From the NCBI RefSeq assembly GCF_020966775.1, contig NZ_JAJKFV010000002.1, positions 496,001 through 560,000 on the forward strand: a stretch of DNA of 64,000 bases. The letters are read 5' to 3'. The first letter of the stretch is position 1; each line of letters begins with the position of its first letter. This document shows, in pieces, positions 1 through 64,000 of this stretch. Below the pieces are notes generated by a model. That model did no database searches. It saw only the letters and a list, made by a program, of their open reading frames with translations, and was not told the origin of the DNA. The position numbers and the translations under genes were made by a program. The DNA comes from Rhodopirellula halodulae. Its GTDB lineage: Bacteria > Planctomycetota > Planctomycetia > Pirellulales > Pirellulaceae.

Positions 1-291
1 ATCAAACGCATGTTGAACGACGGTGTTGCAACCGACGAAATCGAAGCCATCACGTTGGAACAATACGCGAGAGAACTGGCGGCCTTCGGAGTGCGTCAGC
101 TCGACGGGATCGACCTTGCCATGGTCCATGATCGCACTTCGATCGACTTGGAAACGGTGCTTTCCCAAACGCTGACCAAACTTCAATCGATGGAACTGGT
201 CACGTATCACAATCACCATCTCAGACTCACCCAACGCGGCATCCTATTCGCGGACACCGTCGCAACCGCTCTGCTGTCCGAGCCCGAGTGA
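1..291 (+). CDS. C-terminal end of a HemW/HemN-like radical SAM protein (partial)
   Basis: The reading frame is open from the first base of the window, so this is the 3' part of a gene (about 96 codons) whose start and radical-SAM CxxxCxxC core lie outside. The visible tail resembles the C-terminal domain of HemW and oxygen-independent coproporphyrinogen oxidases: a winged-helix-like segment followed by the strand 'LRLTQRGILFADTVATALL', which matches the usual 'LTxxGxxxADxVxxxLL' ending of that family. HemW members are haem chaperones rather than true oxidases; the part seen cannot separate the two. The gene is convergent with the AraC-type regulator. No terminator with a T-tract is visible in the 127-bp gap. 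Confidence 0.7.
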   Translation: MKRMLNDGVATDEIEAITLEQYARELAAFGVRQLDGIDLAMVHDRTSIDLETVLSQTLTKLQSMELVTYHNHHLRLTQRGILFADTVATALLSEPE

Positions 292-418
292 ACCGTCGTC
301 CTCAACGTCCTTGCTTGTTGTGATGAATGACGGGTGAGAGCATTGGTTGATGTTGGAAATCAGTTTGGCAGGGAACGTTGCCTGGCGGAACAATTGTTCG
401 ACTCAGGTGGATTGGCGT

Positions 419-1156
419 TCAACCCTGGTTCCGTTTGCGATACTCCGTCGGCGACATGTTCATGATGCGTTGGAAGCTTCGGCTGAAGTGGGCGTGGTCG
501 TAGAAGCCGCATCGCTGAGCGATGGAAGTCACTCGGTCGTCTGTTTCCCGCAACTTACGAGCCGCGTTTTCGACCCGCACGCGAATCAAGTATTGGCGTG
601 GTGAGCTACCAAACGCTAATCGGAACCGGCGTTCAAAGTGGCTGGCCGAGAGGCTGGCCATCTCCGCCAAGTGCCCGGTGGGAATGTCCTCGCGATAGTG
701 CTCGTGAATGTACTGCATCACTTGCTCCATCGAGTCGGCACTGCCGGATTGCATCCGTTCGACTTGGCGGGAAAAGCCAGCGACACCGATCACCCGACCG
801 CGACGATCTTTCAGTGGGATCTTGCTGGTGGTCACCAAGCGTGGCGAACCCGCCTCTTCCGGTGCACTTTCAATTCGGTTGATGATCGCTTCTTTGGACC
901 GCATGACCTGCAGATCATCCTCGCGGTATTCGTCCGCCCGCGTCTTGGGAAAGAAGTCGTGGTCCGTCTTTCCGATGGCCTCGTCCTCTGAGTGGATGCC
1001 GCAATATTCACATCCACGACGATTCAGTGCCATGAATCGACCTTGGCGGTCTTTCACAAAAAACGACACGTCCGGCAGCCAATCAAACAACTTTAGCACC
1101 TGTTGACCGGGTGCGAGTCGGTCAAAGAAAGCCTCTTTGTCGAGTGTCTTTTTCAT
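419..1156 (-). CDS. AraC-family transcriptional regulator with N-terminal PAS sensor
   Basis: The protein has 245 residues. Residues about 20-130 form a PAS-like fold ('LPDVSFFVKDRQGRFMALN' and 'GKTDHDFFPKTRADEYREDD'), a region that in this family often senses a small ligand or redox state. Residues about 140-245 are an AraC/XylS DNA-binding domain with both helix-turn-helix units ('LAEMASLSASHFERRFRLAF' and 'VTSIAQRCGFYDHAHFSRSF') and the typical 'MSPTEYRKR' ending. The ATG start at 1156 is followed directly by the PAS fold. It is transcribed divergently from the PSD1 cytochrome gene, with about 180 bp between them, so it may control that module; this is inference. The ligand is unknown. Confidence 0.9.
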   Translation of the reverse strand: MKKTLDKEAFFDRLAPGQQVLKLFDWLPDVSFFVKDRQGRFMALNRRGCEYCGIHSEDEAIGKTDHDFFPKTRADEYREDDLQVMRSKEAIINRIESAPEEAGSPRLVTTSKIPLKDRRGRVIGVAGFSRQVERMQSGSADSMEQVMQYIHEHYREDIPTGHLAEMASLSASHFERRFRLAFGSSPRQYLIRVRVENAARKLRETDDRVTSIAQRCGFYDHAHFSRSFQRIMNMSPTEYRKRNQG

Positions 1157-1182
1157 GCTGTTTTTTTACACAAGAATAATCA

Positions 1183-1192
1183 TTGCATGCAA
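1183..1192. promoter_or_regulatory. Palindrome TTGCATGCAA in the divergent AraC/PSD1 promoter region
   Basis: A perfect 10-bp palindrome lies about 27 bp upstream of the regulator's start codon, inside the 182-bp gap between two divergently transcribed genes. It could be an operator for this or another regulator. AraC-family sites are usually direct repeats, so autoregulation through this site is only a guess. Confidence 0.25.
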
Positions 1193-1338
1193 GACAATCG
1201 AGGTGGACGTGAGAAGAATGTCCGATGAATTGACAGCCTTTGGACGACCACAAGCGAGTTCAAGTCTATACAGACACGAGCCGTCCCTCGGATTCTGTCC
1301 CCACGTCGGCAATCCCTCCCCACCTCTGCCAATCAACC

Positions 1339-4300
1339 ATGTTCGTTTCGAATCGAAAAACCATTCCTCTGTTGCTGGCTTGTTGGGCGGTTGCGGCCGT
1401 TCAAGGTCGAGCGGCGGACGAAATTGATTTCAACCGTGATATTCGCCCCATTCTTTCGGACCGTTGTTACTTCTGCCATGGACCGGACGAAGCCAACCGC
1501 GAAGCGGGGCTACGACTGGATGACCGCGAAGAAGCGGCTTATGTGCTGGAAACCGAAGAACTGCTCGACCGAATCGACAGCGATGATCCGTACATGCAGA
1601 TGCCACCTCCGGATTCGAATTTAGATTTGTCGGCGGAGCAAAAGGCTCTGCTGCGGCGCTGGATCAACGAAGGGGCTCCCTACGCGACCCATTGGTCGTT
1701 CGAAAAACTTCCTACTGAAGTCGAGGTTCCCGAAGTCAACCATGAAACGTGGTCACGTCAAACGTTGGACCGTTTCGTGCTCGCCAAAATCGAAGACGCC
1801 GGTGCCAAGCCCAATGCCGAGGCGGATCCCCTGCGTTGGTACCGCCGCGTTACGTTGGACCTGACCGGTTTGCCGCCAACAATCGAAGCCATCGAGAAGT
1901 TCGAGGCTGCAGTCAGGATCGACCAAGAGAATGCCTACGAAGAAGCCGTCGATGAGCTGTTGCAATCGCCTTCGTTTGGCGAGCACATGTCCATCGCATG
2001 GTTGGATGTCGCTCGGTACGCCGATTCATACGGTTACCAAAGTGACAAACTGAACACGCAGTGGCCTTATCGTGATTGGGTCGTGCGAGCCTTCAACGAG
2101 AACCTTCCCTATGACGATTTTCTGACCTGGCAAATCGCCGGGGACCTGCTCGAAAATCCCACACGGGAACAGCAACTGGCCACCGCCTTCAATCGGATCC
2201 ACCGTTTGAATAACGAAGGCGGCGCGGTTTTTGAAGAGTGGCGCATTGAGAATGTGGCGGACCGAGTCCACACGTTCAGCACGGCGGTCATGGGTTTGAC
2301 GTTGGAGTGTGCACGGTGCCACGACCATAAATACGATCCGATCTCAGCTCGCGAATTTTATTCGTTGTCGGCATTCTTCAATTCGATTGATGAAAGCGGC
2401 GTTTACGACCGCACGGAAAAAGTCCCGTGCCCGTCTCTATTGCTTCCCACCGAGGAACAGTCCGCTGAGTTGGCCGCCGCTCGCGTCGAACTGACCAAAC
2501 AAGAAGAACGCTACGCCGACGAAGTCGACCAAGCAAAAGAACGTTTCCAGTTGGTGACGCCCCAAACAGTCGTTCCAAACTCCATTCCGGATTTGCGGCT
2601 TGCTTTGTCGTTTGATCGCAAATTCAACAACTCGATCAAAGATCTTTACCATCCATCGGAGTCGGATCGGGCCTGGGCCGCGATGGTCGATTTGGTGGAA
2701 GTCAATGACTCGGACATCCCCCGGCTCGATGCTTCCATCGCCGATGACGACAAAGCTTTGACAGCGAAGGGCACTCAGGACGACCAGGTTGACTCCTCAC
2801 CGACTCGTAGAGCGTTGAAGCTTGACGGCGAACGCGGTGTGACGACTCACGGAATCGAACCACTGGATCGCTGGATGCCGTTCAGCATTGTGGTCACTCT
2901 GAAGGACACTGAACGTTCGACCGAACGAAGCTTGATCGTTCACCACACCCGAGGAACGGACTGCGGCTACAACGGCTACGACCTGACCATCCAAGATGGC
3001 CATCTCGAATCACGATTGGCTCGCGTTTGGCCCGGCAATGCAATCAGCGTCAAAACGGTGAATCCCATTCCGGCCGATCAATGGCATCAAGTGTGTGCGA
3101 CCTACGATGGGTCCTCCACCGCCGCTGGACTGAAGCTGTACCTCGACGGCCAGGAGCTTGAGACCATCACGTTACGGGATGCAGTCAAAAAATCCGCCAA
3201 CGTCAAAGTGGATCACGGCGGTGAGTTTGTGATCGGGCAGCGTTTCCGTGCTCGCGGTTTTGCCGGAGGCTTGATCGACGACGTCCGTTTGTACGATCGT
3301 GACCTGACCGCGCTCGAACTCCGCGTGTTAGCAACCGGCGAACCTCAATCGGCGGACGCGGCAACATACGTTTCGGCATTCGATGAAAAGGCTCGAGAGG
3401 CCTTCGCCAAACTGCGTCAATCGCGGCATGCGTTCGTGATGGCCGAAGAGGTGATCCAAGAGGTCCCCATCATGCGAGAGATGCAGCAACCACGCGAAAC
3501 TCACTTGCTGGCTCGAGGGGAATACAACGCGGAAACCAATGAATCGACTCGTGTTCAACGGGAAGTTTTGGGTGCTTTGCCCATTCCCTTTCCGGAAGAT
3601 GCACCGCAAGACCGGCTTGGTTTGGCCCGTTGGGTCACGCACCCCGATCATCCGCTGACCGCTCGCGTGGCCGTCAATCGTTTGTGGGGCAACTTCTTTG
3701 CCGAACCGTTGGTTCGCACCCCTGAAAACTTTGGCCTGCAGGGCGATCTGCCCACACACCCGAAGTTACTTGACTGGCTGGCCAGAGACTTCGTCGACCA
3801 TGGATGGGACATGCAACGACTGTGTCGCAACATCGTATTGTCGTCGACCTATCGCCAAGACTCACGCTGCACTCAGGAGCAATACGACGCGGACCCCACC
3901 AACCAACTGCTGGCTCGCGGTCCTTCGTACCGCCTCGCGGCCGAACAAATTCGCGATCTTGCACTCGCCGCGGCAGGCTTGTTGAATCCAGAGATGGGTG
4001 GACCGCCGGTCTCGCCCTACCAACCCGGCGAAGATTTGTGGCGTGAATCCAACGGCATGTCGCCACCGTACCAACAGTCGGTCGGCAAATCGCTGTATCG
4101 ACGTTCGTTGTATTCGGTTTGGAAACGAACCTCGCCGCTACCCAACATGATGGTGTTTGACGCGACTTCACGTGAGGTCTGCACGGTGAAACGTTCGCGG
4201 ACCAACACTCCGCTTCAAGCCTTGGTGCTGCTGAACGACGAACAGTTCATCGAGGCCGCGCGTGTGCTCGCTTCGACGGTGCTGGACCAGGCGTCGCTTT

Positions 4301-4548
4301 CAGATCGCATTGACGCTGCCTTTTTGCAGTTGGCCGGTCGCCACCCTGACGCGACCGAAATGGAACAGCTAACGACGCTGTATGAACGCGAGCAGAAGTT
4401 CTTCGATGAGAACCCGGATGCAGCCAAGGCATTTCTGTCGATCGGCGAAAGAGACCTACCGAAAAACGTGACGCTGAAGGATTTGGCCGCCACCACTTCG
4501 CTTTGCCAAGTGATCCTCAACCTCGACGCCACCATTTGGAAACGCTAA
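1339..4548 (+). CDS. Planctomycete cytochrome PSD1-type protein (DUF1549/LamG/DUF1553)
   Basis: A secreted protein of about 1069 residues. I chose the ATG at 1339 because a signal peptide follows (TIPLLLACWAVAAVQGRAA); an in-frame ATG 99 bp upstream would put 33 non-signal residues in front. A c-type haem motif CYFCH lies at about residues 43-47 in the PSCyt1-like domain. DUF1549 covers about 140-350 and includes a second CxxCH (CARCH, about 324-328). A LamG/concanavalin-like jellyroll occupies about 490-660, and DUF1553 runs from about 755 to the C-terminus. Proteins with this layout are abundant in planctomycetes, but their function is not established. The next gene, 63 bp downstream on the same strand, is the usual DUF1501 partner. 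Confidence 0.92.
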   Translation: MFVSNRKTIPLLLACWAVAAVQGRAADEIDFNRDIRPILSDRCYFCHGPDEANREAGLRLDDREEAAYVLETEELLDRIDSDDPYMQMPPPDSNLDLSAEQKALLRRWINEGAPYATHWSFEKLPTEVEVPEVNHETWSRQTLDRFVLAKIEDAGAKPNAEADPLRWYRRVTLDLTGLPPTIEAIEKFEAAVRIDQENAYEEAVDELLQSPSFGEHMSIAWLDVARYADSYGYQSDKLNTQWPYRDWVVRAFNENLPYDDFLTWQIAGDLLENPTREQQLATAFNRIHRLNNEGGAVFEEWRIENVADRVHTFSTAVMGLTLECARCHDHKYDPISAREFYSLSAFFNSIDESGVYDRTEKVPCPSLLLPTEEQSAELAAARVELTKQEERYADEVDQAKERFQLVTPQTVVPNSIPDLRLALSFDRKFNNSIKDLYHPSESDRAWAAMVDLVEVNDSDIPRLDASIADDDKALTAKGTQDDQVDSSPTRRALKLDGERGVTTHGIEPLDRWMPFSIVVTLKDTERSTERSLIVHHTRGTDCGYNGYDLTIQDGHLESRLARVWPGNAISVKTVNPIPADQWHQVCATYDGSSTAAGLKLYLDGQELETITLRDAVKKSANVKVDHGGEFVIGQRFRARGFAGGLIDDVRLYDRDLTALELRVLATGEPQSADAATYVSAFDEKAREAFAKLRQSRHAFVMAEEVIQEVPIMREMQQPRETHLLARGEYNAETNESTRVQREVLGALPIPFPEDAPQDRLGLARWVTHPDHPLTARVAVNRLWGNFFAEPLVRTPENFGLQGDLPTHPKLLDWLARDFVDHGWDMQRLCRNIVLSSTYRQDSRCTQEQYDADPTNQLLARGPSYRLAAEQIRDLALAAAGLLNPEMGGPPVSPYQPGEDLWRESNGMSPPYQQSVGKSLYRRSLYSVWKRTSPLPNMMVFDATSREVCTVKRSRTNTPLQALVLLNDEQFIEAARVLASTVLDQASLSDRIDAAFLQLAGRHPDATEMEQLTTLYEREQKFFDENPDAAKAFLSIGERDLPKNVTLKDLAATTSLCQVILNLDATIWKR

Positions 4549-4611
4549 GTCAAATTCGCGTTTCGCATTCATCCCCACCCAACACTTCGCATCCATTCTG
4601 CGAGCCATCTC

Positions 4612-6045
4612 ATGACACCTGATTTCGCCCTGCAATCGCAACGTCGCGTTTTTTTGAAACAAGCAACCTCAACCGTGGGTGCTGCGGCCCTGGCGCACTT
4701 GCTCGGCCGAGAAAACGTTTCCGCAGCCACCGCGTCGCCTTCGACCAATGGTTTGCACTTTGCTCCGAAGGCCAAGCGGATCATTTACCTGTTTCAATCC
4801 GGCGGTCCCGCCCAACAAGACTTGTTTGACCACAAGCCGATGCTGGAACAGATGCACGGGAAGGAATTGCCACCCGAAGTCCGCGGCGGTCAACGATTGA
4901 CGGGGATGTCCGTGAATCAAAGTTCGCTTCCCGTCGCGGCATCCAAGTTCAAGTTTTCACAACACGGCGAATCCGGGGCTTGGCTCAGTGAGTTGTTGCC
5001 ATACCACCGCGACATCGTCGACGACGTGTGCTTCATCAAATCCATGCACACCGAGGCGATCAATCACGACCCGGCCATCACGTTCTTCCAAACCGGTTCG
5101 CAGATTGCCGGCCGGCCGTCCTTGGGGTCGTGGATCTCTTACGGTTTGGGCAGCGAAAACGATGAACTTCCCGCGTTTGTGGTTTTGGTCACCAAAGGGC
5201 AGGGCGGGCAACCGCTGTACTCACGGTTGTGGGGCAACGGTTTCTTGGATTCGAAATATCAAGGCGTCCAATTCCGAGGTGGTGAAGATCCGGTTTTGTA
5301 TCTCTCCAACCCCAACGGCATCTCTCGGGATCACCGCCGTCAACAATTGGATGTGATCAACCAACTGAACGCGCATCAATTTCAACGTGAGTTTGATCCG
5401 GAGATTGAATCTCGAATCGCGCAATATGAAATGGCGTTCAAGATGCAATCGAGTGTTCCAGACGCGACCGACTTTTCCGATGAACCGGAATCGACGTTTG
5501 AAATGTACGGGGAAGACGCTCGCCAACCGGGAACTTTCGCCGCCAACTGTTTGCTGGCACGGCGGTTGGCTCAGCGTGACGTTCGATTCATTCAGTTGTA
5601 CCATCAAGGATGGGACCAGCATTCGAACCTTCCCAAAGGCATCACCGGCCAAGCGAAGGAAACCGATCAAGCATCAGCGGCACTTGTGAAGGACCTGAAA
5701 CGCTTGGGCATGCTGGATGACACACTTGTGATTTGGGGCGGCGAATTTGGTCGCACGTCTTACTCGCAGGGCACGCTGACGCCTGGCAATTACGGTCGCG
5801 ACCACCATCCACGTTGCTTCACGACTTGGATGGCCGGCGGTGGGATTCGACCGGGGGTCAGCCACGGAACGACGGACGAATTCAGCTACAACGTCGTGGA
5901 AGATGGCGTGCACGTGCATGACTTCAACGCGACGATCCTGCATCTAATGGGCATCGATCACGAACGATTGACCTACAAGTATCAGGGTCGCCGATTCCGA
6001 TTGACCGACGTGCATGGTCACGTGGTTCAAAACATCTTGGCTTGA
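4612..6045 (+). CDS. DUF1501 family exported protein (sulfatase/phosphatase-like fold)
   Basis: The protein has 477 residues. The N-terminus carries a twin-arginine type signal (QRRVFLKQA followed by an Ala-rich stretch), suggesting folded export by Tat. The remainder matches DUF1501, a family related to the alkaline phosphatase/sulfatase superfamily: '[19 protein letters not shown]', '[11 protein letters not shown]', '[13 protein letters not shown]' and '[18 protein letters not shown]' are its characteristic blocks. It lies 63 bp after the PSD1 cytochrome gene, and such pairs recur in planctomycete genomes, so the two products probably work together at the cell surface. The substrate is unknown. 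A 7-bp hairpin follows 6 bp after the stop codon. Confidence 0.93.
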
Positions 6046-6320
6046 GACGACGATTGGTTGGCACCAATCGAACGCTGGGCGATTGCTTTCCGCACCTCTT
6101 CAGTGAATCGATTGGCCAATGGCTAGCTCGGTGAAGGTTTGGATAGGCTAAGAGCGTCGCGCCGCAATGTGACGCTTCGCCACAGCTGTTCGGTTTGCCA
6201 AGGCCTGCAATAATCCAATGAGTTGGCTTGCAGTGCCATCGCGATTTGCCGGGAAAACTCGGCTCCTGGTGTGGCTCGCATCTCAACGTACCCATCAACG
6301 TTTCCCCCAGGAACTTCCCC
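6046..6320 (+). other. Intergenic region with a hairpin, leader of cydAB
   Basis: This is the 275-bp gap between the DUF1501 gene and cydA. At 6051-6070 there is a perfect stem-loop (CGATTGG, 6-nt loop, CCAATCG) just after the DUF1501 stop; it lacks a T-run, so it is a weak terminator at best. A second palindrome, ATTGGCCAAT, lies at 6111-6120. A purine-rich AGGA at about 6309-6312 is well placed as ribosome binding site for the chosen cydA start. I see no recognisable promoter. Confidence 0.35.
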
Positions 6321-7796
6321 ATGATGGACGTCGAAATCCTGAGCCGTTTGCAGTTTGCTGGAACGATCATGTTCCACTATCTGTTCCCGCCATTGTCCAT
6401 CGGGTTGGGGCTGCAGTTATTTCTCTGCGAGTTGTCGTACTACCGAACCCGGAATCCAGTTTGGGAAGCCGCCGCGAGGTTCTGGACGCGGATCTTCGCC
6501 GTGAATTTCGCGATGGGCGTGGCGACCGGGATCGTGATGGAGTTCGAGTTCGGCACAAACTGGGCGGCCTATTCGCGATTTGTGGGCGACGTGTTTGGTT
6601 CTGCCTTGGCGGCGGAGGGGATCTTCGCGTTCTTTCTTGAAAGTGGTTTCCTAGCGGTGTTGGTGTTTGGTTGGGATCGGGTCGGTCCGACCATGCATCT
6701 CTTCAGCACGCTGATGGTGTTCTTGGGGTCGATGTTCAGCGCGGTGTGGATTGTTGTCGCGAATAGTTGGCAGCAAACACCTGCGGGCTATCACATCGTT
6801 TGGCACGACGTGCAAGGCGAGTCCATGCCTCGCGCGGAGATCACGGATTTTTGGGCGATGGTGTTCAATCCATCTTCGGTCGATCGTCTGACACACACCT
6901 TGATCGGTGCGTTGGTACTCGGTGCGTTCTTTGTCGCGTCGGTTTGTTCGTTCTATCTGTTGAAGAATCGACACGAAGACATCGCACGAAAGTGTCTTTC
7001 GATTGCTCTTCCGACTTCACTGCTGTTCACGTTCTTGGCGGCGATCACCGGTCACGACTCCGCTCAAAAATTGGTCGAAACCCAGCCCGCCAAACTGGCC
7101 GCGCTGGAAGCTCATTTCGAAACCCGTAATGAACCAACGGGGCTCTACCTTTTCGGATGGCCCGACGCGGAACAAGAGACCGTTCACATGGGGATCCAAG
7201 TCCCCAACTTGCTGAGCTTGATGGTCTACAACGATCCGACGAAGCCTGTTCCGGGCATGGATCAAATTCCCAAAGACGAACGCCCACCGGTTTGGTTGCC
7301 ATTTCAAACGTTCCATTTGATGGTCGGTTTGGGAACGATGATGATCGGAGTCGCGGCGTTGGCGTGTTGGTTTTGGTTTCGGCAAACGCTTGATTCCAAA
7401 CGCTGGTTGCTGTGGGTTTTGGTGTTCATGCCGATCGCCGCCATGACGGCGAACCAAGCCGGGTGGATCACGGCTGAGGTGGGACGTCAGCCCTGGATCG
7501 TGTACCCATCCGTGCAGAACGGGGTGGAGATGATAGGCCTCAGAACGGCGGACGGCCTAAGCGAATCAGTGACCGCCGAACAAGTGTTAAGTTCGATCAT
7601 CTTGTTTGGAATCATCTATTCCATGTTGTTCGCGGTTTGGGTGTTCGTCCTGAATCACAAAATTCAACACGGTCCTGAATCGGTGGAGGCGTTGCTCGCA
7701 CATAAAGCGGGCCTGCGTCCGCAAAGCATGTCGGAGCAATTCGAACAAACGGGGAAATCCCACGGCGGTGACTTTCTGGAGGAGGACTCCCAATGA
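6321..7796 (+). CDS. cydA: Cytochrome bd ubiquinol oxidase subunit I
   Basis: The protein has about 491 residues. The start at 6321 (ATGATG) follows an AGGA box and gives the standard N-terminus; an in-frame upstream ATG at 6228 is unlikely. It is the haem-carrying subunit of the membrane bd-type quinol oxidase, which reduces O2 to water without proton pumping. Visible hallmarks are the haem-ligand His in '[11 protein letters not shown]', the 'GYHIV' His, the quinol-loop segment around '[14 protein letters not shown]', and the conserved GRQPW box in '[16 protein letters not shown]'. There are about nine hydrophobic helices. It overlaps cydB by 4 bp (ATGA), so the two are translationally coupled. 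Such oxidases usually serve low-oxygen or stress respiration. Confidence 0.97.
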
Positions 7797-8821
7797 GTTA
7801 CGACACGCTCACGTTCATCTGGTTTGTGCTGCTTGGTGTTCTGCTCTGTGGTTACGCCATCTTGGACGGCTTTGATCTTGGCGTCGGGATCCTGCACCCA
7901 TTCCTCGCCAAAGATGACCGTGAACGACGGTTGGTGATGAACTCCATCGGTCCCCTTTGGGATGGAAACGAAGTCTGGTTGGTGACGTTCGGTGGTGCTT
8001 TGTTCGCCGCATTCCCCGTGGCTTACGCGACCGTGTTCAGCAGTTTTTACACAGCGTTCTTCCTGCTGCTCACGTGTCTGATTGGAAGAGCGGTGAGTCT
8101 GGAGTTTCGCTCGAAGGTTCATTCCAACGCTTGGCGTCGGATTTGGGACACTGGCTTCTTTCTGTCATCGACGTGTGCCGCATTGTTGCTAGGAATTGCG
8201 GGCGGCAATGTGATGCAGGGGATGCAGCTGGGTGCCAAGTATGAATATCAAGGCAGCTTGCTGGAACAACTCAGTTGGTACCCGTTGCTGGTTGGCCTGC
8301 TGACAGTGGCGTTGTTCGCACTGCATGGCTGCATCTATTTGTACTTAAAAACTGAGCACGAACTGCAGCGAAGGGCGAAAGCGTCAATCACGCCGTTGTT
8401 CTATGCCTTCGCGTTGCTGTATGCGATTGTCACGCTGGCAACTTGGTGGCATGTTCCTCACGCAACCGAGAACATCGCCAACTACCCGCTGCTTTGGATC
8501 GTTCCGATCTTGAACGCGTTGGCCGTGCTGAACATTCCCCGAGCCATGCACCTTGGCAAACCTGGCTACGCATTCTTTTCATCCACGATGGTGATTTTGG
8601 CGCTGGCGTCTTTATTCAGCGTGGCGATCTATCCCAATTTCATGTTGTCGACGATCGACCCCGAGTTCAGCATCACGCTGCAAAATGCTCGAAGCAGTCA
8701 AAACACGTTGCAAACGATGCTGATCATCGCCGGATTGGGAATGCCTTGCGTGCTGAGCTACACGGTGATCATCTATTGGATTTTCCGTGGTAAAGTTCGG
8801 CTGGAACCCAATAGCTACTGA
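7793..8821 (+). CDS. cydB: Cytochrome bd ubiquinol oxidase subunit II
   Basis: The protein has 342 residues. It is the second structural subunit of the bd oxidase and stabilises subunit I. The family signature is clear: 'GYAILDGFDLGVGILHPF' near the N-terminus, then 'GPLWDGNEVWLVTFGGALF' and several further hydrophobic helices. The ATG overlaps the cydA stop (ATGA). No small CydX-like ORF or cydDC transporter genes follow; the gene ends only 17 bp before the convergent IN-motif protein gene. No terminator is visible between them. Confidence 0.97.
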   Translation: MSYDTLTFIWFVLLGVLLCGYAILDGFDLGVGILHPFLAKDDRERRLVMNSIGPLWDGNEVWLVTFGGALFAAFPVAYATVFSSFYTAFFLLLTCLIGRAVSLEFRSKVHSNAWRRIWDTGFFLSSTCAALLLGIAGGNVMQGMQLGAKYEYQGSLLEQLSWYPLLVGLLTVALFALHGCIYLYLKTEHELQRRAKASITPLFYAFALLYAIVTLATWWHVPHATENIANYPLLWIVPILNALAVLNIPRAMHLGKPGYAFFSSTMVILALASLFSVAIYPNFMLSTIDPEFSITLQNARSSQNTLQTMLIIAGLGMPCVLSYTVIIYWIFRGKVRLEPNSY

Positions 8822-8838
8822 TTGCTCAATTCACCGGT

Positions 8839-11610
8839 TCACACGATCTGGTCAAGCAACAAACCGGACAGTGAACGACCGCGTGCAGGCGAAGCGCCGA
8901 ACAACGACTGCAGCTTGCTCAGTGATTCTTTCGCCACACCGTAGGCATCCAGGGCGTGAACATTCTGGCTATCGAAGTCTCCTCCCGATGCCAGTTGAAA
9001 CAGATCGTTGAGCACGACCTTCGTGGCTTCCAAGGTGGTGCCCGTCAGCGCCGCGTATCGATTGGACTCGTAGGACGCCTCCGCTGATCCATTTGCCGAG
9101 ATTGTGAAGTTATCGAAGCTGCCTCGAAAGTTGTTGGCCAAGTCGAACGCGAGTCGGACACCGTCTTGCTCAAACTCATATCGCCCATCAACTCTTAAAA
9201 CGTCCTTCCCATTGATCTGCAATCGTTCTTCGCTGGCGTTCGCACGATAGGTGGTGGGCGTTCCGGTGCGGCGATGCGGGGTTGAAAGCGAGTCGACATC
9301 AAACGTGTCGAACGCTCCCACGTATCCGTTGGTGAAGGCGACATCGATGGACTGTTCACCGACGGACACCTCAAAGGTGTCATCGTTCGAGGTGTAAAGC
9401 TGCCCGTTGATGGTTGCTTGCCCGGCCTGGCCATACGCGTAACCATCCTCATCACCACCCGATACCGCGAATTCATCTTCGATGGATGACAACGTAATCG
9501 TGTCCAACGCACCTTGGAATCCACTGGTGACATCAAACGAGAATTCAGCCGATTCAATCGTGAGGTCAAACTCGTTTCCGTCAGCAACAAAAGCTTGCCC
9601 GTTGATCGTTGCTTCAGCATCGACGCCATATGCCGTTCCCGTTTCGTCACCCCCGGACAGATCGAAACTGCCATCGGAGGTGGTGACGGTGATTGGATCG
9701 AGCGTTCCGGCGAAACCGGGCTGCAATTCAAACGTGTAGGAACCCAATGCGTCCGCGTAGGCGACTTCATTCCCGTCGGCCGTGACGCTGGTTCCATTCA
9801 GCGTGAGTTGGGCGTCCGTGCCCGCGGCGTTGCCGTTTCCATCGCCGCCGTTGGTATCGAAGCTTCCTGATACGACATCAATCTCGACAATTGCATCGGA
9901 GCCGTAGCCGTCGCTTCGCAGTGTGAGATCCCCGTTGGACACGGAAGCGACCACTCCCGTATCGCCGGTTCGCGAATTGATGTCGTCTCGGATTGATGTC
10001 AACGACTGGAAGGTGCTGACACTGAAACGAGCCGTGCCCAGCTCGCCAGTCAAATCAAACGTTCCGGATGCTGGTGCCGCATTCAAGAAGCCTTCGTAAA
10101 CCAGTTCGGCTTGGGTCGCTGCCTGATCGACTGTCCCGTTGATGGTGTTGGTCGAGCGTGGCTCGGACGACACCACGTTGAAGTTTGAGACTTGAGACGC
10201 ATTGGCTCCATCGACGCTGGTGTACTGCGTGATGTCATCAAGCTGGACCTGAATGCTTTCTGACGAACCGACTTCTTGACCACTGAACTGCAGTGTGTTT
10301 CCATCGAGCGTTGCGGTGACGCCGGTCGATGCCGTTTCTGCATTGATGCGATCACGTACGGACGAAAGGGCTTCTCCTTGAGCAATCGCGAATTGCTCAC
10401 TGCCCAAATCACCGGTCAACGTGAAAACCGCCGTGTCAGCGACCGTTCCCGCGTTGCCTGTGTACTGCAGCTTGGCCGTATCCGACGCGGTGGTGACCGA
10501 ACCCGAAAGTTGAACTTCGGCACCGTCTGCAATGCTTTGCAAATCGAAGCGAGGGATCTGGCCCGCATTGACGCCTTCGACGGTCGGACGGAACTGACGC
10601 ACGACGTTGGAAAGTCTCAGCTGAGCGTCTTCGCCACGTTGCTGCGATTCCAACCGCAGTTCGTTTCCGTGCACTTCCGCTATGACTCCGGTGAACGCCG
10701 AAACGTTGTTGATTTTCTCCGCGAACGACAGAATGGATTCACCACGCGTGACTTCGACGCTGTTGGATCCGAGTTCGCCTGTCAAATCGAAAGACGCCGA
10801 CCCCGTCACGAATCCGCCAGTCGTTCCGCGATAGGTCAGTCGAGCCACGGATGCTGATGTATCGACACGGCCTTCGAAAGTCTCCGAGATGCCTTCGGGC
10901 AATCGGCTGATGTCCACCGAATCAATTTGAGAAGCGTTGACGCCGACCAGTTGGTTCTCGCCATACGAACGTCCGGTGCGAATGGGACGAACCGTCGCTT
11001 CCAAAGCACCGCCACCGCGCGACGTCAGCTGAAGCTTGCCATTCACCTCACGAGCCGCAACGCCGTAGTTTTTCGAGTTGATCTGCTGAGCCATTCCGAC
11101 GATGGATCGTCCCGGTTGGAATTGAATTCGACGATCGGATTCGCCGACTTTCAAGTCCAACGCACCACCACTTTGCAGCCGCGCAGCATCGTTGATCAAA
11201 ACAGATGCCTTGCTGGCCTCTTGTGACAACCCACCGGAGAATCTCGCGGACGCGTTGGGTGGCAATGACAGGATTTCGAGGTTTTGAATTTGCCCCTCGT
11301 CCAAACCTCGAATCACTGCATTGCTCGACCCACCCAAAGTCAGTGGCTGCCCTATCAAGTCACTGATTTCGGAAAGCGCGGTGTCAATCGACCCTTGAAA
11401 TTGCTCGAACGAAGCACCCTGACGTGCCGCGCCGAGTAGCTTCTCACTGATACCGGCCACCAATGAATTGATTCGATCCGACGTCGTATCGACGCGTCGA
11501 ACGAGTGTTTCGCTTTCGGTCTGACTGGGTGCGCGAGCACTCAGCTTGAAGTTCTCTACCAAGAGAGAACGGCCTGCGAAACTGGCGGTTGAGCTGGAGC
11601 TGATTGTCAT
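8839..11610 (-). CDS. Large flagellin-hook-IN-motif repeat protein (FliD/flagellin-like)
   Basis: The protein has 923 residues and no signal peptide. It is almost entirely repeats. Four tandem units of about 122 residues begin near residues 101, 223, 346 and 468; each opens with 'G-x-N-A-x-Q-I'-like residues and ends in a flagellin hook IN motif (for example 'GESILSFAEKINNVSAFTGV', 'GEALSSVRDRINAETASTGV', 'FQSLTSIRDDINSRTGDTGV'). Four shorter units of about 65 residues follow (near 582, 647, 712 and a worn one near 785), each with 'GGD..G.AYG..A.ATINGQ..' and a later 'GF.G.LD.IT', which resemble FliD insert modules. The flanks (1-100, 850-923) look helical. IN motifs occur in flagellins and hook-associated proteins, so a role in or near the flagellar filament is likely, but no other flagellar gene is nearby. 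Confidence 0.8.
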   Translation of the reverse strand: MTISSSSTASFAGRSLLVENFKLSARAPSQTESETLVRRVDTTSDRINSLVAGISEKLLGAARQGASFEQFQGSIDTALSEISDLIGQPLTLGGSSNAVIRGLDEGQIQNLEILSLPPNASARFSGGLSQEASKASVLINDAARLQSGGALDLKVGESDRRIQFQPGRSIVGMAQQINSKNYGVAAREVNGKLQLTSRGGGALEATVRPIRTGRSYGENQLVGVNASQIDSVDISRLPEGISETFEGRVDTSASVARLTYRGTTGGFVTGSASFDLTGELGSNSVEVTRGESILSFAEKINNVSAFTGVIAEVHGNELRLESQQRGEDAQLRLSNVVRQFRPTVEGVNAGQIPRFDLQSIADGAEVQLSGSVTTASDTAKLQYTGNAGTVADTAVFTLTGDLGSEQFAIAQGEALSSVRDRINAETASTGVTATLDGNTLQFSGQEVGSSESIQVQLDDITQYTSVDGANASQVSNFNVVSSEPRSTNTINGTVDQAATQAELVYEGFLNAAPASGTFDLTGELGTARFSVSTFQSLTSIRDDINSRTGDTGVVASVSNGDLTLRSDGYGSDAIVEIDVVSGSFDTNGGDGNGNAAGTDAQLTLNGTSVTADGNEVAYADALGSYTFELQPGFAGTLDPITVTTSDGSFDLSGGDETGTAYGVDAEATINGQAFVADGNEFDLTIESAEFSFDVTSGFQGALDTITLSSIEDEFAVSGGDEDGYAYGQAGQATINGQLYTSNDDTFEVSVGEQSIDVAFTNGYVGAFDTFDVDSLSTPHRRTGTPTTYRANASEERLQINGKDVLRVDGRYEFEQDGVRLAFDLANNFRGSFDNFTISANGSAEASYESNRYAALTGTTLEATKVVLNDLFQLASGGDFDSQNVHALDAYGVAKESLSKLQSLFGASPARGRSLSGLLLDQIV
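9097..9867 (-). repeat. Four ~65-residue FliD-insert-like protein repeats
   Basis: Units begin near residues 582, 647, 712 and about 785. The first three share 'GGD', 'G(T/Q)(D/A)A..T(L/I)NG', and 'GF.G.LD.I'. The fourth keeps 'LQINGKDVLRVDG' and 'FRGSFDNFTIS' but has lost the GGD segment. Confidence 0.7.
9880..11310 (-). repeat. Four tandem ~122-residue protein repeats (IN-motif type)
   Basis: Within the IN-motif protein the spacing between unit starts (residues 101, 223, 346, 468) is 122, 123 and 122. Unit 1 is the most divergent; units 2-4 share the 'F.LTG.LG' strand and the 'I......N..TGV.A.....L.L.S' core. The regular spacing indicates internal duplication. Confidence 0.75.
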
Positions 11611-11954
11611 CGTAGGGGTACTTGGTTTCGAACAGCACGCTGTTCAGTTCACCTAAGAAGGAACCCCCCGGCTCCACGACGCTTCGCACGAAACGTCACC
11701 TAAAACCTATGTTACTTTTTCGCATGGGGTCTGAAAAATCTGGCTTTTCATCCGAAATTTCGAACTTCGAATTGGACGCGTCACGTTCTGTGTGCACCTT
11801 GCCGAGTCGAAGTCTGCAACGCTTGCATGAATTCGAGATCGGAATTCAATGAAGTTTCAAGGAGGTTGTTGCTTCAGAGGTTCTTCGCGTCTGGACAAGC
11901 GCCTCATACCACCGTTTTCTAGCGGGCTCTCAGATCCAACCTGGAGTCAGCGTT
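11611..11954. other. Divergent intergenic region (344 bp)
   Basis: The region separates the IN-motif protein gene (minus) from a small membrane protein gene (plus) and must carry the promoters of both. It contains two TTCGAA palindromes one base apart (about 11759-11771) and two GAATTC sites near 11830-11850. No ORF with convincing coding character and no RNA structure with a T-run was found. Confidence 0.3.
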
Positions 11955-12428
11955 TTGACATTCTTGATCCAACTCATCGGACTGCCGCTGGCAGTCGTCT
12001 TGGGGACACTGTCCGCCATCCTGTTCACGCTTGCGTTGACGTTGTTGCTTCGCTTCCGCAACGCACAAGTTTTGGCAGCGTTCCAACCGCTGGCATGGCT
12101 TCCCGTGGTCGCGGGTTTGGTGTCGTCGTTGACCAGCATGCTGTCATCGATCGGTTTGCAGCTTGGTGAAGACGACGCCATGGTGGGCAGCTCGAGCTTG
12201 CTGCTGCAGATGTCGCTGGTCCCGTTGCTGGCGTCATTCGTCGCCAGCCTCCCCGCAGTTCTGGTGGCAAGTTTTGGGCGTTACCTGCTTGTTTGGAACG
12301 CCAGTGGCCTACGCTGGTTTCCGGCCAGACCAGAAACCAATTCCAACACCACCCAAGAGTTGGACTCCGACGCATGGGTGGCTCGCGAAACGGATGACTA
12401 CTTGGACAAACTGGTACGGCCTCGATAG
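11955..12428 (+). CDS. Small integral membrane protein, function unknown
   Basis: The protein has 157 residues. The start is a TTG at 11955 preceded by a GGAG box about 8 bp upstream; there is no suitable ATG. Three hydrophobic segments are visible (about residues 3-32, 40-65 and 82-112), followed by a hydrophilic tail with acidic and basic residues (about 125-157). The topology loosely recalls small MotA/TolQ/ExbB-type proteins, but I see no diagnostic motif, so no function is assigned. It is divergent from the IN-motif protein, which makes a shared context possible but unproven. Confidence 0.65.
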   Translation: MTFLIQLIGLPLAVVLGTLSAILFTLALTLLLRFRNAQVLAAFQPLAWLPVVAGLVSSLTSMLSSIGLQLGEDDAMVGSSSLLLQMSLVPLLASFVASLPAVLVASFGRYLLVWNASGLRWFPARPETNSNTTQELDSDAWVARETDDYLDKLVRPR

Positions 12429-12630
12429 TCACCGCGATTGCTCCGCCATCCCTCGATGCAGAATGGACGCTCATCGAATCGTTCAGGATGGTGTGTTCTC
12501 GATTGCGCAGCGGCTAAGCTGTTGGGTTTGCGGTGGGCGTCGGATCGTCCTTTCTGAGTGTCCGTCCGCCGCCGAGCCATCTCCCGGGTCCGTCTCCGGG
12601 ATCACAGAGTCCGACTTGGAAAATCCCAAC

Positions 12631-13197
12631 ATGGAAAAAGTGCTGATCGTCATCGGCGACGCAACCGAACTGCTGGACACGATGTATCCATACTACCGAC
12701 TGCAGGAAGCTGGATTTCAACCGGTCGTGATCGCACCTGAAAAGCGTCTCTACCAACTGGTTTTGCACGAAATCAAACCGGGCTGGACGATCACCAAAGA
12801 ATGGGAAGGCTACACGCTGGATTGCGACGTGCCCTTTTCCAAAGTGAAGGAAGAGGACTACGCGGGAATCTTCTTTTCCGGCGGTCGAGCACCGGAGTAC
12901 ATCCGCTACGACGAAGACCTCGTCCGAATCACACAACACTTCTTTGACACCAACAAACCCATCGCCAGCGTTTGCCACGGCGTCGAGATCCCCGCCTACG
13001 CCGATCGCGTCCGCGGACGCCGCATGGCCACCGTTGCGAAGTGCCAATTCGACCTAGAAGTTTGCGGCGGGATCTTCGTCGACGAACCATGCGTCATTGA
13101 TGGCAACCTCGTCAGCGGACGCACTTACCGCGACAACGGTTTTTATATCGGACCATGGATCCAACAACTCGAAGCCGCTCGCGATTCCAAGCGCTAG
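12631..13197 (+). CDS. DJ-1/PfpI family protein
   Basis: The protein has 188 residues; the ATG at 12631 gives the standard N-terminus 'MEKVLIVIGDATE', whereas the upstream in-frame extension is not protein-like. The class I glutamine-amidotransferase-like fold is clear. The nucleophile elbow 'ASVCHGVEIP' places Cys at residue 115 and His at 116, and 'FFSGGRAPEYIR' is the typical preceding loop. Family members are cysteine peptidases, glyoxalases/deglycases or chaperones; the actual activity here cannot be told. It is convergent with the GH10 gene, ending 46 bp from it. Confidence 0.9.
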   Translation: MEKVLIVIGDATELLDTMYPYYRLQEAGFQPVVIAPEKRLYQLVLHEIKPGWTITKEWEGYTLDCDVPFSKVKEEDYAGIFFSGGRAPEYIRYDEDLVRITQHFFDTNKPIASVCHGVEIPAYADRVRGRRMATVAKCQFDLEVCGGIFVDEPCVIDGNLVSGRTYRDNGFYIGPWIQQLEAARDSKR

Positions 13198-13243
13198 AAC
13201 TTCCGTTGGCATCATACGAATTGATGGACCAGCCACGCCGTGC

Positions 13244-14962
13244 TCATTGGCCAATGCGGTTGAAGTACCAGACTTGGCTGGACCAATCCGCGGGTGGATG
13301 CAAACGAACCTCGGGGCCTGGCACATAGTCGCCGGCTGAGTTCTGACCCTGAGCCTCGCGGGTCAAAACGCCGTCTTCCGGTGCCCATCCGTTGACCAAC
13401 TGAAAGCCACCATTGCCGGCCGGAATGAAGAACCACTGCTGGCTCGTCCAAGCCTCGTTGAGAGCCTGCATCCCGACGGTACCGCCAGGCAGAATTTGGT
13501 TGGGATCGTCTCTGGGTGCGGGTTGCCGAGTCAGGTAGTCCGCTCCGTCATCCCACAGGTTTCGGATTCGATAAGCACTGGCGTCGATCCGTTCGAGTTC
13601 CCACTTCAAACTGGACCAAGTCTCGGACTGTTCGTCCAATCGCTCCGCATAGACGTCCGTGCCCGGAACGTATTGGCCATCTGAATTGGGTTGACCAAAA
13701 CGAGCCAGGTAGGACGTTTGCCAGTCCCAACCGCTGGTCACTCGGTAGGTGTTGAATGATCGATCGAGCAACGTCGCTTGCATTTGCAAATAGGCCAACT
13801 TTGGCGAGATCGGAACCACGCCATCACCGCCTGCGATTGGCGTTGCAAACATGGACGTTCCGGGTGGCACGATCGTGTCTGAAAAACCCGGTCGACGATC
13901 GGCCAAGGTCAGAGTGAAGTCCGTGTTCTGCAGCCATGATGTTTCATCGGTGTAGTCCCACATCAAGAACGACTTGCAAGCCGGTTGCTCCAATGCAATC
14001 TGCAACAAATTCGAAAACACGCGAGCTTGTCGTTGAAGTTGTTCCGATGTCGGCGGACTGCCCGCCGGGTCTTGGGTGTGCACGGCGGCCACATCGCACT
14101 CGGTGATGAAGACCTGAAAACCCTCGTTGGCAAACCGCTGAAAGTTTTCACGGATGCTGTCGTAATTGGGTTCGTAGCGGAGGTCCAGCCAGTGGTTTTG
14201 AAAGCCCACTCCGTCGATCGGGACGCCTTGGTCTCGTAGCCGTTTGCACAGCGCCAACAACCGATCCGATTTATCGTTGACCGTTTCGGCAGAATATTCA
14301 TTGAGAATCAGCAACGCGTTTGGATCGGCATCATGAGCCCACTCAAACGCTTTTGCGATGTATTCCGGGCCCATCGCCGCGTACTCCTTGTATGGCACGA
14401 AGTTCTCACCGGTACCCAGCCCGATGCGAAGCCCGTCGTCGTCCATCACATCGCCGTTGTCGCCGATGACTTCATTGACCACGTCCCAAACCCAGACCCC
14501 GCCGGATACGCTGCCCGCCATCGTGGAGGTGTACTGCTGGAGAACTTCCTCGACCTCTTCGTCCGGTAAGTTTTGAAACCAGGGCAAGCGAACGTTTTCG
14601 GTTGGATAGACCAACACATGAGCGTGAACCTGCATTCCATTTTGGACCGCCCACGCCACGTTGCGCGTCAAACCAGACGTATCGATTGGCTGAGTCGGGT
14701 CGGTCCACGGACCAAACGGCATGAAAGCCTTGGCCGTGACGGCGTTGAATTCCGATCGAGCCAAATCAAGGACCGGCGTGTTGAGCGACTGAGTGTCATA
14801 CCCACCCATGACTCCGCCGATCGCGAAATCTGGGGGAGCCAAGTCTTTCAACCGATCGCCGGGAAACGTCTCCTGAGCAGCTAATCGCGAAGGGACCTCC
14901 GCCGCAAGTAACAACAGCACCAAGCACGAGCCAAGGAGGGAAACACTTTTGATTGAGAGCAT
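13244..14962 (-). CDS. Secreted GH10 endo-1,4-beta-xylanase with ricin-like C-terminal domain
   Basis: The protein has 572 residues. The signal peptide covers about residues 1-29 (hydrophobic, ending in Ala-rich 'SRLAAQ'). The GH10 TIM barrel spans about 35-390: the acid/base Glu is E164 in 'WDVVNEVIGDNG' and the nucleophile Glu is E288 in 'FQVFITECDVAAV'. 'GVGFQNHWLD' and 'ILNEYSAE' are further GH10 blocks. From about 400 to the end are repeated 'W.L..I....YRI.N.W' and 'QQWFF....GGFQLVNGW' elements like ricin-B/RICIN sugar-binding domains. It should hydrolyse beta-1,4-xylan or a related polymer outside the cytoplasm. It lies between convergent DJ-1 and a same-strand outer-membrane-like gene. 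Confidence 0.93.
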   Translation of the reverse strand: MLSIKSVSLLGSCLVLLLLAAEVPSRLAAQETFPGDRLKDLAPPDFAIGGVMGGYDTQSLNTPVLDLARSEFNAVTAKAFMPFGPWTDPTQPIDTSGLTRNVAWAVQNGMQVHAHVLVYPTENVRLPWFQNLPDEEVEEVLQQYTSTMAGSVSGGVWVWDVVNEVIGDNGDVMDDDGLRIGLGTGENFVPYKEYAAMGPEYIAKAFEWAHDADPNALLILNEYSAETVNDKSDRLLALCKRLRDQGVPIDGVGFQNHWLDLRYEPNYDSIRENFQRFANEGFQVFITECDVAAVHTQDPAGSPPTSEQLQRQARVFSNLLQIALEQPACKSFLMWDYTDETSWLQNTDFTLTLADRRPGFSDTIVPPGTSMFATPIAGGDGVVPISPKLAYLQMQATLLDRSFNTYRVTSGWDWQTSYLARFGQPNSDGQYVPGTDVYAERLDEQSETWSSLKWELERIDASAYRIRNLWDDGADYLTRQPAPRDDPNQILPGGTVGMQALNEAWTSQQWFFIPAGNGGFQLVNGWAPEDGVLTREAQGQNSAGDYVPGPEVRLHPPADWSSQVWYFNRIGQ

Positions 14963-15067
14963 GGTGCGACGGCCAGAGGAATCGTGCGGGACATGGAGAT
15001 CCGAGGGATCTCACGTGCGCCCGATTGTAGACCGACCTGATCAAAGATTCAGGCAAATCGATGGCAC

Positions 15068-16087
15068 TCAGAACTTCCAACTGGCCTCGAGAAACACGGC
15101 ATCGTGGAGATCGTACTCTACGGCTTCCCGCTCGTACTCGAGCGAACGATTGAATACGTAGCCGACCTCCATGCCCCAACCTCGATTGCCGGTCACGAGA
15201 GTTTCATAGCCGCCAAACACTCGCAATCCATTGACGGTCAACTCGTCTTTCTGACCATCTCGCGCGCCGCCTTCTCGTGTGACCGCCCAGGTGTTGCCGC
15301 CGATCGAACCACCGACAAACGCCCAACCCTCGGCCTGTCCTGGTTGCACCCACAAACGTCGGTTGATCTGCGGACGTGGCATCATCAGATCCACCTTCCA
15401 TTGCGGAGATGGTGTCCAAGTCAGTCCGAACGCCGGCAAAACGCCGAGGTCGCTGCGATCGAAATAGACCGCCCCGAGAGCCAGACTCAGATCGTCGCGA
15501 CATTGCCAATTGACCAGTCCCAGCCCGAACAGCCGAAACGCGTTTTTGCTGGTCGTGAAATCGCTGCGAACCGCCGGAGTCGCAATCACGATGCTGGAGA
15601 CTCGCTCGTTCCACCGCTTGCGATGGAAAAGACTGACACCGGTGCTGTAGAGCATTTCCGGCACATCCGTTCCTGTCGGGCCGTCGAAGTGTTCCGCTCG
15701 GAAGAAGGGACGAACGCCGAGCAAATGATCAAGACTGCCAAGCGGGATTCCCGTACTCAGCCGGAGTTCCCAAAAGGTCTCCTCCAATCCTCCCCGCTGT
15801 CCGGGCCCCAGCGAGCCATCACTTCCGTCGGTTAGAAAGCCACCCAACAGTTCACCACCTTGGAAGAACCCTCGACGAAAATTTTCCAACTCAATTTCGG
15901 GTGGCGGCCCGACCAATCGCGGATCAGGTTCGGCCAGCAAAACAGACGGTTCCGAAAGAAGCGTCTGACCGTGGATGGTTGCTGGAAAACACCAGAAACC
16001 CACGCAGATAGCAACGAGTCTTCGCGAAAGAAGCAGGCTCCTGAAACGCCAAGCGGCGTCAGGCCGATGTCGCGTGTCCTCATCCAT
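15068..16087 (-). CDS. DUF6268-like outer membrane beta-barrel protein
   Basis: The protein has 339 residues. The N-terminus has a basic stretch then a hydrophobic segment ('RLVAICVGFWCFPATIHGQ') consistent with a signal peptide or anchor. The rest alternates short amphipathic strands with turns ('SMLYSTGVSLFHRKRW'-like, 'LALGAVYFDRSDLGVLPAFG', 'WKVDLMMPRPQINRRLW') and ends in a terminal Phe, as outer-membrane barrels do. It resembles DUF6268 proteins of planctomycetes and verrucomicrobia. It lies upstream of the xylanase gene on the same strand with about 105 bp between, so a link to oligosaccharide uptake is possible but not shown. Confidence 0.6.
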   Translation of the reverse strand: MDEDTRHRPDAAWRFRSLLLSRRLVAICVGFWCFPATIHGQTLLSEPSVLLAEPDPRLVGPPPEIELENFRRGFFQGGELLGGFLTDGSDGSLGPGQRGGLEETFWELRLSTGIPLGSLDHLLGVRPFFRAEHFDGPTGTDVPEMLYSTGVSLFHRKRWNERVSSIVIATPAVRSDFTTSKNAFRLFGLGLVNWQCRDDLSLALGAVYFDRSDLGVLPAFGLTWTPSPQWKVDLMMPRPQINRRLWVQPGQAEGWAFVGGSIGGNTWAVTREGGARDGQKDELTVNGLRVFGGYETLVTGNRGWGMEVGYVFNRSLEYEREAVEYDLHDAVFLEASWKF

Positions 16088-16111
16088 GAGGTTTCACTCG
16101 TCCAAATGAAA

Positions 16112-16193
16112 TAGGGCTGACAGGAATCGAACCTGCACTCCCGAAGGAACTAGATCCTAAATCTAGCGCGTCTGCCAGTTCCGCCACAGCCCC
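16112..16193 (-). tRNA. tRNA-Leu (anticodon TAG)
   Basis: The minus strand reads as an 82-nt class II tRNA. The acceptor stem GGGGCTG pairs with CAGCCCT (one G-U pair at the end), the discriminator base is A, and no CCA is encoded. The D-arm has the Leu-type 'TGGCGGAACTGGCAGACGC'. The anticodon stem CTAGA/TCTAG encloses loop TTTAGGA, giving anticodon TAG (plus-strand complement at 16157-16159). A variable arm TTCCTTCGGGA and T-loop GGTTCGATTCC follow. It reads codon CUA, and possibly other CUN codons. It lies downstream of rplI in the same direction. Confidence 0.95.
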
Positions 16194-16197
16194 GTGG

Positions 16198-16220
16198 CGA
16201 CCAGACCGGATGTCTGGTCG
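16198..16220 (-). other. Perfect 9-bp hairpin between rplI and tRNA-Leu
   Basis: On the minus strand CGACCAGAC, a 5-nt loop and GTCTGGTCG form a perfect stem-loop ending 4 nt before the 5' end of tRNA-Leu. There is no T-run, so it is not a standard terminator; it could be a processing signal if rplI and the tRNA share a transcript. Confidence 0.5.
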
Positions 16221-16304
16221 GAATGTTGAGAGCACCGGCGACGAACATTGACAGTGAAGTCAAACATCGTTGCAGGGTGCAACTCCAATTATTTCGCGTC
16301 GAAC

Positions 16305-16850
16305 TCAGCTGGCGCCTGGTTCGCCACCTTCTGCAGCGACGGTTGGCACAACCCAGACTTTCAGGCTGGCATCGACTTCGCTGTGCAGGTGAACTTTGAC
16401 CGTGTACAGACCCAGCTCTTTCAAAGGACCTTCCAAGCGGATTTGGTCTTGAGCCAGGGTGATGCCGTTGGCTTTGAGAGCGTCGACGATTTCGTGAGGC
16501 CCAACGCTGCCGTACAGGTGACCTTCGTCGTTGGCGTTGGCTTCGATTGTGATCGACTGCTTGGCCAACTCGTCGGCTTGCTCGCGGTAGCTTTTCAGCT
16601 TTTCCAATTCGATCGCACGCAACTTCTCACGGTGCTTCTCGACCATTCGTTTGTGGTGGTCGGTGGCGATCGTCGCCAAGCCTTGCGGCAACAGGTAGTT
16701 CAACGCATAGCCGGGTTTGACTTCGACCAAGTCGCCTTGGCGGCCGAGGTGCTCAACGTTGTGGATCAACAGCAGTTCGATGCCGCCGTTCTTTCCTTTT
16801 GGAAGACGTTTGAAGTGGCTATTCGCACGCCGGGTCGCTGATTTTGACAT
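16305..16850 (-). CDS. rplI: 50S ribosomal protein L9
   Basis: The protein has 181 residues. The L9 core begins at about residue 24 ('GIELLLIHNVEHLGRQGDLV' then 'KPGYALNYLLPQGLA') and continues through the long connecting helix (about 60-95) into the C-terminal RNA-binding domain ('EGHLYGSVGPHEIVDAL'). The first 23 residues (Ser/Arg/Lys rich) precede the usual L9 start; no alternative start codon lies between them and the core that would give the normal N-terminus, so this looks like a genuine basic extension. The tail after about 160 is short and Gly/Glu-rich. Last CDS of the rplY-pth-rpsF-ssb-rplI series. Confidence 0.97.
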   Translation of the reverse strand: MSKSATRRANSHFKRLPKGKNGGIELLLIHNVEHLGRQGDLVEVKPGYALNYLLPQGLATIATDHHKRMVEKHREKLRAIELEKLKSYREQADELAKQSITIEANANDEGHLYGSVGPHEIVDALKANGITLAQDQIRLEGPLKELGLYTVKVHLHSEVDASLKVWVVPTVAAEGGEPGAS

Positions 16851-16936
16851 GGTACTGGTCGAAGGAAAAAGGATTTTGATTCAGGATCGGAGACGCAGCG
16901 TCACACACTGCGATGCATCACAACGTTTGCTGGCTG

Positions 16937-17434
16937 TTAGAACGGAATGTCCGGTTCGTCGTAGCCGGGTCCGTCTCCGGTCGGTTGAGAATCGTTGGGG
17001 GAAGGAGTATTGGAATTGACGTAGTTAGATCGTTGCGATTCCACCTGGGAACCACCGCCCGAACTGGAGCGGGCGGGTGCGGGTCGTCCGCCACCGGAGT
17101 CGTTTCCTCGACCACCGATCATTTGCATCCGTTCACCGATCACTTTGACCTTGGAACGTTTCTGGCCGTCTTTTTCCCATGTGTCCTGTTTCAGGCGGCC
17201 TTCGACAAAGATTGGCGAACCCTTGGAAAGGTATTCTCCGGCAACTTCCGCGGTGCGTCCAAACAGCGTGATGTCAAAGAACGAAACGTCTTCGACCCAT
17301 TGGCCATCGGAGGCTTTGCGTTTTTCGTTGACCGCGATTGCGAATTCGGCGACGGCCATGCCACTGGGCAAGTAACGCAGATCAATGTCGCGGGTCAAAT
17401 TGCCCATCAACATCACGCGGTTGTAACTTGCCAT
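16937..17434 (-). CDS. ssb: Single-stranded DNA-binding protein
   Basis: The protein has 165 residues. The N-terminal OB fold (about 1-110) starts '[20 protein letters not shown]' and contains '[20 protein letters not shown]' and '[19 protein letters not shown]'. A Gly/Ser/Asn-rich linker follows, and the acidic tip 'DEPDIPF' is the conserved docking peptide for SSB partner proteins. It lies between rpsF (31-bp gap) and rplI, the common rpsF-ssb arrangement; the usual rpsR (S18) is missing next to it. Confidence 0.98.
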
Positions 17435-17465
17435 GACTTAGCCCTCCGGAATTGCGAACGTGCGA

Positions 17466-17885
17466 TCAGGCGTCGGCGGTTTCGGCAACCGCTTCTTCGC
17501 CCTCGGCTGGTGCGTCTTCGCCACCTTCCGCGCCGGAAGGACCAGCGAAGTGTTCGCCGCGAGCGTTGGCCAAGATGGGTTCCACCAATCGTGGATCCAA
17601 TTTAATGGTCAATTCACGAATCACGGGTTCAGCCAACGCGAAGGCACGAGCCAACTTTTGCAGGTTGGGACCTTCCATGCTGAAGTAGATCAGGTAGTAG
17701 GTGCCTTTTTGGTGCTTGTCGATGGGATAAGCGAGTTTCTGCTCCATCCACATCCGGCTGACCTGCACTTCACCGCCATTCTCGGCGATCAACTCTTCGA
17801 GTTGTTTGGCAACGCCACCGGGATCGCGGGCGTAATGGTTGCTATCGAGGATGAACAGCGTTTCGTAAGTGTTGACTTTTGCCAC
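17466..17885 (-). CDS. rpsF: 30S ribosomal protein S6
   Basis: The protein has about 139 residues. I chose a GTG start at 17885 because the S6 fold begins there (VAKVNTYETLFILDSN); the longer in-frame ATG version would overlap pth and has no S6 homology. The core shows 'YETLFILDSN' and 'WMEQKLAYPIDKHQKGTYYL'. The C-terminus ends in an acidic Ala/Glu/Gly-rich tail, where several bacteria carry glutamate additions. No clear Shine-Dalgarno sequence precedes the GTG. It is encoded 41 bp after pth. Confidence 0.93.
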   Translation of the reverse strand: MAKVNTYETLFILDSNHYARDPGGVAKQLEELIAENGGEVQVSRMWMEQKLAYPIDKHQKGTYYLIYFSMEGPNLQKLARAFALAEPVIRELTIKLDPRLVEPILANARGEHFAGPSGAEGGEDAPAEGEEAVAETADA

Positions 17886-17926
17886 GGGACAGATCGCGGG
17901 AGGTGCGGGAATGGGAAAAAAAGTGA

Positions 17927-18499
17927 CTAAGCGCCTTTGGCGGCGTTGAAACGGTTCATGGCCTCGGTCACTCCGTCGGCCACCCAACTGGCGGTGGCGT
18001 CACAAGAGCGAACAATGGCATGTTCCATTTCTTGTTGTTCAGTTTTGTCAAACTTTCCCAAAACATAATCGGACACTTGCCACTTTGCCGGCGGTCGTCC
18101 AATTCCAATCTTCAGTCTCGCCCATTGATCGCTGCCCAGGTGGCGAATGATGTCCACCAGGCCTTTTTGACCTCCCGCGGATCCGGATCGTCGCAATCGA
18201 ACGCGACCGGTATCGAGGTTCAGGTCATCACAAATGACGAGGATGTCTTCCAGGGAAAGTTTGTAAAATTCAATTGCCTTGCGGACACTTTGCCCACTGG
18301 CGTTCATGTAAGTGTGCGGGCAAAGCACCAAGACCTTTTCGTTCTCAATGCGACACTCGCTGATTTCTCCCTCAAATTTGGTCGTCGGGGGAGAGCCGAC
18401 ATACCGACGCACCAAGGCGTCGGCGACCATGAATCCTATGTTGTGGCGGGTTTGATCGTACTTGCGACCAGGGTTCCCCAAGCCAACGACCAGCTTCAC
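17927..18499 (-). CDS. pth: Peptidyl-tRNA hydrolase
   Basis: The protein has 190 residues. It releases tRNA from prematurely dropped peptidyl-tRNA. Family motifs are the N-terminal 'VVGLGNPGRKYDQTRHNIGF' (catalytic His in TRHNIGF), 'PHTYMNASGQSV' and 'CDDLNLDTGRVRLRRSGSAG'. The usual GGHNGL is here GGQKGL, so the substrate-contacting Asn of that loop is replaced. The start is a GTG at 18499 that overlaps the rplY stop (GTGA), so translation is coupled; rplY-pth is a conserved pairing. Confidence 0.97.
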   Translation of the reverse strand: MKLVVGLGNPGRKYDQTRHNIGFMVADALVRRYVGSPPTTKFEGEISECRIENEKVLVLCPHTYMNASGQSVRKAIEFYKLSLEDILVICDDLNLDTGRVRLRRSGSAGGQKGLVDIIRHLGSDQWARLKIGIGRPPAKWQVSDYVLGKFDKTEQQEMEHAIVRSCDATASWVADGVTEAMNRFNAAKGA

Positions 18500-19113
18500 T
18501 CTTCTGCTTCGCCCGAGCCTTTGCTGATCACTTCTGGTTCCGCCAAAGCGTCGCCAGCTTCTGCGATCTCTTCATCGCGTTTGGCTTCCACGTGAGCGAT
18601 GACCATGTCGCCATCGGTCACCAACTCAACGCCTTCTGGCAAAGTCAGGTCGCTGGCGGTTTTGTGTTGTCCAACACCCAGATCGTTCACGTCCAAGACC
18701 AAGCTGTCAGGAATGGAGCCGGCCGAGCAACGGATTTCGACTTCGTGCGCGTTTTCCAGCAACAGTCCGCCTTCGCGAACGCCGACGGCTTCACCGTGCA
18801 ATTCGACGGGCACAGCCAATTCAACCTTTTCCTTCAGGTTGACGCGAATCAGGTCCATGTGCAGGACTTCGATGCCCAATGGATCCCACTGCATGTCGCT
18901 GACGAGAGCGGTCTCATCCACGTCGCCTGACAATTGGACGGTTTTGCTGTGGTGACGAAGCAGCCCTTTGACCTGAACTTCAGGAATCGCCAAGTGCTGA
19001 TTTTCTTCGCCGTGACCGTACAGGACTGCGGGGACATGACCGTCGCGACGCAATCGGCGAGTGGCGGCCGTGCCGGTGGATTCACGTTTCGTGACTTGAA
19101 TGACGTCCGTCAT
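18496..19113 (-). CDS. rplY: 50S ribosomal protein L25 (CTC family)
   Basis: The protein has 205 residues. The N-terminal 5S-rRNA-binding L25 domain spans about 1-95 ('RESTGTAATRRLRRDGHVPA', 'VLYGHGEENQHLAIP'), followed by the beta-rich CTC/TL5 domain (about 100-185, with 'DSLVLDVNDLGVGQ' and 'TLPEGVELVTDGDMVIAHVE') and an acidic tail. First gene of the rplY-pth-rpsF-ssb-rplI series; the promoter should lie in the 198 bp upstream, where I see no clear consensus boxes. Confidence 0.97.
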   Translation of the reverse strand: MTDVIQVTKRESTGTAATRRLRRDGHVPAVLYGHGEENQHLAIPEVQVKGLLRHHSKTVQLSGDVDETALVSDMQWDPLGIEVLHMDLIRVNLKEKVELAVPVELHGEAVGVREGGLLLENAHEVEIRCSAGSIPDSLVLDVNDLGVGQHKTASDLTLPEGVELVTDGDMVIAHVEAKRDEEIAEAGDALAEPEVISKGSGEAEE

Positions 19114-19311
19114 AACGGGACCGACCTGGACAAATAAAAGTGGGTGTGGATGGGGAAAACCGCCTCAAAATCGTGTTCGCTGCCATCATCGTCGACTCGA
19201 TCTCACCGCTTCTGACAGCGGGCAGCGACCGACGGGGCGCGGGATTCCTGGCGGAGCAATTTTTCGAAGCACGGCAGTATGCCGATTTCCGGTCTGCCTG
19301 CAAGGCCAAAA

Positions 19312-20301
19312 CTACCTGTTTTGCGTCTCCGATCCAGTCGCATCCGCGATCGCTTCGTTGAGAACTTGAAGCATCCGGGACATCGACTCCTCGTCAAAGG
19401 CTCGATACCCCAAGTGCGTCTTCAGCTCCGACGACCAAGGAATTTGGACTGGCCCGGGCATCCGCTGCAAGGCAAATGCTCGGTCTTTCGGGATCATCAG
19501 GATCGAAATCTCGTTTCCGTCCACATGGATTGCCCGATCTTCGACCGTATCCGCAGGAATTAGATGAATCGGCATCGCGGTCTCCACACTCCAGTGTTCC
19601 GACCGCGCCGGCGTCGTTTCTTCGTTCAGCAACCAAACCGCGGTGGCGGTCCGCCCGGTGTCCGGGTGCGTCCAAACCAGATGTCGCATCCGCCGGTCAA
19701 CATGCTTGCCACCGATGGACACCAAGGCGATCACGTCAAAGATGACCAGATTGGTGGTTTTCAAGATCACCATCGGCGGGTCGAGCATGGCCTCGTTCTT
19801 GGCCAACACGCGACTGGCGACCATCCCCAAATCCGCCCCCAGCGATTCCGCTTTCGCGGACGTGACAATCGTCGGTCGGTCACCGATCTGATAGGCCAAG
19901 CCCAATCCGACCTCGCGCAATCGGTGCTTGCCATTCTCCGGCTGAACGGTGGCCATGATGGTCAGCTTGAACAAACTGCTGTTGTCGCGAACCAGATCCG
20001 TGACCGCGTCAACATCCCCGTGGGTCAGCTTGGGTGTTCCCAGAAACAACAGTTGGTTGAACCGGTCACGAGGGAGTGACTTGGCAACCAAACCCGGTGG
20101 CAAACGGACCACACCGGAGTCGACTCCCCATGCCGCTTTGGCGATCGGTTGTTGAGCCGCCAGCTGCTGAGCCGCCAATCGTGCAGGCGATGCGAGTCCA
20201 CCACCGCCGAGCAGCTCCGCGCAAACGACAATCGCCAAACCAACCAGAAACTGGCGGGTTTGGCGACGCGTGAAAGTTACCAACGGAGATGTCCGTTTCA
20301 T
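19312..20301 (-). CDS. Secreted or membrane-anchored protein of unknown function
   Basis: The protein has 329 residues. The ATG at 20301 is preferred over one 132 bp upstream because the upstream part would lie inside clpX; this start is 17 bp after the clpX stop. An Arg-rich N-terminus leads into a hydrophobic helix (FLVGLAIVVCAELLGGGG), giving a signal peptide or anchor. The body ('PKLTHGDVDAVTDLVRDNS', 'RHLVWTHPDTGRTATAVWLL') matches no family I recognise. It is probably cotranscribed with clpX. Confidence 0.7.
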   Translation of the reverse strand: MKRTSPLVTFTRRQTRQFLVGLAIVVCAELLGGGGLASPARLAAQQLAAQQPIAKAAWGVDSGVVRLPPGLVAKSLPRDRFNQLLFLGTPKLTHGDVDAVTDLVRDNSSLFKLTIMATVQPENGKHRLREVGLGLAYQIGDRPTIVTSAKAESLGADLGMVASRVLAKNEAMLDPPMVILKTTNLVIFDVIALVSIGGKHVDRRMRHLVWTHPDTGRTATAVWLLNEETTPARSEHWSVETAMPIHLIPADTVEDRAIHVDGNEISILMIPKDRAFALQRMPGPVQIPWSSELKTHLGYRAFDEESMSRMLQVLNEAIADATGSETQNR

Positions 20302-20317
20302 CAGCGATTCATCGAGC

Positions 20318-21601
20318 TCAGGCGCTCTTGGTCGTGGGCATCTGGAAGAGATCTTGCTTTCCCGTGACGATGGCTTCGTCGATCGTGTAGACCTTGCCGT
20401 CTTCTTGTTCGGGCAAGTCGTACATGATGTCAAGCATCACGTCTTCCATGATGCCACGCAAGCCACGAGCACCGACGCCTTTGTCGATCGCCTTCTGAGC
20501 AATCGCGTGCAACGCTTCTTCGGTGAACTCCAACTCGCAATTTTCCATCGCGAACAGAGCTTGGTACTGTTTGACCAACGAATTCTTTGGCTCGGTCAGC
20601 ACTTGGATCAACCCGTCCAAGTCCAACGGTTGCAGGTAACTGATGACCGGCATCCGCCCGACCAACTCGGGGATCAAACCGAATTTCAGGATGTCTTCGG
20701 TTTGGACCTGGGCAACCAATTCGCCGGCTGATTGCTCGTTGCGAACATTGGCACCTTCGCCGAAGCCCAGCGTGCGATGCCCCAGACGGCGACGAATGAT
20801 CTCTTCGATTCCAACGAACGTTCCGCCGCAGATGAACAGAATGTTGCTGGTGTCGAGCTGGATGTATTGCTGCTCGGGGTGTTTGCGTCCGCCCTGAGGT
20901 GGCACGTTGGCCACGGTGCCTTCCAACATCTTCAGCAAACTCTGCTGAACACCTTCACCAGAAACGTCGCGGGTGATCGAGACGTTGCTGTTGGTGCTGC
21001 CGATCTTGTCCACTTCGTCGATGTACAGGATGCCACGTTGTGCGGCCTCCACATCGAAGTCCGCAGCGTGCAACAACTTCAACAGCAGGTTTTCGACGTC
21101 TTCACCGACGTACCCGGCTTCGGTCAGCGTGGTCGCGTCGCCGATCGCGAAAGGCACGTTCAACATGCGGGCCAGCGAACGTGCGAGCAAGGTCTTTCCG
21201 CTACCAGTGGGACCAGCGAGCAGGATGTTGCTCTTTTCAATTTCGACTTCGCCGTTGCTGCCGTCGGCACCATTGCTGAGTCGTTTGTAGTGATTGTGAA
21301 CCGCGACAGCCAACACGCGTTTGGCGGCGGTTTGACCGATCACATAATTGTCCAAGTGTTCGACGATCGTCCGCGGTGACGGGATGTCATTGAACAAAGA
21401 CTTGGACGGGCCACGTCGACGTTGTTCCTGATCCAAGATGGATTGGCACAAGTCAATGCACTCGGCGCAGATATAAACGTCACCAGGTCCCTCAACGAGA
21501 GGCCCGACGTCACGATAACTCTTACGACAGAAGCTGCAAAAAGCATTCTTCTTCGTCGCTGCGCCGCCGCGGCGAGAGTTCGAAGTTTCCTTGGTGGGCA
21601 T
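20318..21601 (-). CDS. clpX: ATP-dependent Clp protease ATP-binding subunit ClpX
   Basis: The protein has 427 residues. It unfolds substrates and feeds them to ClpP. The N-terminal C4 zinc finger uses C22, C25, C45 and C48. Walker A is GPTGSGKT at 130-137, the pore loop GYVG is at 163-166, and Walker B is [10 protein letters not shown] at about 191-200. The C-terminal AAA+ small domain includes '[20 protein letters not shown]'. ClpX is often next to clpP, but here the following gene is an unknown secreted protein and upstream is a gene-free 436-bp stretch with an 18-nt inverted repeat. Confidence 0.98.
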
Positions 21602-22037
21602 ACACGACTCCTTACTATTATGAGTCCAAGCTGACGGGCGCGAGCTTTTGTTGCCGGTGGATGACGATCATTGAGGTTTTCGCGGACCGTCCAGAGCCGG
21701 CACCAAACTTGGTGCCCACGCTGTATTGTACGCGATTCCTCGCATCCACCGAACATTCAAAGCGCGTTCTCGCAGAAGAACTCGACACATCGAACGGATC
21801 GGCCACGACTCGAATGCTTTTCAGCTCAGTGCGACCTGGAGCGAATCCAGGCCGACCCGTGCCGAAGGAACATCCTTGTCCTCGAAGCTCGAGCCATTCG
21901 TGGTTTGGTAATGGGTTTCATCGGGGTGTCGATGATCGGTATGCCCATGAATTGGGAGGGCAAACCATCGACGGCGTTGGTTAGCAACGGGATCGGTCGA
22001 TTTCGACTCCTCACCGTTGTCTCGGCGCCTTGTTGGT
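21602..22037. other. Gene-poor region upstream of clpX (436 bp)
   Basis: No convincing gene is present: the short frames here lack start context and family features. The notable element is the near-palindrome GGCACCAA-AC-TTGGTGCC at 21699-21716, about 100 bp upstream of the clpX start, listed separately. The rest shows no further structure I can support. Confidence 0.35.
21699..21716. promoter_or_regulatory. 18-nt inverted repeat upstream of clpX (candidate operator)
   Basis: GGCACCAA and TTGGTGCC form perfect 8-nt arms around a 2-nt centre. The tight symmetry fits a dimeric repressor site better than an RNA hairpin. It lies about 98-115 bp upstream of the clpX ATG. The regulator is unknown. 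Confidence 0.4.
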
Positions 22038-22394
22038 TCAGGTTCGCGATTCGTTCTCACTCTTCTCGTCAGAACGAGGAGAGAGGGAAGAACCGTGACC
22101 GGAATCAGCCTGGGAGGCAGAAGGAACCGGGAGATGAGTCGTCGAAGCGGAAGTTGACCGCGTCGCTGCTTGTATTGTTCGGAATTCCTCCTCGCTAATG
22201 TCACCTTTGCGACGCATTTCTTCCAGGTTTGCTAGCAGTTCTGGAGCCTCGAGCTGGTCGTCAGTGGTGTAGTCGCGCAACCTTGCCAACACCCAAAATG
22301 CGAGTGCAATCAAGATGGCTAGAACCACTAGAGCAATGCCAGCCTGCACGGCCGGCTTTGCAATCACATCTGTCACAACCGAGACTTCGTTCAT
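22038..22394 (-). CDS. Small membrane protein with SHOCT-like segment
   Basis: The protein has 118 residues. One transmembrane helix lies at about 18-38 (AGIALVVLAILIALAFWVLA). Residues about 50-72 ('LLANLEEMRRKGDISEEEFR') look like the SHOCT/short C-terminal oligomerisation motif found at the end of many small bacterial membrane proteins. A Ser/Thr-rich, probably disordered tail follows. Function unknown; it is isolated, on the same strand as clpX but about 440 bp upstream. Confidence 0.65.
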   Translation of the reverse strand: MNEVSVVTDVIAKPAVQAGIALVVLAILIALAFWVLARLRDYTTDDQLEAPELLANLEEMRRKGDISEEEFRTIQAATRSTSASTTHLPVPSASQADSGHGSSLSPRSDEKSENESRT

Positions 22395-22634
22395 GATGGC
22401 TAACTGGGAAGTTCGACGCCGCAGACAATCTCGCGAAGGAGGTCTTGCCGCTGCACCTTGATCATAGGAGTGTCCCGGTGGGCCGGTCCACTTTCAAAAC
22501 TCTGAAAAAACAACGCTTTTGGGTTTCATGACAGGATGTTTCACTCGCCGGGACGAACCGCCTTCCATCGTCGCGGCCGCCTGTGACGTCCTGGCATTCG
22601 CGTCTGGCATCCACCTCCCGCCTTCACATTTGAT

Positions 22635-23600
22635 TCAACCGCTCTCGTCGCCGTCTTTCTGCTGGCACGCCCGCTGCCACCAATGACACTGCATCAAATG
22701 CTGCATTCCTAGACGCGGAATCTGCAGCCCTTGTTCGCAATGCCCCTCGACCCGAACCACCGCGGGCCCCTCAAAACCGATTTTCCCCAGGGTCTCGGTC
22801 ACCCGTCGCACACTCAGTTCGCCTTTTCCGATCGGCGTGTCGTCCCGACCAATGGTGGACGGTGGCAAATCACGAGGTGGCTGGCCCGGCCAACGATGAT
22901 CGCACAGATAGACAATTTTCAGTCGCTCGGCGTTTCGCTGCAGACGGGGTCCCAGCGGCATTTCACCCGCCGACACCATCTCGCCCAAATCGGCGGCCAA
23001 TCCGAGCTCCACCGACTCAGGCAACCACTGGCAGATGCGTTCAAACTCCGCCACGCTGGCGACAGCATGCCCCGACGCGGGACGCAGAGCGATCACGACG
23101 CCGCGTCGCCGAGCGTACTCGCCAATCTGCTCAATCCGAGACGCCACATGTTCGAGATCGGATTCGCTCGGTCCCAGCGAGAATTCTTCGCGGGAGTGAA
23201 CGCCGGACCCAAACGTCACCATCGTGCCGGGTTTCTGTTCGGCCAATCGGATCCAACCTTGGATCCAATCCAACGTTTTCTGAACACGTTCTTCATCGGA
23301 ATCCGCCAAACACGGCATCGACGCTGATTCGTCGTCCAACAGAAAAGACGATTCGGTATCGATGACCAACTGACAACGATGCAGCCGAGCTTCTTGCAGC
23401 AATCGTTCCCAAGACGATTCATCCGCTTCGAAACGCGAACCGTTGCCCAATGCACCGGGTGAAGATGAAATGCTTGCCAACATTCCCTGTCGGGGGCGCA
23501 CGGCCACGCAGCGATATCCCATCGACGCCAGCGGCTCCACCAACGCGATCGGATCGTGCAGCAACAAGCCGCTGGTGTGATACCCCGGCGTCATCGGCAT
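22635..23600 (-). CDS. Sugar phosphate isomerase/epimerase-like TIM-barrel protein
   Basis: The protein has 321 residues. The ATG at 23600 has an AAGG box about 9 bp upstream and gives 'MPMTPGYHTSGLLLHDPI'; a longer frame reaching 23711 is less likely. The fold resembles xylose-isomerase-like TIM barrels: 'LASMGYRCVAVRP' near the N-terminus, 'RRGVVIALRPASG' in the middle, 'LAADLGEMVSAGEM' and 'IGKGELSVRRVTETLGKIGF' near the C-terminus, where this family binds a metal. I do not see every canonical metal ligand, so activity is uncertain. It is divergent from the MFS transporter gene (about 220 bp apart). Confidence 0.75.
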   Translation of the reverse strand: MPMTPGYHTSGLLLHDPIALVEPLASMGYRCVAVRPRQGMLASISSSPGALGNGSRFEADESSWERLLQEARLHRCQLVIDTESSFLLDDESASMPCLADSDEERVQKTLDWIQGWIRLAEQKPGTMVTFGSGVHSREEFSLGPSESDLEHVASRIEQIGEYARRRGVVIALRPASGHAVASVAEFERICQWLPESVELGLAADLGEMVSAGEMPLGPRLQRNAERLKIVYLCDHRWPGQPPRDLPPSTIGRDDTPIGKGELSVRRVTETLGKIGFEGPAVVRVEGHCEQGLQIPRLGMQHLMQCHWWQRACQQKDGDESG

Positions 23601-23822
23601 GATGGTAACCTTGCGGCTCGAATCATCTCTCGCTTTCGTTGGCTCTGGATGGGATTCATCTGGAAGTGAACGGACAAACCTCGAAGAATGGGCAAACCAC
23701 CCGCGGTCCAACGGGCACTTGGTCCTTGTCAGGTGGCAACATCGACGCTGCTCATCTTACGAACGGTCCCACCCCCACGCCGGGTCCTTGCTCAACTCGC
23801 TTCCCACTGTAGCCGAATCTCC

Positions 23823-25355
23823 ATGCCAGATTCCTCCTCCGCCACCGCTGAACCCTCCACCTCCAGCGGGCCAATTGATTCGCTCAGCCATCCATCGTTC
23901 GTTGGATTCATCGCGACACAGTTCTTTGGCGCGTTCAACGACAATCTTTTCAAGCAACTGCTGCTGCTGTTGGCCATCCCAACCGCCGCGGTCGCGACCA
24001 TGTCCGAAAACGGCTCCCTCGATTCAGCACCGGACCCAGCAACCAATCAAGCAGTGGTCGCGCCAGTCGACAGCGAACCCGAGACGGATCCAACCAACGC
24101 CCCATCGACTGAATCAAGCGCCAGTGATACCGCCAACGACAACGCCAACAGTGAAACCGCCAAACCGTCCGGCGGAGGCGACTTGCAGGGCATCGCGACG
24201 GTGGTGTTTGGTTTGCCGTTTGTTCTCTTTGGCGGCTTGGCCGGATACTTGGCCGATCGATACAGCAAACGCACGATCATCGTGACCAGCAAGGTTGCCG
24301 AGATCGTGGTCATGGGATTGGGTCTGCTCGCATTCCTAGCAACGCCCATGATCGGATTCGCGGGATTGTGGATCGTGCTGTTTCTGATGGGACTTCAAAG
24401 CACGTTCTTTGGACCCGGCAAGTACGGCATCATGCCAGAGATGCTTTCGGGCAACCAACTGAACCGAGGCAACGGGTTGGTGCTGATGACGACGTTCATC
24501 GCGATCATCATCGGCACGGCGGTGGCGGGACCACTCAAAGATTCGATCATCCCGGAGGGTGTTCCACAGTTGGAAGCCGCGTCGGGTTTGTGGATTGGAT
24601 CGTTGGTTTGCGTCGGCATCGCCGTGGTGGGAACGATCACCAGCCTGCTGATCATCCGATTGCCGGCCGCGGATCCACAATTGAAATTGAAGGCCGAATA
24701 CTTGGCCGTCCCGAAACCAATGCGAACGTTGCTGAAAACGGATACACCGTTGCTGATCGCTTTGCTCGCATCCTGTGTGTTCTGGTTGATCGCCGGACTG
24801 ACCATCCAAGCCGTCAATTCGCTCGGCAAAACGCAGTTGTTGGTCTCCGACACCAAGACCAGTTTGATGGTGTCGTTGATCAGCGTCGGGATTGCCGCCG
24901 GTGGTGCCGCGGCGGGTGTGCTGAGCAAACGATTGACCGACCGAGTCGTGATTCAAATTGGGATGTGGGGCGTCGTTGCCTTCTGTGCCCTGATGGCGAT
25001 CTCGCTGCCCGGCGGTCGCCACCTGCTGGGTTTTGGAGGCTCCATTCCCGTGTTGATGTTGCTCGGTGCTTCCGCAGCCTTCTTCGCAATTCCCATTCAG
25101 GTTTTTCTGCAAGCTCGTCCGCCCGAGGCACTCAAAGGACGAATGATCGCGGTCATGAACCAAGCCAACTTTTTCGCGATCGTGATGTCAGGCGTGCTCT
25201 ATCAAGTCCTGAACACCATCCTGACAAAGGCGGATTTGCCACGCAGCACCGTGTTCGGCGCGATGGCGGTTCTGTTCCTGCCCGTTGCGATTTTCTATCG
25301 GCCTTCACTGGAACGCACGTCGGTGGAAACGTTGCCCGTCGCACCGATCGACTGA
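23823..25355 (+). CDS. MFS transporter, lysophospholipid-transporter (LplT)-like
   Basis: The protein has about 510 residues. The ATG at 23823 is followed by a short polar N-terminus and then 'FIATQFFGAFNDNLFKQLLL', the typical first helix of LplT and of the transporter half of Aas-type proteins. About 11-12 hydrophobic helices are visible, with 'GLQSTFFGPGKYGIMPEMLS' as the conserved loop-helix of this subfamily. Residues about 60-122, between helix 1 and helix 2, form a long acidic, Ser/Asn/Pro-rich insert that normal family members lack. It probably moves lysophospholipid or another amphiphile; the acyltransferase partner is not adjacent. Confidence 0.82.
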   Translation: MPDSSSATAEPSTSSGPIDSLSHPSFVGFIATQFFGAFNDNLFKQLLLLLAIPTAAVATMSENGSLDSAPDPATNQAVVAPVDSEPETDPTNAPSTESSASDTANDNANSETAKPSGGGDLQGIATVVFGLPFVLFGGLAGYLADRYSKRTIIVTSKVAEIVVMGLGLLAFLATPMIGFAGLWIVLFLMGLQSTFFGPGKYGIMPEMLSGNQLNRGNGLVLMTTFIAIIIGTAVAGPLKDSIIPEGVPQLEAASGLWIGSLVCVGIAVVGTITSLLIIRLPAADPQLKLKAEYLAVPKPMRTLLKTDTPLLIALLASCVFWLIAGLTIQAVNSLGKTQLLVSDTKTSLMVSLISVGIAAGGAAAGVLSKRLTDRVVIQIGMWGVVAFCALMAISLPGGRHLLGFGGSIPVLMLLGASAAFFAIPIQVFLQARPPEALKGRMIAVMNQANFFAIVMSGVLYQVLNTILTKADLPRSTVFGAMAVLFLPVAIFYRPSLERTSVETLPVAPID

Positions 25356-25369
25356 GCCGACTAGCAGAT

Positions 25370-26887
25370 CTAAGCAATGAGTAGAGCCATGCCGGCCAAT
25401 CGCTGCAGGTTGGCTTGCATTTTGATGCTCACCAGCGGACGCAGACGTTCCTCGCCCGTGACGACTTGATCGCCTTCGACCAAACCGCCGTTGGACATCG
25501 CGTACTGAGTCATCTGCTCGATCAACCCGGCGTGGTCAGTCTTGCCGTCGCAGCAACGGACGAGGTGCGCCGTCACATCGTCCAGCCGAATGGGTTGATG
25601 CCATAGGTTGGTCACGGTCTCGCCCGTCCGTGCTTGCTCTCGGGCCAGTTCCGCGACATGGGGGTGAGTCGACACGGTGCAACACGGTTGAACGCTGGAG
25701 GCACTGACCGTGACCAGACCAACGCAAACCAATTCGAACAGATCCGCCTTCAAATCTTCCATGGCCTCGGGTGTGTCGGAGTCCGGCGATGTTGATTTGA
25801 CTTCGCGACACAACTCCTCGAAAGAAATCGTGCGAGGATAGAGTTCGATCAATCGCTGCATCGCGATTTGTGTGACGGGGTAGCCAACCGATCCGCTCAA
25901 TCCATTGCTGCCCGTTAGCTGCCCATCCTGCATCGTCGACGTGGAAGCCAAATGCATGGTCTCGATTTCGGATGATTGCAACGTTTCACTCAATGTCACG
26001 GATTCATGACACACCAACGTCTGCCGAAAAGTGCGGCGTCGAAAGTAATCGAGGGTTTGAGCACGTCGCGTCTTCGGCAAAGACGCGAGCGCACGAGCAA
26101 CATCCGGTCGCACGTACTCGTAAGTTGTGTCGCCCCATTCCGCCTCGGCAATGTACTGCAACAAGTGCGACGATGCCTCCGCGGCAAACTGGTGGAAGTA
26201 CCGCGGTTCGTTGGTGTCTTCGAACTGCTCGTGAAAAACGTAGGCTTGGTTGGCTTGTTCCAATGCTTTCAGTTCTTCTTCCAGACTCAAACGGTAAGCG
26301 GACCCTTGGGGCACGTTTTGCATGACGGAACTCAACAGAGCTTTGCCATGACGCAACCGAGTCAACGGATCATCGATGCCTTCCGCGTGATAGCGCATGA
26401 TGTCCCGTGCCATCTCGCGTTGGTGCCATCCGGGATACGTGTTGTAGCTGATCAATGCCACGCCACGCTCCGACAGTCGCATCTGACAGATCGCCAAAAT
26501 GGATTGCCGGACCGCATCGGGCACCCAGGAATACACTCCGTGCGCGATGATGTAGTCAAAGCGTTCATCATCGGCTTGGGGTTCGACAGCCCAATCCTCG
26601 ATGTTGCCATGCTTCAATTGAATGTTGTTCAGACCCAACTTGGCGATGACCGCATTGCCTGTTTTGATGTGACCGGCCGCCAAGTCCACACCTTCGAACT
26701 GGCTGTTCGGAAGCAAACTCGCCAGCGAGATCAAGTTGCCGCCTGGACCGCAGGCAAGTTCCAACACGCGACAAGACTCCGGCGGCACCGCGTCCAAGCC
26801 ATTCAAACGAGCGATCGCCGCCATGTTTCCCGGATGGGTGACCGGGTGAATGAAATCGGGATAGGGGACTTCGTCGTAGTTGCTCAT
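25370..26887 (-). CDS. SAM-dependent methyltransferase with methyltransferase-regulatory domain
   Basis: The protein has 505 residues. The start is the ATG at 26887 (the codon before it is TTG). The class I methyltransferase domain covers about 20-190 with SAM motif I 'VLELACGPGGNLISLASL', 'FEGVDLAAGHIKTGN' and 'YDYIIAHGVYSWVPD'-like segments. The rest (about 200-505) matches the 'methyltransferase regulatory domain' type C-terminal region (SHLLQYIAEAEWGD..., ISFEELCREVKS). The substrate is unknown. It is convergent with the MFS gene (14-bp gap) and divergent from the nucleoside transporter gene. Confidence 0.88.
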   Translation of the reverse strand: MSNYDEVPYPDFIHPVTHPGNMAAIARLNGLDAVPPESCRVLELACGPGGNLISLASLLPNSQFEGVDLAAGHIKTGNAVIAKLGLNNIQLKHGNIEDWAVEPQADDERFDYIIAHGVYSWVPDAVRQSILAICQMRLSERGVALISYNTYPGWHQREMARDIMRYHAEGIDDPLTRLRHGKALLSSVMQNVPQGSAYRLSLEEELKALEQANQAYVFHEQFEDTNEPRYFHQFAAEASSHLLQYIAEAEWGDTTYEYVRPDVARALASLPKTRRAQTLDYFRRRTFRQTLVCHESVTLSETLQSSEIETMHLASTSTMQDGQLTGSNGLSGSVGYPVTQIAMQRLIELYPRTISFEELCREVKSTSPDSDTPEAMEDLKADLFELVCVGLVTVSASSVQPCCTVSTHPHVAELAREQARTGETVTNLWHQPIRLDDVTAHLVRCCDGKTDHAGLIEQMTQYAMSNGGLVEGDQVVTGEERLRPLVSIKMQANLQRLAGMALLIA

Positions 26888-27023
26888 CAACTTGGTCGGG
26901 TCAGAGATGGTGTGCGGTTTCGACTCGCGAGATGCTCAAATTGTCGTCGGCTTCCGTGTCTTCGGCCGGTCAATGATATGATCGGCGACACACTTTCGCA
27001 CGATCCATGGTTTTCACGCTCGG

Positions 27024-28310
27024 GTGCCTCAGTTGAACGAATTGTTTCCACGTTTGATATGCGGACTGGGGATCGTCGTGTTTGTGGCACTGGCGTGGTG
27101 CATCAGCTCCGATCGCAAAAACTTTCCTTGGCGGATTGTGATCGGCGGCCTGCTGCTGCAGTTCACCTTGGCTTTGCTGGTCTTGCGAACTCGACCGGGA
27201 CGGACGGCTTTTAAATGGATCGGTGATGGCTTTCAAACGATGATGGGAACGGTGGACTCCGGATCCGGCTTCCTCTTTTCCACCGGTCCGTCATCGACGC
27301 TGCAGGATTCCTTGCTGGGAACGTTTGCGTTTGGTGTTCTGCCGACGGTCATCTTCTTTTCCGCTCTGATGAGCATTCTGTATCACCTTGGCGTGATGCA
27401 GCGAATTGTGTGGGTGATGGCTTGGGTGATGAAGTTCTCACTAAAAACGAGCGGCCCTGAAACGTTGGCGGCTGCCGCGAATGTCTTTGTTGGTCACACC
27501 GAGGCTCCTCTCGTCGTGCGTCCTTACCTTTCCAAGATGAGTCGCAGCGAACTTTGCGCGATGATGACGGGAGGCTTCGCGACGGTGACCGGCGGTTTGT
27601 TGGGTGCGTACGCAAAAATGGGCGTCGACATCAGTCACTTGCTCACGGCGTCCATCATCAGCGCTCCCGCGGCACTTTTGATTGCGAAAGTCATGGTGCC
27701 GGCAACGGATCCAACGGACGCAGATGACGCGGCGGACGATTCCATGCAGTTGAACATCCAGAGAACCAGCGTCAATGTGATCGGCGCCGCGGTGGAAGGT
27801 GCCAGCGAGGGTCTCAAACTGGCGCTCAACGTGGGTGCGATGCTGATTGCTTTTCTATCGTTGATCGCACTCATTGATTTGCTGCTGGGTGGCATCTGTC
27901 ACGCGTTTGGTTGGCAATCCACCGATGGCGATCCAATTTTGAGCCTGGGCGTGATCTTGGGCTACGCCTGTTGGCCGCTGGCTTGGTTGTTGGGAATTCC
28001 GGCATCGGAATGCTTCGCAGCCGGGGAGCTGATCGGTTTGAAAACCGTGGCCAACGAATTCATCGCCTACCAACAACTTGGGCAAATTGCCGCGGCGGAA
28101 GACTCACCGATCAACCCCCGCACGGCGACCGTGCTGACCTACGCCCTAGCCGGATTCAGCAACTTTGCCGCGATTGGAATCCAGGTCGGAGGCATTGGTG
28201 GCTTGGTTCCCGAGCGCAAATCCGATTTGGCGTCGCTCGGTCTGCGGGCGATGTTCGGTGGCCTGTTGGCGTGCTGCATGACGGGCGCCGTCGCGGGAAT
28301 GATGCTCTGA
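27024..28310 (+). CDS. NupC-type concentrative nucleoside transporter (CNT family)
   Basis: The protein has 428 residues. The start is GTG at 27024. About ten hydrophobic helices are present. Family blocks are 'GVLPTVIFFSALMSILYHLG', 'TSGPETLAAAANVFVGHTEA' (substrate-binding region with the conserved 'GxTEAP'), 'MTGGFATVTGGLLGAYAKMG' and 'FAAIGIQVGGIGGLVP'. It should import nucleosides with a cation gradient. Specificity (pyrimidine or purine) cannot be decided by eye. No nucleoside-catabolic gene is adjacent. Confidence 0.93.
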   Translation: MPQLNELFPRLICGLGIVVFVALAWCISSDRKNFPWRIVIGGLLLQFTLALLVLRTRPGRTAFKWIGDGFQTMMGTVDSGSGFLFSTGPSSTLQDSLLGTFAFGVLPTVIFFSALMSILYHLGVMQRIVWVMAWVMKFSLKTSGPETLAAAANVFVGHTEAPLVVRPYLSKMSRSELCAMMTGGFATVTGGLLGAYAKMGVDISHLLTASIISAPAALLIAKVMVPATDPTDADDAADDSMQLNIQRTSVNVIGAAVEGASEGLKLALNVGAMLIAFLSLIALIDLLLGGICHAFGWQSTDGDPILSLGVILGYACWPLAWLLGIPASECFAAGELIGLKTVANEFIAYQQLGQIAAAEDSPINPRTATVLTYALAGFSNFAAIGIQVGGIGGLVPERKSDLASLGLRAMFGGLLACCMTGAVAGMML

Positions 28311-28431
28311 TCCGGCGGCATTTTTTTGTCGCTTGAGTTATACTTTGGATTCCTACCTGCACCCTCTGCATCCGCGTCGGGAACTGTGATTCTCGAGCGC
28401 GTCGCAATCAGATTTCCCACCCGCATTCTAA

Positions 28432-29379
28432 GTGAACACCTTGAAATTCCTCCGTTTGCAATTGGTCACCGCACTCGCACTTTTGGCCTCCTTGTTGGTG
28501 CCGAACATCAGCACAGCGGAGTCTCAAAAATTGGTATTGGTTGCCGGCAAGCCTTCACACCCGCCTCGCATGCATGAATTCAATGCGGGCGTCCAACTCC
28601 TCGCGAAATCACTGCAGGATGTCGAGGACTTGGACGTGGAAGTCGTGCTCAACGGCTGGCCGACCGATGAATCCGTCTTTGAAGATGCCGACGCGGTTGT
28701 TTTCTACATGGACGGCGGTGGCCGCCACGAAATCGTTCAAGAGGAGGGTCGTCGTCTGAAGATAATTGACCAGTGGGCCAAACAAGGCGTCGGGCTCGGG
28801 TTCATGCACTACGGCGTGGAAGTCGTCGCGGACCAAGCTGGCGAAGAAATGATGCGTTGGATCGGCGGTCATTACGAGAACGCTTTTTCCTGCAATCCAA
28901 TCTGGGAACCCTCGTTCACCGTTTTCCCCGACCATCCGGTAACGCAAGGCGTGAAGCCGTTCCAAATCAACGACGAGTGGTATTTCAACATGCGTTTTTT
29001 GTCAGGATCGGCCGGTAACGAAGCCGAGACGGTGGACGGCATGAAGTTCCAACCGATCCTGCTCGCGAAACCATCGGATGATGTTCGCGATGGTCCCTAC
29101 GTTTACCCTCGCGGACCCTACGATCACATCCAAGCATCCAAGGGCCGTGCGGAAGCGATGATGTGGGTGGTGGAACGAACCGACGGGGGCCGCGGCTTTG
29201 GTTTCACCGGTGGTCACTTCCACGACAACTGGGGAAATGACGACTATCGCAAAGTGGTGCTCAACACTCTCGTTTGGACAGCCAAAGGTGATGTCCCTTC
29301 GAATGGCATCGAGTCCACCGTGACCCAAGACGAATTGGACCTGAATTTGGATCCCAAGAAGCCACGTAAAAAGAAGTGA
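28432..29379 (+). CDS. Secreted ThuA domain-containing protein
   Basis: The protein has 315 residues with a GTG start at 28432. The signal peptide is at about 1-29 (TALALLASLLVPNISTAES). The ThuA-like amidotransferase-type fold follows: 'KLVLVAGKPSHPPRMHEFNA', 'VVFYMDGGGRHEIVQ', 'GVGLGFMHYGVEV', 'WYFNMRF' and 'RGFGFTGGHFHDNWGND'. ThuA-like proteins are common in planctomycetes and are linked to sugar use, but the reaction is not known. The C-terminus is very basic (Lys/Arg). A strong intrinsic terminator follows 25 bp after the stop. Confidence 0.9.
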   Translation: MNTLKFLRLQLVTALALLASLLVPNISTAESQKLVLVAGKPSHPPRMHEFNAGVQLLAKSLQDVEDLDVEVVLNGWPTDESVFEDADAVVFYMDGGGRHEIVQEEGRRLKIIDQWAKQGVGLGFMHYGVEVVADQAGEEMMRWIGGHYENAFSCNPIWEPSFTVFPDHPVTQGVKPFQINDEWYFNMRFLSGSAGNEAETVDGMKFQPILLAKPSDDVRDGPYVYPRGPYDHIQASKGRAEAMMWVVERTDGGRGFGFTGGHFHDNWGNDDYRKVVLNTLVWTAKGDVPSNGIESTVTQDELDLNLDPKKPRKKK

Positions 29380-29404
29380 ACACGTCCCGCATCGAATGCC
29401 TCAC

Positions 29405-29435
29405 CGGAGCAGTCTCAGGCTGCTCCGTTTTTTTT
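29405..29435 (+). terminator. Rho-independent terminator after the ThuA gene
   Basis: CGGAGCAG pairs with CTGCTCCG (8 bp) around a 7-nt loop, followed by eight T. It ends the ThuA transcript just before the convergent DinB-like gene. Confidence 0.92.
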
Positions 29436-29451
29436 GTGGAACGGCAGTCGT

Positions 29452-29943
29452 TCAGAACAAGACAGGTTTGCCACACGACCGCCGCACGGGAACCACCTGC
29501 CCAGCGTGCATCATCGGGTGGGTTCCAATCAGGATGAACATGTCGCCGATGGTCGGACAAAACGCACGCATGTGTTCGGGTGATGGGTCGTCCAAGGTGG
29601 AGTCGTCCATTTCGGTTAAGGCCGCCAGCGTATTGGCCCGAACCTTGGTCATCAGGTCAAAGTATTCTTCGCGGGTGTTGAACTTCGACGCATCGTCGCA
29701 GCCCGCGTTGTCTTTGTGGTGAGCTTCCTCGAACCCTTCGGGTAACTCAGTCTTTTTATCCGGGAACATCCCGCTGACCATCATGACTTCGGAGACGATC
29801 AAGTGCCCGATCTGCCACGCCAAGTGATTGCAGTCAGGATTTGGCCGCAGCATCAGCTCTTTGTCGTCCAAATCACCGAGGTACCCTCGGAACACCATGT
29901 CGCTGAAATTCATCGCCGACCGAATCGCGTCTTTTGCTTGCAC
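29452..29943 (-). CDS. DinB/YfiT-like metal-binding protein
   Basis: The protein has 163 residues with a GTG start at 29943 (AAGG about 11 bp upstream). It is a four-helix-bundle DinB-superfamily protein. The likely metal ligands are His in 'NHLAWQIGHLIVSE' and the pair in 'GTHPMMHAGQV', the usual H...HxxxH set. Members are thiol-dependent transferases or stress proteins; the activity here is unknown. It is convergent with ThuA and stands alone. Confidence 0.85.
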   Translation of the reverse strand: MQAKDAIRSAMNFSDMVFRGYLGDLDDKELMLRPNPDCNHLAWQIGHLIVSEVMMVSGMFPDKKTELPEGFEEAHHKDNAGCDDASKFNTREEYFDLMTKVRANTLAALTEMDDSTLDDPSPEHMRAFCPTIGDMFILIGTHPMMHAGQVVPVRRSCGKPVLF

Positions 29944-30124
29944 GACAGAACCTTGTCATAGAATCGAGTGAATCCCGCGAGCGTGATGGGAGATCCATCC
30001 TGAAACGCAAACGGGGCTAGGCACGAGTCTACCGAATTGGATGCAACCAAAACATTGTGACCGCGGACATCGTGCCCACGATCCGCAAATCTAACCGTGT
30101 CGCGGATAGGCCCCAACTTCACGT

Positions 30125-32371
30125 TCACGCGAAACAGCTTGCGCCCACTTCGACCCACACCTGATCCACCAACACCGCATCGAGAGCGTTCGATGAAGTT
30201 TCATCATCCTCTCCATGAAGTTCCGAATCATGATCGTGATCCGGATCGTCATGGTGATGATCCTCGTGGTCGTGATCACCATGGTCGTGGTCATGCAGGA
30301 ACACCGAGATGATGGGATCCACGTGCCCACTCAACGAATTCTCGGAGGATGTTTCATCTCCGTGGTCTTCTTCGTGTGCATGATCATCGTCATGTTCGTG
30401 GACGTGATCGTGTTCGTGAACGTGGACATCGCCTTCGTGTTCTTCGGCAGATGTGAGTTCCAGCGCCGCGGCGGAAACTGCGTTCACCGAGTCACTTTCT
30501 GAACTCGCGGCGGGTGGTCCTGATAACGTGTTGATCACGCGAAGAGCGTCCAGCGACGACACCGTTCCGTCACCGGTCACATCGTAGTAGTTGCCATTGC
30601 CAACGATACCCTCGCCAACATTCACTGCGTTCTGACCAAACTCGTTCAGAAGATTGATGACGCGAAGGGCATCCAGCGCCGAAACCATTCCGTCACCCGT
30701 CACGTCAGCGGGTTGGAGCAAGTTCAACGCCACCGGGTTATTGATCGCTTGGTACCCAGCACTGGAGCTGACCTGATATTGCTCGGCCGTGGATCGAGCG
30801 TCAAAGCGAAGGACATAGTCACGGTTTGCCGCCAACGAAACCGTCAACTCGCCCGAACCGTCGTACTGTCCGATCGGTTGCAAGTTCTCATCGAGAACAA
30901 AGAACGCTTCCGATGGCGGATTGCCACCAACCTTCGTCACTTGGAACGTCGTGTTGGCGGATGCTCGAAATAGAAAGGCGAGCGGCTGACCATTGCCGGG
31001 AACGGTGATGGATGTGCCGCTGAACTCCGGGTTGCTCAGTTGAGTTTCGGAGACCGGAGCACCATCGTTGTCCAAAATGTGAACCGTTGTGGCGACGGAG
31101 TCACCCAGTTTTGCATCGGTCGAATCCCGCAACGTCACCGTCACGGATTCCAGCGACTCGTTCGTCGCATCGTCTACGATGTTCACGGTCACCGTCGCAT
31201 TGCGTTGACCGGGCGAAAAATTGAAAGCCGACGGCGACAACGTGTAATCCGAATTCGCCGACGCGTTTCCCGTCACGGTGAATGGAACGGAAATGCTTTG
31301 GGTGCGAGTGGCAGACAAAGAAGCCGTCAGGGTCACTTCGCCAGCCGACTCCGGCACGGTTTGCTCACCGGATGTCAGTTGCACCGTCGGTCGGTCATCC
31401 GCGGCCACTTCCCAGCCAGTGTCATCCAACGCCGCGAAATCCAGGTCGCTCAAAAAGCCATCAAAGTACTGAGTCATGGTGGTCGGCACGACGTCACGGA
31501 CTGAATCCGCGAAGTGGCTCGAACCGTTCATGGGAACGTTGGCCGAGCCGGGATAAACCGCGTTGGTTTGTGGTCCCGTGAATCGCGAACCCGATAGGTA
31601 ACGAGTGAAAGACGGAGCGGTTCCAAAACCCAACACGTGCGCGAATTCGTGAGACACCAGTGCACGGAAGTTCGTTTGACCGAGATCCTCCGACCCAATC
31701 GATCCGAAGTACCAATCCACACCGGTTCGGGTGTCGATGGTGATCGCACCGACCACGGGTGCGAAGTCGGTGGGGTTCGATCCCGCCGCGCCCGTTTCCC
31801 CACGAGTGGTCAAATTCTGAATGAACGCGTTCGCTTGATTGACGCAGGCCTGATCGGGGCAGTTGTATCCCACTCCGAAGGAGTTGTACCCACCCAGGCC
31901 TCGCGTCAGCCCGGTCAGGTTGTTTCCGCGAACGTAAACCACAATCTCGTTCGCTGCGGCGCGAAACGATTGCGGCAACGCACTGAGTGCCCCTGTCCGC
32001 GGATCCAACACCGCGGGTTGCCACTGAATCTCGGAACGACTGGGTGGGTTGATCGCCGACAACGTGTCGTTGAAACGCGCGACGACTTCGTCCACCGCCT
32101 CCTGCATCGCGGCTCTCGCCTGCGGATAACGAGAGGTGAAGAAGTTGCTCTGGTCGAGAGAAAAATCCAAACGGACTTTGAGGACACTTTCGCCCTCGGC
32201 CGCCTGATCCGAACCTTCCGCCGAAGCGAAAACGGCCGAGCTGGTGACCGCATCGGCTGGATGACTCTCCAACCAATCGTCCGGCAGTGACGGTCCCATC
32301 GCGAAATCACCCGCCAGCAGTCGACGGGTTTCCAAATTTTCAACGCGAAGGCGTCGGGAAGAGTTCTTCAT
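30125..32371 (-). CDS. Surface metalloprotease with Calx-beta, dockerin and His-rich tail
   Basis: The protein has 748 residues. The N-terminus 'VENLETRRLLAGDF' resembles the LEPR-XLL sorting segment of planctomycete surface proteins. A zinc-protease domain spans about 65-310: HEFAHVLGFG at 241-250 and a likely third ligand H286 in 'MNGSSHFADS', as in leishmanolysin-like proteases. A Calx-beta domain covers about 325-435 and a carbohydrate-binding-like beta domain about 440-545. A dockerin-type pair of EF-like loops (DVTGDGMVSALDALRVINLL and DVTGDGTVSSLDALRVINTL) lies at about 560-635. The last ~105 residues are extremely His/Asp/Glu rich in two blocks, suggesting metal binding. Calcium-dependent cell-surface attachment is likely; no cohesin is seen here. 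Confidence 0.85.
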   Translation of the reverse strand: MKNSSRRLRVENLETRRLLAGDFAMGPSLPDDWLESHPADAVTSSAVFASAEGSDQAAEGESVLKVRLDFSLDQSNFFTSRYPQARAAMQEAVDEVVARFNDTLSAINPPSRSEIQWQPAVLDPRTGALSALPQSFRAAANEIVVYVRGNNLTGLTRGLGGYNSFGVGYNCPDQACVNQANAFIQNLTTRGETGAAGSNPTDFAPVVGAITIDTRTGVDWYFGSIGSEDLGQTNFRALVSHEFAHVLGFGTAPSFTRYLSGSRFTGPQTNAVYPGSANVPMNGSSHFADSVRDVVPTTMTQYFDGFLSDLDFAALDDTGWEVAADDRPTVQLTSGEQTVPESAGEVTLTASLSATRTQSISVPFTVTGNASANSDYTLSPSAFNFSPGQRNATVTVNIVDDATNESLESVTVTLRDSTDAKLGDSVATTVHILDNDGAPVSETQLSNPEFSGTSITVPGNGQPLAFLFRASANTTFQVTKVGGNPPSEAFFVLDENLQPIGQYDGSGELTVSLAANRDYVLRFDARSTAEQYQVSSSAGYQAINNPVALNLLQPADVTGDGMVSALDALRVINLLNEFGQNAVNVGEGIVGNGNYYDVTGDGTVSSLDALRVINTLSGPPAASSESDSVNAVSAAALELTSAEEHEGDVHVHEHDHVHEHDDDHAHEEDHGDETSSENSLSGHVDPIISVFLHDHDHGDHDHEDHHHDDPDHDHDSELHGEDDETSSNALDAVLVDQVWVEVGASCFA

Positions 32372-32467
32372 TCATCCGGCTCGACAAGAATTGCTGCGGT
32401 TGGAATCCCTCATTCCCAGCTCGCACAAACATTTTACGAGTGAGCAAACTCGATTCGAGCGGCTTCA

Positions 32468-32479
32468 ACTCAATTGAGT
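32468..32479. promoter_or_regulatory. 12-bp palindrome upstream of the metalloprotease gene
   Basis: ACTCAATTGAGT is a perfect palindrome in the 137-bp gap between surE (stop side) and the metalloprotease start, about 97 bp upstream of the latter. It may be an operator; a chance occurrence is also possible. Confidence 0.25.
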
Positions 32480-32508
32480 GGAACCACGGAGTGAAACTTC
32501 GCAGCGAA

Positions 32509-33270
32509 CTAAGGGCGCAAGTTCCATTCCTTCATCTCTGATAAAAGCCCTTCACGCGTCAAGTTGAAATGCAGCGGCGTCAGCGTCACATGCCCCTGAC
32601 GCAACTGGGTCACGTCCGTCATTTCCTCGGGCGGCTTGGCAGGCTCGGTCCACAACGCCCAATAGTAATCACGTCCACCGGGATCTTGTCGTTTCTCATA
32701 ACGACGTCCGTACTGGGCCAACCCCATGGGGACCACCTTTACCTCGCTGGCGGATTCAGTTGCCGCCGTCGGCACGTTCAGATTGAACAAACCACCGCGA
32801 CTTTCCTCATGCCGAACGATCTCGCCGATCACATTGCGAGCGATCACCGCCGCGGCATCGAAATCATTGTCGTCCGAATTTTCAAGCGACACAGCGACGC
32901 TGGTGACACCAAAGAAAGCCCCCTCGATCGCGGCCGCCACCGTGCCGGAATACAGCACATTGATTCCGGCATTCAAGCCGTTGTTGATTCCGCTGACGAC
33001 CAAATCAATGGGCTCATCGACAAACAACTCCGCCAAAGACAGCTTCACACAATCCGCCGGCGAACCTTCCACGGCCCAAGCCCAATGCACACCGTCGCGG
33101 TGAATGGATTTCGGCACCAAGGGCGTCAGGTACGTGATCGAGTGCCCCACGCCACTTTGCTCCGTCGCCGGAGCCACCGTGATCACTTCGCCCAAATGCC
33201 GAAGCTGCTGACGTAGCGCAGCCAACCCCGGAGCGTGCACACCATCATCGTTTGTTAACAAGATTCGCAT
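32509..33270 (-). CDS. surE: 5'-nucleotidase SurE
   Basis: The protein has 253 residues. It is a metal-dependent nucleoside-monophosphate phosphatase linked to survival in stationary phase. The N-terminal 'MRILLTNDDGVHAPGLAAL' contains the metal-binding DD pair; 'VSGINNGLNAGINVLYSGTV' and 'AAAIEGAFFGVTSVAVS' are the other SurE blocks, and 'PATEQSGVGHSITY' is the substrate loop. It lies 67 bp after selO on the same strand, with no obvious functional link. Confidence 0.97.
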   Translation of the reverse strand: MRILLTNDDGVHAPGLAALRQQLRHLGEVITVAPATEQSGVGHSITYLTPLVPKSIHRDGVHWAWAVEGSPADCVKLSLAELFVDEPIDLVVSGINNGLNAGINVLYSGTVAAAIEGAFFGVTSVAVSLENSDDNDFDAAAVIARNVIGEIVRHEESRGGLFNLNVPTAATESASEVKVVPMGLAQYGRRYEKRQDPGGRDYYWALWTEPAKPPEEMTDVTQLRQGHVTLTPLHFNLTREGLLSEMKEWNLRP

Positions 33271-33336
33271 CAGAAGTGATTGTCCATCAAAGAGTGCGGC
33301 TCATACCGATCCGTCGATTCGGTCCGAAGCGTTAGG

Positions 33337-34956
33337 TTATGAACTGCACGACAACATCGAACAACCCGGACGATGACGTGCCCATTCCGGTCGCTTTTCC
33401 GCGAATCGTTCTTTGCCGGGTTGTTCGTCGTACGGGCGTCGCAACACATCGAGCAATTCATGGACAACCGAGTGGTCGCCTTTTTCCGACGCATCAATCG
33501 CTAGCTGAGCCAGATAGTTACGAAGCACATACTTCGGGTTCACCAAGTTCATTCGCTGACGACGTTCCGCATCATTTGGTTCGTGACCCGCATCTGACAA
33601 CACTCGCTGTTGATAGGCCCGCATCCAATCCATCAGGGCTTGCCGATATTCCTCGGTGACTTCATCCGCGACGTACAACGCTGGCGACAGAATCGCGAGG
33701 ACGTCTTTCAAGACCAACTCCTTCGGCTGCGAACGTGTGCCGAGTTCGATGTCGGCAAGTTGACGATAAAAGATTGTCATGTCGGTCTCGGCCAGTTGCA
33801 GCAGCGTCAACAACGAATCCACCAACTCGTCATCGGTTTCACTTTCGTAGGTCGACCATCCCAGTTTCGCAGCCATCATCGCGTGCCATTCGTCTTGGAA
33901 CGCGCTGACATAAGTCGCGATGCCGCGTTGCAACGGTTCGGCCTCTTTCACCAAGGGAACCAGTGCATTGGCCAAAGCGACCAAATTCCACTGGGCGATC
34001 TGCGGTTGGTGCGCGTAGCGATAGCGACGGCCTTGCGCGTCCGTGGTGTTGGGCGTCCAATCGGGATCGTAATCTTCCAACCAACCATACGGACCGTAAT
34101 CAATAGTCAGCCCAAGGATCGACATGTTGTCGGTGTTCATCACCCCATGCACAAAGCCGACTCGCATCCAGTGCACAACCATGGTGGCAGTCGTGCGGCA
34201 GACTTCTTCAAACATCGCCGCAATCGTGTCGGGAGTGATCTTTGATTCGCCTTCGACCAAATGCGGGAACTCCGATCGAATCGTGTGATCCACCAGCGTG
34301 CGTAGCGTCTCCAGATCCTCTCGCGAGGCGAAGATCTCGAAGTTGCCAAAGCGAATGAATGATGGAGCCACACGGCAAACGATGGCCCCCAGTTCATGTT
34401 CCGGATGCCCGTCATAGAACATGTCGCGAAGCACCTTCTCACCCGTCAGTACCAAACTCAATGCGCGCGTCGTGGGCACGCCGAGATGGTGCATCGCTTC
34501 ACTGCATAGAAATTCTCGGACGCTGGATCGCAACACGGCCAATCCATCCGCCGTGCGTGAATAGGGCGTGCGTCCCGCGCCTTTGAGCTGCAACGTCCAA
34601 TGATGATTGTCAGCGGTTTGGACTTCGCCCAGGTTGATTGCCCGTCCGTCGCCCAGTTGACCGGCCCAGTTCCCGAATTGGTGACCGCCGTAGCACATCG
34701 CAAACGGCTCCATGCCATCGACCAATACGTTGCCGGCCATCGCCTGAGTCAGCTCGTCCGAACCCAACCACTTTTGGTCCAATCCAATCAGATTCGCGAC
34801 CTCTTTGGATCCCGCGACCCAACTGGGATTGGACACGTGTGTCGGGTCGACCCGAGAGTAACCCGCTTGATGAACTTGCCGAACGAAGTTGCGAGACTCA
34901 GAGTCCGCGGGCAAATCTCGCGTGAATCGATTGTCAAATTTCAGATCAAAGGTCAC
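33337..34956 (-). CDS. selO: Protein adenylyltransferase SelO (YdiU/UPF0061 family)
   Basis: The protein has about 539 residues from a GTG at 34956; reading further upstream enters a repeat element and gives an Arg-rich non-conserved extension, so I reject that longer start. It is a pseudokinase-fold enzyme that AMPylates proteins. Blocks seen are 'CYGGHQFGNWAGQLGDGRAI', 'QLKGAGRTPYSRTADGLAVL', 'SSVREFLCSEAMHHLGVPTT', 'RVAPSFIRFGNFEIF', 'GVMNTDNMSILGLTIDYGPY' (metal-binding region) and 'NPKYVLRNYLAQ'. The C-terminus ends in SCSS, with Cys where eukaryotic SelO has selenocysteine. The 5' end, including the GTG, lies inside a duplicated 232-bp unit. Confidence 0.94.
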   Translation of the reverse strand: MTFDLKFDNRFTRDLPADSESRNFVRQVHQAGYSRVDPTHVSNPSWVAGSKEVANLIGLDQKWLGSDELTQAMAGNVLVDGMEPFAMCYGGHQFGNWAGQLGDGRAINLGEVQTADNHHWTLQLKGAGRTPYSRTADGLAVLRSSVREFLCSEAMHHLGVPTTRALSLVLTGEKVLRDMFYDGHPEHELGAIVCRVAPSFIRFGNFEIFASREDLETLRTLVDHTIRSEFPHLVEGESKITPDTIAAMFEEVCRTTATMVVHWMRVGFVHGVMNTDNMSILGLTIDYGPYGWLEDYDPDWTPNTTDAQGRRYRYAHQPQIAQWNLVALANALVPLVKEAEPLQRGIATYVSAFQDEWHAMMAAKLGWSTYESETDDELVDSLLTLLQLAETDMTIFYRQLADIELGTRSQPKELVLKDVLAILSPALYVADEVTEEYRQALMDWMRAYQQRVLSDAGHEPNDAERRQRMNLVNPKYVLRNYLAQLAIDASEKGDHSVVHELLDVLRRPYDEQPGKERFAEKRPEWARHRPGCSMLSCSS

Positions 34957-35135
34957 GCGAAAATCTCGTGGAAGTTCTCGCCGTAGCGAAAGTCGTCGAG
35001 ACTTTCGAGCTCTCGCCAAGCAGGTCGAAACTCTTGACGAGTTTCGCTACCTGAACATTTCGCTGTCACGAACAACGAGCGAGAACCGGCTAGGGGAGTG
35101 GTGCAAGACAACTTACCCAGACGTGCTTACACGAG
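34911..35135. repeat. Tandem direct repeat, copy 1 (covers the selO start)
   Basis: This copy aligns with 35143-35367 at an offset of exactly 232 bp along its full length with scattered substitutions. It contains the first ~15 codons of selO and a long imperfect inverted repeat (34983-35050; arms beginning GTAGCGAAAGTCGTC and ending GACGAGTTTCGCTAC) able to form a ~26-bp hairpin. It ends in CGTGCTTACACGAG, the same bases that end copy 2. Confidence 0.9.
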
Positions 35136-35142
35136 CCAGTCA

Positions 35143-35367
35143 GCAAATCTCACGAGAATCGATTGTCGAATTTCAGCTCCAAGGCCACACGGATATCCCG
35201 TGGAAGTTCTCGCCGTAGCGAAAGTCGTCAAGACTTTCGAGGTCTCGCCAAGCAGGTCGAAACTCTTGACGAGTTTCGCTACCTGAACATTTCGTTGTCA
35301 CGGACAACGAGCCAGAACCGGCTGGAGGAGTGGTGCAAGACAACTTACCCAGACGTGCTTACACGAG
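35143..35367. repeat. Tandem direct repeat, copy 2 (relic selO start; ends in DUF1552 stop)
   Basis: The second copy of the 232-bp unit lies between selO and the DUF1552 gene. Its hairpin is at 35215-35282. Its right end includes the last codons and TAA stop of the DUF1552 gene (35359-35361). Its left end contains a degenerate copy of the selO start, listed separately. Confidence 0.9.
35150..35188 (-). pseudogene. Relic of the selO 5' end inside repeat copy 2
   Basis: Reading the minus strand from 35188 gives GTG followed by codons for VALELKFDNRFS and then TGA. The intact gene reads VTFDLKFDNRFTRDL from the matching position 232 bp away. The CGA to TGA change at codon 13 ends the frame, so this is a non-functional duplicate of the gene start. 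Confidence 0.75.
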
Positions 35368-36711
35368 ACCGGTCAGGGCACCATCGCCGCAGAAATCGGG
35401 GTTTCCGAATGTCTTTTGGCCGAAGCCCATTTGCTCGGCGATCGTCAACAAGAATCGGTTGTGGGGAACCTTGCCGTAGTCTTTCGCACGCCCGGTTTGC
35501 AGGCCCAATCCGCCACCGACGCAAACAAACGGGATGTCGTTGCGGGTGTGCGAGTTGCCTTTGCCCAGTTCGTTGGTCCAAACAATCGTGGTGTGATCCA
35601 ACATCGATCCCTCGCCACCGGGTTCCGGCGTGTCCTGCAAACGTTTCGCCAAATGAGCGATTTGCTCGCAGTACCAAGTATTGATTCGAATCAGTTTTTC
35701 GTAAGCGTCTTCGTTCGAATCCGGTTCGTGTGACAGACCGTGGTGTCCTTCATCAATGTCCAACCATCGCATTCGAGGCTGGCCGACACTGTTGGTGATT
35801 TGGAACGTTGCTACGCGAGCGAAGTCGGCCGCCATGGCGCTCACCAACAACTCGGTTTGCATCCGAGTGATCTCGGGCATGTTGTCGTTTTGCACTTCCA
35901 CGTTCGGCGTCAATTCCGGAACCGCATGCCCCACGTTGTTGGTGCTGGCTTCCAATTCGATCTTCAAGTCTTTCTCGACTTTTCGCACCAACTCTACATG
36001 CTGTTGAAGCAGGTGACGATCTTCTGAACTGACCATGGATTCGATTTTCTTGAAATCGCCGGTCAAATCATCCAGCACGCTGGCCAGCAATTCTCGGTTC
36101 TTCGCTTGGCCGTAAAGCTTGTCAAACATCTTGTAGGGATCATCGATCGGAGCGACCGGTTGGTTCGCTCCCGCGTACGACATCCGCGTCCATGTGTCGG
36201 CCCGATCCGGAACCATCACGCCAAACTCCAACGATCCAAACCGAGTTCGCGTGGACGGATCAGCTTGCAATTGGTTCTTCAGGAATTGATCGATGCTGAT
36301 GCCCATCGACCACCCGGCGGGCGTATCACTGCCGCCTTGGATATCGCCGGGGAACAATTCGATTCCGGTCAACAGACATCCCATGCCTCGCATGTGACCA
36401 TCGCCATCACCTTGAATTTGGTTGCACAAACCTTTGATGGTCAGCGTTTGGTTCGCGAAAGGTTCCAGCGGCTTCAGAATGCGTTTGAATTCCAGCTTTT
36501 CCTCGCCCGCCGTGGGCCAGAAGTGTTTTGGAATCACACCATTGGGACTGAAGACGATGATCAATCGTTGACGCGGAGTCGCATCGGCGGCGAGTGCCAG
36601 ACTCGGCAGATTCATCGTGAAGTTCAGCGCGGCGGCGCTGATGCCGGTACGCTGCAAGAATCGACGTCGAGACAGACGTTTGGACTGTTGGCGTTTAGCA
36701 ATTTTTTCCAT
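35359..36711 (-). CDS. DUF1552 family exported protein
   Basis: The protein has 450 residues from the ATG at 36711; a TTG 9 bp upstream is a poorer start. A GGGAG box lies about 11 bp before the ATG, inside the end of the preceding gene. The N-terminus carries a twin-arginine signal ([18 protein letters not shown]). DUF1552 blocks are clear: '[18 protein letters not shown]', '[16 protein letters not shown]', '[15 protein letters not shown]' and '[19 protein letters not shown]'. It is distantly related in style to DUF1501. It follows the DUF1592-type cytochrome gene by 5 bp, its standard partner. The last codons and stop lie within repeat copy 2. Confidence 0.93.
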
Positions 36712-36716
36712 CGTTC

Positions 36717-39158
36717 TCAAGCTCCCACCGTTGATTGATTCTTGGCTGGTTTCTTCTCGTCGTTTGATTCGGGAAGCACATCGCTCGCCGCAATCACCGC
36801 AATCTCGATCAACAACTTCTGAATGTTGTAATCAGATTGCCGGAAGGTTTCGGTCAATTCATCCAACCGATGGGCGCCATAGGACGCCACCGGTTGCTTT
36901 ACAAAGTACTGGAACATTCGAGTCACAAAAGCTCGGTGCGTGTCGGGATTGGCAATTGCCACCTCCGCCAAACCGCGTGCTCCGGTGAATTCGATGCGTT
37001 CATCGTCGCGAGTCAGGTAACTTCCCGACGCATCGACGGGTTTCTTCATGTCTTGTTCGCGAAAACGTCCCACGGCGTCGAATTGCTCCAACGAAAACCC
37101 AAGCGGGTTGATCCGCGAGTGACATATTTGGCAACTCTCGGGACTGGTTTGCAATTCAACGCGTTCTCTGGTTGTCAGATCCGGATGCAGGTCAGGACTG
37201 AGCGGTGCAAAGGCTTCGTTCGGCGGACGCAGTGTACGTCCCATCACATGACGCAGCAAAAACACACCGCGATGAATCGGCGAAGTCGCCGAGTGATACG
37301 ACAACCGAGCCATCACCAAGGGATGCGTCAGCACACCGACGTGAGTCCGCGGATCGCCCACCGTGCGGGTCCATGTTTCGTCCGATTCGGCTGGCTTCCA
37401 CGCATCACCATAAAACTCGGTCAGACGTGGGTTCGTGTACGTCCAATCGGCTGCCAATAGCTGTCGAAAATCGCTGGTCTCGCTCCAAATGGTGTCGTCA
37501 AGGAATCGGTCCAACGACTCACGCAAATCAGCAATCAGTTCAGGAGTGAAACCCGGATACTTCTCATCGTCTTTGCGAAGATCGTCTTCCGGGCCAAGCT
37601 CCATCCAGTGATAGAGCATTTGTTTGAGCTTCGCCCGAGTTCGAGCGTCGTCCAGCATTCGTTCCGCAGAACGACGGATGACGGCCTCGTTGCTGAGTTG
37701 CCCCTTTTCAATCTGAGTCAACATCCAGCTTTCGGATGGCAACGAATCATGCAACACGAGTGCCAAACGATTCGCGGCTCTTTGTGAAACGCTGCGGTCC
37801 TGATCCAAGGTGGGATACAAAAAACGAGGTGACTTCAATGTCATCAACACCACTGATTTGATGATGTCCGACTCGTCTTCGAATGCGTCCATTGCCGGTC
37901 TGACAATACGTTGCGGTTCAGTCTCCGATTCATCGCCGCGATGCGCCACCGTGACGAAATCCGTCAAGAAGTTCTTCATTTTGTCCTGGCGAGAGCCTTC
38001 GTCTTTCTTGTGACGACGCAGGTACTCTTTCCACAGCTCATCCCGCATCGCTTCGGCCAATTCGATGGCCCCTTCGGTGACGGCGGAGTCCCAAGCGGTA
38101 TCGACCGAGATGCCTCGTTCAAAACCATAGCTGCTGTCATCCGGCGGCATCGTGGTCGCCATCTGCAGCACGGGCGGATTCCAACCGGGCATCATCGCCG
38201 ATGCGGGAATGATGGTTTCAACCCCGCCGGGTGGCACCCAAGAAAGCGAAATGGTTGCCGGAGGCGTTTCGCCCTTTCGTTTCCGTTGGTTCAAATCAAT
38301 TTTAAACGGGTACACACGCCCGGCCGTCAGCAACAACGTGCGACGAAACTCTTCACGGCCTTCGGACTGGACATGGTTGTCGATCAACTGTCGGCCGCCG
38401 TGGCCGAAGTCCATCGTGAACGAAGTCTTGCTGCGGACAATCAATTCATAGCGTCCCGTTTGCTCGATTCGCAGACCGCCTTCCCAATGAGCATGGAACT
38501 CGTCCCAAGCCACACCTTCACCGGGGCCTTCTTTGCCGAAGTCAAAATCGATCACGGGATCAACGCGTTCGATCTTTCGATTTTCTTTCTTCCAACCTTT
38601 GCCTTCGTAGATCGATACCTTCAACCCAGCTTCGTTGCGGTGGGTTTCCCAACGAGTGTTCTGCAGTCCAGCAAAGTGTGCATAGAGATCTGCCAAACTT
38701 TGACGGAACTGAACTCCCGTCAAACGTTGCAATGATTGTCGTGGTGGACGGTTCCGAATCTGAGCCGCTTCGCTGTAGAACGCGTGATGGATGTAAGCCG
38801 CAACCGCCGCGGCGTCTTCACCAACGCACAGATCGGGGTCTTCTTCCGGCATCGTGTCGACAATGATCTCGGTCAACTCACCGATGGAGCCATCACCGAC
38901 CAACGGATCGGGATAGTAGTCTTCGGTGCCGATGCCTTGTTCGCCGTGACACTGCAAACACTGTTCGGCGTAAATCTTCTTTCCAGAAGACAGCACGGGA
39001 TCCGCCGCGATCAATTCGTCCGCCGAATTCGACTCCGCAGCGGAAAGCGGCAAAGACAGACTCATCGCAACCACGGTCAAGAAGACCGGGACTCGTAGGA
39101 AGAACGTTTCGGCAAGAGCAGCGATCGATGCGCGTACCGATCGAGGGATGCAACGCAT
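36717..39158 (-). CDS. DUF1592/DUF1588/DUF1585 planctomycete cytochrome-like protein
   Basis: The protein has 813 residues. A signal segment lies at about 20-41. The first haem motif is CLQCH (residues 67-71, after 'GKKIYAEQ'). '[16 protein letters not shown]' marks DUF1587; a PA14-like beta domain spans about 190-330 ('[17 protein letters not shown]', '[13 protein letters not shown]'). DUF1592 follows ('[18 protein letters not shown]'), then DUF1588 ('[20 protein letters not shown]') with a second CxxCH (CQICH, about residue 673), and DUF1585 at the end ('[18 protein letters not shown]'). Role unknown; probably periplasmic or surface redox or binding. The next gene is DUF1552, 5 bp after the stop. 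Confidence 0.93.
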
Positions 39159-39496
39159 GGGAATCTGGGCAGGAATGTTTGTGAATCCGAAAGGTGGGAA
39201 CCAGAAAGCTGGCGGGATTCAGCTCGGGTGGGATTGTCCATTTTAGGCAACCTAGGCGGCAAAGACACCCCGAAAACCTCGATTTCGAGCTGACGCACCC
39301 CCAGACAGGGTCGTTTGGGGGACCGCGTAACCTTCCATCCTGGACGTTTTTGACCCATTTCGGGCTTTCGACCGATTTGCCCCATTCGATAGGCTCGGCA
39401 AATCGGCTTCCGCTGATCCAGTGAGTCCCCATTCAATTGGCCGGCCAATCCGATTGGCCCGATGGTCCGCCTCCACATTTGATACGAGCGTCAAGG
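39159..39496. other. Divergent intergenic region with inverted repeats (338 bp)
   Basis: The region holds the promoters of the DUF1592-DUF1552 pair (minus) and the TIGR03009 gene (plus). Two perfect inverted repeats stand out: CCGATTTGCC / GGCAAATCGG at 39372-39406 (10-bp arms, 15-nt spacer) and the 14-bp palindrome ATTGGCCGGCCAAT at 39436-39449. No coding sequence is supported. Confidence 0.45.
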
Positions 39497-40474
39497 ATGA
39501 TGCGTTTGAATTTCTCGGTGTTTCGCCGCCCGTTTTCCTCACGCCCCGCTTTGCTCGCCGCCGCGTGCGGTGTCGCGAGTGTGGTGATGACGAGCCTTCC
39601 CCTGATGGCTCAAACCCGCGGTGCGGCCCCCGCTCAATCGCAATCCACCCAAGCGGCGACCAATCCCAACGCGGCTCCGTTTCCACCGCTCAGTGCCGCC
39701 GAGCAGCAACGACTCGACCAAATCTTGTCGGCTTGGGAACAACAGAGCCAAGGCACCAAGACACTTGAGTGCGAATTCAAACGTTGGCACTTCGATTTGT
39801 TCGCTGCACCCGCGGGTATCTACGCCAACAAAGCCGAAGGCGTGATCAAGTACGCCAATCCCGACAAAGGCTTGTTCCAAGTCAAAGCGGTCGTCAGTTA
39901 CGACGGCAAGGACGAGAACGGCAAACCCAAATATTCGGCCAAACCAGGTCTCTATGGAGAACACTGGGTTTGCACCGGAACCGAGTTGAAGGAATTCGAC
40001 CACGCGACCAAGCAGTGCAAGATCCAGCAACTGCCGCCACACATGCAGGGACAGAACATCATCGAGAGCCCGCTGCCGTTTGTCTTCAATGCCAACGCGC
40101 AACAGATCAAAGAACGGTACTGGGTCCAACCGATGCAGTCACCCAAACCCGAATTGATTTTGATCGCGGCTTACCCGAAACACCAAGCCGACCGAGCTCA
40201 ATACAAGGTCGTGCAAATTGCTTTGGACGCAAAGACGTTCCTACCGCAAGCGTTGATCATGTACGCCCCCAACTTCGATCAAAAGAATCAACCCAAGTGG
40301 GACCACTACGAGTTCACCAACGTGAAACGCAACTCGATCAACGCCAGCCTGCGTAAGTTGTTCTTGCAAAACTTCATCGATCAAGAACCACCTTCGGACT
40401 GGAAGGTCTTCCGCGACAACTACACCGGACCAGCCCAAATTGCAGACGGCGAAAACCAAACTCGCCGAAAGTAA
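39497..40474 (+). CDS. TIGR03009 family secreted planctomycete protein
   Basis: The protein has about 325 residues. Start ATGATG at 39497; the upstream frame adds non-coding-like residues. A signal peptide is evident (LLAAACGVASVVMTSLPLMA). A Gln/Ala/Pro-rich linker is followed by the TIGR03009 body: 'LDQILSAWEQQSQGTKTLEC', 'EGVIKYANPDKGLFQV', 'EHWVCTGTELKEFDHATKQC' and 'ESPLPFVFNANAQQIKERYW'. The fold looks like the LolA/outer-membrane lipoprotein carrier class, which is an inference. This family is nearly confined to planctomycetes and has no known function. An intrinsic terminator follows. Confidence 0.88.
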   Translation: MMRLNFSVFRRPFSSRPALLAAACGVASVVMTSLPLMAQTRGAAPAQSQSTQAATNPNAAPFPPLSAAEQQRLDQILSAWEQQSQGTKTLECEFKRWHFDLFAAPAGIYANKAEGVIKYANPDKGLFQVKAVVSYDGKDENGKPKYSAKPGLYGEHWVCTGTELKEFDHATKQCKIQQLPPHMQGQNIIESPLPFVFNANAQQIKERYWVQPMQSPKPELILIAAYPKHQADRAQYKVVQIALDAKTFLPQALIMYAPNFDQKNQPKWDHYEFTNVKRNSINASLRKLFLQNFIDQEPPSDWKVFRDNYTGPAQIADGENQTRRK

Positions 40475-40531
40475 TTCAGCTCAACTCATTGATGTAGATT
40501 GGCCACTCTTGGCCGACTGAGCCCAACCAAG

Positions 40532-40559
40532 GCTCGGCTATTCACGGCCGAGCTTTTTT
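40532..40559 (+). terminator. Rho-independent terminator after the TIGR03009 gene
   Basis: GCTCGGC pairs with GCCGAGC (7 bp) around an 8-nt loop and is followed by six T. It separates this gene from the convergent larC. Confidence 0.88.
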
Positions 40560-40577
40560 CATTGGCAACGAGCGAAC

Positions 40578-41768
40578 TCACTTCGTTGCGTCGAACGCCG
40601 ACTGTGCTTCCTGACGAATCTGGTCGGCGGTCTTGTTCGTTTCGCGGCACAATCGTTGAACCTCATCGTTTTCCAACGAGAATCTCAACGAACCATCCGG
40701 TAGGCGCACGGTCTTTCCCGTCGCCGGCCCATCCGGCGTTTGCACGGTTTGTTGTTCGCGAGGCAACTTCGATCGATCCATCTCCGTGCGGCGAATGCCA
40801 ATCGTGCTGGTGTGCGTGAACAGCAACGTTTGCAACGCATCGATCTTGGCCGGTTCGCAAAGCACCGCGACCGTGCTTGCCAAACGTCCCTTCTTCATCA
40901 CGATCGGCGTTTGCCACACATCCAACGCACCTTGCTGCATCAGGGCTTCGGAAACGTTTGCCAGTTGCTCCGGCGAAGCATCGTCGATGTTGCTTTCGAG
41001 CAATGTCACTCGATCCGTTTCCAATTTGCTCGACGACGCTCCTTTGACTGACTCACCCAGCGTCACTCGCAAGATGTTGGCTTGGCCTTCCAAGTCTCGC
41101 GTTCCCGAACCGTAGCCGACTCGCAGCGGAGTCATCGCTGGGGCCGGTCCAAAGGAACTCGCGAGAGTCTTGATGATCGCGGCTCCGGTGGGAGTCGTCA
41201 GCTCGGATTCGATATCACAAGCCATGATCGGGACACCGGTCAGAATCTCTGCGGTCGCGGGTGCCGGTACCGCGACACGTCCGTGGTCGATGGTGATCGC
41301 ACCGGTGCCGGTCGGAATGTGAGACGAGGTGACTCGCGAAATGTCCAATGCGTCGATGGCGATCGCGACACCCACGATGTCCGCGATCGAGTCAATCGCG
41401 CCCACCTCGTGAAAGTGGACTTTGCGAAGCGTGCAACCGTGCACTTTGGCTTCGGCTTCGCCGACACACAGAAAGATCTTCTTCGCCAAAGCCTTCGCCG
41501 AATCGTTGATGTCGGCGGCTTGGTCGATCATCTCGTCAATGTGGTGCAGGTGGCGGTGAGCCTTTTCCTCCGGATGGTCCACATAGATTTGGATCGCGCG
41601 GAAACCGCACTTTTTGACTTCCTCGGTGCGTAGCTTCAGCTCCGGCAATTTCAGCGATTGAAGTCCCTGCTGGATCTGATCGGCGGGCACGCCCAAATCG
41701 ATCAGGGCTCCCAACGTCATGTCACCGCTGATTCCCGACAGACAATCAAAATGAAGTGTTTTGTTCAT
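40578..41768 (-). CDS. larC: Nickel pincer cofactor biosynthesis protein LarC
   Basis: The protein has 396 residues from the ATG at 41768, which begins the conserved 'HFDCLSGISGDMTLGALIDL'. LarC (formerly DUF111) inserts nickel into the pincer nucleotide of lactate racemase and related enzymes in a CTP-dependent step. Further blocks are 'HFHEVGAIDSIADIVGVAIA', 'STPTGAAI'-like 'ELTTPTGAAIIKTLASSFGP' and 'LLESNIDDASPEQLANVSEA'. No larA, larB or larE gene lies in the window, so the cofactor user is elsewhere. Divergent from the LOG-family gene. Confidence 0.93.
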   Translation of the reverse strand: MNKTLHFDCLSGISGDMTLGALIDLGVPADQIQQGLQSLKLPELKLRTEEVKKCGFRAIQIYVDHPEEKAHRHLHHIDEMIDQAADINDSAKALAKKIFLCVGEAEAKVHGCTLRKVHFHEVGAIDSIADIVGVAIAIDALDISRVTSSHIPTGTGAITIDHGRVAVPAPATAEILTGVPIMACDIESELTTPTGAAIIKTLASSFGPAPAMTPLRVGYGSGTRDLEGQANILRVTLGESVKGASSSKLETDRVTLLESNIDDASPEQLANVSEALMQQGALDVWQTPIVMKKGRLASTVAVLCEPAKIDALQTLLFTHTSTIGIRRTEMDRSKLPREQQTVQTPDGPATGKTVRLPDGSLRFSLENDEVQRLCRETNKTADQIRQEAQSAFDATK

Positions 41769-41923
41769 GCCGCCAGTGGAGCAAAACGGAGCCGTTTCAC
41801 CAAGCCACCCACGAACCAAACGTCGCTGGTCGTCGTTCTACAATCGCGTTCCGGTGAACACCCGATTCGTGGTACCCTGTCCGCCCGTCGCAACCTGCTG
41901 ATCTTCTTTTCTGGACGCTTTTC

Positions 41924-42997
41924 ATGACTGACGACCCAAAGAATTTGCCCGCCGAAGCCATTGGGGAAGATGAACTGCAACGTCCTCAACCGATCGATGA
42001 TCCGATTTCGGACAATCAATCGCAGGACCTGTTTCAAGTCATGCGACACACCATCGAGCGTCTCGAGAAAGACCAGACCGCTCGCGGCGATGTGAAGATT
42101 CTTTCACGAACCCTTCGCGAATTGCGTTACGCGTTCAAAGTCTTTCGGCCTTATCGCCGTCGACGCAAAGTCACCATCTTTGGATCTGCCCGGACGGCTC
42201 CCGATCGTCCCGACTATCAAGCGGCCGTGGACCTGGGTCGTCGCATGGCGGCTCACGGTTGGATGGTGATCACCGGAGCCGGTGGCGGCATCATGGAAGC
42301 CGGTCACAAAGGCGCGGGACGCGACGCGTCGATGGGTCTGAACATCATGCTGCCGTTCGAACAAGGCGCGAACGAGTTCATCGAAAACGATCCCAAACTG
42401 GTCACGCTGAAGTACTTCTTCACTCGCAAGTTGATGTTTTTGAAAGAGTGCAGCGGCATCGTCTGCCTGCCTGGCGGGTTCGGCACGCTGGATGAAGGCT
42501 TGGAAGTTCTGACGCTGCTGCAAACCGGCAAACAAACCATGATGCCGTTGATCTTTTTGGATCACCCCGGCGGCAGTTATTGGAAGGACTTGGGCAAGTT
42601 CTTTGACAAACAACTGATGTGCAACGGGATGATCAGTCCCGAGGATGTGGCACTCTACAAAATCACGAACTCAGTCGACGACGCGGTCGAGGAACTGTTG
42701 ACGTTCTACGACGTCTATCACTCTCAACGTTACGTTCGCGAACAGTTGGTGTTGCGGATGAAACGCAAGCTGACGGACGAACAGCTCGCGCAAATCCAGG
42801 ACGAATTCGCGGACATCGTGAAGAGCGGCACGTTCGAGCAAACGGGACCGCTGCCGCAAGAAGCCAGCGAACCCGAATTGGCCGAGCTGCCACGATTGGT
42901 GTTCCATTTCAATCGCCGCAGTCTGGGCCGCTTGCGAATGTTGATCAACCAAATCAACGGGCACCCGCTGACCACCACCCCCGACCCCGAATGCTAA
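41924..42997 (+). CDS. LOG family protein (TIGR00730-like nucleotide phosphoribohydrolase)
   Basis: The protein has 357 residues. The Rossmann-like LOG domain spans about 85-260. It contains 'KVTIFGSARTAPDRPDYQAA', 'WMVITGAGGGIMEAGHKGAG' and the catalytic 'CLPGGFGTLDEGLEVL' (PGGxGTxxE). LOG enzymes cleave ribose-5-phosphate from (cytokinin) nucleotides. The protein is longer than the usual ~190 residues, with an N-terminal helical stretch and a C-terminal extension of about 90 residues, so it belongs to the larger bacterial subgroup. The natural substrate is not known. Confidence 0.9.
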   Translation: MTDDPKNLPAEAIGEDELQRPQPIDDPISDNQSQDLFQVMRHTIERLEKDQTARGDVKILSRTLRELRYAFKVFRPYRRRRKVTIFGSARTAPDRPDYQAAVDLGRRMAAHGWMVITGAGGGIMEAGHKGAGRDASMGLNIMLPFEQGANEFIENDPKLVTLKYFFTRKLMFLKECSGIVCLPGGFGTLDEGLEVLTLLQTGKQTMMPLIFLDHPGGSYWKDLGKFFDKQLMCNGMISPEDVALYKITNSVDDAVEELLTFYDVYHSQRYVREQLVLRMKRKLTDEQLAQIQDEFADIVKSGTFEQTGPLPQEASEPELAELPRLVFHFNRRSLGRLRMLINQINGHPLTTTPDPEC

Positions 42998-43423
42998 CGA
43001 GGGCTGAGGGCTGAGGGCTGAGGGCTGAGGGCTGAGGGCTGAGGGCTGAGGGCTGAGGTTTAGCCATCGCATTGTTAGCGGTGCGGCGCAAGCCGCCTGG
43101 TACCGATTCGCACAAATTTCGTGACTCGTTCCAACATCATCGTAGGCCGTACCGAAGCGAAGCGGAGCTCCGGCACCCGCCCAGCGTCTTTTCAAAAAGC
43201 ACCCACGCGGCGGTAATACCATCCAGCCTTCTGGACAAGCTCATCACCGCTTTGCCGGCCGATCAGCCTGTCGACAGCATCCACTTCCTCGCGTCCCGTG
43301 CCGCAACAAACACGGGGGTTTGGAAGAGGAATTCGCCCGCGACTCAAATGTTGGCATCCGCCGCACAGAAGCCTTAAGCTGAAACTTGGTTTCCATCCCC
43401 AACGCAGCTGACAAGGATCTCTG
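42998..43423. other. Repeat-bearing intergenic region (426 bp)
   Basis: Between the LOG gene and the aldehyde dehydrogenase gene. It holds a heptanucleotide array (43001-43058), a small perfect hairpin GCGGC-GCAA-GCCGC at about 43083-43096 with a GNRA-type loop, and a purine-rich stretch around 43150-43190 (CGAAGCGAAGCGGAGCTCCG). Short frames here show no protein features. The promoter of the aldehyde dehydrogenase gene must lie here, but I see no clear boxes. Confidence 0.4.
43001..43058. repeat. Heptanucleotide tandem repeat (GGGCTGA) x 8.3
   Basis: Eight exact consecutive copies of GGGCTGA plus two further bases, starting a few bases after the LOG stop codon. A seven-base unit in a non-coding position is a typical slippage-prone microsatellite. 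Confidence 0.95.
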
Positions 43424-44893
43424 ATGTCGACAATGCTTCCGGAAATAGCACCCCCGAAAGTCCGCCACACCCAGCTTTTTATCGACGGCCAGTGGCGTGA
43501 TTCGGCCAGCGGAAAGACCTTTGCCACGATCAACCCGGCAACCGAAGAAGAGATCGTCCAAGTCGCCGAAGGTGACAAGGAAGACATCGACGCGGCGGTG
43601 AAGGCGGCTCGCAAAGCGTTCGATTCCGGACCTTGGCGAACGATGGACGCTCGGGATCGCGGTCGGTTGATGATGAAGCTTGCCGATGCGATCGAAAATG
43701 AGATCGATGAACTGGCTCAACTCGAAACGCTCGACAACGGCAAACCCCTTCGCGAATCACGGCATGCGGATTTGCCCTTGGTAATCGACGCGCTGCGTTA
43801 CTACGCCGGCTATGCCGACAAGATCCAGGGCGAAACGGTTCCTATTCGTGGCAACTACCTGTGCTACACACGGAAAGAACCAGTCGGGGTGGTCGGTCAA
43901 ATCATCCCGTGGAACTTTCCCATGTTGATGGTCGCCTGGAAGTGGGGACCGGCACTCGCCGCCGGCTGCACCATCGTGATGAAGCCAGCCGAACAAACAC
44001 CGTTGACTTGCCTGCGGATGGCTCAGCTCGCCAAAGAAGTTGGCTTTCCCGATGGCGTCATCAATGTCGTTCCCGGCTTTGGTCCGACCGCGGGAGGTGC
44101 CTTGGTCGACCATCCCGGCGTCGACAAAATCGCGTTCACGGGCGAGCACCGCACGGCTCAGTTGATCATGAAGAACTCGGCTCAGTCACTCAAACGGTTG
44201 ACGTTTGAACTGGGTGGTAAGAGTCCCAACGTGATTTTCAGCGACGCGGATTTGGACGCTGCTGTGCAAGGCAGTTTCGTGGGTCTGTATCTAAACCAAG
44301 GCCAATGTTGCTGTGCCGGCAGTCGCGTCTTCGTCGAAGAATCCATTCACGAAGCCTTCGTTGAAAAGCTCACTGAGCTCACGAACAAACGCGTCGTTGG
44401 TAACCCGTTCGAACAGGCCACCGAACAAGGTCCCCAGATCGACCAAGCCCAATTCGACAAAATCATGAGCTACATCGACAAAGGCAACCAGCAAGGTGCG
44501 TCCTGCGTCAGTGGTGGCAAACGTTCCGGTGATCGTGGTTACTTCATTGAACCAACCGTCTTCACCGACGTTCAGGACGACATGGCGATCGCGCGTGATG
44601 AGATCTTTGGTCCGGTGATGAGCGTGTTGTCGTTCAAGGACAGCGAAGACATTTTGAAACGAGCCAATGACACGATGTTTGGCTTGGCCGCCGCTGTGTG
44701 GACACAAGACATCAAGAAAGCGCACCATTTCGCGGCCAACGTTCGCGCAGGAACCGTGTGGGTCAACTGCTACGATGTCTTTGACGCCGCCGCACCGTTC
44801 GGCGGATTCAAGATGAGTGGGCAAGGCCGCGAACTCGGAACCGAAGGCCTGAAGCCTTATTTGGAAAGCAAAACCGTGACGGTCGCGCTTTAA
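43424..44893 (+). CDS. Aldehyde dehydrogenase family protein
   Basis: The protein has 489 residues. It is an NAD(P)-dependent oxidation enzyme for aldehydes, probably cytosolic. Key parts are '[20 protein letters not shown]', the general base E262 in '[11 protein letters not shown]', and the nucleophile C296 in '[16 protein letters not shown]', which is close to animal ALDH1/ALDH2. The cofactor loop that usually reads FTGSTxxG is here FTGEHRTAQ (residues 238-246). The C-terminal '[15 protein letters not shown]' is standard. An intrinsic terminator follows about 50 bp after the stop. No partner gene suggests a specific substrate. Confidence 0.95.
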
Positions 44894-44939
44894 AGCAGCG
44901 TCGAATCACTCGGAGTTGAGAGCATTCAACATCCGCCGA

Positions 44940-44978
44940 AGCAACGGGCCCACCAACAGACGGCTCGTTGCTTTTTTT
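44940..44978 (+). terminator. Rho-independent terminator after aldehyde dehydrogenase
   Basis: AGCAACG pairs with CGTTGCT (7 bp) around a 19-nt loop, followed by a run of T up to 44978. The long loop makes it less certain than the other two, but its place just after the gene and before a convergent gene fits. Confidence 0.75.
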
Positions 44979-45000
44979 GACTTCGCTTTTTTGGTGAATC

Positions 45001-47391
45001 CTAGTTCGCCATCAAACGGTATCTCGCGTTGATCGACTCCGCGTCGTAGCGACCGCCGCGTTCGTCTTTAAAACGCTGATACACCCGAGCTCGGTAGGAT
45101 CGGTCGACTGGTTCTGGACGAGAAGCATCCGTTTTCAATCCGATCTGATCAAACGGGATGGGTTGAAAGCCCTTGGGCGTCGGGAAATCTTCGCGGAATG
45201 TGAAGTCCAATTTTTTGACGTCGACAAATGCCTCCCAACCGATCTTCTCAGGCAGTTCGAAATGACCGCTTTTTGGTAGGTCAGTGACGCGTCCCGTTTT
45301 CCGACTCTCCATGCCTTCCACCGTTCCCGAACCGCCGTGGACGTGGAACGGAACGCGAACTTCGTTCACATAATTGTCTGCCACAACGCAGAAGGTTTGG
45401 GCGAATGGATTCAGGGCGATGGCTTGTCCAAGCTTTGGGAACTCCTCGCTCCACGGCGGACGGTTCCATCCGTTCTTCCCCAGCATCTGCTCCAGCAGAT
45501 AGATGTTGTCGCCTTTGTCACCATGGGGCAGATCGCGACCAAACCGTTCCAAACCTTTCCACTCGGCAGCAACTTCGTCCGCCGTAATGGCTGATTTGTT
45601 CGTCCACCACATGTGACCGGACTTCATCGTGATGTTGTTGCGAAATGAGTTCAACGGTCCTTGGAACTGAGCCGCACCCCGACCCGACCGATAGAAGACA
45701 TTGCCAAACATCTGCAATCCCATGCCACCATCGTCGTTGCGAAAGCCAAAGATGGGATGCCCGCCGGGCTCGAACAAGTGATGCACGAAATTGAAACGCA
45801 ACACGTTGTTCATCATGTGCCAATTAGCCCCGCAATAGGCAACGTTGAAGTCACCCATTTCGTAACCAATGTTGTAAAACTCATTGAATTCCATCAGCGT
45901 GTCGACCGCGTTGAAACTCAGCGCTCCATTCATGTCATGAACGAGGTTGTGGGCAAAGTACATCCCGACGCCGTTCATCCCCATCACGCCGTATCCGCGA
46001 CGACGACACGAGTGAACTTCGTTGTTGGTGGCATGGTGATAACAACGTTCCAGCGTTTTGAAATCGCCACCACGCATTGAAAAGGCACTTTCCAAATCAT
46101 GGAATTCGCATCCGGTGATCCCATGACGCAAACCGCCGTCAATCGACACGCCACGTTGGGCTCCGTTGCGGAACGTGCATCCCGAAAGCAAACACGCTTC
46201 ACCGGATTGAATCGTTACCGCCGCGCGTCCGGTGTCTTCGAAAACAATGTCACGAAAAACGGTGTATGAAACATCTTTCAGCTGCAGAATCGCGGGATGC
46301 TCCGACCACAACAAAGCGAGTGTGGAACTTCGCCGATCAAATCCTTCCGTCGGCCAGAAATACAGACGTGCGTCGTCGGCGTCGTAGTACCACTCACCGG
46401 GTTCATCCAATTCGGCCAAAACATTGACCAGGCGTACGCGACGAGGAATGGACTTGATTTTGTTGGCAACTCCGTAGCGTGTGTGCTGCATCAGTTGCAC
46501 GACTCCGTCGCGGATCATTCCAACTGGTTCGCGTTGAAAATACCAATCGTTGTGAAAGTAGCCTTCCACTTGCATGCTTCGGGTTCGAGCAAACTCTTTT
46601 TGCACCAGTGGCGAGAGTGTTTCTACCGTGTCGAACCTCGCACCGTTGGGTGCATCCAAACTTCCGGGGACTGGTTTTTCCCCGGGTTTCAGCCATCGGG
46701 TCGTCGGGCCTTGGTCAAAAATATCATCAATGTGGCAGTACCCGAGATTCGGCCACTGAGCCAGTGTCAACAAATTGCCATCTAAAGAGATCTGTCGAGG
46801 TCGTCGATACTCGCTCAACAAAGATTGCTGCGACGCCGGGATCGACAACACCATGACGGCACCGTGGGCGGATGGTTTCAAGCGATCCAGGTCCGCTCCC
46901 GAAGCGACCTTCGCCGCTTTTAGATCGACCGATTCGCCTGCGGTGAAAACCACTGAGCCTTTTCGTTCGGCACGAAAGATTACCGGTGATTTGGCAGTCC
47001 CGGAGTCGATCTTTCCAAACACGACAGGCTGCTCGAACTTGTATCGTCCCGGCCTCAAGACGACTTCCACACCGCCAGGGGGAAGTCCGCTCGCCTTTCG
47101 ATAATCACGAAGGTGATCGCGCACTTTGTTCAAGTCAGTGAACGGGTTCTGCTTCGATCCATCGGCCGGCGTCTCATTCCCCGGTTCACGTTCCGGGGAC
47201 ACATAAAGAGTCATTCCAGGTTCGATGCTGGGACGCCATTGCGGGTCCAAGTACCGATCGTGATACTCGATCTCCGCATAAGCGGGTGTCGGCAAGGCTT
47301 CGTTCGCATTGCAACGATCCGCCGCTTCGCACGACAAAAGTAGAAACGCAAAGACCACACCGGTGGCCTTGCAAGTGGTCAGGATGTTCAT
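45001..47391 (-). CDS. Secreted right-handed parallel beta-helix protein (GH141-like)
   Basis: The protein has 796 residues. Signal peptide at about 1-29. Then 'GMTLYVSPEREPGNETPADG' and 'LNKVRDHLRDYRK...GGVEVVLRPGRYKF', the typical opening of polysaccharide-active beta-helix proteins. Residues about 360-620 are helix rungs rich in N, G and H ('GCTFRNGAQRGVSIDGG', 'NNEVHSCRRRGYGVMGMNG', 'AHNLVHDMNGALSFNAVDT'). The 'LTLAQWPNLGYCHIDD' segment resembles GH141-type glycosidases. The C-terminal ~170 residues are a separate region. It is probably a polysaccharide glycosidase or lyase; catalytic residues cannot be named with confidence. Confidence 0.75.
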   Translation of the reverse strand: MNILTTCKATGVVFAFLLLSCEAADRCNANEALPTPAYAEIEYHDRYLDPQWRPSIEPGMTLYVSPEREPGNETPADGSKQNPFTDLNKVRDHLRDYRKASGLPPGGVEVVLRPGRYKFEQPVVFGKIDSGTAKSPVIFRAERKGSVVFTAGESVDLKAAKVASGADLDRLKPSAHGAVMVLSIPASQQSLLSEYRRPRQISLDGNLLTLAQWPNLGYCHIDDIFDQGPTTRWLKPGEKPVPGSLDAPNGARFDTVETLSPLVQKEFARTRSMQVEGYFHNDWYFQREPVGMIRDGVVQLMQHTRYGVANKIKSIPRRVRLVNVLAELDEPGEWYYDADDARLYFWPTEGFDRRSSTLALLWSEHPAILQLKDVSYTVFRDIVFEDTGRAAVTIQSGEACLLSGCTFRNGAQRGVSIDGGLRHGITGCEFHDLESAFSMRGGDFKTLERCYHHATNNEVHSCRRRGYGVMGMNGVGMYFAHNLVHDMNGALSFNAVDTLMEFNEFYNIGYEMGDFNVAYCGANWHMMNNVLRFNFVHHLFEPGGHPIFGFRNDDGGMGLQMFGNVFYRSGRGAAQFQGPLNSFRNNITMKSGHMWWTNKSAITADEVAAEWKGLERFGRDLPHGDKGDNIYLLEQMLGKNGWNRPPWSEEFPKLGQAIALNPFAQTFCVVADNYVNEVRVPFHVHGGSGTVEGMESRKTGRVTDLPKSGHFELPEKIGWEAFVDVKKLDFTFREDFPTPKGFQPIPFDQIGLKTDASRPEPVDRSYRARVYQRFKDERGGRYDAESINARYRLMAN

Positions 47392-47632
47392 CGAGAAGGT
47401 GGGTAGGCAGGTGGGAAAGGTTGCTGATTCGACTCAGCGGAGGGAGGCAGTTCGTGGGGTGCGCAAAAGAAGTCGGCAGCAGTTTGGAGCGTAGCTCCTG
47501 GTGTGCGGTGATAAAGAGTTCCGTCAAACAGTGTGTAACAAAACACGGATGCCCTACAAAAAGGAAAGACGAGAAGAGAACCGTGTCTCCCCCCGCCTAT
47601 TTCATGTTGTTTCGAGAAGCCTCTGTTGTTGA

Positions 47633-47815
47633 TCAGAACTTTTCGAATTCAGCTTCCTCAACAGCTTCTCCGTCGGCTCCGATGCCGGCAGCTTCATCCA
47701 TCGCCTTGAAATCATCTTCGCTGTAATCCAGCAGGACAGGTTCATTGGAGGAGCATCCGGTCAACAATCCAACGGATCCAAAACAGACCGTCAGGGCAAG
47801 AATCGTTTTCAACAT
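47633..47815 (-). CDS. Small lipoprotein (60 aa)
   Basis: The protein has 60 residues. It has a lipoprotein signal with lipobox LTGC (Cys at residue 21) after a hydrophobic stretch (ILALTVCFGSVGLLTGC). The mature part is short and very acidic ('YSEDDFKAMDEAAGIGADGE'). It lies about 295 bp downstream of the DUF1559 gene on the same strand; small lipoproteins of this sort beside DUF1559 genes are a pattern I associate with planctomycetes. Function unknown. Confidence 0.8.
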   Translation of the reverse strand: MLKTILALTVCFGSVGLLTGCSSNEPVLLDYSEDDFKAMDEAAGIGADGEAVEEAEFEKF

Positions 47816-48109
47816 AGATTTTGTTTCGTAGGTGAATGAAGAAATGTCGGTGGCATGGAAACAACAGCCCGTCGCGTGAACGGGGAGTCATTGTTTGCCG
47901 CACTCGCTGTTTGATGCACTCGCTCGCGGTTGTGCTGAACTTTGGTATGTTCGGTTTCCGCCGGCCACAACTCGGCGAGCCGGTGACGCAAGCAAAAGAC
48001 CGCTGACGCAAGCAAGTGATTGAAATGTTCTACTTGCTCGCGTTTCGCCATGGTGTTTCCAATCGAGACCACACTGGTTGGTTCATGCTGACCCGACTGG
48101 ACCGTTCGA

Positions 48110-49342
48110 TCAGAACTCTTGATCGATGACTTCTTTGCTGGCACGTGTGCCCAGGGCTCCCCACAACCCATAGGGGCTTGCTCGACCAGCCGTTGGATCA
48201 CAACCACTGCGGCCGGGATCGACCGGAGGAGCGTCTGAGTTTCCAGAGTCAATCGAATCCGTGATGAATTTGACGGCTCCATCGCCCATCAACACGTGAG
48301 CACCGCCCTGGTGACGGCTGCTGGCGGTGAAGGTTCCGACATGTTCGTAGGAATTGGCATTGCCGGAGTTACGCGTGCAGGTTGGTTTGTTGGGAGCCAG
48401 CATGGTGTTCATACCGGTGAAAGCGGCACCCGCGGCGGTCCAACGAAAACCACGTTTCACGTTGCCATTGATCAACGGGACGTAGCTTCCATTGTTGATA
48501 TCCCAGTAAGTGGGCCGCTCTGGATCCACCAACGCGGCGCACGCGTTTGGATTGCACAGAATCTCGTTGTTGGACGAGTTAGTCCCGATCGTCGTGGTCG
48601 CGAAATTGTCACCAAGATCGGTGGCGATTTCGCCCATCGCGATGGTGTTGCTCAATCCATCCAAGACATCACGAAACTTCATGCTGGCGTGCGCAACAAA
48701 CATGCCGCGGCAACGTGGTTCGGCCGAAGCACCCACCACCGTGGAGTTGTTGAAACGGCTCTTGATTCCGCGGTGATTGTTCCAGATCCCATCGCCCAGA
48801 CACATGGCGTAGTTGGTACGACCCAAAGCTGGCAATCCGGTCCCCGGATCGCTGGGGCAGCGAAGCGTTGGGATTTCAGTTCGAGCTGGGTTATAGCGAG
48901 CGACGTCGGATCCTCCGTAGGTGTGATTGGATCCAAACGGCCAGTACAAGATCACTCCATCGTCACTGACCGTTTTGACGGTCATCTGCTCCCACAAACC
49001 TTGTTGCTCCATGAATGGCATCATTCCAATCAAAGCGCTGCCTTGAGCTTTGGTGGATCGACGGTTCTCGGATCCTTCGTTGCCATTGTTGTTGGGACCA
49101 CGGCTCTCGTCGCCATACGGACCCGTGCCTTGAATTGGCATTTGGTTGTAGGCGGAGTGGTAGTTGTGAATGCCCAAGCCAAGTTGCTTGAAATTGTTGC
49201 TGCAGCTCATGCGGCGTGCTGCTTCGCGAGCCGCTTGGACGGCGGGCAACAACAAGCCCACCAACACACCAATGATTGCGATCACGACCAACAGTTCCAC
49301 CAACGTGAAACCGGCGTGACGAATTCGCCCTCGTTCGTTCAT
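48110..49342 (-). CDS. DUF1559 domain protein with type IV pilin-like N-terminus
   Basis: The protein has 410 residues from the ATG at 49342, which has a GAGGA box about 8 bp upstream; a TTG 15 bp earlier is a poorer start. The prepilin signal '[20 protein letters not shown]' includes the Gly-Phe cleavage site. It continues with '[19 protein letters not shown]' and '[19 protein letters not shown]', and ends with the DUF1559 block '[19 protein letters not shown]'. Pseudopilin-like proteins of this type occur in dozens of copies per planctomycete genome. Location and partner are unknown, but export by a type II/IV pilus-like machine is expected. Confidence 0.95.
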
Positions 49343-49756
49343 CAAATGATTCCTCAAAAAGTTGACTTAGCCAAAGCGGATCTCTATAGAACGAAGACGT
49401 CACAACACGACAGATGATCGCTCCAAAATCCGTACAATGGCGGTTCAGATACCGCCTTGGAGGATTACTGCCTCTCGATTCTCATCTAGCCAACTTTTCT
49501 TGGGAAATTGCAAAGGTTTTTGTAACTTTCGCGAGAGTTTCGACCCGCCGCTCATCTATAGATAAATCGGAAGTGGTGGCAACGCTTGGAGTTCGGTGGC
49601 TATAGATTTTGATCAACGGACCGATCTCAACGATTCGTCAAAAAATCTATCGAATTAAATTCTTTCGAGGCTGATTCTCGTACGAGCGGCAGTAGCTCTG
49701 GTAGGCCGAAGATGTGGCCCTGCCACCCAATGGCTCTTTTCACGAATGACTGCGAG
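49343..49756. promoter_or_regulatory. Divergent promoter region with repeated CTATAGA sites
   Basis: Between the DUF1559 gene (minus) and the ECF sigma gene (plus). The heptamer CTATAGA occurs three times: within palindromes TCTATAGA at 49383-49390 and ATCTATAGAT at 49554-49563, and as GCTATAGAT at about 49599-49607. The region is AT-richer than its surroundings. TATAGA/TATAGAT also resembles a -10 box, so these could be promoter elements in both directions or regulator sites. Confidence 0.4.
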
Positions 49757-50302
49757 ATGGAATCACAGGACTCTTCAATCAATCACGCGGATGTCGAACG
49801 ATTCGTCCGTTTGTTGACGACCCACGAACGAAAGCTTCGCGCTTTCCTCTTCCATTTGGTCGTCGATCGTGATGCGGTCGACGAGATCATGCAGGACGCA
49901 TGCACGTCGCTCTGGAAGAAATTCTCACAACTCGAAAACGACGACGGCTTTCTGCCTTGGGCCTACGTCATCTGCCGCTACGAAACGTTGATGTACCGCC
50001 GCAAACTCGCTCGGGATCGACTGGTGTTCGATGAAGGACTGATCGAACAACTTGCCAACGAATATGAATCGCACATCACTTCGGAAGCTGTGGATCTTCG
50101 GCAGTCTTACTTGAAGGAATGCATGACGCATCTTCGCGAGAACGACCAACGGCTGTTGATGACGGCTTATGGTTCCAAGACCACCATCATCGACATGGCG
50201 GAACAACTCGGAACCAGCTCCAACGCACTTTACAAGTCTCTTGGACGTCTGCGCAGACGTTTGAAGGATTGCGTTCGAAGCAAATTGGTGGCAACAACGT
50301 GA
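49757..50302 (+). CDS. ECF RNA polymerase sigma factor (Rhodopirellula/Verrucomicrobium type)
   Basis: The protein has 181 residues from the ATG at 49757; an upstream ATG at 49712 would add 15 unconserved residues, so the exact start is uncertain. Region 2 is 'LRAFLFHLVVDRDAVDEIMQ' with 'DACTSLWKKF' and 'FLPWAYVICRYETLMYRRK'. Region 4 is 'YGSKTTIIDMAEQLGTSSNA' with 'LYKSLGRLRRRLKDCV'. It fits the TIGR02989-like planctomycete group. A FecR-like membrane protein follows after 61 bp, the expected anti-sigma or signalling partner. Confidence 0.92.
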   Translation: MESQDSSINHADVERFVRLLTTHERKLRAFLFHLVVDRDAVDEIMQDACTSLWKKFSQLENDDGFLPWAYVICRYETLMYRRKLARDRLVFDEGLIEQLANEYESHITSEAVDLRQSYLKECMTHLRENDQRLLMTAYGSKTTIIDMAEQLGTSSNALYKSLGRLRRRLKDCVRSKLVATT

Positions 50303-50363
50303 CACCCAACTCGTCAATCGCCACTTTTTTCGCCACCGGTCCAAAGGACATTGAGCGGGGAAC

Positions 50364-52121
50364 ATGAATCGACAACTGGACGAACTGATCGATCAATACT
50401 GTGCCGGGTGCATTTCCAAAGAGGAATTGGAAACGCTCCAGGATTTACTGCGCAGTAGCGCGGAATACAGACGGCACTATCACGAAATATTGTCGGTTCA
50501 TGCCGATTTGCATGAGTGCATTGATACCCAATCGAATGGTGACGATGGCATTCCCAATCCAACGCAATCATTTGGCGAGCAGTTATCTCGTCATACCACC
50601 GGCGATGCGAACCATTCAGCGACACCTTGGATCCGCAATATCGCTCCGCAAGCATGGATGGCGGTGGCGTCTCTCTCATCCATTGCCGCGACGTTCCTGG
50701 CAGTGGTGGTTTGGCAACAATCAGTGACGCTGGATCGACAAGTTCAACTGAAAGTGACTCCACCCGAAGTCAACAGCACGCCAACCGTTCGAGTTGTGCA
50801 AGCTCCCGATTCGATCGTCGTCCCCACGGCAACAGGTTCGCGACGCAAGGACAGCCTGGCCATCTTGCAACAAGCGGTGGAACCGGTCTGGGTCGATGGT
50901 ACAAACGTCCCTCGAATTGGCGACGAACTGGCCTCCCAGACTTTGGAGCTGGACGCGGGGATTGTTCATTTGGCGTTCTTCAATGGAGCCACTGCAATTT
51001 TGGAAGGCCCCGCACGACTGGATCTGATTTCCAACCAACGTGGCGTGCTTCATTTTGGCAAAATTCATTGTTTCGTTCCCGACAGCGCCCAGGGATTTAC
51101 GATCGAAACCGCAACCAACCGATTCGTGGACTTGGGAACGGAGTTCGGTTTGGATGTCGGTCGTGATGGGCTGCAAGAATTGCATGTTTTCAACGGCGAA
51201 GTCGAACTGCAATCGTTGGAAGAAACCAGCGAACCCCAGCGGATTTTGGGTGGCAATGCGATTGCTCGTGGTATGAACGACATTCAGTGGTCCTCGGTTG
51301 AAACCCAGCCCACACGTTTCACCAGCATCGCCAAGATGCAGGGACTGAAAGAACAATCCGATCGCCGCCGTGTCGAACAATGGCAATCAAGGATGGAGAA
51401 CCTTTTGGAAGATCCGGACTTGCTGGTGCTTTACGACTTTGAACCGGACCCGAATGAACCGGGACGTTTGACTAACCGCAAATCCAATTCGATTCATGGA
51501 ACGATTTTGGGATGCGAATGGGCGCCGGGTCGTTGGTCAGGCAAGCTCGCATTGGATTTCAAACGGCCCAACAACCGAGTCAGGTTCAACCTGCCGGGCA
51601 CGTATCGAAATTTGACCATGTCGACGTGGTTGCGTGTCGACGGATTTGATCGAGTGTTCAGCTCCATCATGTCCAGCGATTTCTTTGACAATCATCATTT
51701 GCACTGGCAACTGAAATCCAACGGCAGCATCGGTTCCGGCATCAAACCGCCGACAACGCTCCGTTTGATTTACAACACGCCGCGATTGTTAGGGTACGAA
51801 GACTTGGGTCGATGGGTCCATCTGGCTCTGGTGGTCGACCAAGATGATGGCACCATGACTCACTACCTCAATGGAGAAATCGCGACGCGTTTGCCGATGG
51901 ATACCGGAAGCGAACCGAACCGCATCGACGCTCTTGGCAGTGGACCATGGCCTCTTCGAATTGGAAAAGCTGAACTGGGGAACTGGAGCCCAGCGGAGGA
52001 CTACGATGAATGGCTGGTTCGAAATTTGAACGGCCGCATCGATGAATTCGCGGTTTTCGCCCGCGCGTTGACGGCGGACGAGATTCAATTCGCGTATCAG
52101 TCCGGCAAACCAATCGATTGA
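50364..52121 (+). CDS. FecR-like/LamG membrane protein, putative anti-sigma partner
   Basis: The protein has 585 residues. The N-terminal ~60 residues ('LDELIDQYCAGCISKEELET') resemble a short anti-sigma domain. A transmembrane helix lies at about 93-112 (AWMAVASLSSIAATFLAVVV). A FecR-like region spans about 150-310: 'GIVHLAFFNGATAILEGPAR', 'GFTIETATNRFVDLGTEFGL'. A LamG jellyroll covers about 370-585 with 'NRVRFNLPGTYRNLTMSTWL' and 'GRIDEFAVFARALTADEIQF'. Known planctomycete proteins of this layout follow ECF sigma genes and probably sense an external glycan or protein through LamG. Confidence 0.9.
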   Translation: MNRQLDELIDQYCAGCISKEELETLQDLLRSSAEYRRHYHEILSVHADLHECIDTQSNGDDGIPNPTQSFGEQLSRHTTGDANHSATPWIRNIAPQAWMAVASLSSIAATFLAVVVWQQSVTLDRQVQLKVTPPEVNSTPTVRVVQAPDSIVVPTATGSRRKDSLAILQQAVEPVWVDGTNVPRIGDELASQTLELDAGIVHLAFFNGATAILEGPARLDLISNQRGVLHFGKIHCFVPDSAQGFTIETATNRFVDLGTEFGLDVGRDGLQELHVFNGEVELQSLEETSEPQRILGGNAIARGMNDIQWSSVETQPTRFTSIAKMQGLKEQSDRRRVEQWQSRMENLLEDPDLLVLYDFEPDPNEPGRLTNRKSNSIHGTILGCEWAPGRWSGKLALDFKRPNNRVRFNLPGTYRNLTMSTWLRVDGFDRVFSSIMSSDFFDNHHLHWQLKSNGSIGSGIKPPTTLRLIYNTPRLLGYEDLGRWVHLALVVDQDDGTMTHYLNGEIATRLPMDTGSEPNRIDALGSGPWPLRIGKAELGNWSPAEDYDEWLVRNLNGRIDEFAVFARALTADEIQFAYQSGKPID

Positions 52122-52186
52122 AGCCGACACGGCAACATGTCTGCAATTGATCCTTCTCATTTACCTCGTACTTACTCCCACCCGTC

Positions 52187-53560
52187 ATGACGTTCCGTAC
52201 CCATCGTCGCCGGTTCCTTGGTCAATCCGTTGCCCTTTCAGCTGCAACATTGGCCCCAGCTCATCTTCGATCCACGGTTGCGGCGGAAACCGAATCGGCG
52301 AACGACCGTCCCGGTTTAGCGCTGGTTGGCGCAGGCCGAATGGGACACAACCACATGCGTTTTGCCAAAGGCATGTGCGACGTCGTCGCAGTTTGTGATG
52401 TGGATCAAAATCATCGCGACAAAGCCGTGCAAAACCTCAGCGGTGGCAAAGCTCGCGGAGTCAACGACTATCGCGAAGTACTGAACCAAAAGAACGTGGA
52501 CGTCGTCTACATCGCCACGCCTGATCATTGGCATGCGAAGATCTTGATCGAGGCGATGTTGGCGGGCAAAGACGTCTATTGCGAAAAGCCACTCACATTG
52601 ACCGTTGACGAAGGCAAGCAGGTTCGCAAGGTTCAGCAACAAACCGATCGTGTGGTTCAAGTCGGAACCATGCAACGGAGTTACTTGGATCTGTTCGTCA
52701 AAGCCGTCGCCATTGCCGGAGCGGGAAGGCTGGGACGGATTCATCGTACCACGGTTTCGATCGGAGGCAGCTCGGTCTCGGGCCCGATCCCAACAGCCAA
52801 AGTTCCCACTTGGTTGGATTGGAATCAGTGGTTGGGTCCCGCACCGCAATCCCCTTTTCGATTGGTCGCTGATCCGAAAGCGGACGAATGGAATCTCGGC
52901 AAAACCAATGCTCATCAAAACTTTCGTTGGTGGTACGACTACTCCGGCGGCAAGATGACCGATTGGGGTGCCCACCACGTCGACATCGCATGTTGGGCAA
53001 TTCGAGAAGCGGGACAATCCGACGAATTGGTCTCCATCGAAGGCGATGCAAAGACACCAGTGCCTTTCGCAGATGGCTACCCAACCAAGAGCGACCAGTA
53101 CAACACGGCGCACTCCTTCGCGATGCTGGCCAAGATGAAAGACGGCACCGAACTGCAAATCAACAGTGAAGGCAGAAACGGTGTTCTTCTGGAGGGCGAC
53201 CGCGGCCGCATCTTTGTCAGTCGCGGCGACTTGACTGGTGCCCCGGTGGAGCAGTTGAAAGACAACCCTCTGCCCGAAGGCGCCATCGCAAAGGTCTATC
53301 GCAACCTACCGACGCCCTACAACCAACATCGCAACCACTGGGCGAACTTCTTCCATTGCACGCGAGAACGCATCGAACCGATCTCGGACGTCACCAGCCA
53401 TTTACGCGCAATTGACATTTGTCACCTCGCCAACTTGTCTGCTCGTTTCGGCCGTTCACTTCGCTGGGATGCGGAAACCGAACAAATTCTCGGCGACGAC
53501 GAAACGAATTCTCTGTTGGCGCGCCCCGCTCGCTCCGGATTCGAGACTGACTTCTCATGA
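52187..53560 (+). CDS. Gfo/Idh/MocA family oxidoreductase, Tat-exported
   Basis: The protein has 457 residues. Twin-arginine signal 'THRRRFLGQSVALSAATLAP', so it probably acts outside the cytoplasm with a tightly bound NAD(P). The Rossmann domain starts with 'GLALVGAGRMGHNHMRFAKG' and includes 'DVVYIATPDHWHAKILIEAM' and the catalytic 'DVYCEKPLTLTVDEG' (Lys in EKPL). The C-terminal domain shows 'FRWWYDYSGGKMTDWGAHHV', typical of the exported planctomycete/bacteroidete branch acting on sugars. It lies 65 bp after the FecR/LamG gene and may be a target or member of the same unit. Confidence 0.94.
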   Translation: MTFRTHRRRFLGQSVALSAATLAPAHLRSTVAAETESANDRPGLALVGAGRMGHNHMRFAKGMCDVVAVCDVDQNHRDKAVQNLSGGKARGVNDYREVLNQKNVDVVYIATPDHWHAKILIEAMLAGKDVYCEKPLTLTVDEGKQVRKVQQQTDRVVQVGTMQRSYLDLFVKAVAIAGAGRLGRIHRTTVSIGGSSVSGPIPTAKVPTWLDWNQWLGPAPQSPFRLVADPKADEWNLGKTNAHQNFRWWYDYSGGKMTDWGAHHVDIACWAIREAGQSDELVSIEGDAKTPVPFADGYPTKSDQYNTAHSFAMLAKMKDGTELQINSEGRNGVLLEGDRGRIFVSRGDLTGAPVEQLKDNPLPEGAIAKVYRNLPTPYNQHRNHWANFFHCTRERIEPISDVTSHLRAIDICHLANLSARFGRSLRWDAETEQILGDDETNSLLARPARSGFETDFS

Positions 53561-53597
53561 GTCCATTTCCAATCACGACCATGCATCGCCCCACCCC

Positions 53598-54044
53598 ATG
53601 TTCAATCGAATCGAAGAGGACAACGGATCGTTGGTGATCCGCAGCTATCCCACCTGGATTGCGGGGTTCTGTTTGGTTGTGCTCATTGCCGTGATCGTTC
53701 AATGGGTTCGTGGTCGGCTGGCTTGGATCGATGCTGCCATTCCAATCTTTGTGGTATGCGTCGCGGCAGCTGTTTTGGAATACAAAGTCGCCATCTTTCG
53801 AAGTGGCGACCCGAATGTGCTGATCCGGTCAGTTCGATTGTTTCATCGCAATGAGACCCAAATCCCATTGAATCAGATTCGATCTGTTCATCGCAGCATG
53901 GGACGCGGCGGTCACGCTCATGCCGGGGTGGTGGAACTAAGAACCAATGACGACGAGGTTTCGGTGACCTCGGTGGCGGCGTTTGGATCTGGGAAACAGG
54001 TTCGCGCGTTGAAAGCGATCCGGGAGTTTCTGTCTCTCGTTTAA
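53598..54044 (+). CDS. Small membrane protein with PH-like domain
   Basis: The protein has 148 residues from the ATG at 53598; the longer in-frame start lies inside the preceding gene. Two transmembrane segments lie at about 20-37 and 45-63 (AGFCLVVLIAVIVQWV; IPIFVVCVAAAVLEY). The soluble C-terminal part ('IRSVRLFHRNETQIPLNQI', 'AGVVELRTNDDEVSVTSV') is beta-rich, like PH-domain membrane proteins. Function unknown; 37 bp after the oxidoreductase. Confidence 0.6.
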   Translation: MFNRIEEDNGSLVIRSYPTWIAGFCLVVLIAVIVQWVRGRLAWIDAAIPIFVVCVAAAVLEYKVAIFRSGDPNVLIRSVRLFHRNETQIPLNQIRSVHRSMGRGGHAHAGVVELRTNDDEVSVTSVAAFGSGKQVRALKAIREFLSLV

Positions 54045-54203
54045 TTGCGTCGTCTCGATGCCTCTGTTTGCGATCCCACCGATTCAGTCATCGTCAGTGG
54101 TTGGGACTCGCTACGTCAGTCATCATGGTGATCCGGTCGACGGGCAATTCTGTCGAGATCGACCTGCTGACGGTTTGCCAACACTTGCTCGCTGAGACAC
54201 ACC

Positions 54204-56297
54204 ATGAACTGGTCTTTGGTCACTCGAATCCACGCGATGTGGATCCTGATTGCGGTATTCCTTGCTGTGCCAGCGAGCTCACGACCTTTCGCGGCCGAAA
54301 CGACAGCCGCGAGTACAACGGACTCCTCCGAAGCGGTTCAAGCACTGCACAAATTTTTGGATGACCACCAAACCGAAAGTTTTCAAGCGGTTGCGCAAAA
54401 ACCATGGAGTTCGACCCATCTGACGCGAGCCGATGTCGCTCGTGCAAGAGACCTGTTGGTGGAAGCTCGAAAGAAGGTGTTGCGTCGGACTCGCGCCGGG
54501 GAAATGAAAGACCGAGTGCTGACGTTGGGTGATCAGCGGATGCCGTTTGAGTACCAAGTGTTTGGCGAGAAGCCGGACAACGGTCGCAGCCTGTTTCTTT
54601 CTCTTCACGGTGGTGGCGGTGCACCCAAAACGGTCAACGATCAGCAATGGGAAAACCAGAAACGTCTTTATCGACCCCAGGAAGGCGTCTACGTCGCGCC
54701 GCGTGCTCCCACGGACACCTGGAATCTGTGGCACCAAGGACACATCGATCCGATGTTCGTTCGTTTAATTCAAAACATGGTGGCCCTGGAGGATGTCGAT
54801 CCAAACCGTGTTTATGTGATGGGATACTCCGCCGGCGGCGATGGTGTCTATCAACTCGCACCCCGCATGTCGGATCGTTGGGCCGCCGCCGCGATGATGG
54901 CGGGGCATCCCAACGAAACGTCGCCGTTGGGTCTGCGCAACGTTCCCTTTGCCTTGCAAATGGGCGGGCGAGATGCGGCATACAAACGCAATCAAATTGC
55001 TGCGGACTGGAAAGATCAACTCGCGAAACTACGAGAGGAAGATCCGGATGGCTACGAACACTTCGTCAAAATCTATCCAAACAAAGGTCACTGGATGGAC
55101 CGCGAGGATGCAGTCGCGGTTCCCTGGATGGCCAAGCACACGCGAAACGTGACCCCGTCCAAGATCGTGTGGGTCCAAGACGATGTGCTGCACTCCCACT
55201 CGTACTGGCTGGGCGTGGACAAAGCCAACGCAACGGCGGGTGATGTGCTGCGTGCTTCCGTGAGCGATCAAACCATTGAGCTCGAATCCAATGATGTCAG
55301 CGAGGTGGAAGTCTTCCTTGATGATCGTTTCATCGACCTCGATCAACCGATCAAAATCGTCGGCAATGGGCAAACCGTGTTCGAGGGCCACGTGCATCGG
55401 ACGATCGCGACGTTGGTTCAATCGCTCGAACAGCGATCCGATACGGAGTTGGCTTTCCCAAGCCGTGTCACCGTGACTTTGCCAAAACCCTTTCCTCAGT
55501 CGTTGGTACCAGAAGAAGACTTACCGCGTTATGTCGCTGCGAAGACCGATCAGATGTTGCTGATCGATGGCGAATTGAACGAGGAAGCCTGGCGGATGAC
55601 ACGTAAGACGACGCCGTTTGTCGATCTGATCAGCGGCGAACCCACTCGCTACGACACGCGTTCGGCAATTCTTTGGGACGATGAGTTCCTTTACATCGGT
55701 TTCTGGATCGACGAACCCAACGTGGATGCAGAATACAAAGAACGTGATGATCCAATTTACTACGACAACGATGTCGAAGTCTTCATTGCTGGGCAGGACG
55801 CGTATTACGAGTTTGAAATCAACGCGTTTGGAACGGTCTATGAAGCGTTCTTCGTTTGGAAAGACGCCTATGAGGCGGGCGATTTCGCGTCGGACCCACA
55901 ACTCAGCCCCAACGCACCCAACCGACAAACGTTCAATGGAGTCGGATTCACCGACCATCCGCGTGGCGAGCGAATCGCGTTTCTCGGTTACGACTTTCCC
56001 AACTTTCAGTCAGCCGTCCATATCAACGGGACGCTCAACGACGATTCCGACATTGATGAAGGTTGGACGGTCGAACTCGCGTTTCCATGGAAAGAAATGC
56101 ACTGGCTCGCCCAAGCCGATAACCGGTCACTTCCACCCAACGTCGGTGACCAATGGCGAATCGACCTGTTTCGTTTCAACAAAACCAAAGCACCCAAACC
56201 CGCCACCGATTCCAGCGGCTGGGGCTTGGGCAAACACACGGTTTGGGACTCGCATATCCCAGAAATCTTTCCGGTCATCACCTTCGCAGAAAGGTGA
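54204..56297 (+). CDS. Secreted alpha/beta hydrolase (esterase) fused to a CBM9-like domain
   Basis: The protein has 697 residues. N-terminal signal at about 10-30 ('MWILIAVFLAVPASSRPFAA'). The alpha/beta-hydrolase domain spans about 90-330: 'SLFLSLHGGGGAPKTVNDQQ' (oxyanion region), nucleophile Ser in 'YVMGYSAGGDGVYQ', and a likely catalytic His in 'IYPNKGHWMDR'. A linker domain follows (about 330-440). The C-terminus (about 445-697) looks like a family-9 carbohydrate-binding domain: 'LLIDGELNEEAWRMTRKT', 'AILWDDEFLYIGFWIDEP', 'NDVEVFIAGQDAYYEFEINA'. It is probably an esterase acting on polysaccharide-linked esters. Convergent with another hydrolase. Confidence 0.85.
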   Translation: MNWSLVTRIHAMWILIAVFLAVPASSRPFAAETTAASTTDSSEAVQALHKFLDDHQTESFQAVAQKPWSSTHLTRADVARARDLLVEARKKVLRRTRAGEMKDRVLTLGDQRMPFEYQVFGEKPDNGRSLFLSLHGGGGAPKTVNDQQWENQKRLYRPQEGVYVAPRAPTDTWNLWHQGHIDPMFVRLIQNMVALEDVDPNRVYVMGYSAGGDGVYQLAPRMSDRWAAAAMMAGHPNETSPLGLRNVPFALQMGGRDAAYKRNQIAADWKDQLAKLREEDPDGYEHFVKIYPNKGHWMDREDAVAVPWMAKHTRNVTPSKIVWVQDDVLHSHSYWLGVDKANATAGDVLRASVSDQTIELESNDVSEVEVFLDDRFIDLDQPIKIVGNGQTVFEGHVHRTIATLVQSLEQRSDTELAFPSRVTVTLPKPFPQSLVPEEDLPRYVAAKTDQMLLIDGELNEEAWRMTRKTTPFVDLISGEPTRYDTRSAILWDDEFLYIGFWIDEPNVDAEYKERDDPIYYDNDVEVFIAGQDAYYEFEINAFGTVYEAFFVWKDAYEAGDFASDPQLSPNAPNRQTFNGVGFTDHPRGERIAFLGYDFPNFQSAVHINGTLNDDSDIDEGWTVELAFPWKEMHWLAQADNRSLPPNVGDQWRIDLFRFNKTKAPKPATDSSGWGLGKHTVWDSHIPEIFPVITFAER

Positions 56298-56308
56298 TTT
56301 TCGAAAGC

Positions 56309-57214
56309 TCACTCACACCAACCGTTCGACTGGAGCCAAGCTTTGAATTGGTTTGGCCAGTGATCAACAGGACGATCGCCGCGGAACATGCCGCAGCCAT
56401 GGCCGCCGGTGGGGAAGAGGTGCATTTCGGCTTGAACGTTGTGTTTCAGGCACGCCTCATAAAAACGAATGCTGTTCTGCACCGGCACGGCACCGTCGTC
56501 GCCCGAGTGAACCAGGAAAGTGGGGCAGGTCTCGGGTGTCACCTGTTCATCTCGCGACATCAAACGCACCATCTCGTCGCTAGGTGAATCGCCCAACAGG
56601 TTCTTCTTGGACCCACCATGGGTGACACCATCGCGAAAGGACACGACGGGGTAGATCAATGCGGCGAAGTTCACGCCGGTTTCTGGATCCGTGGCGATCG
56701 TCGATGCCAAATGGCCGCCAGCGGAGAAACCCATGATGCCGACTTGGTCCGTTTTGATATTCCACTCATCGGCATGTTCTCGCATCACTTGAACGGCTTT
56801 GCGAGCGTCACCCATTGGAATCGGATGCTTGTTGGCACCGCCGCCGCAACGGTACTTCAAGACGCCGGCGGTGACGCCTTGCTCCGCCAGCCATTGTGCG
56901 ACCACATGGCCTTCTTTGTCGATCGCCAAACCACCGTAACCTCCGCCCGGACAAACAACCATCGCGGTGCCGCTTCGCTTTTCAGGGTCCGCTTGATAGA
57001 CCGTCAGAGTTGGCCGATTGATGTTGCCCACCCAAGCGTTTTGATCACCGCGATCCTTGCGGACCTCCGTGTTTTCAGCCTCGGTCGAGCCCAACTCTTC
57101 GTCTGTCCAAAGCGATAGCGTTTCAGGCTCGGCAGCATGCATTGGGGAGAAGTTGATCATCGACACGACCAACAGAAAGAGCAGGGCGGTGACAATTGAA
57201 GGGCTGGTCTTCAT
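56309..57214 (-). CDS. Secreted alpha/beta hydrolase, acetyl-esterase/BD-FAE-like
   Basis: The protein has 301 residues from the ATG at 57214. Signal peptide at about 1-28 (IVTALLFLLVVSMINFSPMHA). The alpha/beta fold shows 'AMVVCPGGGYGGLAIDKEGH', nucleophile Ser in 'VGIMGFSAGGHLASTIATDP', Asp region 'TFLVHSGDDGAVPVQNSIRF' and His in 'LFPTGGHGCGMFRGDRPVDH'. This matches the acetylxylan-esterase/feruloyl-like family common in plant- and algal-polysaccharide degraders. The gene ends only 11 bp from the convergent esterase-CBM9 gene. Confidence 0.9.
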   Translation of the reverse strand: MKTSPSIVTALLFLLVVSMINFSPMHAAEPETLSLWTDEELGSTEAENTEVRKDRGDQNAWVGNINRPTLTVYQADPEKRSGTAMVVCPGGGYGGLAIDKEGHVVAQWLAEQGVTAGVLKYRCGGGANKHPIPMGDARKAVQVMREHADEWNIKTDQVGIMGFSAGGHLASTIATDPETGVNFAALIYPVVSFRDGVTHGGSKKNLLGDSPSDEMVRLMSRDEQVTPETCPTFLVHSGDDGAVPVQNSIRFYEACLKHNVQAEMHLFPTGGHGCGMFRGDRPVDHWPNQFKAWLQSNGWCE

Positions 57215-57356
57215 CGGTGGGTTCGCAAACAGGGTGGGAATGATTGGGTGAGGCTCCAAATCATAACTGCTCGCGACACCGGGCGTGTTGCTTCCGTCAG
57301 CGAGTCAAAACCTGTGCGTTCTCTGGCTCCCGCTGGCTGAGACTTGGGGCGGTCAA

Positions 57357-58334
57357 CTACGACGGTTCAACCGAGGCGGGTTCGTGTGGCATTGGCAAAG
57401 ACGATGGCACGGGAACATCCGGAATCTGGTGTGGAACGACGGGCGCCGGAGTCGAAACGGGTCGGCTGCGGAATGTTTGGTGATAGTCCGCCAAGTGCTG
57501 ATCGATGTCGCGAGACAACATCCGACCATTGATGTGCCCCGCGATCACACAACCGTAATACAACGCACTGCCACCATTGGGAATGAACCAGCTCGCAGTT
57601 CCCGCGACATAGGTTCCGTAGGCTGGGTACAATACTCGATTGGCCTCAATGATTCCCGATCGATCCCGCCGATCATAAAGATGGGCCATCACATCGCGCG
57701 ATGCGATCGTTTCGTGCCAGGTGGGAATGAAGGCATAGGCCAGGGCGTAGGTGCCTTGATATTTACGACGGGTGAAGTCCTTGGCGTGTGCCAATTCATG
57801 CAGCGCAACCGCGGGGATATCGCTGTACAAGTGGACCGTTTGCGTGAATGGGTTGAAGTGATCCCCACCAAAGAAACGTCCTGGCAAAATCGTCTCGCCG
57901 CCAACCGACAACAACCCAAGCGTGTAACGATAGGGCCACGCAACAGTCTTGTTCTTGCGCAGTCGATGGAAATCATCGATCGGAGCGTACTGGTTCACTC
58001 GGACTTTGACATGTGGCAGGTTATTCGCCTGCAAGTAATCCGCAACCGCCTCGACGGTGGGCGCCGTGATGTGGTGATTGTCGACACGGTGGTCCCACAG
58101 CAAGATCTTGTCGGGGATACCCCAAATCCATCCCGCGGTGTCGAGCACCTTGTGCGGCTTGCCAAATTCCAACTGGTTGCTGGAATCGTTCACCAACTCC
58201 GGAGCGATGAATTGTTGCCGTGCAGAAATGTGATCCGGCGAAAGCACGTGACAACCAACGCAGCCCATCCATGCGGTCATCGCGAAAACGATGGCGGTGG
58301 ATCGGATCAGAGTTTGGCACGCGTTGATCTTCAT
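57357..58334 (-). CDS. Putative lipoprotein with HExxH metalloprotease motif
   Basis: The protein has 325 residues. The N-terminus has a lipobox-like end (WMGC or CVGC, Cys at 25 or 28) after a hydrophobic stretch. HELAH lies at residues 179-183 inside 'IPAVALHELAHAKDFTRR', followed by 'ETIASRDVMAHLY', which may give the third ligand. A hydrophobic patch 'TASWFIPNGGSALYYGCVIA' sits at about 250-275 and the C-terminus is Pro-rich. It is not one of the metallopeptidase families I can name; annotated as metal-dependent, activity unknown. Confidence 0.65.
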   Translation of the reverse strand: MKINACQTLIRSTAIVFAMTAWMGCVGCHVLSPDHISARQQFIAPELVNDSSNQLEFGKPHKVLDTAGWIWGIPDKILLWDHRVDNHHITAPTVEAVADYLQANNLPHVKVRVNQYAPIDDFHRLRKNKTVAWPYRYTLGLLSVGGETILPGRFFGGDHFNPFTQTVHLYSDIPAVALHELAHAKDFTRRKYQGTYALAYAFIPTWHETIASRDVMAHLYDRRDRSGIIEANRVLYPAYGTYVAGTASWFIPNGGSALYYGCVIAGHINGRMLSRDIDQHLADYHQTFRSRPVSTPAPVVPHQIPDVPVPSSLPMPHEPASVEPS

Positions 58335-58472
58335 CCGCTTCCTTTCGCTGACGACACTCGGCTGCCCGGGGGCAATTCACACGAGGGTACTATCGGACGA
58401 ATCAGAAGTCCGATGCGAATCTATTTATGCCGGTGAGGCAAGAAAGACAGACGCGGTTTCACGACTGTCGTT

Positions 58473-60293
58473 TCACGCCAAACGGTCCGTTGCCACGTGA
58501 TACTGTGGGTCTTCGGAAACGTTGACTTCCACCAAGTCACCTGCTTGATTCAGCAAGGAACGACACTCTTCGCTGAGGTGAGTCAGGTGCAATCGCTTGC
58601 CCGCGGCTTGATACTTTTCGGCCAGACCATTGATGGCTTCCAAACCGGACTGGTCATAAACGCGGGTGTAGTAGAAGTCGATCACGACATCGTCGGGGTC
58701 TTCCGAGACGTTGAACATCTCTTTGAAGGAAGCGACGGACGCGAAGAACAGAGGACCGTGAAGTTGGTAAATCTTGCTACCAAATTCGTTGACCTTGATG
58801 TCGGCTCCGATATGCGTGGCGTGCTGCCATGCAAAGACCAACGCGGAAACGATCACGCCCAGAATCACGGCTGATGCCAAATCGTGCATGAACACCGTGT
58901 AACCGGCGACCAAGATCATGACAAACATGTCGCTGCGAGGCATGCGGCGAAGCATTTTCAGCGACGCCCATTCAAACGTCCCAATCACCACCATGAACAT
59001 CACGCCGACCAAAGCCGCCATTGGGATTTGCTCGATCCAAGGCGCCAAGAACAAAACGAACAGCAACAAGCAAACCGCTGCGGTGATGCCTGACAGTCGG
59101 CCTCGACCACCCGAGTTCACGTTGATCAATGATTGCCCAATCATGGCACAACCACCCATGCCGCCGAACAGTCCGCAGATTAGGTTCGCGGTTCCTTGAC
59201 CGATGCATTCACGGTTGCCTTGGCCTCGCGTTTCGGTGATTTCATCGATCAACGACAACGTCATCAACGATTCAATCAATCCGACGCCGCACAAAACAAT
59301 CGCGTAGGGGAAGATGATCTTCAGCGTGTTCCAGCTGAATGGAACCATCGCGTATTCCAACCAGTACGGCATGGGCAGCCCACCACTGATGCCAGATTCT
59401 GCGGCATCACTTGAGTTGGCCGAAGGATCCGCCGGAGGATTCTCAATCTTGGGTGTCGCAACCGCTTCGGCGAACGTGTCTTTGATCGACGGGCTGTCTT
59501 GTGCGACGACCGCACTGACCAACGTCAGTTCGGAGGTCAGCACGTCGCGTGAGTCGGAACGTTGAGCGTGCATCAAGGCGTCGTCGTCTTCCGACGCCAT
59601 CGCTTCTTGTGCTTTCTTGGTTTCAGCTGCGATCGTGTTGGTTCGCAACATATCGCCAACGGTCGCCAACAGGTTTTCACCCGAGTCCGTGCGTTGTGAA
59701 TTGTTCACCGCAACCGCAATCAACGTGATGCTCAAAATCGCGGCCAACGAGGCGGGCACCGCGGTGGTGACTTTTGGAAGCAACCAAATGATGGCCATCG
59801 TCAAACCGACCAAGGCCAACATCGCCATCAGTGGAAAACCGCTGAGGTAGACCAACGTTCCCGAATCAGAAAGCGTTTTGAAACTTCCCAGTTGAGCCAT
59901 CCCGATCACGATCGCCAATCCGTTCACGAAACCCAGCATCACCGGATGAGGAACCATACGGATCAGTTTCCCCAACCGCAGCAAACCGATGATGATCTGC
60001 AACACACCGCACAGGATGACGGTTGGAAACATGTATTCGATTCCGTGATCCGCGACCAAGCTCACGACCACCACGGCCATCGCCCCGGTCGCACCCGAGA
60101 TCATGCCCGGCCGGCCACCGACCACCGCCGTGATCAAACCCAGGAAGAATGCTGAGTACAAACCGATCAGCGGCGAGACACCGGCTACAAATGCAAACGC
60201 GATCGCTTCGGGCACGAGTGCCAACGCGACGGTCAATCCGGAGAGCAGATCGTTCTTGAAAGAGCTGGTTTGTTGACGGAAAAAGTTCAGCAT
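58473..60293 (-). CDS. SulP family anion transporter with STAS domain
   Basis: The protein has 606 residues from the ATG at 60293; 33 upstream residues in the longer frame are not family-like. Ten or more hydrophobic helices include '[20 protein letters not shown]', '[18 protein letters not shown]' and '[20 protein letters not shown]'. A C-terminal STAS domain (about 500-606) carries '[20 protein letters not shown]'. SulP members import sulfate, bicarbonate or other anions. Residues about 198-315 form a long acidic, Ser-rich insert (with '[20 protein letters not shown]') before the conserved 'GLPMPYW' block, which is unusual for the family. The transported ion cannot be told. Confidence 0.92.
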
Positions 60294-60759
60294 GATTGGT
60301 TCCGAGTCAGTGACCTCTGGAAGAACGAGATCACAAGTTCTGCAAGCGTCTTTGCGGATGAGCGTCCTTAAACGTAGGCCACTGTCAGACAAACGCTCGG
60401 CCGAAAGAAAAATCGGCGGCGTCTGACGTTCGCCAAACGTCTGGCCGGGATGGCATCATCGCCTTACCGTGAAAGGAGCGCGGGGTTGATCCAACCCAAG
60501 AAGCGACGCAGGTCAATCCGTTCGTTCCTACGCATACAGCTCCCACGGAAAACGCCGGACTATAATCCTGTCCAACCATCGGTCAACGCGAATTCAATTT
60601 GACCGTCCCACCACCATTCCCACCTCAATCACTTTTCGTCCCTCAACAGCGAACGCTTCTGCAACCTAACGTGCAACCTGGTCGCTTTAGGTTCACCCGA
60701 GGTGATCGTTCGCCCCGGTACCCGCCTGTTCGCTCCCTCCAAATCAACAGACTTCGCTG
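60294..60759. other. Gene-free divergent region (466 bp)
   Basis: Separates the SulP gene (minus) from the DUF1080 gene (plus). A small perfect hairpin GGGTTG-ATC-CAACCC lies at about 60483-60497. The short frames present (both strands) have no start context or protein features I can support. It must contain both promoters. Confidence 0.35.
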
Positions 60760-61560
60760 ATGCCGTCAAAATCAGAATTTTTCGGACCTTCCTCGTTTCT
60801 TGCGCGATTTGCCCCGCGTTGCTTCTCATCTTTGGCCACGATGGCATTGCCAAGCCTGCTGATCCTGGCTGGTCTTCCTTCTGTTCACGCAGAAGATTCC
60901 GCGGGCCAATCCGCCGTCGAAGTGAAGATTTTCGACACTTCCGCACCCGGATGGCGACAACTCAGCGGTGAAGACTTCATTCGCGTCAACGGCGACGAAA
61001 AAACACTGACGTGGGATGGCACCGAGGCACACGGCAGTGGCCAACCCATCGGGGTCACGCGAACCAATTTCGAGGTCAAGAACTTTGAATTGGTCATTCA
61101 GTGGATGCACCTGAAGCCGGCTGGAAATTCCGGCGTGTTCGCTTGGGTTCCTATGTCCGCACTCGAAGACTTGCCACCGAATCAGCTACCCAACACGGGA
61201 ATCGAAGTTCAAATGTTGGATCTCGATTATGGCCGCATGTACACGGAAAAAACGGGCAAGGCTCCGACCTGGTTCACCAGCCACGGAGACATCTTCGCCG
61301 TCGGAAAGTCGTCGATGCAGCCGTTCCCACCGCTGTCACCCGACGGACACCGCAGCTTTCCCTCGGCGGAAACCACCAATCCACACGGTGAGTGGAATCA
61401 GTACTACGTTCGCGGAATCAATGGTGAGATCCGTTTGTGGGTCAATGGTGTGGAGGTCTCGGGTGGACGCAGTTGTTCACCCAGCGAGGGTTACTTGTGT
61501 CTGGAATCCGAAGGCAGCCCCATTCGCTTCAAAGAGATCTGGGTCCGCGAACTTCCGTGA
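60760..61560 (+). CDS. Secreted DUF1080 (3-keto-disaccharide hydrolase-type) protein
   Basis: The protein has 266 residues. The N-terminus has a positively charged start then a hydrophobic stretch (SSLATMALPSLLILAGLPSV) ending in Ala, giving a signal peptide; a later ATG at residue 28 is also possible. The DUF1080/LamG-like jellyroll is evident: 'FEVKNFELVIQWMHLKPAGN' then 'SGVFAWVP', 'GIEVQMLDLDYGRMYTEKTG', 'GEWNQYYVRGINGEIRLWVN' and 'GYLCLESEGSPIRFKEIWVR'. Members act on 3-keto-glycosides and often sit near Gfo/Idh/MocA and ThuA genes. Two hairpins without T-runs follow. Confidence 0.92.
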   Translation: MPSKSEFFGPSSFLARFAPRCFSSLATMALPSLLILAGLPSVHAEDSAGQSAVEVKIFDTSAPGWRQLSGEDFIRVNGDEKTLTWDGTEAHGSGQPIGVTRTNFEVKNFELVIQWMHLKPAGNSGVFAWVPMSALEDLPPNQLPNTGIEVQMLDLDYGRMYTEKTGKAPTWFTSHGDIFAVGKSSMQPFPPLSPDGHRSFPSAETTNPHGEWNQYYVRGINGEIRLWVNGVEVSGGRSCSPSEGYLCLESEGSPIRFKEIWVRELP

Positions 61561-61563
61561 TCC

Positions 61564-61618
61564 GGCGGTCCAGTTCCGCCAAAATTGCTCTCCGCGGGTA
61601 GGTCCGGTTCCACCGGAC
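61564..61618 (+). other. Two hairpins downstream of the DUF1080 gene
   Basis: GGCGG-7 nt-CCGCC (61564-61580) and GTCCGGT-TCC-ACCGGAC (61602-61618) lie directly after the stop codon. The second is a tight 7-bp stem with a 3-nt loop. Neither has a T-run, so they may protect the mRNA 3' end or act as weak terminators. Confidence 0.45.
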
Positions 61619-61845
61619 GATTGCCGCTGACCAATTGCCAGCGACCAAGGTCCGAGTCTGACTCGCAATTCGCCGGGTTGGTTCGTTTTCTCTCACGAGA
61701 CCGCATTTTCGCGGACGATCAACAGGATTCGTCCGGTCTTGGAAAATCAGCCCTGGTCAAAATGCCGGGTAGTCGCTATCCTCCGCGATTCGAAAATTCG
61801 ACCTAGTTGTCAATTCCCCATTCACCCCAAACCTTTTTTCCCGCC

Positions 61846-62160
61846 ATGTATGCCATCTTTGTCGACGGTGGACGCCAATACCGAGTCGAGCCAGGAATGG
61901 AACTCGACGTCGATTACCGTGACATCGCAGCAGGAGAAAACCTGAAATTTGAAACCGTTTTGGCCGTTGGTGGCGATGACGGGTTAAAATTGGGTGCCCC
62001 GACGTTGGACGGAGTTTCCGTCAGCGCTTCGGTGTTGGGCATGGCCCAGGACAAAAAGATTTACGTCCAAAAGTTCCGTCGTCGTAAGCACAGCAAAAAG
62101 CGCACGGGACACCGCCAAAAGAACACCCGCATCCGAATCGAAGAGATCGCGGGCGTATGA
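61846..62160 (+). CDS. rplU: 50S ribosomal protein L21
   Basis: The protein has 104 residues from the ATG at 61846, which gives the canonical 'MYAIFVDGGRQYRVEPG'. The C-terminal 'KIYVQKFRRRKHSKKRTGHR' and 'NTRIRIEEI' are the rRNA-binding block of L21. In most bacteria rpmA (L27) follows directly; here a protein kinase gene starts 23 bp later instead. Confidence 0.98.
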   Translation: MYAIFVDGGRQYRVEPGMELDVDYRDIAAGENLKFETVLAVGGDDGLKLGAPTLDGVSVSASVLGMAQDKKIYVQKFRRRKHSKKRTGHRQKNTRIRIEEIAGV

Positions 62161-62183
62161 CGCTTTCCTGATCGGCTGGAACA

Positions 62184-63269
62184 ATGCCCCACCTTCGCCT
62201 GACTGATTTCGAATTGGGCGTGGTGCTTGGTGTGGGCACGGTCGGTACGGTCTACGACGGAAAAGTTCGCGACGATATCGAAGTCCATCCTGCTGCGGAT
62301 GCGATTCGAGGCCAAGACCTGGCCATCAAAAAGCTGCACCCTGCCGTTTCGCAAGACGACCTAATTCAAGCTCGTTTTCGCCGGGAAATGGTGATTCTCG
62401 AGCGAGTGCAGCACCCCAACATCATTGGCTATTTCGGCGGTGGTACCGAAGATGGCCAATTGTTTTATGTGATGGAGCGGGTCGATGGCGGAACGATCAA
62501 GGATCTGCTGGAAACCAACGGCGCACTGGCTTGGCCCGTGGTCGTCGACGTGGCGCGGCAAGTCTGCTCAGCACTGCAATGTGCCCACAACCACGGCGTC
62601 ATTCACCGGGATTTGAAACCCGGCAATCTCTTCCTGACACGAGACGCTCAGGTCAAATTGGGTGATTTCGGCATCGCTCGTGACCAATACTCTTCGGATC
62701 TGACGTCCCAGGGTCTCACCGTTGGCACCCATGCTTACATGGCCCCGGAACAGATCACTGGAGACGAATCGATTAGCGGAAAAGCAGATTTGTACGCTTT
62801 GGGCTGCGTGCTATTTGAAATGCTGAGCAATCGAAAGGTCTTCGCTGGAGAAAACTTCGCTCAGTTGTTTGAACAGCATTTACGGACCAAAGCACCTTCG
62901 ATTTCGTCTCTGGTCGCGGATTTGCCGCCAGAGCTGGATCAAGTGATCGCAGAATGCTTGGAAAAGTCGCCCGATGATCGTCCGTTCAACGCTCGGTCTG
63001 TTCAGGGCGTGATGATCCAAATCGGTGAGAAGTACGATTTGTCGACTTCGGACGATGGGTCCGCGGCGGGCTCTCAATCGACGGATCACCCGTCAGCGGA
63101 CGTCAGTGCCGAAAGTGTGACAGAAAAGGGACGTTTGCTGCTGGAGGAACAAATCCTGCATCGTTTGGGGGGCACCCCGCGGGAGCCGGTGGGATGGGCA
63201 AAGATCTGCGTGGTGGGGATCGCGATCGTCGTGCTGATCGCCATCGCAATTTCAACGTCCGGCGGCTAA
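62184..63269 (+). CDS. Membrane-anchored Ser/Thr protein kinase
   Basis: The protein has 361 residues. A complete Hanks-type kinase domain covers about 8-280: glycine loop 'LGVGTVGTVYDG', lysine in 'DLAIKKLHP', 'VMERVDGGTIKDLLE', catalytic loop 'IHRDLKPGNLFLT', 'KLGDFGIARD' and 'GTHAYMAPEQITGDESISGK'. All catalytic residues are present. A Ser/Asp-rich linker follows, and one transmembrane helix sits at the very C-terminus (about 339-358, ICVVGIAIVVLIAIAISTSG), so the kinase faces the cytoplasm and no large external sensor follows. It starts 23 bp after rplU and may be cotranscribed. Confidence 0.95.
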   Translation: MPHLRLTDFELGVVLGVGTVGTVYDGKVRDDIEVHPAADAIRGQDLAIKKLHPAVSQDDLIQARFRREMVILERVQHPNIIGYFGGGTEDGQLFYVMERVDGGTIKDLLETNGALAWPVVVDVARQVCSALQCAHNHGVIHRDLKPGNLFLTRDAQVKLGDFGIARDQYSSDLTSQGLTVGTHAYMAPEQITGDESISGKADLYALGCVLFEMLSNRKVFAGENFAQLFEQHLRTKAPSISSLVADLPPELDQVIAECLEKSPDDRPFNARSVQGVMIQIGEKYDLSTSDDGSAAGSQSTDHPSADVSAESVTEKGRLLLEEQILHRLGGTPREPVGWAKICVVGIAIVVLIAIAISTSGG

Positions 63270-63507
63270 GCGGCGGTCTTGGACATTGTTCATCCGTGTT
63301 CATGAAATTTGGATCCGCCACCGCAGAGAATGGTTCGTCGATTCACAAAATCACTGTTTCCGCAGGCTGTTGTCGCACCAATTCGCAGGGGCGTGAAGTA
63401 TCCTGCGTCGACTGGTATCTTGAATGCAGGCAGCACGAAGTCTCGAAGGTTGTTGGCGATTGTCTGCCCACAACGCGTCTGCTTGCCTCCCTCTAAGGAC
63501 ATTACCG

Positions 63508-64000
63508 ATGCCCCGTCTCTCCCGCCTTTTGATTCCCACCCTCTGTTTGGCCTCGTTCGTCATGACTTCCCCCGCCCAAGCCCAAGACGATTCCGCGGCC
63601 ACGGTCGATGACCAGCTTGGGTACTTCCTCGGCTTCACCGTGGGAAGCTCGTTTGCTCAGCAAGGTTTCAAACCGTCTGACTTCACCGTCGAAGGCATGA
63701 ACCAAGGCCTGACGGACGCTCTTTCTCAGAAAGATCCCGCTCTTTCCGATGAGCAATTGCAAGAGATCCAGGGCAAGATCCAAGCCATGATGGAAAAACG
63801 CCAAGCGGCTCGCATGGCAGAATTTCAAAAGCAGGGTGTCGCGAATAAAGAGAAAAGCGAACTGTGGATGAAGCAGAACGCGAAAGCCGAAGGCATCAAG
63901 GAGCTGGAAGGTGGACTGCAATATAAAGTGGTCAAGGAAGGCGAAGGTGCTTCCCCGTCCGCAGAAGACACGGTCGCGGTGCACTACACCGGCAAATTGA
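63508..64000 (+). CDS. FKBP-type peptidyl-prolyl isomerase (partial, runs off the window)
   Basis: The start is ATG at 63508 with an AAGGA box 8 bp upstream; the frame is still open at the last base (164 codons seen). The signal peptide ends near 'SPAQAQDD'. Residues about 35-130 form the helical dimerisation region of Mip/FkpA-type proteins ('QLGYFLGFTVGSSFAQQGFK', 'DEQLQEIQGKIQAMMEKRQA'). The FKBP domain begins near 'GIKELEGGLQYKVVKEGEGA' and reaches 'DTVAVHYTGKL', its first conserved strand. It is a periplasmic folding helper that isomerises prolyl bonds; the active-site residues lie beyond the window. Confidence 0.93.
   Translation, partial: MPRLSRLLIPTLCLASFVMTSPAQAQDDSAATVDDQLGYFLGFTVGSSFAQQGFKPSDFTVEGMNQGLTDALSQKDPALSDEQLQEIQGKIQAMMEKRQAARMAEFQKQGVANKEKSELWMKQNAKAEGIKELEGGLQYKVVKEGEGASPSAEDTVAVHYTGKL

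Follow-up and report, generated by a model that had tools for sequence, protein, structure and literature searches.

Tandem duplication of a REPIN-bearing region between selO and a DUF1552 gene in Rhodopirellula halodulae

How did the region between selO and a neighbouring DUF1552 gene come to be present twice in Rhodopirellula halodulae, and did the hairpin that it carries contribute to the doubling? The locus lies in a stretch of 64,000 nucleotides (the window; contig NZ_JAJKFV010000002.1, positions 496,001 to 560,000), in which a repeat search found two direct copies of 225 nt, at 34911-35135 and 35143-35367, that are 92% identical at an offset of 232 nt. TRF places the array at 34911-35376, with a period of 232, 2.0 copies and a score of 799. 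The positions of the selO GTG and of the DUF1552 TAA on the minus strand show that the unit spans the end of DUF1552, the hairpin and the beginning of selO.

33337..34956, minus strand: selO (SelO protein AMPylase family), 539 aa, GTG start at 34956-34954, inside copy 1 (Pfam PF02696, E 1.6e-130)
34911..35135, minus strand: copy 1, selO-proximal, with a relic DUF1552 end, the upstream intergenic part, a REPIN and the working selO start (repeat search, TRF, alignment with G010 and G002)
34983..35050: REPIN of copy 1, made of REP 34983-35007 (plus strand, 1 mismatch) and REP 35026-35050 (minus strand)
35136..35142, no strand: 7 nt separating the ungapped copies and bridging the copy 2 selO codons and the copy 1 relic of the DUF1552 end
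35143..35376, minus strand: copy 2, DUF1552-proximal, with the true DUF1552 end, the upstream intergenic part, a REPIN and a decayed selO start (ungapped match to 35367, TRF to 35376)
35150..35188, minus strand: decayed selO start of copy 2, GTG plus 11 codons and TGA (translation VALELKFDNRFS, then stop)
35215..35282: REPIN of copy 2, made of REP 35215-35239 (plus strand) and REP 35258-35282 (minus strand)
35359..36720, minus strand: DUF1552 gene, 453 aa as listed, stop TAA at 35361-35359 (Pfam PF07586, E 9.7e-85)

An earlier note on this DNA had described two copies at a constant offset of 232 nt, each running from the last codons and stop of DUF1552 through a hairpin into the first codons of selO, and both points agree with the repeat and with the minus-strand gene ends. 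It also rightly took the selO start of copy 2 as decayed to a TGA, but counted GTG plus 12 codons where there are 12 codons including the GTG, from 35188 down to 35150. The relic of the DUF1552 stop in copy 1 is found in the sequence at 35129-35127. The GTG start of selO is identical in the relatives G010, G002, G004, G005 and G007. Elsewhere in the window, positions 42999-43058 hold a perfect 7-nt tandem repeat of GAGGGCT in 8.6 copies.

The hairpin and its REP family

The hairpin in each copy is a 68-nt REPIN composed of two GTAG-tagged 25-mer REPs in head-to-head inversion, and the two REPINs differ at 2 of 68 positions. The REP pattern is GTAG followed by CGAAASTC-GTCAA-GASTTTCG (family sequence GTAGCGAAASTCGTCAAGASTTTCG). 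The window contains 4 matches to it (100 shuffles gave 0) and the whole genome 67 with up to 3 mismatches, against 0 for a reversed-pattern control, so that a repeat by chance is ruled out. The genomic REPs form 28 clusters, including 16 adjacent head-to-head pairs within 60 nt, and 12 of the 28 clusters are single REPs. Stem pair 10/20 of 62 REPs (up to 2 mismatches elsewhere) is G-C in 27, C-G in 23, T-A in 8 and unpaired in 4; this covariation (58/62 paired) indicates that paired changes preserve the stems. All four REPIN folds are much more stable than those of shuffled sequences (z -5.1 to -7.3). The REP is present in all 13 genomes of the genus, this one included, at 4 to 230 copies (control 0), and, with up to 2 mismatches, in 8 of 196 genomes of the order, this one included, in a draw without other members of the genus.

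The element is thus a palindrome tagged by an unpaired GTAG, dispersed in many copies and joined in inverted pairs into a larger hairpin; by structure it belongs to the GTAG REP/REPIN family. It shares with the GTAG-tagged super-family, as described in the available parts of Di Nocera et al. 2013 (PMC3733652), the GTAG tail, an 8-nt stem, a 5-nt loop, head-to-head dimers and tandem reiteration with flanks. Rfam gave no match, and a literature search pairing Rhodopirellula with "repetitive extragenic palindromic" found nothing by those words. As far as the accessible text of the two papers goes, R. baltica is reported to carry different REP families (PMC3733652), and satellites of that species are named without detail (PMC6749651).

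We classify the element by structure only, because at 89 loci of 10 genomes, obtained from 90 PF01797 matches and covering up to 1.5 kb on each side, the search found no gene for a RAYT (Y1 tyrosine transposase) with a pair of this REP close on its flanks. With up to 5 mismatches the REP occurs at two of these loci, about 1.3 kb from the gene at L160 and, in degenerate form, about 0.7 kb off at L188, and neither is a flanking pair. About 20 of the 89 loci carry pairs of other GTAG/GTGG hairpins, and REPs without a found RAYT are on record (PMC3733652, in its section 16). The survey also met a trio of near-identical Y1 transposase genes in G002, spaced about 1 kb from one another (L079, L087 and L096; C1 6437942-6440280), each with GTAGCCATTGG-type REPs, which are a tandem array of the whole REP-transposase unit.

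Relatives, relic gene ends and the history of the duplication

The two genes are adjacent in 6 of the 13 genomes of the genus; the other 7 gave no selO match in the stretch examined around DUF1552. At the same junction, the unit is single in G010 and G002, and G004, G005 and G007 have unrelated intergenic sequence without a REPIN. When copy 1, copy 2, G010 and G002 are aligned, 15 sites pair the two copies against both relatives and no 2:2 site conflicts with this grouping. Hence, the duplication postdates the split from G010 and G002. The earlier note had proposed that the region was duplicated locally in tandem, taking both gene ends along, and that one selO start then decayed; this is borne out by the single copy in these relatives and by the lack of dispersal of the full unit. 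The recent date that the note had in mind finds no support. The event is not very recent, because the copies differ by 8% (ungapped 225 nt) or 10% (wider alignment), against 12-15% between either copy and G010 and 16-18% between either copy and G002. On the other side of selO, in the spacer before a SurE-like gene (33271-33336), G010 and G002 have a second REPIN, absent from this genome, whose flanks are similar to those around the REPIN upstream of selO, and the region has about 103 nt in common with the unit.

The two copies have since fared differently. Of 16 changes that could be polarised, 9 lie in a stretch that opens about 10 nt before the selO GTG, and all 9 fell in copy 2; of the 7 upstream of this point, copy 1 took 5 and copy 2 took 2 (Fisher p 0.0048, for a split point picked after the sites were seen). 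Today selO starts in copy 1 and DUF1552 ends in copy 2, and the unused duplicates of both are decaying. At the joint, the selO sequence GAGATTTGC abuts TGAC of the DUF1552 end; the exact joint had 0 matches in the contigs of other genomes, a collection that possibly lacks the window's own genome. The unit ends in the last DUF1552 codons and near selO codon 15, at least 72 nt from the REPIN. If the ancestor read CGCTGACC, as both G010 and G002 do (the two relatives from which the ancestral ends are reconstructed), the letters shared by the ends would be GC only. Such ends, with about 2 nt in common, would point to a duplication of the microhomology or template-switch type.

We consider it highly probable that the locus results from a single tandem duplication of the REPIN and its flanks in the lineage of R. 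halodulae, with each gene retaining one end. In this reading, a DUF1552/selO intergenic region with one REPIN of two inverted GTAG-tagged REPs doubled once, head to tail, after the split from G010 and G002. Each gene then held its own end, selO in copy 1 and DUF1552 in copy 2, leaving the redundant halves to decay. The data show directly how many copies exist here and in the relatives, in what order the events took place, to which REP family the hairpin belongs and that decay was asymmetric. Probably, the hairpin makes duplication more frequent locally, for example by stalling replication; since the unit ends away from the REPIN, this causal role is one that we only infer.

REPINs, duplication and the alternative explanations

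If REPINs favour duplication, tandem units might be expected near other members of the family. TRF arrays of period at least 60 (232, 112, 114 and 72) were found at 4 of the 28 REP clusters, whereas among 145 control intergenic regions 2 had one (p 0.0067), in a small test where both control matches come from one array and the 72-nt-unit array may be mostly REP sequence. Leaving out the cluster of the window gives 3 of 27 (p 0.028). The controls were drawn from 400 kb of stretches without this REP, and a crude ORF rule was used to delimit the intergenic regions. REPIN arrays with even spacing are also common in G002 and G010 among the matches listed, but were left out of the count because they had been chosen for their even spacing. 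Three orthologous arrays vary in size between G002 and G010: one of 148-nt units (5 v 2), one of 217-222-nt units (about 4 v 2) and one counted in REPINs (10 v 3); a fourth pair (L146/L152) of the four compared for orthology was non-orthologous and was dropped. A long degenerate tandem array of period about 73 nt, without this REP, is present in the R. halodulae genome (L099 13602-15525, contig C29).

The REPIN could have been a bystander in a chance tandem duplication by microhomology. The position of the unit's endpoints, at least 72 nt from the REPIN and with some 2 nt of shared sequence, agrees with such an event, as does the lack of an array of period at least 60 at 24 of the 28 REP clusters. 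Yet this reading leaves unexplained the excess of arrays at REP clusters over control regions and the frequency of evenly spaced arrays among the matches listed in G002 and G010. We regard it as a serious possibility, although we lean against it. Far less credible is a mobile-element reading, in which the whole 232-nt unit would be dispersed; to it we give almost no credence. Its 68-nt core is dispersed, and the region of the second REPIN past selO in G002 and G010 shares part of the unit. But only 2 of 52 matches to the 225-nt query in the genome are full-length, these being the two copies themselves, and nearly all of the 50 partial ones lie inside query positions 61-155, which correspond to the hairpin. 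Furthermore, the unit ends inside two genes and its joined order fits tandem duplication. The whole unit was therefore rejected as a dispersed element. The dispersal that the earlier note had set against a local duplication is true of the hairpin core, a GTAG-type REPIN, and not of the full unit.

Other explanations invoke exchange or selection. In comparison with G010, the segment 34957-35358 is better conserved than the noncoding DNA nearby and the third positions of codons. The upstream part outside the REPIN is 83% identical in copy 1 (63/76, with 13/76 differing), against 53% and 65% at the third codon positions of selO and DUF1552, 63% (171/272) in the intergenic region upstream of the next gene, and 75% (48/64, poorly aligned) in the spacer beyond selO. 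This could be caused by either constraint or exchange between lineages. Exchange would fit the unrelated sequence of G004, G005 and G007, which are nearer relatives of G010 and yet have a different region there. That the REPIN-bearing region moved between species as a swappable block flanked by conserved genes, with REPINs acting as local duplication hot spots, seems unlikely to us. More improbable still is that the doubled region was kept for the expression of selO or DUF1552, either through REPINs acting as mRNA stabilisers or terminators between co-directional genes or through a doubled promoter. The REPINs are predicted to fold strongly as RNA, they have hardly diverged between copies (2/68 positions), and REPs are mostly downstream of genes and may be transcribed, according to the available text of PMC3733652. 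However, a sigma-70-like promoter scan found no site (planctomycete promoters may differ from this pattern), there is no Rfam match, and some relatives have one copy or an unrelated intergenic region. Moreover, copy 1, which adjoins selO, retains the entire upstream region found in one-copy relatives. A doubled promoter that would affect selO, as suggested in the earlier note, thus finds no support, and the second REPIN may alter read-through from DUF1552.

The reading that we prefer, a single tandem duplication of the REPIN with its flanks, has parallels in known systems. In the consulted portions of Bertels and Rainey 2011 (PMC3116915), REPINs of Pseudomonas fluorescens SBW25 are two inverted REPs making one hairpin, and they are repeated in tandem with their flanks, usually with a short unrepeated stretch between units; the sections of PMC3733652 at hand likewise report REP dimers reiterated in tandem together with flanking DNA. 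At selO, units of flank, REPIN and flank also lie head to tail around a short unrepeated stretch, and their number varies among relatives (2 here v 1). Unlike the clusters of SBW25, as far as they are described there, this is one 232-nt duplication that also bears two gene ends, in a planctomycete, with no neighbouring RAYT found for this REP. The duplication is real but ordinary, a further example of the published tandem reiteration of REPINs, and the wider reach of the finding is little. It adds a planctomycete case to this phenomenon, in which polarised changes trace the doubling of a REPIN region along with two gene ends and the retention of one end by each gene. It also calls for caution in reading short relic gene starts and stops beside REPINs, which are debris of duplication.
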